Below, one piece after another: positions 1-41,607 of a stretch of DNA of 41,607 bases. The position numbers were made by a program, and so were the translations under genes. Position 1 is the stretch's first letter, and each line of letters begins with the position of its first letter. This DNA is from Lawsonibacter sp. Lineage in GTDB: Bacteria > Bacillota > Clostridia > Oscillospirales > Oscillospiraceae. Location: NCBI GenBank assembly GCA_022798855.1, contig JAAWNI010000002.1:1-41607 (forward strand). Direction: 5' to 3'. The notes below the pieces were generated by a model, which saw only the letters and a program-made list of their open reading frames with translations, was not told the DNA's origin and ran no database searches.

Positions 1-177
1 TTCGCAGGAATAATTGTTTTATTTCAAGAAATCACAACGAAGCATGGCGGAAAAAGACCCGCCAAACGGCGTTTTGAGAGATGTTAAACAGGCTCTAAGA
101 GCAGAGACATAGGGGCGGTCCGCCCCGGCTGTCGGAGGGGGCGGAGCGATCCCCCTTGACCGACTGGAGGTATGATT

Positions 178-2925
178 GTGGCAGACAATAACAACTCTTT
201 ATATGAAAACAGCGAATATCCATCCCGCCGCCAGGCGCCTGGGCGGGAGCGGCGGCAGAAAAAGGACAAGCGGAAGCGGGGCGGCATTGGCAGAGTGGTG
301 GGCTTTTTCTTCAAGCTTCTGGGCACCCTGATCCTCATCGGGCTGTGTACCGGGGCGCTGCTGTGCTGCTTCGCCGCGGTCTACATCAACGAGGTGATTG
401 TCCCAATCGCCGACCTGAGCCCCGACGACTTCCCCATGGGGGAGAACAGCATTATGTACTACCAGGACAAGGCCACCGGGGAGTATAAGGAGATGACCAC
501 CCTCCTCAACGTGACCAGCTCCATACGGGTGGGCATGGATGAGATACCCCAGTACCTCATCGACGCCACCGTGGCCATTGAGGACAAGCGGTTCTGGGAG
601 CACCCCGGCGTAGACTGGAAGCGCACCGCCAAGGCCGTGCTTTCCATGTTCACCGGCCAGGATATCTCCGGCGGCTCCACCATCACCCAGCAGCTGCTGA
701 AAAACATGACCAACTATAACGAGGTCACGGTCAAGCGGAAGATCACCGAGATTGTCCGGGCGGTCCGCTTCACCCAGAACAACTCCAAGGAGTCCACCCT
801 CCTGCGCTACCTGAACATCATCCCCCTGGGCAGCGGCTGCGAGGGGGTGGGGGCGGCGTCCCTGGAGTACTTCGGCAAGCCGGTGTCGGAGCTGACCCTG
901 GCCGAGTGCGCCAGCCTGATCGGCATTACCAACAACCCCTCCAAATACGGCCCCTACTCCTTCGCCCGCTCCAAGGGCGTGGACACCGATGAGATATGGG
1001 ACGCCCGCCAGTGGAACAAGTACCGCCAGGAGGTGGTGCTCTACCAGATGTTGGACCAGGGCAAGATCACCCGCGCGGAGTACGACGAGGCGGTGGCCCA
1101 GGAGCTGCGCTTTGTCCGGGCCGAGGGAGAGGAGGCCGAGACTCAGATTTACACCTGGTACGAGGAGACGGTGATCTCCGACGTGCGCCGGGCCCTGATC
1201 AGCAAGTACGGCTGGTCGGACAAGATGGCCGACGAGGCCCTCCAGAGCGGCGGCCTGCGCATCTACACCTGCTACGACCCCACCGCCCAGGCCCTGGCGG
1301 AGCAGGTCTATTTCGACCGGAGCAACCTGGACTACACCTCCAAGGACGGCCAGCTGCTCCAGTCCGCCATCTGCGTCATCGACAACAGGACGGGGGACGT
1401 GGCCGCCATCGTGGGCCGGTTCGGCGAGAAGACCCTGAACCGGGGCGGCAACTACGCCAACGACGGCCACCGCCAGCCCGGCTCCTCCTTCAAGCCCCTG
1501 GCCGTCTACTCCCCAGCTTTGGAGATGGGCAAGATCAGCCCCTTCTCCGTAATAGACGACTACCCCTATCAGGTGCTCAACGGCCGGGTCTACCCACTGA
1601 ACGGCGGCTACGCCAGCTACCACGGCCGGGTCACCGTCCGCCAGGCCCTCAAGGAGTCGCTGAACACCGTGGCCGTGCGCATTATGATGGAGTATAACGG
1701 CGGCGTCACCCCGGAGGAGAGCTTCAACTTTGTCCAGGACCGTTACCACATCGACCTGGAGCCGGGCCGGATGGTGAACGGCGAGATGAAGACGGATATC
1801 ACCATCTCCCTGTCCATGGGCGGGCTCACCGACGGCGTCAACGTCCGGGAGATGGCCGAGGCCTACTCCACCTTCCCCAACAACGGTGTGTATAAGGGCT
1901 CCCGCACCTATACCAAGGTTACCCAGATGATCGACGGCAGGGAGACGCTGCTGCTGGACAACACCCTGACCCCCCAGCAGGTCATCAAGGAGACGACGGC
2001 CTACTATATGAACGACATGCTCCAGGGCGTGTTTACCGCCGGCGGCACCGCCGTGGGCCGGGGCGGGGCGCTGAAAAGCTACCACGTGGCCGGCAAGACG
2101 GGCACCACCAACAACGACCACGACCGCTGGTTCGTGGGCTACACCCCCTACTACACCGCCGCCGTGTGGACAGGCTATGAACAGGGCACCCCCATCACCG
2201 GCGCGCCTTTCAATGTGTCCCTGGACCTGTGGGAAAAGGTGATGGTCCCCCTCCACGAGGGGCTGGACCCCGCGAACTACCCCCAGCCGGCGGAGATGCG
2301 CTCCATCACCTACTGCAAGGACAGCGGCCTGATCGCCACCGAGTACTGCGCCATGGACCCCCGGGGCGACAGGCGGGCTTCTGACACCATTTTCCCGGAG
2401 GACTACCCCACGGATAAGCGGTGCACCTTCCACACTGAAGCCAGCATGGTCACCATCTGCGTGGACAGCCCGGTGACCAAGGAGGACGGGGCCCAGACCG
2501 GCCTGTACCATCTGGCTGGGGAGTTCTGCCCCGAGGAGAGCAAGCGGGACATCTGCCTGCCTGACTACGAGCGGGAGCGGGTCGGCAATGCCACGGCTGG
2601 GGACGAGGCCTGGCGCTACGCGTCGGCCGCGAGCCACGGCGGCTGCACCGTCCACCTGGAAGCCCCCCCGCCGGAGGAGCCGGATGTTACCGATCCAAAC
2701 AACCCCGTTGACCCCTCAAACCCCAGCAACCCCGGTGGGGCCACCAACCCCTCCGACCCATCCTATAACCCCTACGACCCCTATTACAACCCCGGCGGGA
2801 CCAAGCCCGGAGAGAGCGGCACCCCCGGCGGCGGAAACCAGGGCGGGACGGCCAGCCCGGAGCCCAATAAGCCGCCGGACACCCCCATCAATCCCCTGCC
2901 GCCCTCCGACGGCATGGTGGGCTGA
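178..2925 (+). CDS. Class A penicillin-binding protein (PBP1A-like transglycosylase/transpeptidase) with Pro/Asn/Gly-rich C-terminal tail
   Basis: N-terminal TM segment; GT51 motifs (AIEDKRFWEHPGVDW, GGSTITQQLLKN); transpeptidase motifs (PGSSFKPL, AGKTGTTNN). The ORF track starts at ATG 172, but GGAGG at 166-170 is better spaced for GTG 178. Confidence 0.95.
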   Translation: MADNNNSLYENSEYPSRRQAPGRERRQKKDKRKRGGIGRVVGFFFKLLGTLILIGLCTGALLCCFAAVYINEVIVPIADLSPDDFPMGENSIMYYQDKATGEYKEMTTLLNVTSSIRVGMDEIPQYLIDATVAIEDKRFWEHPGVDWKRTAKAVLSMFTGQDISGGSTITQQLLKNMTNYNEVTVKRKITEIVRAVRFTQNNSKESTLLRYLNIIPLGSGCEGVGAASLEYFGKPVSELTLAECASLIGITNNPSKYGPYSFARSKGVDTDEIWDARQWNKYRQEVVLYQMLDQGKITRAEYDEAVAQELRFVRAEGEEAETQIYTWYEETVISDVRRALISKYGWSDKMADEALQSGGLRIYTCYDPTAQALAEQVYFDRSNLDYTSKDGQLLQSAICVIDNRTGDVAAIVGRFGEKTLNRGGNYANDGHRQPGSSFKPLAVYSPALEMGKISPFSVIDDYPYQVLNGRVYPLNGGYASYHGRVTVRQALKESLNTVAVRIMMEYNGGVTPEESFNFVQDRYHIDLEPGRMVNGEMKTDITISLSMGGLTDGVNVREMAEAYSTFPNNGVYKGSRTYTKVTQMIDGRETLLLDNTLTPQQVIKETTAYYMNDMLQGVFTAGGTAVGRGGALKSYHVAGKTGTTNNDHDRWFVGYTPYYTAAVWTGYEQGTPITGAPFNVSLDLWEKVMVPLHEGLDPANYPQPAEMRSITYCKDSGLIATEYCAMDPRGDRRASDTIFPEDYPTDKRCTFHTEASMVTICVDSPVTKEDGAQTGLYHLAGEFCPEESKRDICLPDYERERVGNATAGDEAWRYASAASHGGCTVHLEAPPPEEPDVTDPNNPVDPSNPSNPGGATNPSDPSYNPYDPYYNPGGTKPGESGTPGGGNQGGTASPEPNKPPDTPINPLPPSDGMVG

Positions 2926-2971
2926 GAACGGCCCGGCCAGCCGGTGTTTGAGGTTGTGATGAGTCTCTGAA

Positions 2972-3004
2972 CAGCGCCGCGGATCATAGAGGTCCGCGGC
3001 GCTG
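2972..3004 (+). terminator. Strong hairpin downstream of PBP gene
   Basis: Inverted repeat cagcgccgcgga-tcatagagg-tccgcggcgctg. Confidence 0.6.
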
Positions 3005-3085
3005 CTTGACGGGTGGGTGTGAAATGTGACGAATTCCCGCCCATTAGGAGGGAAAAGTTCCACAGACTCCACAGCGCTTTTCCGG

Positions 3086-3114
3086 TTGCGGCGGGCGGAC
3101 TTGTATGCTACAAT
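3086..3114 (+). promoter_or_regulatory. Sigma-A type promoter for ACT gene
   Basis: TTGCGG - 17 bp - TACAAT. Confidence 0.55.
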
Positions 3115-3180
3115 GGACCACGGCGCAAAAACAAATGACCACCCAGCGCGGACAGCGCTCCCGCGCGGACTGGAGGAACT

Positions 3181-3621
3181 ATGAGCGGTCCGGCAAAATA
3201 TTTTATTGTAGAGGCCAAAGCCATGCCGGAGATTTTCCGGAAGGTGGCCGAGGCCAAGCGCCTGCTGGAGACAGGGGAGGAGAAGACCGTCAACGGGGCG
3301 GCCCAGGCGGTGAACATCAGCCGCAGCGCCTTTTATAAGTACAAGGACGCGGTCCGGCCCTTCCACGACATGCTCCACGGGCGGATCGTCACCTTCCAGG
3401 TGATGCTGAAGGATGAGCCGGGGGCGCTGTCCGGGGCCCTCAACGTGCTGGCGGGCACCGGCATGAACATCCTGACCATCAATCAGAGCATTCCGGTGAA
3501 CGGCTGCGCCGTGGTTACCATCACGTCGGAGACTTCCGCCCTTCAAAATTCCCTGGAGGAGGTGCTGGCCAGCCTGTCCAACGGTCCGGGCGTCATCAAA
3601 TGCGAGATCCTGGCGGGGTAG
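3181..3621 (+). CDS. ACT domain-containing regulatory protein (PheB/UPF0735-like)
   Basis: N-terminal HTH-like segment (VNGAAQAVNISRSAFYKYKDAV), C-terminal ACT domain (VTFQVMLKDEPGALSGALNVLAGTGMNILTI); directly upstream of hom. Confidence 0.88.
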   Translation: MSGPAKYFIVEAKAMPEIFRKVAEAKRLLETGEEKTVNGAAQAVNISRSAFYKYKDAVRPFHDMLHGRIVTFQVMLKDEPGALSGALNVLAGTGMNILTINQSIPVNGCAVVTITSETSALQNSLEEVLASLSNGPGVIKCEILAG

Positions 3622-3696
3622 AATGGCTCCCTCAGAGAGGGAGGCTTTTAAAGCATTTTAAAGCAGCAATATATTTTAGGATAAGGAGAAAAAAGA

Positions 3697-4908
3697 ATGG
3701 TAAATGTAGCGATTTTAGGGTTTGGCACGGTGGGCTCCGGCGTGGCCGAGGTGCTCACCACCAACGGCGGGCTTATCGACCGGCGGGTGGACGATCTGGT
3801 GCGGCTGAAATATATTGTAGACGTGCGGGACTTCCCGGACAGCCCGTATGCGGACCTGTTTGTGAAGGACTTCGCCGTTCTGGAGAACGACCCCGAGCTG
3901 GACATCGTGGTGGAGACGATTGGCGGAGCCACCATCGCCCTGGACTTCACCACCCGGGCGCTGAAAGCGGGCAAGAGTGTGGTCACCTCCAACAAGGAGC
4001 TGGTGGCCACCCACGGCTTTGAGCTCCTCCAACTGGCCCAGGCCAACGGGTGCAGCTATCTCTTCGAGGCCAGCGTGGGCGGCGGCATCCCCATCCTGCG
4101 GCCCCTGACCTCCTGCCTGGCCGCCAACGAGCTGGAGCAGGTCACCGGCATCCTCAACGGCACCACCAACTATATCCTCACCCGGATGATCCGGGCGGGG
4201 CTCACCTTCGATCAGGCCCTGGCGGAGGCCCAGGCCAACGGCTACGCCGAGAAGGACCCCACCGCCGACGTGGACGGCCACGACGCCTGCCGGAAGATCT
4301 GCATTCTGGCCGCCCTGGCCTTCGGCCGGCACATCTACCCCGATCAGGTGGCCACCCAGGGCATCCGGGGGGTCACTCTGGAGGACGTGGCCTACGCCGA
4401 CTCCGTGGGCTGCAAGATCAAGCTGCTGGGCCGGGCCCTCCGCCGCCCCGAGGGCAAGGTGTGCGCCTTTGTGGCCCCCCATCTGGTGCCTGGGGAGAAC
4501 CCCCTGGCCGGAGTGGAGGACGTGTTCAATGCTATCGCCGTCACCGGCAACGCCATCGGCGACGTGATGTTCTACGGCCGGGGCGCCGGCAAGCTGCCCA
4601 CCGCTTCCGCCGTGGTGGCCGACGTCATCGACATCGCCAAGGACCTGAAAAAGGACCGGCACAACGGCTGGGAGGAGGGGGCCCCCGATTTGGTGGTTTC
4701 CGCCGACTGCCTGGTTTCCCCCTGGTACGTCCGGGCCCAGATTTCCGCCGACCAGGCCAGGAAACGCTGCGGCGACATCCAGCTGCTGGCCCGTGGGGGC
4801 GCCCCCGCCGGCGAGGCGGCCTTCCTGGCCGCCCCCATGGCTGAGCCGGAGATTCGGGAGAAGCTGGCCGGCCTGGAGACAGGCTCCCTGTTCCGGGTGC
4901 TGGCCTGA
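3697..4908 (+). CDS. hom: Homoserine dehydrogenase
   Basis: N-terminal GFGTVGSGV Rossmann motif; KDPTADVDGHDACRKICILA; neighbour of aspartate kinase. Confidence 0.95.
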   Translation: MVNVAILGFGTVGSGVAEVLTTNGGLIDRRVDDLVRLKYIVDVRDFPDSPYADLFVKDFAVLENDPELDIVVETIGGATIALDFTTRALKAGKSVVTSNKELVATHGFELLQLAQANGCSYLFEASVGGGIPILRPLTSCLAANELEQVTGILNGTTNYILTRMIRAGLTFDQALAEAQANGYAEKDPTADVDGHDACRKICILAALAFGRHIYPDQVATQGIRGVTLEDVAYADSVGCKIKLLGRALRRPEGKVCAFVAPHLVPGENPLAGVEDVFNAIAVTGNAIGDVMFYGRGAGKLPTASAVVADVIDIAKDLKKDRHNGWEEGAPDLVVSADCLVSPWYVRAQISADQARKRCGDIQLLARGGAPAGEAAFLAAPMAEPEIREKLAGLETGSLFRVLA

Positions 4909-4934
4909 GACAGACTGTCCGCATAGGATGGGGG

Positions 4935-5011
4935 TGTAGGGGCGGATATTATCCGCCCGGACAATCCCACCTGTATTTTGTAAAAGCGGGCGGGTGATAC
5001 CCGCCCCTACA
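4935..5011. repeat. TAGGGGCG palindromic element (two internal hairpins, terminal inverted repeats)
   Basis: tgtaggggcggatattatccgcccg ... gggcgggtgatacccgcccctaca. Confidence 0.7.
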
Positions 5012-5062
5012 GTATATCGCTCCACTTAAATTTTACTCAAACCTTTAGGGGGAATACCATAC

Positions 5063-6286
5063 ATGGCACTGATTGTACAAAAATTCGGCGGTAGCTCGGT
5101 GGCCGACGCCGATAAAATCCGCAATGTGGCCAGGATCGTCACGGAGACATACCGCAGGGGCCACAGCGTGGTGGTGGTGCTGTCCGCCCAGGGGGACACC
5201 ACCGACGACCTGATCGAAAAGGCCCGGGAAATCCACCCTGGGGCCTCCAAGCGGGAGATGGATATGCTGCTGGCCACCGGCGAGCAGATCTCCATTTCCC
5301 TGTGCGCCATGGCCATCGAGCGCATGGGCTACCAGGTCATCTCCCTCACCGGCTGGCAGGCGGGTATGCTCACCGACTCCGCCTACTCCTCCGCCCGGAT
5401 CAAGCGCATCCGGGCCGAGCGCATCCAGAAGGAGCTGGACAAGAAGAAGATTGTCATCGTGGCCGGCTTCCAGGGGATCAACAAGTATGACGATATCACC
5501 ACCCTGGGCCGCGGGGGCTCGGACACCTCCGCCGTGGCTCTGGCCACCGCCCTCCACGCTGACCTGTGCCAGATTTACACCGACGTGGACGGCGTTTACA
5601 CCGCCGACCCCCGCAATGTGGCAGGGGCCAGAAAGATTGACGAGATTACCTACGACGAGATGCTGGAGCTGGCGAGCCTGGGGGCCCAGGTGCTCCACAA
5701 CCGCTCGGTGGAGATGGCCAAGCGGTATAATGTCAATCTGGAGGTGCTGTCCAGCTTCAGCGGGAAGCCCGGTACGAAAGTGAAGGAGGTCGTGAAGACT
5801 ATGGAAAAAACACATGTCAGCGGGGTGGCCAAGGATAAAGATGTGGCCCGCATCGCTCTGGTCGGACTGGCGGACCAGCCCGGCATTGCCTTTAAAATCT
5901 TCTCCCTTCTGGCTAAGAAGGGCATCAATGTAGATATCATCCTCCAGTCCATCGGCCGCGACAGCAGCAAGGATATCAGCTTTACCGTGGCCCAGGGCGA
6001 CGCCATGGCCGCCCGGGAGGTGATGGAGGAGCACAAGGAATCCATCGGCTGCAAGTCCATCGAGGTCAGCACCCAGGTGGCCAAGGTGTCCATCGTGGGC
6101 GCGGGCATGGCCCACAACGCCGGCGTGGCCTGCAAGATGTTCGAGGCCCTGTTCTCCGCCGGAATCAACATCAATATGATCTCCACCAGCGAGATTAAGG
6201 TGTCCGTCCTGGTGGACGAGCGGGACGCCGACCGGGCCGTCCAGGCCATCCACGACCGCTTTTTCAGCGAGTTCGGAAACGCGTAA
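5063..6286 (+). CDS. lysC: Aspartate kinase
   Basis: KFGGSSVAD start, GRGGSDTSAVALA, C-terminal tandem ACT domains. Confidence 0.95.
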   Translation: MALIVQKFGGSSVADADKIRNVARIVTETYRRGHSVVVVLSAQGDTTDDLIEKAREIHPGASKREMDMLLATGEQISISLCAMAIERMGYQVISLTGWQAGMLTDSAYSSARIKRIRAERIQKELDKKKIVIVAGFQGINKYDDITTLGRGGSDTSAVALATALHADLCQIYTDVDGVYTADPRNVAGARKIDEITYDEMLELASLGAQVLHNRSVEMAKRYNVNLEVLSSFSGKPGTKVKEVVKTMEKTHVSGVAKDKDVARIALVGLADQPGIAFKIFSLLAKKGINVDIILQSIGRDSSKDISFTVAQGDAMAAREVMEEHKESIGCKSIEVSTQVAKVSIVGAGMAHNAGVACKMFEALFSAGININMISTSEIKVSVLVDERDADRAVQAIHDRFFSEFGNA

Positions 6287-6301
6287 ACAACAAGAATGCA
6301 G

Positions 6302-6329
6302 GGGCGGTTGGTATTACCAACCGCCCTTT
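6302..6329 (+). terminator. Terminator-like hairpin after lysC, a single-hairpin member of the TAGGGGCG repeat family
   Basis: gggcggttggtattaccaaccgccctttg. Confidence 0.6.
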
Positions 6330-6354
6330 GCCATTGGGGTATATTTCCATTTTT

Positions 6355-6972
6355 CTAATCAAATTTCAGCCCCGGCCTGCCCTGCTTCACCGCCTCCACC
6401 AGCAGGAGGGAGGGGGGATGGCCTGGCCCGTGGGCGGCCAGCTTGAGCCGTTTGGGCTCCAGGCGGCAGGAGCGCAGGGCGCACAGCACATCCACCAGCC
6501 GCTCAGGACGGTGGCACAAGGCGAAGCGGCCCCCGTTTTTCACCAGCCGGGACGCGGCGGCGCACAGCTCCGCCAGGGAGCAGAACTCCTCGCTCCGGGC
6601 GGGGCCGCCGCTCTTCCCGCTGCCCACAGGGAAGTAGGGCGGGTTGGATACCACCAGGTCGAAGCCCCCGGCAGGGAGGGGGGCGGTACGCAGGTCGCCG
6701 GCGACGACCTCCCCGGCCAGGCCGTTGGACTCCAGGTTGTTTCGGGCGGTCTGGGCGGAGAGGGGGTCGACCTCCACGCCGGTGAGGGCCAGCCGGTCCG
6801 CCCGCCGGGCCAGCAGCAGGAGCAGGGCGCCGCTGCCCGCCCCCAGGTCGCACACCCGCCAGCCTGGCCGGACGCTGGCAAAGGCCCCCAGGGCCAGGGC
6901 GTCGCCCCCCAGAGGAAAGACGCCGTCCCCCCAGGACAGGGTGTAAGGCCCCAATTGTTCTTTTCCCGCCAT
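6355..6972 (-). CDS. tRNA1(Val) (adenine(37)-N6)-methyltransferase TrmN6-like
   Basis: SAM motif VCDLGAGSGALLLLLA and NPPY catalytic motif (DLVVSNPPYFPVGSG). Confidence 0.85.
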   Translation of the reverse strand: MAGKEQLGPYTLSWGDGVFPLGGDALALGAFASVRPGWRVCDLGAGSGALLLLLARRADRLALTGVEVDPLSAQTARNNLESNGLAGEVVAGDLRTAPLPAGGFDLVVSNPPYFPVGSGKSGGPARSEEFCSLAELCAAASRLVKNGGRFALCHRPERLVDVLCALRSCRLEPKRLKLAAHGPGHPPSLLLVEAVKQGRPGLKFD

Positions 6973-7258
6973 AATCTATCACCATCCCGCGATTTGTAAG
7001 CCGTTCCAAGGGTAAGAACCTGTGTTCACAATCTCAAACGACCGTCTGAAACGGTCCTTTTGCCGCCCTGCGGTGTTAAAAAATCTTGAAATCCACAAAG
7101 CCAAGGACGACAACGCGGCCATGTGCGCTTTGCACCCCCGAGCTTTTGCCAGGAATTCTGATGATTGCTATAAAACAAGGAAACAAAAAAAGGATACCAT
7201 ATTTCGCGGAAATATGATATAATCAAAGCGCAGTAAAATGGAGGAGGGGTGAGCCGCT

Positions 7259-8089
7259 TTGACCGGGACACTGTATTTAGTCCCCACACCCATTGGAAAT
7301 CTGGGGGATATCTCCCAGCGGATGGTGGAGATTCTGGAGCTGGTGGACTTTATCGCCGCCGAGGACACCCGGGTGACGGTAAAGCTGCTCAACCACCTGG
7401 GGATCAAAAAACCGATGGCCCCCTACCACCGGCACAGCACCGAGGCCAGCGGCCGGGCCATCCTCAACCGGCTCCAGGACGGGGAGAGCTGCGCCCTGGT
7501 CACCGACGCGGGCACCCCCGCCATCTCCGACCCCGGGGAGGAGCTGGTGGCCCAGTGCGCCGCCCTGGGCATCCCGGTGTGCGCCATCCCCGGGCCCTGC
7601 GCCCTGGTGACGGCCCTGGCCGCCTCCGGCCAGCCCACAGGGCGGTTCACCTTCGAGGGCTTTCTGGCTATGAACAAGAAGAACCGCCGGGCCCATCTGG
7701 AGGGCCTTCGGGGGGAGGAGCGGACTATGATCTTCTACGAGGCCCCCCACAAGCTGGCCGCCACCCTCCAGGACCTGTCGGAGGTTTTCGGCCCCGACCG
7801 GCCCCTCACCATCTGCCGGGAGCTGACCAAGCTCCACGAGGAGGTCCGCCGCACCACCCTGGGCCAGGCTGCCGCCTGGTATCAGGAGAACGACCCGAAA
7901 GGGGAGTTTGTGCTGGTGGTCCGGGGGGCGGAGCATGTCCAGGAGCAAAAGTCCACCCTGGAGGACGGCCTGATTCTGGTGGGCCGGCTGCGGGAGGAGG
8001 GGCTGTCCCTCCGGGACGCGGTCCGTCAGGCCGCCAAGGAGCTGGGGCTGTCCCGAAATGAGCTGTATGACGCAGCGGTGAAATTATAG
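7259..8089 (+). CDS. rsmI: 16S rRNA (cytidine(1402)-2'-O)-methyltransferase
   Basis: GTLYLVPTPIGNLGDIS...AAEDTRVT...VTDAGTPAISDPGEELV; TTG start with GGAGGGG upstream. Confidence 0.95.
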   Translation: MTGTLYLVPTPIGNLGDISQRMVEILELVDFIAAEDTRVTVKLLNHLGIKKPMAPYHRHSTEASGRAILNRLQDGESCALVTDAGTPAISDPGEELVAQCAALGIPVCAIPGPCALVTALAASGQPTGRFTFEGFLAMNKKNRRAHLEGLRGEERTMIFYEAPHKLAATLQDLSEVFGPDRPLTICRELTKLHEEVRRTTLGQAAAWYQENDPKGEFVLVVRGAEHVQEQKSTLEDGLILVGRLREEGLSLRDAVRQAAKELGLSRNELYDAAVKL

Positions 8090-8162
8090 GGGCGCACATT
8101 GTGCGCCCGTCATCAAAGTGGTGCTTGCGGTAAAGCGCGGGCGGACAATGTCCGCCCCTACA
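8087..8162. repeat. TAGGGGCG palindromic element overlapping the rsmI stop codon
   Basis: taggggcgcacattgtgcgcccg ... cgggcggacaatgtccgcccctaca. Confidence 0.7.
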
Positions 8163-8238
8163 GAGCGTAAATATCCGCACCGAATCGCCCAAAAATGGAT
8201 AGAATAGAGAGAGAAACCATGTAAAAGAGGTGCTGTCC

Positions 8239-9675
8239 ATGAATCGGAACATTGAGGACTACATTAAGCCCGGAGCCCGGGCCCATCTGGTGGGTGTGGG
8301 CGGGGTGTCTATGGCCCCCCTGGCCGAGGTGCTGAAAGGGAAAGGGGTCGGCGTCACTGGCTCTGACATGAGGGAGAGCGGAACGGTGGCCCACCTCCGC
8401 TCCCTGGGCATTCCGGTGGCCATCGGCCACCTGCCCGGGAGCGTGGAGGGGGCGGACTGTGTTATCCGCACCGCTGCCGTCCACGACGACAACCCGGAGA
8501 TCGCCGCCGCTTTGAGCGCCGGCATCCCCGTCTTTGAGCGGGCCCAGGCCTGGGGCGCCATCATGGGCCATTACAAAAACGCCCTGTGCGTGGCGGGCAC
8601 CCACGGCAAGACCACCACCACCTCCATGTGCACCCACATCTTCCTGGCCGCCGGCCGGGACCCCTCTGTGATGATCGGGGGCACCCTGCCCATTCTGGGG
8701 GCGGGCCACCGGGTGGGGCAGGGGGACACCATCATCGCCGAGTCCTGTGAGTACTGCAACTCCTTCCTGTCCTTCGCCCCCACGGTGGCGGTGATCCTCA
8801 ACGTGGAAGCCGACCACCTGGACTTCTTCAAGGACCTGGAGGACATCGAAAAATCCTTCCGGAAATTCGCCGAGCTGGTGCCTGCCCCCGGCGGCCATGT
8901 GGTGGCCAACTGGGACAGCGCCAACGTAAGAAAGACCTTGGAGGGGCTCCAGAGGCCCTGTTTTATGTTCAGCCTGACGGACCGGGAGGCCCACTGTTAC
9001 GCGGACAACCCCGCCTGGGAGCGGGGGCTGCCCACCTTTGATATTGTGGTCCATGGGGAGAGATACGCCCATGTGTCCCTGCGGGTGGGGGGTGTCCACA
9101 ACGTGTCCAACGCCCTGGCCGCCGCCAGCGCCGCCTATGTGCTGGGGGTGCCGGGGAAGGCGGTGGAGGAGGGCCTGAGTTCCTTTACTGGGGCGGGCCG
9201 GCGCTTTGAGAAGAAAGGCGTGTACCATGGGGCCGACGTCTACGACGACTACGCCCACCACCCCGACGAGCTGTGGGCCCTGCTCACCATGGCGAAGACC
9301 CTGGGCTACAAGCGGGTGGTCTGCGCCTTCCAGCCCCACACCTATACCCGCACCGCCGCCCTCTTTGACGGCTTTGTGGAGGTGCTGAAGCTGGCCGACG
9401 TGGCGGTGGTGGCGGAGATATACGCCGCCCGGGAGCAGAACACCCTGGGCATCTCCTCTCTGGACCTGGTGCGGAAAATCCCGGGGGCGGTCTACTGCCC
9501 CCATCTGGAGGGGGCCGCGGCCCAGCTGGCGGATATGGCCGAACCCGGCGACCTGATCCTCACCGTGGGCGCGGGGGACATCTATCTGGCCGGGGAGGAA
9601 CTGGTTAGGCGCTGTTTGAAACATGGAAATGTGCCCAACGGCGAGAAATTTTTTCGCCAGACGAAGCCAATTTGA
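8239..9675 (+). CDS. murC: UDP-N-acetylmuramate--L-alanine ligase
   Basis: HLVGVGGVSMAPLAEVL, GTHGKTTTTSM, NVEADHLDFF, DVYDDYAHHPDE. Alternative GTG start at 8230. Confidence 0.93.
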   Translation: MNRNIEDYIKPGARAHLVGVGGVSMAPLAEVLKGKGVGVTGSDMRESGTVAHLRSLGIPVAIGHLPGSVEGADCVIRTAAVHDDNPEIAAALSAGIPVFERAQAWGAIMGHYKNALCVAGTHGKTTTTSMCTHIFLAAGRDPSVMIGGTLPILGAGHRVGQGDTIIAESCEYCNSFLSFAPTVAVILNVEADHLDFFKDLEDIEKSFRKFAELVPAPGGHVVANWDSANVRKTLEGLQRPCFMFSLTDREAHCYADNPAWERGLPTFDIVVHGERYAHVSLRVGGVHNVSNALAAASAAYVLGVPGKAVEEGLSSFTGAGRRFEKKGVYHGADVYDDYAHHPDELWALLTMAKTLGYKRVVCAFQPHTYTRTAALFDGFVEVLKLADVAVVAEIYAAREQNTLGISSLDLVRKIPGAVYCPHLEGAAAQLADMAEPGDLILTVGAGDIYLAGEELVRRCLKHGNVPNGEKFFRQTKPI

Positions 9676-9782
9676 CGCGGGAATACTGGATGTACTTCAA
9701 GGAAAATTGGCAAAGCATGGCGGAAAAAGAGCCGGCGTTTGGGCATGTTGACACTTTTCAAACGAGCCTTAAGGGCGGATAA
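9672..9782 (+). CDS. Putative small ORF (36 aa) overlapping murC stop, LTREYWMYFKENWQSMAEKEPAFGHVDTFQTSLKGG
   Basis: TTG overlaps the murC TGA (internal ATG at 9690). Translation resembles a second 32-aa ORF at 14-112. Below the ORF-track length cut-off. Confidence 0.4.
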   Translation: MTREYWMYFKENWQSMAEKEPAFGHVDTFQTSLKGG

Positions 9783-9892
9783 TTTTCCTAGTTTTTTTCT
9801 TCTCCATATTTACAGAGGGCAGTCTTTGGTGGTAGAATAAGGGAACCCTGAGAGGGCTGTTCTGACTTTAAGAAGAGGAGGGGAGCGGCGGT

Positions 9893-11689
9893 ATGTCAAA
9901 ACAGAAGAATGTCGCGCGGATGGCGGTTGTGCTTACTGTGTGCGGCGCGCTCCTTTTAATTGTGGCGGTGGGGAGCCTGGTCCTGCGCTGCCGGACGCTG
10001 GAATTTCGGCTGAATGAGATGTATCTTGAGAGCCTGACCGCCCACACAGGCGAGGCCGGCGAGGGGGCGGGATATCTGATCCACTACGGCGAAACCGCGC
10101 TGAAAAATATAGACCTCCTGATCGAGGAGGAGTCCCGTGCTCCGGAGAAGGGCTGGGTGGCCCCGGTGGTGAACACCTTTAATCTGGTGGACAACCGCAT
10201 GGAGCTGAGCTACCTGGACCGGCGGGACATGGAGGGCCGGATTTGGGGGAGCGAGGGGCCGGAGCTGGTCCGCCGGGTTTTGTCCGGCGAGCCGGTGGTC
10301 AGCGGCCTGATTTCCGACCAGGGCCATGAGTCCTCTTATGTGGTGGTGGCCCATCCGGTGGAGTGGGACGGCCAGGTGGTGGGCGCGCTCCAGGCCAGAA
10401 TGCGGGCGGAGACGCTGCTCCATCAGGGGAAGCACTCCACCTTTTTCCACAGCGTCCACAGCGTCATCGCCGGGGAGGACGGCCGGGTGGTCTACGGCAG
10501 CAGTCCAGAGACGGCGGGGGCCGGCCTTGTGGACCTGAGCGCCGATATAGGCATTACCGTCAAAGAGGGGCAGGCCTTGAACGCCTCCTATCAGGCGGCG
10601 GAAAGCGGCTCTTTCTACTACGACCCGGCGGGCGGGCGCTGCTACGTGGCCTGGGGCCAGGTGGGGTACAACGGCTGGCGGATCGTCCAGTTCTCCCAGT
10701 CGCCCAACGTGCAGCTGGAGCGGGAGTCCATGGTGCAGACCGTGGTGATGCTGGTGAGCCTGGCGGGCTGCGCGGTTCTGGCCGCCCTGGTCTGGCGGCA
10801 GCGGGCCAAGCTGGCGGCGGAGAAGCTGCGCTACGACACCCTTTCGGAGTTTAAGGACACCCTGATTTTTGAGTACGACTGCCGGACGGACAGCATGGAG
10901 TTTACCTCCAATGCGCTGGAGACGCTGGACTTGAAGGGCACCCGGCTGGAGCGCGTCACGGACGGGAGCGGCTGCTTCCCCGTGTTCCACCCGGACGACA
11001 TCGGCAATGTGCGGCGGGCGCTGCGGGGCACGGTGAATATGATTCCGGACCAGATCGAACACGACCGAATCCGAATGAAAAAACGGGACGGGGAGTACAG
11101 CTGGTACCGCGGCCAGTATAAGGCGGTGTTCAGCCCGGAGGGCAAAGCCATCCGGCTGATTGGCACACTGACCGACATCAGCGCCCAGATCGACCGGGAG
11201 CAGGAGCTGCGCCATCAGGCCCAGCAAGACCCCTTGACCGACGTGTACAACCGTGCGGGGGTCAAGCTGATCAACGCCCGCCTGGAGCAGATTTCCCGGG
11301 GCATCCTCTTCATGCTGGACCTGGACGACTTTAAATTCATCAACGACACCTACGGCCACGCCGCTGGAGATAAGGTCCTCGTGGCGATGGGGCAGATTTT
11401 GAAGGATATTTTCCGCACCGACGACATCGTGGCCCGGGTGGGCGGGGATGAGTTCGTGGCCTTCCTGTCCGGCTCGGACAACGCGTCGATGGCCCAGGAG
11501 AAGGCCCAGGAGCTGCTGGACCGGGTGCGGGAGCTGAAGCTGGAGGGGATCGACACCCAAATCAGCGTCAGCATCGGAATTGCCAGCGCCCCCACCTATG
11601 GAAGGACCTTCGAGAGCCTGAGCGCTTCTGCGGATGAAGCCATGTACGAGATCAAAAACGGCGGAAAGGGCGGCTTCGCCCTGCGCTGA
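9893..11689 (+). CDS. Membrane-anchored sensor diguanylate cyclase (Cache-like extracellular region, PAS, GGDEF)
   Basis: Two TM segments flank about 250 aa; PAS-like region; GGDEF domain (DPLTDVYNRAG...ARVGGDEFVAFL). Confidence 0.92.
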   Translation: MSKQKNVARMAVVLTVCGALLLIVAVGSLVLRCRTLEFRLNEMYLESLTAHTGEAGEGAGYLIHYGETALKNIDLLIEEESRAPEKGWVAPVVNTFNLVDNRMELSYLDRRDMEGRIWGSEGPELVRRVLSGEPVVSGLISDQGHESSYVVVAHPVEWDGQVVGALQARMRAETLLHQGKHSTFFHSVHSVIAGEDGRVVYGSSPETAGAGLVDLSADIGITVKEGQALNASYQAAESGSFYYDPAGGRCYVAWGQVGYNGWRIVQFSQSPNVQLERESMVQTVVMLVSLAGCAVLAALVWRQRAKLAAEKLRYDTLSEFKDTLIFEYDCRTDSMEFTSNALETLDLKGTRLERVTDGSGCFPVFHPDDIGNVRRALRGTVNMIPDQIEHDRIRMKKRDGEYSWYRGQYKAVFSPEGKAIRLIGTLTDISAQIDREQELRHQAQQDPLTDVYNRAGVKLINARLEQISRGILFMLDLDDFKFINDTYGHAAGDKVLVAMGQILKDIFRTDDIVARVGGDEFVAFLSGSDNASMAQEKAQELLDRVRELKLEGIDTQISVSIGIASAPTYGRTFESLSASADEAMYEIKNGGKGGFALR

Positions 11690-11698
11690 ACAGAGAAA

Positions 11699-11725
11699 CG
11701 CCCCGCCGTCAGGCGGGGCGTTTTG
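11699..11725. terminator. Bidirectional terminator between convergent DGC and trxA
   Basis: acgccccgccgtcaggcggggcgttttg. Confidence 0.8.
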
Positions 11726-11728
11726 TAG

Positions 11729-12040
11729 TTACAGATTCTGTTCCAGCACCTGGACATAGGCCTCCGGGGGCATGACGCCCACCAGCCGGTCGATCTCCTT
11801 GCCGTCCTTGAAGAAGATAACGGTGGGAATGCCGCTGATCCCGAAGCCTATAGCCAGCTCCTGCTCCTCGTCAGTGTTCACCTTGCCGACCACCGCTTTG
11901 CCCTCGTATCTGCCGGCCAGGCTCTCAATCACGGGGCCCAGCATCTGGCAGGGCCCGCACCAGTCGGCCCAGAAGTCCACCAGCATCAGTTTGCCCTCGC
12001 CGAGGGTCTTTTCAAAGGTTTCCTTGTTAAAATGGATCAT
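11729..12040 (-). CDS. trxA: Thioredoxin
   Basis: VDFWADWCGPCQMLGPV active site, 103 aa. Confidence 0.97.
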   Translation of the reverse strand: MIHFNKETFEKTLGEGKLMLVDFWADWCGPCQMLGPVIESLAGRYEGKAVVGKVNTDEEQELAIGFGISGIPTVIFFKDGKEIDRLVGVMPPEAYVQVLEQNL

Positions 12041-12070
12041 AATAATCTTCCTTTCTTTTGTTTTCCGCCC

Positions 12071-12919
12071 CTACAGGGCCGCGTCCAAATACTCGCAGGC
12101 GGACAGGGCGGCCACATGGCCTTCGCCCACCGCCTTGGACACCTGGAGGGGCCCGCCGGTGCAGTCCCCGGCGGCAAAGACCCCGGGGAGGTTGGTGGCC
12201 ATGCGGCGGTCCACCTGAATGGCCCCCTCTTCGGTAGCCAGGGCGGGCAGCAGGTCGGTGGGGGCCACCGCCCGGCGGAGGATAAACACCCCGGCGCAGG
12301 GCAGAAGGGCGCCGTCCACCTCCAGCCCGGTGACAGTTTTCTCCCCCTTGACGGCCAGCTTCCCGGCCTTTACATAGGGGATGCCCCCGTCCAGCCCCTG
12401 GGGCCGCTGAGGGGAGGTGTAGACAACCTGGCAGCCCAGGCCGCGCAGGTAGTTGGCCTCCTGGGGGGCGTCGGGGGACAGGCCCACCACAATGACAGGC
12501 TTGTTCCGGTAGAGCATCCCGTCGCAGGTGGCGCAGTAGCTCACGCCCCGGCCCAGGTACTCCCCCTCGCCGGGGTATTTGGCCGCCCGGACCACGCCGG
12601 GAGCCAGGACCAGGGCCTTTCCCTGATACACCTGGCTGCCCACGGTGAGGGAGAAGCCCTCCCAGGCCAGCAGGGACAGCACCTTGCCCACCACAAATTC
12701 CGCCCCCAGCTCCCCGGCGTGGCGGTGGAGCATCTCCAGCAGCTCCAGCCCCGTCCGGCCGGGAAGGCCCGGGTAGTTGTCCACCCGCTCCGCCTTGGCC
12801 AGGGGGCTGTCCTGCCAGCGGTTGCCGAGCACTAGGACGCTTTTGTTCCGGCCCCGGGCGGCCACCGCCGCCGCCAGCCCGGCGGGGCCGGAGCCCAATA
12901 CCACGATGTCGTATGTCAT
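12071..12919 (-). CDS. Thioredoxin reductase-like FAD/NAD(P) oxidoreductase
   Basis: MTYDIVVLGSGPAGLAAAVAA; redox CATCDG motif; C-terminal GVFAAGDCTGGPLQV. The ORF-track extension to 13333 is upstream read-through. Confidence 0.88.
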   Translation of the reverse strand: MTYDIVVLGSGPAGLAAAVAARGRNKSVLVLGNRWQDSPLAKAERVDNYPGLPGRTGLELLEMLHRHAGELGAEFVVGKVLSLLAWEGFSLTVGSQVYQGKALVLAPGVVRAAKYPGEGEYLGRGVSYCATCDGMLYRNKPVIVVGLSPDAPQEANYLRGLGCQVVYTSPQRPQGLDGGIPYVKAGKLAVKGEKTVTGLEVDGALLPCAGVFILRRAVAPTDLLPALATEEGAIQVDRRMATNLPGVFAAGDCTGGPLQVSKAVGEGHVAALSACEYLDAAL

Positions 12920-12932
12920 GCGATTCTCCTTC

Positions 12933-13001
12933 TGTAGGGACGCTTCACGAAGCGTCCGCTGGTTTCGCCAGCAATGCTTGGCGCGCGGACGCGTCTCTAC
13001 A
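12933..13001. repeat. TAGGGACG palindromic element (repeat family member)
   Basis: tgtagggacgcttcacgaagcgtccgctggtttcgccagc...gcggacgcgtctctaca. Confidence 0.6.
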
Positions 13002-13139
13002 GCCCTTATTATACCCTCTTTTCCCGGCGGGAACAAGAGCTTTGCCGCAAATAGATTGAACGGAGCCAAATTTTGTGGTAAAATTGGGGGGCTCGCGCAA
13101 AGATCGAGGGGCCGAGACAGATAAAAGGAGGAGCGGATT

Positions 13140-13700
13140 GTGAGCGATGTTTTGGAATTCGCCAGCAGGGAAGCCTTTCGGAGCTGGCTGGCGGAAAACT
13201 GCCTGTCCAGCGCCGGCGTATGGCTTTTGTTCGGCAAGGCGGGCGGCCCGAAGACCGTCAAGGCGGGGGAGGCCCTGGAGGAAGCCCTCTGCTTCGGGTG
13301 GATCGACGGACAGATGCGGAGCATTGACAGCAAGTCCTATCAAAAATATTTTTCCATGCGCCGGGAGAACAGCAAGTGGTCGGAGAAAAACAAGGCGCTG
13401 GTCCAGAGCCTGGAGGAGCGGGGGCTGATGACCGATTTTGGCCGGGAGAAGGTCGAGGAAGCCAAGCGGAACGGCCAGTGGTACGCGCCCGGCCCCGTGG
13501 CGGTGACGGAGGAACAAATCGCCCAGGTTTCCGCCGTGCTGGAGGGCTGTGAGCCGGCGTTTACCAATTTTCAGGCCATGTCCCTGTCGGTGCGGAAGAC
13601 CTATGCCCGGGCTTACTTCGACGCCAAGACCGACGCCGGGCGGGAGAAGCGGCTGGCCTGGATGGTGGACCGGCTGAACAAAAATCTAAAGCCCATGTGA
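13140..13700 (+). CDS. YdeI/OmpD-associated family protein
   Basis: CFGWIDGQMRSIDSKSYQKYFSMRRENSKWSEKN is characteristic of this family; GTG start. Confidence 0.8.
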   Translation: MSDVLEFASREAFRSWLAENCLSSAGVWLLFGKAGGPKTVKAGEALEEALCFGWIDGQMRSIDSKSYQKYFSMRRENSKWSEKNKALVQSLEERGLMTDFGREKVEEAKRNGQWYAPGPVAVTEEQIAQVSAVLEGCEPAFTNFQAMSLSVRKTYARAYFDAKTDAGREKRLAWMVDRLNKNLKPM

Positions 13701-13724
13701 CGGCCCCGCCGCCCTTAAAAACAC

Positions 13725-13753
13725 TTGCCAGGACGGGGTTTCTGGTGTAAAAT
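13725..13753 (+). promoter_or_regulatory. Sigma-A type promoter for glnS
   Basis: TTGCCA - 17 bp - TAAAAT, followed by GGAGGAG RBS. Confidence 0.6.
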
Positions 13754-13783
13754 AGGCCCATTGACAAAGGAGGAGAGAAATCC

Positions 13784-15481
<1,698 letters not shown>

Positions 15482-15531
15482 ATATTCCGCCCATGGGCGT
15501 ACCGCGCCCTCCCCATGGATATCCGCGCTGA

Positions 15532-15563
15532 AAGGGCGGCAGGCTTTTGCCCGCCGCCCTTGT
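15532..15563. terminator. Terminator hairpin between glnS and the convergent phosphoesterase
   Basis: aagggcggcaggcttttgcccgccgccctt. Confidence 0.6.
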
Positions 15564-15596
15564 TTGTGTGGACGCTGTAGATTATTTGGGTGAGCG

Positions 15597-16346
15597 CTAT
15601 TTCAGCGGAATGATCTCCTCGTGAACGGCCAGACAGCGTCCCGACACCACCTGGTCCAGATGGTAGTGGCCGAAGAACCAGCGCTTGAACTGACAGCGCT
15701 GGGACAGCTCCTCCAGGAAATCGGTGAGGGGGTTGGCGGGATAGCGCCCCTGGCACAGCCCCGCCTGTACGGAGGTGGGGCAGCAGTGGGTGATGACGCA
15801 GTCCACCTTCCAGCCGTGGAGGGCCAGGTTGTCCCGTGCGGTTTGGTACTCCTCCTCCCGGGGCAGCTCCTCCTTCCACCAGGTCACATGGTTGATTCGG
15901 TGGGGCCGGCCTTGAAGGGTCAGCTGCCTGTGGGCCTCCCGAAAGAGGGGGTCGTCCGGGTCCAGGATGCCGCCGGAGATGTCATGGCTCCTGGCTCCGC
16001 CCATGGTGAAGAAGGACAGCCCCTGGAGCTGGTAGACCTGCCCCCGCATCAGGTGGATGACCGAGGGCCGGACCCGCTGGACCATGCCGCCCTGCCAGGG
16101 TTCGATGGGGTAGGCGGCCAGAAGGTCGAAATTGTCGTGGTTGCCGTCGATAAACAGCGTGGCAAAGGGCTTTTCCTCCAGCCAGTCCAGCCAATAGCGG
16201 TCCTCCGGGCCGTCATCCCATACGCCGCCAAAGTCGCCGCAGATGATGACATAGTCCTGCTTCGTCATGTCGGATTGGGCGGGGAAGAAGAGCGGCCGCA
16301 GCCGGGTAAAGTCGCCGTGGGTATCGCCCGTAATAAAAATTGCCAT
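15597..16346 (-). CDS. Metallophosphoesterase (calcineurin-like)
   Basis: FITGDTHGDF, IICGDFGGVW, FIDGNHDNFD, VITHCCPT, FGHYHLD. Start set at MAIFITGDTHG, not the longer track ORF. Confidence 0.9.
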   Translation of the reverse strand: MAIFITGDTHGDFTRLRPLFFPAQSDMTKQDYVIICGDFGGVWDDGPEDRYWLDWLEEKPFATLFIDGNHDNFDLLAAYPIEPWQGGMVQRVRPSVIHLMRGQVYQLQGLSFFTMGGARSHDISGGILDPDDPLFREAHRQLTLQGRPHRINHVTWWKEELPREEEYQTARDNLALHGWKVDCVITHCCPTSVQAGLCQGRYPANPLTDFLEELSQRCQFKRWFFGHYHLDQVVSGRCLAVHEEIIPLK

Positions 16347-16528
16347 TTGGGTTCCTCCCGGTTTTGATCTGGCGCCGCACGGGGCAGAGCGCTTGGAAAA
16401 ACAGACATTGCCATATTGGAGTTTATCACAAAAAGTCAAGGATTGACAGATTCAAACAAAAAAAATTTTTTTATGCCGCCAGAGGGAGCGGGCCGTTAAG
16501 AGGGCATAAAGAAAGCGACAAAATCATG

Positions 16529-16558
16529 TTAAGATATGAAACGCCGGCCTGTTATAAT
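16529..16558 (+). promoter_or_regulatory. Putative promoter of the ATP synthase operon
   Basis: Extended -10 TGTTATAAT with weak -35 TTAAGA at 18-bp spacing. Confidence 0.45.
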
Positions 16559-16670
16559 CTGTTAAAATAGGGCTTTGGTTCTTTTCAGCTCTTGACAAAG
16601 GGAGTACAATCTTTTGAGGAAGGGGAGCGGGGCCACGCTTCCCGGGAAAAGTGTGAGAGAAGGCGTATGA

Positions 16671-17522
16671 ATGAAACAGTATAAAAAAGGGTTGACGCTG
16701 TGGCTGATCGCCATTCTGGTCCTGTTGGCCGGCGCGCTGCTCACTGGTTCGCCGAGCCGGACGGAGAGCGTGCAGGAGGCCATGCGGGACGCGGTGCTCC
16801 ACAACGTGAACCGGATCAGCCTGTTTGGGCTGAAGGAAGTGAACCCAGGGCTGATCTCCGCCTTTGTGGTAACGGCGGTGCTGCTGATCCTGGCGGTGGG
16901 GATCCGGGTGTTTGTCATCCCTCGATTCCAGTATATTCCGGGGAGGTTCCAGATTTTGCTGGAGGAGTGGGTGAGCCTGTTCAACGGCATGGCCAAGGAC
17001 AGCAGCCCCCGCCGGTTCGGGTTTTTAAGCGCTTACATCTTCGCCGTGGGCGCGTTCATCTTTGTGGGTACGCTCTTTGAGCTGCTGGGGCTCCAGGCCA
17101 TCACGGTCCACGGCCATCCCATCACCCTGCCGGCCCCGCTGTCCGACGTAAACGCGGCCATCGCTGCGGGGACGCTGTCCTATATGGTCATCCTCTCCGG
17201 CGGCATCGTCAACAATGGGATGAACGGAGTCAGCAAGACGCTGAAAGAGTTCTCGCTGCCCATCTCCATGAGCTTCCGGCTCTTCGGCGCGCTGCTCAGC
17301 GGCCTGCTGGTGACCGAGCTCGTGTACTACTATATCAGCCTCAGCTTTGTGCTCCCGGTGGCGGTGGGCGTGCTGTTCACCCTGCTCCACGCCGTCATTC
17401 AGACATATGTGCTTACCATGCTGGTGTCGATGTACTATGGCGAGGTGTCTGAGCCAGACCCGCCCAAGCCGCCCAGGGAGAAACGGAAAAAACGCAAAAA
17501 GACCCGCGGCGCGGGGACATAA
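16671..17522 (+). CDS. atpB: F1Fo ATP synthase subunit a
   Basis: Conserved Arg helix (PISMSFRLFGALLSG), multi-TM; first gene of the atp cluster; Lys/Arg-rich C-terminal tail. Confidence 0.88.
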   Translation: MKQYKKGLTLWLIAILVLLAGALLTGSPSRTESVQEAMRDAVLHNVNRISLFGLKEVNPGLISAFVVTAVLLILAVGIRVFVIPRFQYIPGRFQILLEEWVSLFNGMAKDSSPRRFGFLSAYIFAVGAFIFVGTLFELLGLQAITVHGHPITLPAPLSDVNAAIAAGTLSYMVILSGGIVNNGMNGVSKTLKEFSLPISMSFRLFGALLSGLLVTELVYYYISLSFVLPVAVGVLFTLLHAVIQTYVLTMLVSMYYGEVSEPDPPKPPREKRKKRKKTRGAGT

Positions 17523-17541
17523 CAACGAGGGGGATTTTGTC

Positions 17542-17913
17542 ATGAAACATATGTGGAAACGAATCTTGATGGTAAGCGGCGCCCTGATGCTCGCGCTGTC
17601 CCTGGCGGCGCCCGCCTTTGCCGATGAGCCCGCACAGGCCGGCCCGGCAGCCGCTGTGGACGCTGTAGAGGACCAGGGCGAGGGAATGACCACCGGCATG
17701 AAGGCCATCGCCGTGGCGTTGGCCATCGGCCTCGCCGCCGGCGGCGGCGGCATCGGCATGGGGCTGGCCACCGCCAAGTCGGCGGAGGGCATCTCCCGGC
17801 AGCCCGAAGCGGAGGGAAAGATCAGGACCATGATGATGCTGGGCCTGGTCTTTATTGAGACGGCCATCATCTACGCGCTTCTGGTGGTCATCCTCATTAT
17901 CTTTGTACTGTAA
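17542..17913 (+). CDS. atpE: F1Fo ATP synthase subunit c with N-terminal signal-peptide-like extension
   Basis: AGGGGIGMGLATAKSAEGISRQPEA loop and essential Glu helix (GLVFIETAIIYALLVV); N-terminal MKHMWKRILMVSGALMLALSLAAPAFADEP. Confidence 0.92.
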   Translation: MKHMWKRILMVSGALMLALSLAAPAFADEPAQAGPAAAVDAVEDQGEGMTTGMKAIAVALAIGLAAGGGGIGMGLATAKSAEGISRQPEAEGKIRTMMMLGLVFIETAIIYALLVVILIIFVL

Positions 17914-17918
17914 GGCAG

Positions 17919-18410
17919 GTGAGCACCGTGCCGTTGAATATTGACTGGCAGCAGATTTTGCTGCACTGGATGAATCTGGCGATCCTTACCGGCGGGCTGT
18001 ATTTCCTGCTCTGCAAGCCGGTGAAGCAGTTCATGGAGAAGCGGGAGGAGCACTACCGCCAGCTGGACCAGGAGGCCAGCGGGAAGCTGGCCGAGGCCAA
18101 TCGGGTGAAGGCGGAGTATCAGGAGAAGATGGAAGCGGCCAAGGAGGAGATCCATCAGGCCAGGGCCAAGGCCCAGCAGACGGCCCAGCAGTCCGCCCAG
18201 GAGCAGCTGGCCCAGGCCCAGGAGCAGGCCAAACAGATCGTGGCCCGGGCCAGGGCGGAAGCCGAGCACAGCAAGGAGCGGGCTTTGAGGGAGTCCCAGA
18301 GGGAGCTGCGCAGGCTGGCGGCGGAGGCCACCAAGCGCCTGGCCCTCCAGAAGGACCCGTTCGACCAGTTCCTGGACCTGGCGGAGAGGGGAGAGGACGA
18401 TGAGGAGTGA
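17919..18410 (+). CDS. atpF: F1Fo ATP synthase subunit b
   Basis: Single N-terminal TM followed by long Ala/Gln/Glu/Lys coiled coil; GTG start; position after c. Confidence 0.88.
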   Translation: MSTVPLNIDWQQILLHWMNLAILTGGLYFLLCKPVKQFMEKREEHYRQLDQEASGKLAEANRVKAEYQEKMEAAKEEIHQARAKAQQTAQQSAQEQLAQAQEQAKQIVARARAEAEHSKERALRESQRELRRLAAEATKRLALQKDPFDQFLDLAERGEDDEE

Positions 18411-20157
18411 GAGAAGCCATCTGAACGCCCTGCTGTGCAGCGCCCAGGAGCCCAGCCAGGAGCAGCTGAAGCGCTTCACCCGGTTTCTGGAAAAGAAGTA
18501 TGGGCGGAAGGTCCCCCTGCGCTGGGAGCAGGACGGCAGCCTGCGCTCCGGCTTCCGCCTTCAGGTGGGCTCCGACATCTACGACTGGACCCTGGACGGC
18601 CGGGTAAGGCAGTTCCAGGACTACCTGCGCCAGCTCCAGCCGGGGGCCCAGGACCTGCTGCCCCTGATGCGCCAGGCGGTGGAGGAGTGGAACCTGGCCG
18701 CCACCCCCGAGGAGATCGGCGAGGTGCTGACGGTGGACAGCGAGGTGGCCACCGTCAGCGGATTGGACCACGCCCAGTATGGCGAGATATTGATTTTCTC
18801 CTCCGGCGTCAAAGGCATGGTCCAGGACCTGCGCCAGGGGGAGCTGAGTTGCATCCTCTTTGGGGACAGCGAGGAGATTGCCGCCGGCAGCATTGTGCGC
18901 CGCACTCTGCGCACCGCGGCCATGCCGGTGGGAGAGGGCTATCTGGGCCGGATCGTGGACGCCACCGGGATTCCGGTGGACGGCAAGGGCAAAATTCTGG
19001 CCGAGTCCCACCGCCCTATTGAAGCCCAGGCCCCCGGCATCCTGGACCGCCAGCCCGTCAACACCCCGATGGAGACGGGCCTGCTGGCCATCGACTCCAT
19101 GTTCCCCATCGGACGGGGCCAGCGGGAGCTGATTATCGGCGACCGACAGACGGGCAAGACCGCCATCGCCCTGGACACCATCCTGAACCAGAAGGGGAAG
19201 GACGTGGTATGCATCTATGTGGCCATCGGCCAGAAGACCAGCTCGGTGGCCCAGCTGGCGGAGAACCTGCGCCGGCGGGGCGCGATGGAGTATACGACAA
19301 TCATCAGCGCCCCGGCCAGCGCCTCCGCGACCCTGCAATACATCGCCCCTTACGCCGGCTGCGCCCTGGGGGAGTACTTCATGTACCAGGGCCGGGATGT
19401 GCTCATCGTCTATGACGATCTGTCCAAGCACGCCATCGCCTACCGGACCCTCAGCCTGCTGCTGGAGCGCTCCCCCGGGCGGGAAGCCTATCCCGGCGAC
19501 GTGTTTTACCTCCATTCCCGGCTGCTGGAGCGCTCCGCCCATCTGAGCGACCAGCTGGGCGGCGGCAGCATGACCGCCCTGCCCATTGTGGAAACGCAGG
19601 CGGGGGATGTGTCCGCCTATATCCCCACCAACATCATCTCCATCACCGACGGCCAGATTTTTCTGGAGGGCGACCTGTTCTTCTCCGGCCAGCGGCCCGC
19701 CGTCAATGTGGGCCTGTCCGTCTCCCGCGTGGGCGGCGACGCCCAGACCAAGGCGGTCAAGTCCGCCGCCGGGGCGATCCGCCTGGATTTGGCCCAGTAC
19801 CGGGAGATGGCGGTGTTCACCCAGTTCTCCAGCGACCTGGACGAGGCCACCCGCCGCCAGCTGGTCTATGGACAGGGGCTGATGCGCCTGCTGCGCCAGC
19901 CCCAGTACGCCCCGCTGTCCCAGCATCAGCAGGTGGCCCTTCTGGTGGCCGCCCTGAACCATGTGATGCAGGATGTGCCCATAGAGCAGATGGATCAGTT
20001 CCGGACTGAGCTGCTGGACTATCTGGAGGAGCAGGCCCCCGACCTGTGCCGGCGGATTGACCGCACCGGCCGGCTTCCCGAGGAGGACCGGGAGGAGCTC
20101 CTGGACCTGTCCAGAAAGTTCCTGTCCCAGTTCCAGTCCGGCGAAAAGCAGGGGTGA
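18400..20157 (+). CDS. atpA: F1Fo ATP synthase alpha subunit with N-terminal fused delta (OSCP) C-terminal domain
   Basis: Alpha: GDRQTGKTAIALD Walker A, LIVYDDLSKHAIAYR, VSRVGGDAQTKAVK. Residues ~8-73 (AQEPSQEQLKRFTRFLEKKYGRKVPLRWEQDGSLRSGFRLQVGSDIYDWTLDGRVRQFQDYL) match the delta C-terminal domain pattern. ATG overlaps the atpF end by 11 nt. Confidence 0.95.
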   Translation: MRSERSHLNALLCSAQEPSQEQLKRFTRFLEKKYGRKVPLRWEQDGSLRSGFRLQVGSDIYDWTLDGRVRQFQDYLRQLQPGAQDLLPLMRQAVEEWNLAATPEEIGEVLTVDSEVATVSGLDHAQYGEILIFSSGVKGMVQDLRQGELSCILFGDSEEIAAGSIVRRTLRTAAMPVGEGYLGRIVDATGIPVDGKGKILAESHRPIEAQAPGILDRQPVNTPMETGLLAIDSMFPIGRGQRELIIGDRQTGKTAIALDTILNQKGKDVVCIYVAIGQKTSSVAQLAENLRRRGAMEYTTIISAPASASATLQYIAPYAGCALGEYFMYQGRDVLIVYDDLSKHAIAYRTLSLLLERSPGREAYPGDVFYLHSRLLERSAHLSDQLGGGSMTALPIVETQAGDVSAYIPTNIISITDGQIFLEGDLFFSGQRPAVNVGLSVSRVGGDAQTKAVKSAAGAIRLDLAQYREMAVFTQFSSDLDEATRRQLVYGQGLMRLLRQPQYAPLSQHQQVALLVAALNHVMQDVPIEQMDQFRTELLDYLEEQAPDLCRRIDRTGRLPEEDREELLDLSRKFLSQFQSGEKQG

Positions 20158-20162
20158 GGGAG

Positions 20163-21059
20163 ATGGCAGGCACAAAGGAGATTAAAACCCACATCGAGAG
20201 CGTTCAGGAGACGCAAAAAATCACCAACGCCATGTACCTCATCGCGGCCACCAAGCTGCGCAAGGCCAGGGCGGAGCTGGACAATACCCGCCCCTATTTC
20301 GAGGCCCTGCGGGGGGAGATCAAGAGCATTTTCCGCACTGTGAAGGATGTGGACAGCCGCTATTTTTACCCCGCCGACCCCCCTACCTCAGAGGGGGGGA
20401 CCTACGGCTGCCTGGTCATCACCGCCGACAAGGGGTTGGCCGGCTCATACAACCAGAACGCCATTCGAGAGGCCGAGCGCCTGCTGGAGCAGCACCCCCA
20501 CACCAAGCTGTATGTGGTGGGGGAGTATGGCCGGCGCTTTTTCGACCACCGGAACATCCCCATTGAGCACAGCTTTCTATATACCGCCCAGAACCCCACC
20601 ATGGCCCGGGCCCGGGAGATCAGCGCCCTGCTGCTGGAGCAGTTTGACCGGGGGGACCTGCAAAAAATCTTTGTGGTGTACACCGATATGGAAAGCGGGG
20701 TGTCCTTCCAGGCCCGCTCCACCAGGCTGCTGCCTTTCCACCGGAATTACTTCGCCGCGCCCCGGACGGGGGAGCTGGTGGAGTGGGTGGAAATGGTCCC
20801 CAGCCCCACGGCGGTGCTGGAAAACATGATCCAGAGCTATGTGTCCGGCTTTATCTACAGCGCGCTGATTGACAGCTTCTGCTGTGAGCAGAACGCCCGC
20901 ATGATGGCCATGGACAGCGCCAACCAGAACGCAGAGCAGCTGTTGGACGGCCTGTCCCTGCAATTCAACCGGGTCCGCCAGTCGGCAATCACCCAGGAAA
21001 TCACCGAGGTTTCCGCCGGGGCCAAAGCCCAGCGCCAGAAGCGCGGGAAGGAGATGTGA
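20163..21059 (+). CDS. atpG: F1Fo ATP synthase gamma subunit
   Basis: EIKTHIESVQETQKITNAMYLIAATKLRKA N-terminus; C-terminal RQSAITQEITEVSAGA. GTG at 20154 is an alternative start. Confidence 0.93.
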   Translation: MAGTKEIKTHIESVQETQKITNAMYLIAATKLRKARAELDNTRPYFEALRGEIKSIFRTVKDVDSRYFYPADPPTSEGGTYGCLVITADKGLAGSYNQNAIREAERLLEQHPHTKLYVVGEYGRRFFDHRNIPIEHSFLYTAQNPTMARAREISALLLEQFDRGDLQKIFVVYTDMESGVSFQARSTRLLPFHRNYFAAPRTGELVEWVEMVPSPTAVLENMIQSYVSGFIYSALIDSFCCEQNARMMAMDSANQNAEQLLDGLSLQFNRVRQSAITQEITEVSAGAKAQRQKRGKEM

Positions 21060-22468
<1,409 letters not shown>

Positions 22469-22469
<1 letters not shown>

Positions 22470-22885
22470 TGGAGGTCTTTCAGGTACATATTCTGGCCGC
22501 GGACCGGACCTTTTATGAGGGGCCCTGCCTCAGCCTGACCATCCCCACCAACGACGGAGAGCTGGGGATCCTGGCCCACCACAGCAGCATGATTGCCGCC
22601 GTCCTGCCCGGCACGCTGCGCTATCAGGCTCCGGGCCAGCCCGTCCAGACGGCGGCGGTTTCCCCAGGGATGGTGAAGATCGCCCATAACGACGTGCTGG
22701 TGCTGGTGGATTCCGCCGAGCGCCCGGAGGAGATTGACGCCGCCCGGGCCCAGCGGGAGGCGGACGAAGCCCGGGAGATTTTGCTGCAAAAAAAGAGCCG
22801 TCAGGAGTACCAGATCGCCCAGGCCGCTCTGGCGCGGGCGCTGAACCGCCTGCAAGTGAAATCCGCCTACGGAAACCGGTTTTAA
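22469..22885 (+). CDS. atpC: F1Fo ATP synthase epsilon subunit
   Basis: VQVHILAADRTFYEGPC...PTNDGELGILAHHSSM; TGATG overlap with atpD. Confidence 0.93.
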
Positions 22886-22915
22886 ACGCTTTTTTGGCAT
22901 CATAAATAAGCTGTA

Positions 22916-22952
22916 AAAAGGGTGTATTGATTGGCTCAATACACCCTTTTCC
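22916..22952 (+). terminator. Rho-independent terminator of atp operon
   Basis: aaaagggtgtattga-ttggc-tcaatacacccttttcc. Confidence 0.85.
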
Positions 22953-22970
22953 GTTGGCCCGCGGAGATAC

Positions 22971-23100
22971 TATAGCAATTATCAGAATTGCTGGCAAATG
23001 TAGGGCGGGACGACCTCGGCCCGCCGTCCTGCCGCAAACGGCGCGCCGGATCGTTGCGCCCTATGGAGTGCCTTTGTCAGCAATTTTGGATCCTGCTATA
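22971..23100. repeat. MITE-like element with 23-bp imperfect terminal inverted repeats and nested TAGGGCG palindrome
   Basis: TATAGCAATTATCAGAATTGCTG at the left end; CAGCAATTTTGGATCCTGCTATA at the right end. Confidence 0.5.
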
Positions 23101-23109
23101 AACAGGCTC

Positions 23110-23574
23110 TTAGGATTGGCCCTGTCCCTTTCGGCTCTTCCAGACGGCGGCCAGGATATCCTTCAAAACCAGGAAGGCGTCCAGCTCGCTGTAGCCTCGC
23201 TCACGCTTCAGCTCCTGAATCAGTCCGTCCAGCTTGAGGGCATAATAGTCCACGTTCACCTCCTGGCGGTAGGATAGCAGGATGGGGTATTTTTTGCCCC
23301 AGGCCTTGGTCCAGTCGATTTTTTCCTCCAGGGCGGCGCTGGTCCGCTCAATGGCCTGCTGGACCTCCTCCACGTCCATGTCAAAGTCGATGAGCTCGTC
23401 CAGGGACAGGTGGTACAGCAGGGCCAGCCGCTTGGATTGGCGAATGTCGGGGAGCGTCTCGCACGTCTCCCACTTTGAGATGGTCTGACGGCTTACCCCC
23501 AGCTTTTCCGCCACCTCCTCCTGGGAAAGGCCGCGCTTCTTCCTCGCCTGAAATAAACTGTTTCCTAAATCCAT
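23110..23574 (-). CDS. XRE-family HTH transcriptional regulator
   Basis: MDLGNSLFQARKKRGLSQEEVAEKLGVSRQTISKWETCETLPDI. Confidence 0.92.
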   Translation of the reverse strand: MDLGNSLFQARKKRGLSQEEVAEKLGVSRQTISKWETCETLPDIRQSKRLALLYHLSLDELIDFDMDVEEVQQAIERTSAALEEKIDWTKAWGKKYPILLSYRQEVNVDYYALKLDGLIQELKRERGYSELDAFLVLKDILAAVWKSRKGQGQS

Positions 23575-23765
23575 AAATGGCACCTCTTTCTCTTTGGGAT
23601 ATCCACAGTATAGAAGATTTCGGGGGAAACCGCCACCAATTTTCCCTTGCGGTTTGGAGCGGATTCTTAACATAGGGGGGAGAAGCCGCCCCAAAATGTT
23701 ATCATTTGCCCCTTCCGGAACACAAAGGAGAAATTATAGGGGAAAGAGCGTGGCCTAAAAGGGTA

Positions 23766-23794
23766 TTGACAGGTAAGGAATAACATTCTATAAT
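23766..23794 (+). promoter_or_regulatory. Perfect-consensus sigma-A promoter of the Ter operon
   Basis: TTGACA - 17 bp - TATAAT, about 45 nt upstream of the 23839 ATG. Confidence 0.8.
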
Positions 23795-23838
23795 TGAAAC
23801 GACAAACAGCGACAATTTAAAGAGGGACGCTCAAGATT

Positions 23839-26103
23839 ATGTTTCAACAGGTTGCTTTGGAAAAACTGGAGGATTATTTCAGGCCCCTTTCCGAACGGCG
23901 TGAGAGGTGCGTCTATTTTTACCGTTTTACTGGGCTCTCGCCGGAGGCGGCCGGTTTTATCCGGCGGTACTATGAGGCGGCGCTGCGGGGCGGCGTCGTC
24001 ATTGACGGGCGGCTCCCCAACCCGGACGCCGGACAGTTGGCGTATTTTTCCGAGATCATGGGGATGGATTTCCAAATGGACCGGGCCTTTTTATCCGCGA
24101 AACTGGGGAAATGGCTGCCCCGGATGTCCGCCGGACAGCGGGAAGCGGTGGTTTCCGCCATTTTTTATACCTTTGAGGACATGCTGCGCCGGGGCAAGAA
24201 TGAAAATATTTTGAAAAACGCGTATATAAAATATATGTGTTGGCTTTACTATAAATTTGAACGGATTGTCAATCAATTGGGCGGAGAAGTTCTCCCAAAA
24301 ATTCTCTATGACGGAGAGGTTAGCTATTACGAACTGCAACTTTTGACCGTCCTGTCAAAGGCTGGCGCCGACATCGTGGTATTGGAGCGGGGCAGCGGGT
24401 ATCATCAGTTGGACCCCGCTTCTGAATATTCCCGGCTCTACCAGGGGGAGGGTCTGGCCGGCTTTCCGCCCCAGTTCAGCTTAAAGGGGCTCCAGGCCGA
24501 GCTCACCCGGGAGGCGAACCGGCAGCGGCTGTACGGCCCCCTCCCCAAGGTGGAGGCCTGCACAAACGCTTGGATGAAGAAGCCGGAGCTGAGCGAGGCG
24601 CTGACCCCGGTGGGAGCCCGTGGCAGCGGGGAGGGGTTTTTCTACAACTGCTTCCTGGCGCAGTACGGCGTGTCGGACAAGCTCACCTTTTCCGGCGACC
24701 TTTTTGCTTTTTATAAGCGGCTGACGGGGGAGAAGCGGCGGGTCTGCGTGGTCAGCGGCGGGATTCCCATCCCCGCGCCGGAGGAGATCGCCGCCATTCA
24801 GCGGAAAAACTACGCCAATGTGGAGCAGCTGGCCGGCGGCCTGGCCCAAAATATCCGCTTTCCCGCTGATGCGGAGCTCCAGCGCCTTATGGTCAAGGCC
24901 TTTGTGGACCTTGTGCTGGACGGCGGGGGGCAGCCGGGGAACACCCTGCCCAAGATGACCAACCAGGCGGTCTACCTCCTGTGCTGGCTAAGGCGCTACC
25001 AGAAGGAGCTGTTTGCCGGCTGGAAGCTGCCGGAGGTTTCGGTGTTTATCCTCTTTGGACGGTGCGCCACAGACCCTGAAGCGCGGTTCCTGCGCCTGCT
25101 GGCGCGGCTGCCGGTGGATGTGCTGCTGATTCAGCCCAGCCTGAACGAGGGGGGCTGCCTGCGGGACGAGAACCTGCTGGAGCTGCGCCGTGAGAACTCC
25201 CTCGCGGTGAAGGAATTTCCCTCGGAGAACACGCAGGCGCGGGTGAGCACGGCGGCCTATCAGGCGGAGCGGGACCTGGACGACCTGATGTATCAGGACT
25301 CGGGGCTCTACCGGAATCAGCAGTACGCCAAGGCGGAGACGGTGATCCTCCGGACCATGTACGAGGAGATCGGGCTGCTCTGGGACCAGGAGCTGAAATA
25401 CCGGCCCACATTCCAGACGGCCAACGGCGTTGTGACCATCCCCGTGCTGCTGGAGAAGGTCTGCGGCGTGAAGGACGGGCAGACCGCCCAGTACTGGCAG
25501 GAAATCAAAAAGCTGATCACCCCGGACACCCTGGTGGTTTCCGGCCTGCCGTGGCTCAAACCCCTGGAGGGGAATCCCATCAAGCCCTACGCCACCCAGT
25601 TTTTGCACAACGGGAAGCTGCTGAAAAGCAAGATCAAGGGCCATAAGGCCTACCCCTACGGCATTTTGCGGGGGGAGATGCAGGACTATCTGCTGGACAA
25701 GCTCCAGCTGCTGCTGGACCGGCGGCTCATCGCGGGCACCTATCAGAACGGCACGGAGTATACCGCTGTGGCCGTGGCCCTGAATTTGAAAAAGGAACTC
25801 CTCCGGCTGATCCAGAAGTTTGACTTTACCAGGAAAAACCCCAAGCTGATTGTAATCAACACGGCGGAGGAGGTCCTGTCCCTGGAGGACAGCATCCAGT
25901 TCGCCTTCCTGAATCTGGTGGGGTTTGACATCCTCTTCTTTGTCCCCACGGGGTATCAGTGCATTGAGCGGTATTTTACCCAGCCTTTCGCCAACGAGCA
26001 GCAGATCGGCGAGTATCTTTACGACCTCGCCCCGCCTGATTTCAACACGGTCCAGACGCGGGGGCGCAATCCAATCAGAAAACTATTCGGAAGGAGCAAT
26101 TGA
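23839..26103 (+). CDS. YceG-like component of Ter-associated biosynthetic module (three internal domain repeats)
   Basis: 754 aa directly upstream of TelA and TerD genes, as in the Bacillus yceCDEFGH arrangement; internal repeats at about residues 93-190, 341-437 and 606-706. Confidence 0.65.
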   Translation: MFQQVALEKLEDYFRPLSERRERCVYFYRFTGLSPEAAGFIRRYYEAALRGGVVIDGRLPNPDAGQLAYFSEIMGMDFQMDRAFLSAKLGKWLPRMSAGQREAVVSAIFYTFEDMLRRGKNENILKNAYIKYMCWLYYKFERIVNQLGGEVLPKILYDGEVSYYELQLLTVLSKAGADIVVLERGSGYHQLDPASEYSRLYQGEGLAGFPPQFSLKGLQAELTREANRQRLYGPLPKVEACTNAWMKKPELSEALTPVGARGSGEGFFYNCFLAQYGVSDKLTFSGDLFAFYKRLTGEKRRVCVVSGGIPIPAPEEIAAIQRKNYANVEQLAGGLAQNIRFPADAELQRLMVKAFVDLVLDGGGQPGNTLPKMTNQAVYLLCWLRRYQKELFAGWKLPEVSVFILFGRCATDPEARFLRLLARLPVDVLLIQPSLNEGGCLRDENLLELRRENSLAVKEFPSENTQARVSTAAYQAERDLDDLMYQDSGLYRNQQYAKAETVILRTMYEEIGLLWDQELKYRPTFQTANGVVTIPVLLEKVCGVKDGQTAQYWQEIKKLITPDTLVVSGLPWLKPLEGNPIKPYATQFLHNGKLLKSKIKGHKAYPYGILRGEMQDYLLDKLQLLLDRRLIAGTYQNGTEYTAVAVALNLKKELLRLIQKFDFTRKNPKLIVINTAEEVLSLEDSIQFAFLNLVGFDILFFVPTGYQCIERYFTQPFANEQQIGEYLYDLAPPDFNTVQTRGRNPIRKLFGRSN

Positions 26104-26105
26104 CT

Positions 26106-27245
26106 ATGGGATTAGATTTTAACAGGCCCTCCTCCGGGCCGGCCCCCGTTTTGGAGGTGGCGCCCGCCCAGGGGCAGGAGGAGTACCAGGCCTACGACGT
26201 GGAGGCCGACAGAAGGCAGATGACCCAGATCATGGTCAATTCCCCCGAGGTGGACTCCCTGGCCAGCCAGATCGAGGTCTACAACCTGGAGACTATCGTG
26301 TCCTTCGGCAGCGGTGCGGCCGAGGAGATATCCAAGTGCTCAGACGTCATCCTGAACAGTATGAACATGTCCCAGCTGGACGACTCCAGCGCCATGCTCA
26401 CCACCCTGGCGAAAATCATGGACAAGTTCGACATTGAGGAGATCAAGGACAACCCCGGCCTGTTTGGAAAGCTGTTCGGCAATCTGCGCAGGCAGCTGGA
26501 TAAGATACTGGCCAAATACCACACCATGGGCGACGAGGTGGACAAGATTTATGTCCAGCTGAAGCAGTACGAGTCGGAGATCAAGCAGTCCAACCGGAAG
26601 CTGGAGGACATGTTCCAGGCCAACGTGGGCTACTACCACGAGCTGGTGAAGTATATCCTGGCCGGTGAGCAGGGCTGCCGGGAGCTGGAGGAGTACATCG
26701 CCCAGCGGAGGGCGGAGATGGAATCCACGGGGGACGCCTCCATCCAGTTTGACCTGACCACCCTGGAGCAGGCGCTGATGATGCTGGAGCAGCGCACCCA
26801 GGACCTGCGCACCGCCGAGAGCGTGGCGATGCAGTCCATCCCCATGATTAAGACCATGCAGTTCAGCAACATGAACCTGGTCAGAAAGATCAACTCCGCC
26901 TTTATCATCACCCTGCCTGTGTTCAAGCAGGCCCTGACCCAAGCCATCATGCTCAAGCGCCAGCGCATCCAGGCGGAGGCCATGTCCGCCCTGGACGACA
27001 AGACCAATGAGATGCTCATCCGCAACGCCCAGAACACCGCCGAGCAGTCCAAGATGACCGCCCGCCTGGCCTCCGGCAGCTCCATCAAGATCGAGACGCT
27101 GGAGAAGACCTGGCAGACCATCGTCAAGGGCATCGACGAGACGCGGCAGATTCAGGAGAACGCCCGCAAGCAGCGGGTGGACGACCAGAAGCGCCTGGAG
27201 ACGATCAAGGCGGAATTTAACAGCAGATACCACATGCCAAAATAA
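26106..27245 (+). CDS. TelA/YceH toxic-anion-resistance family protein
   Basis: GLFGKLFGNLRRQLDKILAKYHTMGDEVDKIYVQLKQYE...; MQSIPMIKTMQFSNMNLVRKINSAFIITLPVFKQALTQAI. Confidence 0.93.
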   Translation: MGLDFNRPSSGPAPVLEVAPAQGQEEYQAYDVEADRRQMTQIMVNSPEVDSLASQIEVYNLETIVSFGSGAAEEISKCSDVILNSMNMSQLDDSSAMLTTLAKIMDKFDIEEIKDNPGLFGKLFGNLRRQLDKILAKYHTMGDEVDKIYVQLKQYESEIKQSNRKLEDMFQANVGYYHELVKYILAGEQGCRELEEYIAQRRAEMESTGDASIQFDLTTLEQALMMLEQRTQDLRTAESVAMQSIPMIKTMQFSNMNLVRKINSAFIITLPVFKQALTQAIMLKRQRIQAEAMSALDDKTNEMLIRNAQNTAEQSKMTARLASGSSIKIETLEKTWQTIVKGIDETRQIQENARKQRVDDQKRLETIKAEFNSRYHMPK

Positions 27246-27272
27246 ATATTAAGAAAACGGAGGAATCAACTT

Positions 27273-27854
27273 ATGGCAATCAATCTGAGCAAGGGTCAGA
27301 AGGTAGATCTGACGAAGGGGAACCCGGGGCTTTCCAAAATTGTGGTTGGCCTGGGCTGGGACGTAAACGCCTTTGATTCCGGCGCCGCCTTCGACCTGGA
27401 CGCCGCCGCCTTTATGGTGGGCGGCAGCGGCAAGTGCCCAACCGAGAAGGAGTTTGTCTTCTACGGCAACCTGGAGCACCCCAGCGGCTCCCTGAAGCAC
27501 ATGGGCGACAACCTCACCGGCGAGGGCGACGGCGACGACGAGCAGATCGTGGTGGACCTGGCGAAGGTTCCCGCCAATGTGGAGCGCATCGCCTTCACCG
27601 TGACCATCTACGACGCCGAGTCCCGCAACCAGAATTTCGGCCAGGTGTCCAACTCCTATATCCACATTCAGGACATGGCCTCCGGCACGGACCTGATCCG
27701 CTATGACCTGGGGGAGGATTTCTCCATTGAGACGGCCATCGTGGTGGGCGAGCTGTACCGCTACAACGGCGAGTGGAAGTTCAACGCCATCGGCAGCGGC
27801 TTCCAGGGCGGCCTGGCGGCGCTGTGCGGCCACTACGGCATCGACGTTGCGTAA
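27273..27854 (+). CDS. TerD family protein (paralogue 1)
   Basis: [36 protein letters not shown] and [15 protein letters not shown] putative Ca2+-binding motifs. Confidence 0.96.
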
Positions 27855-27867
27855 AGGAGGGAGCGAT

Positions 27868-28449
27868 ATGCCTGTCAATCTGCAAAAGGGGCAGAAGGTA
27901 AGCCTATCAAAGAGCGCGCCCGGCCTGACAAAGGTGGTCGTGGGCCTGGGCTGGGACGTCAACCAGTTCGACACCGGCGGCGACTTCGACCTGGATGCCG
28001 CCGCCTTCCTCCTGGGGGACAGCGGCAAGGCCGCTAGCTCCAGCGACTTCGTGTTCTACGGCAACTTGAAGCACAGCTCCGGCGGCGTGGAGCATCTGGG
28101 CGACAACCTCACCGGCGCCGGCGACGGGGACGACGAGCAGATCAAAGTCGACCTGGCCAAGCTGCCCCCGTCCGTGACCCATGTGGCCTTTACCGCCACC
28201 ATCTACGACGCGGAAGCCCGCCGGCAGAATTTCGGCATGGTGAACAACGCCTTTATCCGGATTTACAACGAGGCCACCGGGGAGGAGCTGCTGCGGTATG
28301 ATTTGGGGGAGGACTTCTCCATTGAAACCGCCGTGGTGTTCGGCGAGCTCTACCGGAACAACGGCGAGTGGAAGTTCAACGCCATTGGCAGCGGCTACCA
28401 GGGCGGCCTGGCGGCGCTGTGCGCCAACTATGGCGTGGATGTGGAATAA
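27868..28449 (+). CDS. TerD family protein (paralogue 2)
   Basis: Same motifs: [38 protein letters not shown]. Confidence 0.96.
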
Positions 28450-28464
28450 GAGGAGGGGGAGCAC

Positions 28465-29070
28465 ATGGCAATCAGTCTGGAAAAAGGAAAAAAGGTCAGC
28501 CTGAAAAAGGGCGGGTCGGCCGGACTGGGCGAGATTCTGGTCAACCTGAATTGGAACACCAAGCCCGCCAAAAAGGGGCTGCTGGGCGGTTTGTTCGGCG
28601 GCGGCCAGGGGATTGATTTGGACCTGGGCTGTCTCTTCGAGCTCAAGGACGGCCGGAAGGGCGTGGTCCAGGCGCTGGGCAACGCCTTCGGCTCGCTGAA
28701 CCAGCCCCCCTACATCGCCCTGGACGGCGACGACCGCACAGGGGCGGTGACTACAGGGGAGAACCTGCGCATCGACGGCAACCAGATCGCCCTGTTCAAG
28801 CGGATACTGGTCTACACATTTATCTACGAGGGAGTCGCCAACTGGCAGCAGGCTGACGCTACGGTCACCATCAAGTACCCCGGCGCCGAGGATCTGATTG
28901 TAAAGATGGACTCCTACAACTCCAACGACATTATGTGCGGCCTGGTGCTGCTGGAGAATGTGAACGACGAGACGTTCAGTGTGGAAAAAATCGTGCAGTT
29001 CTACTCTGGCCACCCGGCGCTGGACGCCGCCTTCCACTGGGGGATGCGGTGGCAGGCCGGAAGAAAATAA
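28465..29070 (+). CDS. Divergent TerD-superfamily protein (paralogue 3) with Gly-rich insert
   Basis: ISLEKGKKVSLKKGGSAGLGEILVNLNWN; insert KKGLLGGLFGGGQG; IDLDLGCLFEL. Confidence 0.85.
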   Translation: MAISLEKGKKVSLKKGGSAGLGEILVNLNWNTKPAKKGLLGGLFGGGQGIDLDLGCLFELKDGRKGVVQALGNAFGSLNQPPYIALDGDDRTGAVTTGENLRIDGNQIALFKRILVYTFIYEGVANWQQADATVTIKYPGAEDLIVKMDSYNSNDIMCGLVLLENVNDETFSVEKIVQFYSGHPALDAAFHWGMRWQAGRK

Positions 29071-29092
29071 CATCAACTGGGAGGAATTTACC

Positions 29093-29695
29093 ATGTCTGT
29101 AAGCTTGCAGAAGGGCCAAAAGGTCAGTCTGACCAAGGACAACGCCGGGCTGGGTACGGTGGTCGCCGGCCTGGGCTGGGACGAGGTCAAGAAAAAAGGG
29201 GGATTTCTGGGCGGCCTGCTGGGCGGCGGCGGCCAGGCTGAGATCGACTGCGACGCCTCCGCGCTGCTGCTCCAAAACGGAAAGCTGATGGACAAAAAGG
29301 ACATCATCTTTTTCGGGAATTTGACCCACCCCTCCGGAACGGTCCGCCACATGGGCGACAACCTGACCGGCGCCGGCGACGGGGACGACGAGCAGATCGT
29401 CATCGACCTGGCCAACGTCCCCGCCGAGTACGACCGCATCGTGCTGGTGGTGAACATCTACCAGGCCGTTCAGCGGCGGCAGAATTTCGGCATGATCGAG
29501 AACGCGTTCATCCGCATTGTGGACGCGCGGAACAACCAGGAGCTGTGCAAGTACAATCTCACCGAGAACTACAACGGCATGACCGCCATGATTTTCGGCG
29601 AAATATACCGCCACAACGGCGAGTGGAAGTTCAACGCCATCGGACAGGGCACCACCGACCCCGGACTGGGCGAGCTGGTCGGCCGGTATATTTAA
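29093..29695 (+). CDS. TerD family protein (paralogue 4) with Gly-rich insert
   Basis: [29 protein letters not shown]; insert [31 protein letters not shown]. Confidence 0.94.
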   Translation: MSVSLQKGQKVSLTKDNAGLGTVVAGLGWDEVKKKGGFLGGLLGGGGQAEIDCDASALLLQNGKLMDKKDIIFFGNLTHPSGTVRHMGDNLTGAGDGDDEQIVIDLANVPAEYDRIVLVVNIYQAVQRRQNFGMIENAFIRIVDARNNQELCKYNLTENYNGMTAMIFGEIYRHNGEWKFNAIGQGTTDPGLGELVGRYI

Positions 29696-29780
29696 CGCTC
29701 TGCCTGTTATTTGAATCACAGGGAAGAGAGGAGGGCCTCAAGTCCTCCCTCTTTCCTGATATTTTAGAGGAGAAAAGCTC

Positions 29781-32426
29781 ATGCACTTCAATGGACTATC
29801 TGACAAGCAGGTTGCCGAATCCAAGGAAAAATATGGCAGCAACCTGATTCCTGACTCTGAACCGACCACCTTTTGGGCCGAATTTAAAGAGACTTTTGGC
29901 GACCCCATGATCCGGATTTTGCTGGCCATTGCGGTCCTGATGATTGCCATGTGCGCCTTTGGCTACGCGGAGATCTATGAGCCGGTGGGCACCATCGTTG
30001 CCGTTTTGATTGTGGCCTTTGTGTCGGCCAAGACGGGCGTGGCCAGCGACACGAAATACCGGGAACTGAAAGACAGCACGAAAAAGGACCAGTGCAAGGT
30101 CTACCGAAACGGCGTGATCTCCGTGATTGACGTGGACGACGTGGTGGTGGGCGACAAGGTTCTGCTCCAGTCGGGCGACAAGATTCCGGCGGACGGCGTG
30201 CTGGTCCGGGGCGGGCTGAAAGTGGATAATTCCGCCCTGAACGGCGAAGCTGAGGAGTGCGCCAAGACCGCGGCGGAGGGGGAGTTCCGCCTGGCGGAGG
30301 AGATCACAGGCGACACCTTTGTGGACGCCCACTCCCTGTTCCGGGGGGCGGTGCTCTTCGACGGCGAGGGCGTGATGGACGTTCAGAAGGTGGGCCTGTC
30401 CACCATGATGGGGAAGATGGCCCAGGAGATGCAGGACGATGAGCCGGACTCCCCCTTGAAAGTCAAGCTGTCCAAGCTGGCCGACATGATTTCCCGGTTC
30501 GGGTATATCGGCGCCGTTGTGATCGCGGTGATGTATCTGGGCTATTTTGTCCTGTCCGCCGGCGGGTTCGGGCCCTACTTTGCCCAGGACGCGGCTGAAA
30601 TCATCAAGGACGTGGTGGAAGCGGTGTCCCTGGCCATTGTGATTATTGTCTGCGCGGTGCCCGAGGGCCTGCCCCTGATGATATCCCTGGTGCTGATGCA
30701 GAACACCAGCAAAATGCTGGACCACAACGTACTGGTGAGGAAGGCGGAGGGCATTGAGACGGCCGGCTCCCTAAACATCCTGTTCAGCGACAAGACGGGC
30801 ACCATCACAAAGGGCCACCTGGAGGTGGTGGAGTTCTTCACCGCCGACGGCATCTCCATCCCCCTTGCGGAGCTGGCCCAGCACGGCAAGATCAAGGGCC
30901 TGCTGGACCTGGCCATCGGAAAAAATACCCAGTCCATGTTTGACGCCGGGGGCCGGGTGATCGGCGGCAACGCCACGGACCAGGCCTTGGTGAAGTTCCT
31001 GGGGGCGGACGTGCTCAACCGGCTGGCGGAGACTTACACCGCCGCGCGGACCCAGAGCTTCAACTCCGCCAACAAGTTCAGCCAGGCCTACCTCCAGGAG
31101 CTGGGCAAGACCTTTTACAAGGGTGCGCCGGAGAAGTTTTTGGCCTCCTCCGGAAAGTACCTCAGCCTGAACGGAGACATCCACGTGGTGGACCCGGACC
31201 AGCTCAGCGCGAAGATCGACGAGCTGGCCGGCCGGTCCATGCGCGTGCTGGCCTTTGGCTACTCCGACCGGGAGATGACGGTGGACCAGATTAACTCCGA
31301 CACCACTTTGATCGGCTTCTTTGGGATTCGGGACGATGTCCGGCCGGAGGCCCGGGAGGCCATCGCCGCGGTGCAGGACGCGGGAATCCAGGTGGTGATG
31401 ATCACCGGGGACCGGCTGGAAACCGCGGTGGCCATCGCCAAGGACGCGGGCCTGCTGAAATCCCAGAACGACGTGGCGCTGACCTCCGGCCAGCTGGGCA
31501 AGCTGTCCGACGAGGAGGTCAAGGAGCTCATCCCCAGGATTCGGGTGATTGCCCGGGCCCTGCCCACCGACAAGTCCAGAATGGTCCGGCTCTGCCAGGA
31601 GATGAACCTGGTGGTGGGCATGACCGGCGACGGCGTCAACGACTCCCCCGCCTTGAAGCGGGCCGATGTGGGCTTTGCCATGGGCAGCGGCACGGAAGCG
31701 GCCAAGGAGGCCGGCAAGATTGTGGTCCTGGACGACAATTTCCGGTCCATTAAGGACGCCATCTGGTATGGCCGTACCATTTATCACAACATTTTGAAGT
31801 TCTGCAAGTTCCAGCTGGTAATCAATGTGGCCGCCGTTGTGGTCAGCGCCATCGCCCCCTTCTTCGGGGTGGAGGAGCCCTTGAAGGTGACCCATCTGCT
31901 GTTTGTCAACCTGGTAATGGACGGCCTGGGGGCCATCATGCTGGGCAACGAGCCGGCCCAGGAGCGCTATATGCAGGAAAAACCCCGCAGAAGGGACGAG
32001 AGCATTGTCAGCAAGGCTATGATGGTCCAGATTGTGGCCATGGGCATATGGCTGACCGTTTTGAGCTTTATCTTCCTGAAGCTCCCCCTTTTCGACCAGT
32101 TCTTCGACACGATGGAGCAGAAGCTCTCGGCCTACTTTGTGCTGTTTATCTGGGCCGCCCTGTTCAACGGCTTTAACGTCAGGGACGAGGGCTTTGATAT
32201 CTTCAAGGGCCTGAACGAGAACACAGGCTTTATGAAGGTGTTTATTGCCATCATCCTGGTGCAGGCGGTGATTGTGAACGCCGGGCTGATCCCCGTGGCC
32301 GCCTTCGGCTGGATTGGAAACATGTTCAGCTGCGTCCCATTCAGCGCCGTTGGCTGGTGCGTGGTGGCGGCGCTGGCCGTGACGATGATTCCAGTGGATA
32401 TGGTCCGGAAGATGATTTTTAAGTAA
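29781..32426 (+). CDS. P-type ATPase, P2 (PMCA-like) calcium-translocating
   Basis: CAVPEGLPLMISLVLM (M4), FSDKTGTITKG phosphorylation site, GMTGDGVNDSPALKRADVGFAMG, NLVMDG (M6). Confidence 0.92.
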   Translation: MHFNGLSDKQVAESKEKYGSNLIPDSEPTTFWAEFKETFGDPMIRILLAIAVLMIAMCAFGYAEIYEPVGTIVAVLIVAFVSAKTGVASDTKYRELKDSTKKDQCKVYRNGVISVIDVDDVVVGDKVLLQSGDKIPADGVLVRGGLKVDNSALNGEAEECAKTAAEGEFRLAEEITGDTFVDAHSLFRGAVLFDGEGVMDVQKVGLSTMMGKMAQEMQDDEPDSPLKVKLSKLADMISRFGYIGAVVIAVMYLGYFVLSAGGFGPYFAQDAAEIIKDVVEAVSLAIVIIVCAVPEGLPLMISLVLMQNTSKMLDHNVLVRKAEGIETAGSLNILFSDKTGTITKGHLEVVEFFTADGISIPLAELAQHGKIKGLLDLAIGKNTQSMFDAGGRVIGGNATDQALVKFLGADVLNRLAETYTAARTQSFNSANKFSQAYLQELGKTFYKGAPEKFLASSGKYLSLNGDIHVVDPDQLSAKIDELAGRSMRVLAFGYSDREMTVDQINSDTTLIGFFGIRDDVRPEAREAIAAVQDAGIQVVMITGDRLETAVAIAKDAGLLKSQNDVALTSGQLGKLSDEEVKELIPRIRVIARALPTDKSRMVRLCQEMNLVVGMTGDGVNDSPALKRADVGFAMGSGTEAAKEAGKIVVLDDNFRSIKDAIWYGRTIYHNILKFCKFQLVINVAAVVVSAIAPFFGVEEPLKVTHLLFVNLVMDGLGAIMLGNEPAQERYMQEKPRRRDESIVSKAMMVQIVAMGIWLTVLSFIFLKLPLFDQFFDTMEQKLSAYFVLFIWAALFNGFNVRDEGFDIFKGLNENTGFMKVFIAIILVQAVIVNAGLIPVAAFGWIGNMFSCVPFSAVGWCVVAALAVTMIPVDMVRKMIFK

Positions 32427-32440
32427 ATGTTCATTAGACA

Positions 32441-32473
32441 CAAGGGCTTCCCCGGTCTTGGGGAAGCCCCTTG
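32441..32473 (+). terminator. Hairpin between P-type ATPase and rhomboid gene
   Basis: caagggcttccccggtcttggggaagccccttg. Confidence 0.6.
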
Positions 32474-32504
32474 CCGGACACTTTAGATAGGCGGGTGGAG
32501 TGCC

Positions 32505-33074
32505 GTGAAAAAACTGCAATACAATTCGCCGGTGGTCCTCAGCTATTTTCTGATCTCCCTGCTGGCGCTGGGCTTGGGGTATCTGACGGACGGCTGGACA
32601 ACCTGGCACCTTTTTTCTGTCTACCGGTCGCCGCTGGCCGACCCTCTGACCTATGTCCGATTTTTCGGCCATGTCCTGGGCCACGCGGACCTGGATCATT
32701 TCCTGGGCAATATGCTGCTGATGCTGGTGGTGGGGCCGCCGCTGGAGGAGAAGTACGGCAGCTCCACGCTGCTGGCGGGCATCGCCCTGACGGCCCTGGT
32801 TTCCGGGCTGCTCCAATTCATATTCTTCCCCGGCGCGGCGCTGCTGGGGGCCAGCGGAATCGTGTTTATGCTCATTATGCTGTCCTCCCTGTCCGGCATG
32901 AAGAGCGGCGGGATTCCTCTGACCCTGTTGCTGGTGGCCCTGCTGTATCTGGGCCAGGAGGTCTATTCCATCCTCTTCGTGCGGGACAGCGTGGCCAACT
33001 TCATGCACATCGTGGGCGGCGCCTGCGGGACGCTTTTCGGCTTCGCCCTGGCGAAAAAGGGCCAAAAATTTTAG
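32505..33074 (+). CDS. Rhomboid-family intramembrane serine protease
   Basis: LGHADLDHFLGNMLLM, GASGIVFMLIM (catalytic Ser), NFMHIVGGACGTLFGF (catalytic His); multi-TM; GTG start. Confidence 0.85.
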   Translation: MKKLQYNSPVVLSYFLISLLALGLGYLTDGWTTWHLFSVYRSPLADPLTYVRFFGHVLGHADLDHFLGNMLLMLVVGPPLEEKYGSSTLLAGIALTALVSGLLQFIFFPGAALLGASGIVFMLIMLSSLSGMKSGGIPLTLLLVALLYLGQEVYSILFVRDSVANFMHIVGGACGTLFGFALAKKGQKF

Positions 33075-33114
33075 GGCTGTTTGACGGGCGTCAGTTGGCC
33101 CCACACAAAACGGA

Positions 33115-34260
33115 GTGATGCTTATGCCGGACTATTCCCAAAACGATCTCCTGCGGGTGGCCAAGCGGGTCCGCAACGCCAAAAGGAGCTACCTCCTGGT
33201 CAACCCGCTCCAGGGGAAGCACATCCCGGTGAGTCCGGCGAGGTCCCTGGAGATGATGAATACCCTGGGGGGCCGTCTGGCCGAAGCATATCCGGGGGCC
33301 CGCCTGGTCATCGGCTTTGCCGAGACGGCGACGGCCATCGGCGCGGCGGTGGCCAGCCGGTTCCCGGGGGAGTGCGTGTACCTGCACACCACCCGGGAGG
33401 AGCCCCCCCAGGTGGGGGAGTGGGTGCTGTTCTCTGAGGAGCACAGCCACGCTGTGGAGCAGAAGCTCTGCGGGGACAGCCTTGCCCGCTGGCTTGAGGA
33501 CACGGAGAGCGTCATCCTTGTGGACGACGAGATTTCCACCGGAAAGACCCTAATCAATATGGTCCGGCAGCTCCGGGAAAGATACCCCGCCCTCTGGAGC
33601 AAAAAGCTGGTGGCGGCCTCTCTGCTGAACCGGGTTTCGCCGGAGCACGAGGAGCGGCTGGCGGAAGCGGGTATCCGCTGCGAGTATCTGGTCAAGGTGG
33701 TGGATGATGGAGCCGATGAGGCCGCCGCCCTCCTCCAGGTGGAGGAAGCCGGCCCTGCGGAGGGGGCGGACAGGGCCTTTGGGCGGATGTCTCTGGACTG
33801 CGGCCCGTTCCCAGACCCCCGGGAGGGGGTACGGATCCAGGACTATCTGGCCTACTGCCAGGGGCTGGCCCGGGCCTTTTTGTCCCGCGCCGGACTTGCC
33901 GGCATGGAGCGGGTGGTGGTGCTGGGGACGGAGGAGTGCATGTACCCCGCCCTTGTCCTGGGCCGAATGCTGGAGGAGCGGGGCCTGTCCGTAAAGTGCC
34001 ACGCCACCACCAGAAGCCCCATCGGAATCTGCGGCCGGCCTGGCTACCCCATTACGTCCGGGAAGAAGCTCAGCAGCTTCTACGGGGGCCAGCGGGACAC
34101 CTACATTTATAATATCTCCCCCTGCGACGGGCTGATTGTGGTGTCGGACGCCCCCGTCTGCCAGACGAAGGCGCTGAACCAGCTGGCCGCCCTCTGGGAG
34201 GAGCGGGGCTGCAAGCGGATTTTTTTCATTCAGGGAGGAAGCGATGTTTGGTACTTATAG
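33115..34260 (+). CDS. Phosphoribosyltransferase with C-terminal TRSP domain (Ter biosynthetic module)
   Basis: PRPP-binding VILVDDEISTGKT; C-terminal CHATTRSPIGICG; operon context. Confidence 0.85.
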   Translation: MMLMPDYSQNDLLRVAKRVRNAKRSYLLVNPLQGKHIPVSPARSLEMMNTLGGRLAEAYPGARLVIGFAETATAIGAAVASRFPGECVYLHTTREEPPQVGEWVLFSEEHSHAVEQKLCGDSLARWLEDTESVILVDDEISTGKTLINMVRQLRERYPALWSKKLVAASLLNRVSPEHEERLAEAGIRCEYLVKVVDDGADEAAALLQVEEAGPAEGADRAFGRMSLDCGPFPDPREGVRIQDYLAYCQGLARAFLSRAGLAGMERVVVLGTEECMYPALVLGRMLEERGLSVKCHATTRSPIGICGRPGYPITSGKKLSSFYGGQRDTYIYNISPCDGLIVVSDAPVCQTKALNQLAALWEERGCKRIFFIQGGSDVWYL

Positions 34261-35296
34261 AGACGGCGACGTCAAAATACTGCTGAAAGACATCACCGGC
34301 ATGGTGGAGCCCCTGGGGACCCGGGAGCGGGAGGAGCGAATCCAGGGGGGCGTGCACTACTCGGAGATGCTGCCCATCGAATACGTGCCCTCGCCCGCCT
34401 ACTTGTCGGCCTACCGGGACGCCCTGGCCAGATACGCCGGCATGACGGCGGAAGCAGTGGCCGCTGTGGCCGAACAGATATGGCGGGACAAGGGGGAGAA
34501 CGCGGCGCTTGTCTCCCTGGCCCGGGCGGGCACCCCGATCGGCGTTTTGATCAAGCGGTATCTGGCCTTCCGGTACAACGCCGCGGTGGAGCACTACACC
34601 ATTTCCATCATCCGTGGGCGGGGCATTGACCATGTGGCGATGGAGTACATTTTGAAGCGGCACAGGCCGGAGCACATTCAGTTTGTGGACGGCTGGACCG
34701 GGAAGGGGGCCATTCAAAATGAGCTGAATCAGGCCATGAGGGAGTACCCGGGCGTGGAACCCGGCCTTGCGGTCCTGTCCGACCCGGGCCTGCTGGCCGG
34801 AAAGCGGGGGACCCACGACGACTTCCTCATCGCCAGCTCCTGCCTGAACGCCACGGTGTCCGGCCTGCTGAGCCGCACCTTTTACCGAAAGGACATCATC
34901 GGCCCCGGCGAGTTCCATGGGGCGGCCTTTTACAGGGAACTGATGGATGAGGATTTGACCTACTCCTTCATTGACGCTGTGGAGCGCCGCTTTCCGCCGG
35001 AGGGCGGCTGTCCGGAGGGGGCGCCCGACGCCTCCGCCAGCGCCGGGGAGGAGATTGACGGCATCTGCGCCCGCTTCGGGATTGGTGACCGGAATCTGGT
35101 GAAGCCTGGAATCGGAGAAGCCACCCGGGTGCTCCTGCGCCGGGTGCCCTGGAAGGTCCTGGTCCACAGCCTGAGCGACGAGGACCACCTGGGGCACCTC
35201 TATCAGCTGGCGGAGGAGAAGGGGGTCCCGCTGGAGGAGTACCCACTGGCGCGCTACCGGGCCTGCGGCCTAATCCGCGCCCTGGCGGATAATTGA
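34244..35296 (+). CDS. StiP-family PRTase-like protein (Ter biosynthetic module)
   Basis: IQGGVHYSEMLPIEYVPS, HIQFVDGWTGKGAIQNEL (PRPP-loop-like); overlaps upstream PRTase by 17 nt. Confidence 0.8.
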   Translation: MFGTYRDGDVKILLKDITGMVEPLGTREREERIQGGVHYSEMLPIEYVPSPAYLSAYRDALARYAGMTAEAVAAVAEQIWRDKGENAALVSLARAGTPIGVLIKRYLAFRYNAAVEHYTISIIRGRGIDHVAMEYILKRHRPEHIQFVDGWTGKGAIQNELNQAMREYPGVEPGLAVLSDPGLLAGKRGTHDDFLIASSCLNATVSGLLSRTFYRKDIIGPGEFHGAAFYRELMDEDLTYSFIDAVERRFPPEGGCPEGAPDASASAGEEIDGICARFGIGDRNLVKPGIGEATRVLLRRVPWKVLVHSLSDEDHLGHLYQLAEEKGVPLEEYPLARYRACGLIRALADN

Positions 35297-35297
35297 G

Positions 35298-36098
35298 ATG
35301 GGCGGGGTCTTATTTGCCAGCGACCTGGACAACACTCTGTTATTCTCCCACAGGCATAGGCAGGACACGGACCGGTGCGTGGAGTATCTGGAGGGGAAGG
35401 AGCAGGGGTTCTTCACCCGGCGGTCGCTGGAGCTGCTGCCCCTGGTGCGCCAGCGGGCGCTGTTTGTCCCGGTGACCACCCGGTCGGTAGCCCAGTACCG
35501 GCGCATCATGTGGCCGGAGTCCTGCGCCCCCCGGTACGCGGCGGCGGCCAATGGTGGAATCCTGCTGGTGGACGGGGAGGAGGATCAAGCGTGGTCCGCC
35601 CGGACCCGGGAGCTGGCCGCCCCCTGGCGGGAGGAGCTGCTGGAGCTGCTCGGCCGCCTGCCGGAAGCCCCTATGCTGAGGCGCTGCCGGATGGTGGATG
35701 GCCTGTACCTCTTCGCCGCCTGCGACGACGGGGAGAGCGCCCAGGCCGGCGGGCGCTTTTTCGCGGGCCGGACCACTCTGGACATCCAGGTGTCGGGGCG
35801 GAAGGCCTACTTTTTTCCGCCGCCGCTGAATAAGGGGATGGCTGTCGCCCGGCTGAAGGAGAGATTCCAGCCGGAGAAGACGGTCTGCGCCGGCGACAGC
35901 GTAATCGACGTGCCAATGCTCCGGGCCGGAGACGTGGCGCTCCTTCCCAGCGGGGAGCTGCTGGGGGAGGGGGGCGGACTGCGGGTCCACAGCGGAGGCG
36001 GGCGGTTCCCGGACTTCGTCCTGGAATCTGTGCTGAAAGAGATACCGCCGCCTTGGCCTTCGGGAGGGGCGGCGGCAAGTGATGAAGAGGTTTTCTAA
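35298..36098 (+). CDS. HAD-superfamily phosphatase
   Basis: FASDLDNTLLFS motif I; VCAGDSVIDVPML C-terminal motif. Confidence 0.88.
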   Translation: MGGVLFASDLDNTLLFSHRHRQDTDRCVEYLEGKEQGFFTRRSLELLPLVRQRALFVPVTTRSVAQYRRIMWPESCAPRYAAAANGGILLVDGEEDQAWSARTRELAAPWREELLELLGRLPEAPMLRRCRMVDGLYLFAACDDGESAQAGGRFFAGRTTLDIQVSGRKAYFFPPPLNKGMAVARLKERFQPEKTVCAGDSVIDVPMLRAGDVALLPSGELLGEGGGLRVHSGGGRFPDFVLESVLKEIPPPWPSGGAAASDEEVF

Positions 36099-36100
36099 CA

Positions 36101-37063
36101 ATGAGTCGAGAGATTACTGGTTATGACGTGGGCGCTCTGATGTACTGCCCCGCCAACGGCCACAAGGGCATTGTGGACGCGCTGCGGGAGGAGCGGTTTT
36201 CCCGCCCCTTTTCCCTGGCCTTCTGCCTGGAGGACACGGTGCGGGAGGACGCGGTGGAGTTGGCGGAGAGGGAGCTGTACCAGACCCTGGAGCGCATCAC
36301 AGCCGCCCGGAGGGAGGGATATTTTTACCTCCCCCTGATTTTTGTGCGGGTCCGCTCGCCCAGGCAGATGGAGGAGCTGGCACACCGGTTCCGCCCTTTC
36401 TCTGATATTCTGACGGGCTTTATCCTGCCCAAGTTTTTCATTGAGAACTGCGGCGCGTATATTGAGGTGATACAAGGGGCCGGGGCGGATTACTACTATA
36501 TGCCCATCTTTGAGTCCGCATCCATGATCGACCTCCGGCACCGGTACGACCGTCTGGCTGAGGTCAGGGACCGCATGGAAGCTGTGTCCGGCCGGATTTT
36601 GAACGTCCGGGTGGGGGGAAACGACTTTTCCCACGCCTTTGGCCTGCGGCGGCAGGTGGATCAGACAATCTATCAGCTCCGGCCCGTGGCCAGCCTGCTC
36701 ACCGACATCGTGACCACCTTTGCCAGCCGCTATGTGGTGGCCGGTCCGGTCTGGGAGTACTTTGCTGGAAGCGGCTGGGAGTCCGGCCTGCGGCGGGAGA
36801 TGGAGCTGGACCTGCTGTGCGGCTTTGTGGGTAAGACCGTCATCCACCCCAACCAGATTGCGGTGGTCAACGACTGCCTGAAGGTCTCCGCCGCGGACTA
36901 TCAGGACGCGTGCCATATTCTGAACTGGGAGCCGGACAGCTTCCAACTGGTGTCCTCCAGCGCGGAATCGACCCGGATGAACGAGTACAACACCCATTTC
37001 CGCTGGGCGGACCGGATCGTCCGTCTGGCGCAGGTGTATGGAGTCAAGGACAGCCCGGCCTGA
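36101..37063 (+). CDS. HpcH/HpaI aldolase / CitE-like C-C bond lyase (Ter biosynthetic module)
   Basis: LMYCPANGHKGIVDALREE, SLAFCLEDTVRED, VRVGGNDFSHAFGLRR, GKTVIHPNQIAVVN. Confidence 0.85.
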   Translation: MSREITGYDVGALMYCPANGHKGIVDALREERFSRPFSLAFCLEDTVREDAVELAERELYQTLERITAARREGYFYLPLIFVRVRSPRQMEELAHRFRPFSDILTGFILPKFFIENCGAYIEVIQGAGADYYYMPIFESASMIDLRHRYDRLAEVRDRMEAVSGRILNVRVGGNDFSHAFGLRRQVDQTIYQLRPVASLLTDIVTTFASRYVVAGPVWEYFAGSGWESGLRREMELDLLCGFVGKTVIHPNQIAVVNDCLKVSAADYQDACHILNWEPDSFQLVSSSAESTRMNEYNTHFRWADRIVRLAQVYGVKDSPA

Positions 37064-37134
37064 GGGACGGACGCAAGATTTATCCACAACCGCACAAATA
37101 CAGGTTCTCAATCATGGTAAAGGAGCGCGGTTTT

Positions 37135-38520
37135 ATGAACGGCCAGCACTTTCAAACAGCAGTCAGGCGGCCCACTGGCGACGCGCTGGAGGAGTTCATG
37201 CTGCTGAACGGAAGGTATTCCAATTTCACTAAGGAAACTTTCTTTATCCGGTACGTCAGCAAGGGGAGCTATGAGGAAAACGCGGCCCGGCTCCAGAGCT
37301 GGACGGAGGGGGGCGGAGCCCGGGAGCGGGGCTTTGTCTTCGAGAGGGCCATGGCCAGCCAGCCCCCCAGGGAAAAGGTGGAGCGCTATTTGGCGCTGTA
37401 CCACGGCGGAGCGGTGGAGTTTCCCTTCCGTTTTCAGAACATGATGTGGCAGAAGGCGCTGGAGCGGAGCTTCGCCCAGGTCCTGGAGCTGTTTAAACAG
37501 GCGCGGGGCCGCAGCGAGGACTCCATTGTGAGAAATTTTGCCGTCAAGCTCCTCTACTGGATGGATACATATTTTCCCAGGCTGTTTGTGGAGACGGCGA
37601 AAATGAACCGGTTCCCCAAGTTCGCCTGCGGCGGCGGCGTCAAGCTGGCGGAGTACCTGTTTTTGTACCTCCTTTGGCTTTTGGGGTGCGACGTGCTCTA
37701 CCTCAGCGCCGGGGAGGATGTTTCCGTCAGCAATCCGGAGCTGCTGGCCCTGTCCCTGCGGATTGAGGACGCCGCCCCGCCGCCCGTCTGCCGTCCGGCG
37801 AGCACGGAGCGTGAAAACGCCCCCAGCGGCAGGGTGGTGATTACCATGGACAGCGTCCGAAGGCCGGAGCGCCACAGGACGGCCCCGCCCCAGCCTGCGG
37901 CGGCTCCTACAGCGGCCCCTGTCCTCCGCCAGGGCGGAGGGGCCCGCCAGCCCCTGGAGTTTGAGGAGCTGGCGAAAATCGCCTCCTCGGTGGTGATGCT
38001 GCGGGTGTTTGACCAGAGGGACCAGTGCTTTAAAACCGGGTCCGGCGTCATCATCAGCGAGAAGGGGTATGTGCTCACCAACATGCACGTGGTCAACGGC
38101 GGGCGCTACTACGGAATCATGCTGGAGGAGGAGACAGACGTCTTTTACACCGACGAGTTGATCAAGTACCACCAGGATTACGACCTGGCGGTCCTCCGCA
38201 TGGAGAAGCGCAGGCGGCCGGTTCCCATCTCCAAGGGGGGGAAGGGGCTGGTCAGAGGGCAGAAGGTGGTGGCCATCGGCAGCCCGCTGGGCCTGTTCAA
38301 CTCTGTCTCGGACGGCATTATCTCGGGGTTCCGGGACATGGAAAAGGTGTCCATGATTCAGTTTACCGCTCCGGTGTCCCACGGCAGCAGCGGCGGCGCC
38401 CTTCTGGATATGTACGGGGAGCTGGTCGGCCTGATTACCGCGGGATTTGACGACGGGCAGAACTTGAATCTGGCGGTGGGCTGTCAGACCATCGCTCAAT
38501 TTGTACGAGGATTGATTTAA
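37135..38520 (+). CDS. Trypsin/HtrA-like serine protease with N-terminal YceG-like domain and Pro/Ala-rich linker
   Basis: Catalytic triad LTNMHVV (H318), YDLAVLRM (D350), GSSGGALL (S419); no signal peptide. ATG 37135 follows AAGGAG; the track ORF begins earlier. Confidence 0.9.
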   Translation: MNGQHFQTAVRRPTGDALEEFMLLNGRYSNFTKETFFIRYVSKGSYEENAARLQSWTEGGGARERGFVFERAMASQPPREKVERYLALYHGGAVEFPFRFQNMMWQKALERSFAQVLELFKQARGRSEDSIVRNFAVKLLYWMDTYFPRLFVETAKMNRFPKFACGGGVKLAEYLFLYLLWLLGCDVLYLSAGEDVSVSNPELLALSLRIEDAAPPPVCRPASTERENAPSGRVVITMDSVRRPERHRTAPPQPAAAPTAAPVLRQGGGARQPLEFEELAKIASSVVMLRVFDQRDQCFKTGSGVIISEKGYVLTNMHVVNGGRYYGIMLEEETDVFYTDELIKYHQDYDLAVLRMEKRRRPVPISKGGKGLVRGQKVVAIGSPLGLFNSVSDGIISGFRDMEKVSMIQFTAPVSHGSSGGALLDMYGELVGLITAGFDDGQNLNLAVGCQTIAQFVRGLI

Positions 38521-38524
38521 GCAA

Positions 38525-38553
38525 TAAGAGACTGGCGTACACCGCCAGTCTCT
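38525..38553. terminator. Bidirectional terminator after Ter-module protease
   Basis: aagagactggcg-tacac-cgccagtctctt. Confidence 0.8.
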
Positions 38554-38559
38554 TGTTCA

Positions 38560-38955
38560 TTATGTAAACCACGGGAGAAAATCCCATAAAACGGCGAAGA
38601 GGAGGGTGGGGAGCATGTTGGCCACCCGAATCTTCATATTCCAGATCAGGTTGACCCCGATGCAGAAAATCATGATCGAGCCGGTGAGGGAGAGGTTCGC
38701 CAGGGCCGGCTCGGTCAAAAAGGGTTCCACAAAGACGGCCAGCAGGGTGACCAGCCCCTGGAACACCCCCACAGGGATGGCGGAGAAGATGCAGCCCTTT
38801 CCCATGGAAGCGGTCATTACCAGGATGATGATAAGGTCCAGGACCGCCTTCGCCGCCAGGATGGAGTAATTTCCATAAATCCCGTCCTGGACGGCCCCCA
38901 CCACCGCCATTGCCCCGATGCACACCGTCAGGGAGGAGGTGGCGAAGGCATCCAC
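38560..38955 (-). pseudogene. 5'-truncated DUF554 family membrane protein remnant
   Basis: SSLTVCIGAMAVVGAVQDGIYGNYSILAAKAVLDLIIILVMTASMGKGCIFSAIPVGVFQGLVTLLA resembles the C-terminal part of DUF554; the expected N-terminal ~100 aa is replaced by the purD terminator. Confidence 0.6.
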
Positions 38956-38960
38956 AAATG

Positions 38961-38991
38961 AGAGCCTCCGGCGGAAAGCCGGAGGCTCTGA
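38961..38991 (-). terminator. purD terminator hairpin
   Basis: agagcctccggcggaaagccggaggctct. Confidence 0.7.
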
Positions 38992-40248
38992 TCATACCTT
39001 CCCGATATCGGTGCGGAAGTGCATATCCTGGAAGGAAATGGGCTTGGCGGCGGCGTAGGCGGCGGCGATGGCCTGCTCCAGGGTGGAGCCGGTGGCGGTG
39101 ACGCCTAAGACCCGGCCGCCGGCGGTTAGGATTTCCCCGTTTTCCGCCTTGGTCCCGGCGTGGAAGACGGTGGCCCCCAGCGCTTCGGACTCCGCCAGGC
39201 CGGAGATGGGATGGCCGCTTTGGTACTTCACCGGGTAGCCCCCGGAAGCCAGCACCAGACAGCAGGCGGCTCCGTCCTTCCACTTTATGTCAACCTGATC
39301 CAGGGTGCCGTCCACACAGGCCTGGAAAATGTCCATCAGGTCGGAGTCCAGCATGGACAGGATGGGCTGAGTCTCCGGGTCGCCGAAGCGGGCGTTGTAC
39401 TCCACCACCCTGGGGCCGTCCTTGGTTAACATAAGGCCGAAGTAGATGACCCCCTTGAAGGGACGGCCCTCCGCCTTTAACGCGGCCACCGTGGGCAGGA
39501 AGATCTCCCTCACGCACCGGTCCGCAATCTCCGGCGTGTACTTGGGGGAGGGGCAGAAGGCCCCCATTCCTCCGGTGTTGGGGCCCTGGTTGCCGTCATA
39601 GGCCCGCTTGTGGTCCTGGCTGGACAGCATGGGGGCCAGGTGCTCCCCGTCGCAGAAGGCCAGCACCGTCACCTCAGGGCCTGTCATGCACTCCTCAATG
39701 ACCACAGTGGAGCCCGATTCGCCGAACTTCTTGTCCTCCATCATCTCCCGGACGGCGGTTTCCGCTTCCTCCACCGTGGAAGCCACCACCACGCCCTTGC
39801 CCAGGGCCAGGCCGTCCGCCTTGACCACGATGGGCGCGCCCTGCTCCCGGATGTAGGCCAGGGCGCTGTCCAGGTCGGTGAAGGTCTTATACCTGGCGGT
39901 GGGGATGTGGTATTTTTTCATCAATTCCTTGGAAAAGGCCTTGCTGGCCTCGATGATGGCGGCGTTGGCCCGGGGGCCGAAGGCGGGGATGCCCGCTTGT
40001 TCCAGGGCGTCCACCATCCCCAGGGCCAGGGGGTCGTCGGGGGCCACCATAACAAAGTCCATGGCGTTTTCCTTGGCCCACTTGACCATCCCATTCACAT
40101 TAGTGGCCTTGATGGGCACGCACTCCGCCACCTGGGCGATGCCCCCGTTGCCCGGGGCGCAGTACAACTCGGTCACTTTTGGCGACTGGGCCAGCTTCCA
40201 GCAGATGGCGTGCTCCCGGCCGCCGCCGCCTACGACTAAAACTTTCAT
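38992..40248 (-). CDS. purD: Phosphoribosylamine--glycine ligase
   Basis: MKVLVVGGGGREHAICWKLAQSP; ATP-grasp; NTGGMGAFCPSP; VVEYNARFGDPETQ. Confidence 0.97.
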   Translation of the reverse strand: MKVLVVGGGGREHAICWKLAQSPKVTELYCAPGNGGIAQVAECVPIKATNVNGMVKWAKENAMDFVMVAPDDPLALGMVDALEQAGIPAFGPRANAAIIEASKAFSKELMKKYHIPTARYKTFTDLDSALAYIREQGAPIVVKADGLALGKGVVVASTVEEAETAVREMMEDKKFGESGSTVVIEECMTGPEVTVLAFCDGEHLAPMLSSQDHKRAYDGNQGPNTGGMGAFCPSPKYTPEIADRCVREIFLPTVAALKAEGRPFKGVIYFGLMLTKDGPRVVEYNARFGDPETQPILSMLDSDLMDIFQACVDGTLDQVDIKWKDGAACCLVLASGGYPVKYQSGHPISGLAESEALGATVFHAGTKAENGEILTAGGRVLGVTATGSTLEQAIAAAYAAAKPISFQDMHFRTDIGKV

Positions 40249-40265
40249 ACTACGTTCTCCTTTTA

Positions 40266-40433
40266 TCAGTCTCGACTGCCGATCCAGTAACAGCCTGCGC
40301 CTACCACAGCGGCGAGATAGCAGATGCTTTTTGAGATCTCATCAAAAAAAGGTGTGGTGAGAGGTTCGGCTAAAAACAATATTAGAAAAAAGAGAGCCAA
40401 GGAAATGCCGCCCCGAATCAACTTCTGCTGCAT
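40266..40433 (-). CDS. Small two-TM membrane protein (55 aa), MQQKLIRGGISLALFFLILFLAEPLTTPFFDEISKSICYLAAVVGAGCYWIGSRD
   Basis: ATG preceded by gaggagg; lies between the purH and purD stop/start on the same strand; two hydrophobic segments. Absent from the ORF track (too short). Confidence 0.7.
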   Translation of the reverse strand: MQQKLIRGGISLALFFLILFLAEPLTTPFFDEISKSICYLAAVVGAGCYWIGSRD

Positions 40434-40445
40434 ACCAATTCCTCC

Positions 40446-41558
40446 TCAATGATGGAACAGCCGCATACCGGTAAAGACCATGACCATGCCGTATTTGTCG
40501 GCAGTCTCAATAACCTGGTCGTCCCGGATGGAGCCGCCGGGCTGGGCGATATACACCACCCCAGACTGGTGGGCCCGTTCCACGTTGTCTCCGAAGGGGA
40601 AGAAGGCGTCGGAGCCCAGAGTGACGCCCTCCAGTTTGGCAATCCAGTCCGCTTTTTCCTTCTGGGTGAGGACATCAGCGATGAAGGCGTCAATGGCGTT
40701 GTCCCGGTCGGGGCGGCGGACGTTCTCCGAGAAGGGGAGGGCCAGCACCTTGGGGTGCCGACGCAGCCACCAGATATCCGCCTTGTTTCCCGCCAGACGG
40801 GTGCAGTGGATGCGGCTCTGCTGTCCAGCCCCTACGCCAATGGTCATGCCGTCCTTGACGTAGCACACCGAGTTGGACTGGGTGTATTTCAGGGTAATCA
40901 GGGCCAGCAGCATGTCGTTTTTGGCGCTCTGGGGCAGGTCCTTATTTCGAGTGACGATATTTTTCAGCATGTCCTCCGTAATGGCCAGGTCGTTGTACCC
41001 CTGCTCGAAGGTGATTCCGAAGATGTTTCGCCGCTCAATGGGAGCGGGGGTGTACTCTGGGTCGATTTTGACCACGTTGTAGCCGCCCTTGCGCTTGGTC
41101 TTGAGGATCTCCAGGGCCTCGTCGGTGTAGCCGGGGGCAATCACGCCGTCGGACACCTCCAGCGCCAGGAAGCGGGCGGTGTCTCCGTCGCAGGTGTCGG
41201 ACAGCGCCGCCCAGTCCCCAAAGGAGCACAGCCGGTCGGCCCCCCGGGCCCGGATGTAGGCGCAGGCGATAGGGGAGAGGTCCCCCTCGGGGGCCAGGTA
41301 CATCAGCCGCTCTGTGTCGTTCAGGGGCAGGCCCAGGGCCGCGCCGGCGGGGGAGACGTGCTTGAAGGAGGCCGCCGCCGGCAGACCGGTGGCCTGTTTC
41401 AGCGCCTTCACCAGCTGCCAGGAGTTCAGCGCGTCCATAAAATTGATGTACCCCGGCTTGCCGTTGAGCACCTCCAGGGGAAGCTTGCCCTGCTCCATAA
41501 AGATGCGGGCCGGCTTCTGGTTGGGGTTGCAGCCGTATTTCAGTTCCAGTTCGGTCAT
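40446..41558 (-). CDS. purH: Standalone AICAR formyltransferase (PurH AICARFT domain without IMP cyclohydrolase)
   Basis: ELKYGCNPNQKPA, ASFKHVSPAGAA, IGVGAGQQSRIHCTRLA, SDAFFPFGDNVERA; 370 aa lacking the MGS-like IMPCH domain. Confidence 0.9.
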   Translation of the reverse strand: MTELELKYGCNPNQKPARIFMEQGKLPLEVLNGKPGYINFMDALNSWQLVKALKQATGLPAAASFKHVSPAGAALGLPLNDTERLMYLAPEGDLSPIACAYIRARGADRLCSFGDWAALSDTCDGDTARFLALEVSDGVIAPGYTDEALEILKTKRKGGYNVVKIDPEYTPAPIERRNIFGITFEQGYNDLAITEDMLKNIVTRNKDLPQSAKNDMLLALITLKYTQSNSVCYVKDGMTIGVGAGQQSRIHCTRLAGNKADIWWLRRHPKVLALPFSENVRRPDRDNAIDAFIADVLTQKEKADWIAKLEGVTLGSDAFFPFGDNVERAHQSGVVYIAQPGGSIRDDQVIETADKYGMVMVFTGMRLFHH

Positions 41559-41584
41559 GTTGTGCGCTCCTTTCGATGAATGGG

Positions 41585-41607
41585 CGTAGGGGCGGCCTGT
41601 GGCCGCC
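41585..41607. repeat. Partial TAGGGGCG palindromic element at window edge
   Basis: cgtaggggcggcctgtggccgcc. Confidence 0.5.

Follow-up and report, generated by a model that had tools for sequence, protein, structure and literature searches.

A Ter-type gene cluster occupies 23839-38520 (+ strand) of the window (the whole stretch of Lawsonibacter sp. DNA analysed, 41,607 nucleotides), which belongs to an assembly of 2.19 Mb that is 75% complete and has Lawsonibacter and Pseudoflavonifractor as nearest named relatives. The last gene of the cluster encodes a fusion of one full YceG_bac domain (PF14266), a linker, and an HtrA-like protease. YceG here refers to the B. subtilis-type YceG_bac family, which we take to be distinct from E. 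coli YceG/MltG. The genes of the cluster and the parts of the fusion gene are as follows:

23839..26103, + strand: YceG with three YceG_bac repeats (Pfam, genome scan), relatives of the fusion domain
26100..27245, + strand: TelA (Pfam), its start overlapping the YceG stop
27273..29695, + strand: four TerD-family genes (27273, 27868, 28465 divergent, 29093)
29781..32426, + strand: P-type ATPase, Ca2+ (PMCA-type)
32505..33074, + strand: rhomboid-family membrane protease (Pfam)
33115..34260, + strand: PRTase_2-TRSP (Pfam)
34244..35296, + strand: StiP-PELOTA_1 (Pfam)
35298..36098, + strand: HAD-type phosphatase
36101..37063, + strand: C-C_Bond_Lyase (PF15617; Pfam), 71 bp upstream of the fusion gene
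37135..38520, + strand: YceG-domain/S1C serine protease fusion gene, 461 aa (alternative start 37114)
37177..37749, + strand: single YceG_bac domain, residues ~15-205 (Pfam core 37438-37719)
37771..37959, + strand: disordered Pro/Ala/Arg-rich linker, residues ~213-275 (from pLDDT, composition, motif count, and evolutionary rate)
37963..38517, + strand: S1C/Trypsin_2 (HtrA-like) protease domain with the triad H318-D350-S419, without PDZ

The best start of the fusion gene is the ATG at 37135, with AAAGGAG about 11 nt upstream. The components of Ter-linked biosynthetic/stress modules, i.e., YceG, TelA, TerD, PRTase_2-TRSP, StiP-PELOTA_1, HAD, and C-C lyase, are all encoded in this cluster; such modules are reportedly the subject of work by Anantharaman, Iyer and Aravind in 2012. 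The third TerD-family protein (28465-29070) is divergent (31.7 bits vs 258-284 for its neighbours), and clear equivalents were found only in close relatives (L005-L007, L039, and L111). Two more proteases are predicted in the cluster, the rhomboid (32505-33074) and StiP (34244-35296; a 'cysteine protease' per Pfam). On one side, at 21066-22885, the cluster is flanked by genes for ATP synthase subunits (alpha/beta and delta/epsilon), and on the other, at 38992-41558 on the - strand, by purine biosynthesis-like genes (PurD-like and PurH/IMP cyclohydrolase-like, as identified by eye only).

In the N-terminal half of the window protein, Pfam detected YceG_bac with 47.1 bits (E 3.1e-12; curated cut-off 25 bits), and a whole-genome scan recovered the same stretch. 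At least eight orthologues also exceed this cut-off, and the most diverged ones score weaker (L041, L042, L044, and L045 fall just to well below it). The Pfam model is matched at near full length by the orthologue L075 at positions 25-227 (E 7e-24) and by L113 at positions 26-198. An N-terminal profile (residues 1 to ~212) built from 14 fusion sequences (the window protein and 13 orthologues from genome collections, aligned together) was then compared by hhalign with the three repeats of YceG. Residues 15-200 of the profile matched repeat 1 (E 2.5e-22), residues 35-206 matched repeat 2 (E 1.9e-26), and repeat 3 was matched only faintly (E 0.0056); the protease domain, which served as a negative control, was not matched (E 0.54). 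Repeats 1 and 2 were still matched without L075, the most YceG-like orthologue (E 1e-20 and 6e-25, respectively), and with the seven closest sequences alone (E 1e-13 and 5e-21). According to hhalign and the Pfam matches of L075 and L113, the homology spans the whole domain, beyond its C-terminal half.

The fusion protein and the three-repeat YceG were modelled in separate AlphaFold2 runs, with pLDDT mostly 80-96 for the YceG part of the fusion and a mean pLDDT of 85.9 for YceG. In the hhalign register, the secondary structure of the fusion domain agrees with that of repeats 1 and 2 at 79%, whereas slid registers gave 40% on average and 58-64% at most. The fusion domain and YceG have a predicted helix/strand order in common (beta-alpha-beta-(alpha)-alpha-alpha-beta-alpha-beta), as well as the motif PK...G..K..E..FL..L...GCDVLY. 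Based on the agreement in secondary structure, the fusion domain and YceG repeats 1 and 2 are predicted to have the same fold.

The initial annotation had proposed a YceG-type domain at the protease N-terminus, on which Pfam, hhalign, and secondary structure now agree; it had named a lack of relation in HHsearch or structure as the counter-evidence, and the relation to repeats 1 and 2 was found instead. The residues it quoted are present (FPFRF begins at residue 96, 37420), and both the fusion and YceG conserve the repeat pattern it described (hydrophobic helix, P-K, G, E, hL, G-C-D-V-L-Y). Its pairing of the strand GFVFERAMASQPPREKV with VVIDGRLPNPDAG and RVCVVSGGIPIPAPEEI was reproduced in an unsupervised alignment, where they lie opposite each other. 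The extent given, 37222-37740 (residues 30-202), lies inside the domain but is too short, the domain covering residues ~15-205.

In a tree of the fusion domains with YceG repeats 1 and 2, all 14 fusion domains form one clade outside both repeats (97/93; 97% of bootstrap trees) and are therefore an old, separate branch of single origin. This separate clade also rules out that the fusion domain was recently copied from the neighbouring YceG. Repeat 3 carries the motif PTGYxxIE, of which P703 and E710 are invariant among 24 YceG proteins. None of the 14 aligned fusion sequences has the complete motif, and its P and E are not retained together in the fusion domain, repeat 1 or repeat 2. Given the lack of this 'P...E' motif, the fusion domain is read as a docking or sensing part, i.e., a putative binding or scaffold unit, and repeat 3 would carry the specific function of YceG itself. 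In the YceG of the window (23839-26103), repeat 3 is the most conserved and has invariant residues missing from repeats 1 and 2, and where YceG proteins of other lineages have two domains, these align to repeats 2 and 3; together, these observations suggest that repeat 3 is probably the functional core. A low-confidence linker (residues 466-494) lies between repeats 2 and 3 of the three-repeat protein.

A Foldseek search of the three-repeat model against the PDB returned helicase/KaiC-like matches alone, with a TM of about 0.1, and profile searches of the PDB for YceG gave no credible match; we therefore assign no fold to YceG. The fusion shares with the B. subtilis-type YceG_bac family (PF14266) the domain unit, the predicted order of elements, the core motif, and the gene cluster. 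YceG proper, in contrast, consists of two or three domains in tandem, one of them repeat 3, and the fusion, with a single domain and a protease, is not assigned to it. In one genome (G528, L080:1032-1910), a 293-aa ORF near a contig end has a single YceG domain of the repeat-3 kind without a protease, and may be a YceG gene fragment.

The other half of the fusion protein matches Trypsin_2 (PF13365; E 5e-25), with H318, D350, and S419 in order within the match and invariant in the 14 sequences. Its closest solved relatives in the PDB are Deg1, DegS, DegP, and the S1C domain of RsgI9. The protease fold, the triad, the GSSGG active-site loop, and the AIGSPLG loop are the same as in HtrA/DegP/DegS (S1C). 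However, unlike these the fusion has neither a PDZ domain (no Pfam match; nothing follows the protease domain) nor a signal peptide or N-terminal anchor, and it scores 109 bits against the NCBIfam DegP/HtrA model vs a cut-off of 416. The regulatory place is occupied by the YceG domain, at the opposite end. The C. thermocellum RsgI9 S1C-NTF2 protein (PDB 7sjy) is also a clostridial S1C protease fused to a non-PDZ partner, but this partner is NTF2-like, the context is that of an anti-sigma factor, and neither a YceG domain nor a Ter cluster is involved. PADLOC matched the fusion to RT-Protease_XI (E 2e-15) and LmuA (E 3e-6), systems with which it has the trypsin-like domain in common but not the reverse transcriptase or Lamassu partner. 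Membership in a defence system was rejected because these matches are confined to the protease part.

The N-terminal hydropathy maximum is 0.02 in the window protein and at most 0.78 in the orthologues, and hydropathy revealed no export signal or membrane anchor in any of them. The sole hydrophobic peak of the fusion protein falls within the YceG core; a membrane anchor formed by the hydrophobic LFLYLLWLLGCDVLYL was rejected, as this segment is the conserved helix-strand of that core. Without a PDZ domain, N-terminal signal or anchor, the fusion is an S1C protease rather than a canonical HtrA, and its location is probably cytoplasmic.

Judged by dN/dS, the protease is under the strongest purifying selection (0.07-0.14), the YceG domain is also clearly constrained (0.18-0.34), and the weakest constraint is on the linker (0.29-0.62), which is the fastest-evolving segment of the protein and has a pLDDT below 50. 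The motif [VI]xI(S/P)...R recurs in the linkers of orthologues (8 matches vs a shuffle mean of 1.3, for a pattern written post hoc). It was seen at 37771-37959 and in the linkers of L005-L008, L041-L045, L111, and L112, with the form VxIS(R/M)xx(I/L)xRPxR in the close clade and VxIPPxPxR, in up to three copies, in the distant clade. The motif was dropped as an established shared docking site, the pattern having been defined after looking, and is a lead only to a possible docking or self-cleavage site.

A total of 17 intact fusions were identified, i.e., in the window and at L005-L008, L039-L045, L074, L075, L111, L112, and L130. All except one adjoin Ter/YceG/TelA or PRTase/StiP/C-C-lyase genes, and the gene order varies: the fusion may follow C-C lyase, follow HAD, lie between StiP and HAD, or diverge from C-C lyase, HAD or TerD, which makes at least four arrangements. 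In the exception (G447), the fusion and YceG genes are on different contigs. Across a sample of 396 genomes of the order, multi-repeat YceG was detected in only 18 and the fusion in 10, and every genome with the fusion also had multi-repeat YceG (hypergeometric 2e-15, kinship of genomes ignored). The tie of the protease to the YceG system suggested in the initial annotation is supported by conserved gene linkage (16/17 intact copies) and co-occurrence (10/10 genomes), which also mark the fusion as a probable component of the Ter/TelA module.

The fusion was absent from 8 of the 18 YceG genomes of the order, indicating that it is dispensable, an accessory. A diverged copy in another genome (G1048, L129:8711-10461) is split over two frames by a shift and lies away from the TerD genes, and multi-repeat YceG was not found in that genome; this is as expected if the fusion depends on YceG, in a single case. 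The YceG part of the fusion had no match in a plasmid and phage search, and carriage by either was dropped. No account of a YceG-protease fusion was found in the literature searched, which did not include the 2012 Ter review, and we do not claim priority.

Genomic context supports well a functional tie between the protease and the YceG module. As the front half of the protease consists of one YceG domain, of which the YceG protein of the cluster has three, the enzyme is probably recruited or switched by the stress system. We consider it likely (probability about 0.72) that the fusion is a dedicated cytoplasmic protease of the YceG/TelA/TerD stress module, with a YceG domain that docks onto the module or shares its ligand, and with limited cleavage as the output. 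The YceG domain, which the flexible linker joins to the S1C protease with its complete active site, would most likely dock onto the assembly of multi-repeat YceG and TelA, or bind what this assembly binds, and a limited set of proteins would be cut at the time or place of module activity. Docking or sensing by the YceG domain, regulated cleavage, and the cytoplasmic location are inferred here. Several points weigh against this reading: in G447 the fusion is on another contig than its YceG genes, the fusion is dispensable in the order, and a similar fold is no guarantee of a shared partner.

Alternatively, the YceG domain may bind the proposed nucleoside-like product of the module or a metal-stress signal and switch the protease on, a tentative reading modelled on the second messengers that switch effectors in bacterial conflict systems. 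The PRTase_2-TRSP, StiP, HAD, and C-C lyase genes are linked in most fusion copies, and HtrA-type proteases are typically allosteric, both of which favour such gating. Trypsin-like proteases are also frequent as regulated parts of bacterial conflict systems, among whose putative nucleotide-binding domains is TerD (PMC7159879). However, no YceG ligand is on record, no nuclease or toxin-like partner was found near the fusion gene, and the PADLOC matches cover the protease part only. Nor is there a strict need for the biosynthetic genes, as one genome (G274) has the fusion and TerD/TelA/YceG without a StiP match. We rate it as rather unlikely that the YceG domain senses a product made or a signal given by the Ter biosynthetic module, with the protease as a ligand-gated intracellular effector that turns Ter stress sensing into cleavage of a specific target.

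Constitutive docking or maturation fits equally well as gating. Here, the YceG domain would be a permanent dock, and the protease would trim or clear YceG/TelA/TerD complexes as maturation or quality control without sensing any signal. The resemblance of the fusion domain to repeats 1 and 2 of its partner would suit it to join or mimic the assembly, the YceG linker (residues 466-494) is within possible reach of the protease, and with a rhomboid and StiP in the cluster proteolysis may be a theme. The eight YceG-positive genomes of the order without the fusion speak against this reading, since YceG maturation in general must be independent of it, and we regard it as tentative to the same degree as gating. 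A convergent or trivial likeness of an ordinary HtrA beside a ter cluster, to which the hydrophobic core helices and strands of the YceG domain and the tendency of distant, generic alpha/beta domains to look alike might point, is highly improbable, being contradicted by the Pfam score above cut-off, the specific hhalign matches with their clean negative control, the secondary-structure agreement, the shared PK...GCDVLY motif, the near-full-length L075 and L113 matches, and the conserved linkage.

The preferred reading of a dedicated module protease bears on Ter/TelA/YceG modules, whose proteins are known to contribute to tellurite, peroxide, and antimicrobial-peptide tolerance but for which, to our knowledge, there is no agreed biochemistry. 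B. anthracis yceGH mutants are reported to show raised sensitivity to peroxide and cathelicidin (cited in PMC4633105). With a protease that bears the YceG domain, the module gains an enzyme whose output can be read directly as cut or not cut, and an S419A trap mutant is a means of naming its substrate. To learn what YceG binds, one YceG domain on its own offers an easier starting point than the protein with three repeats.
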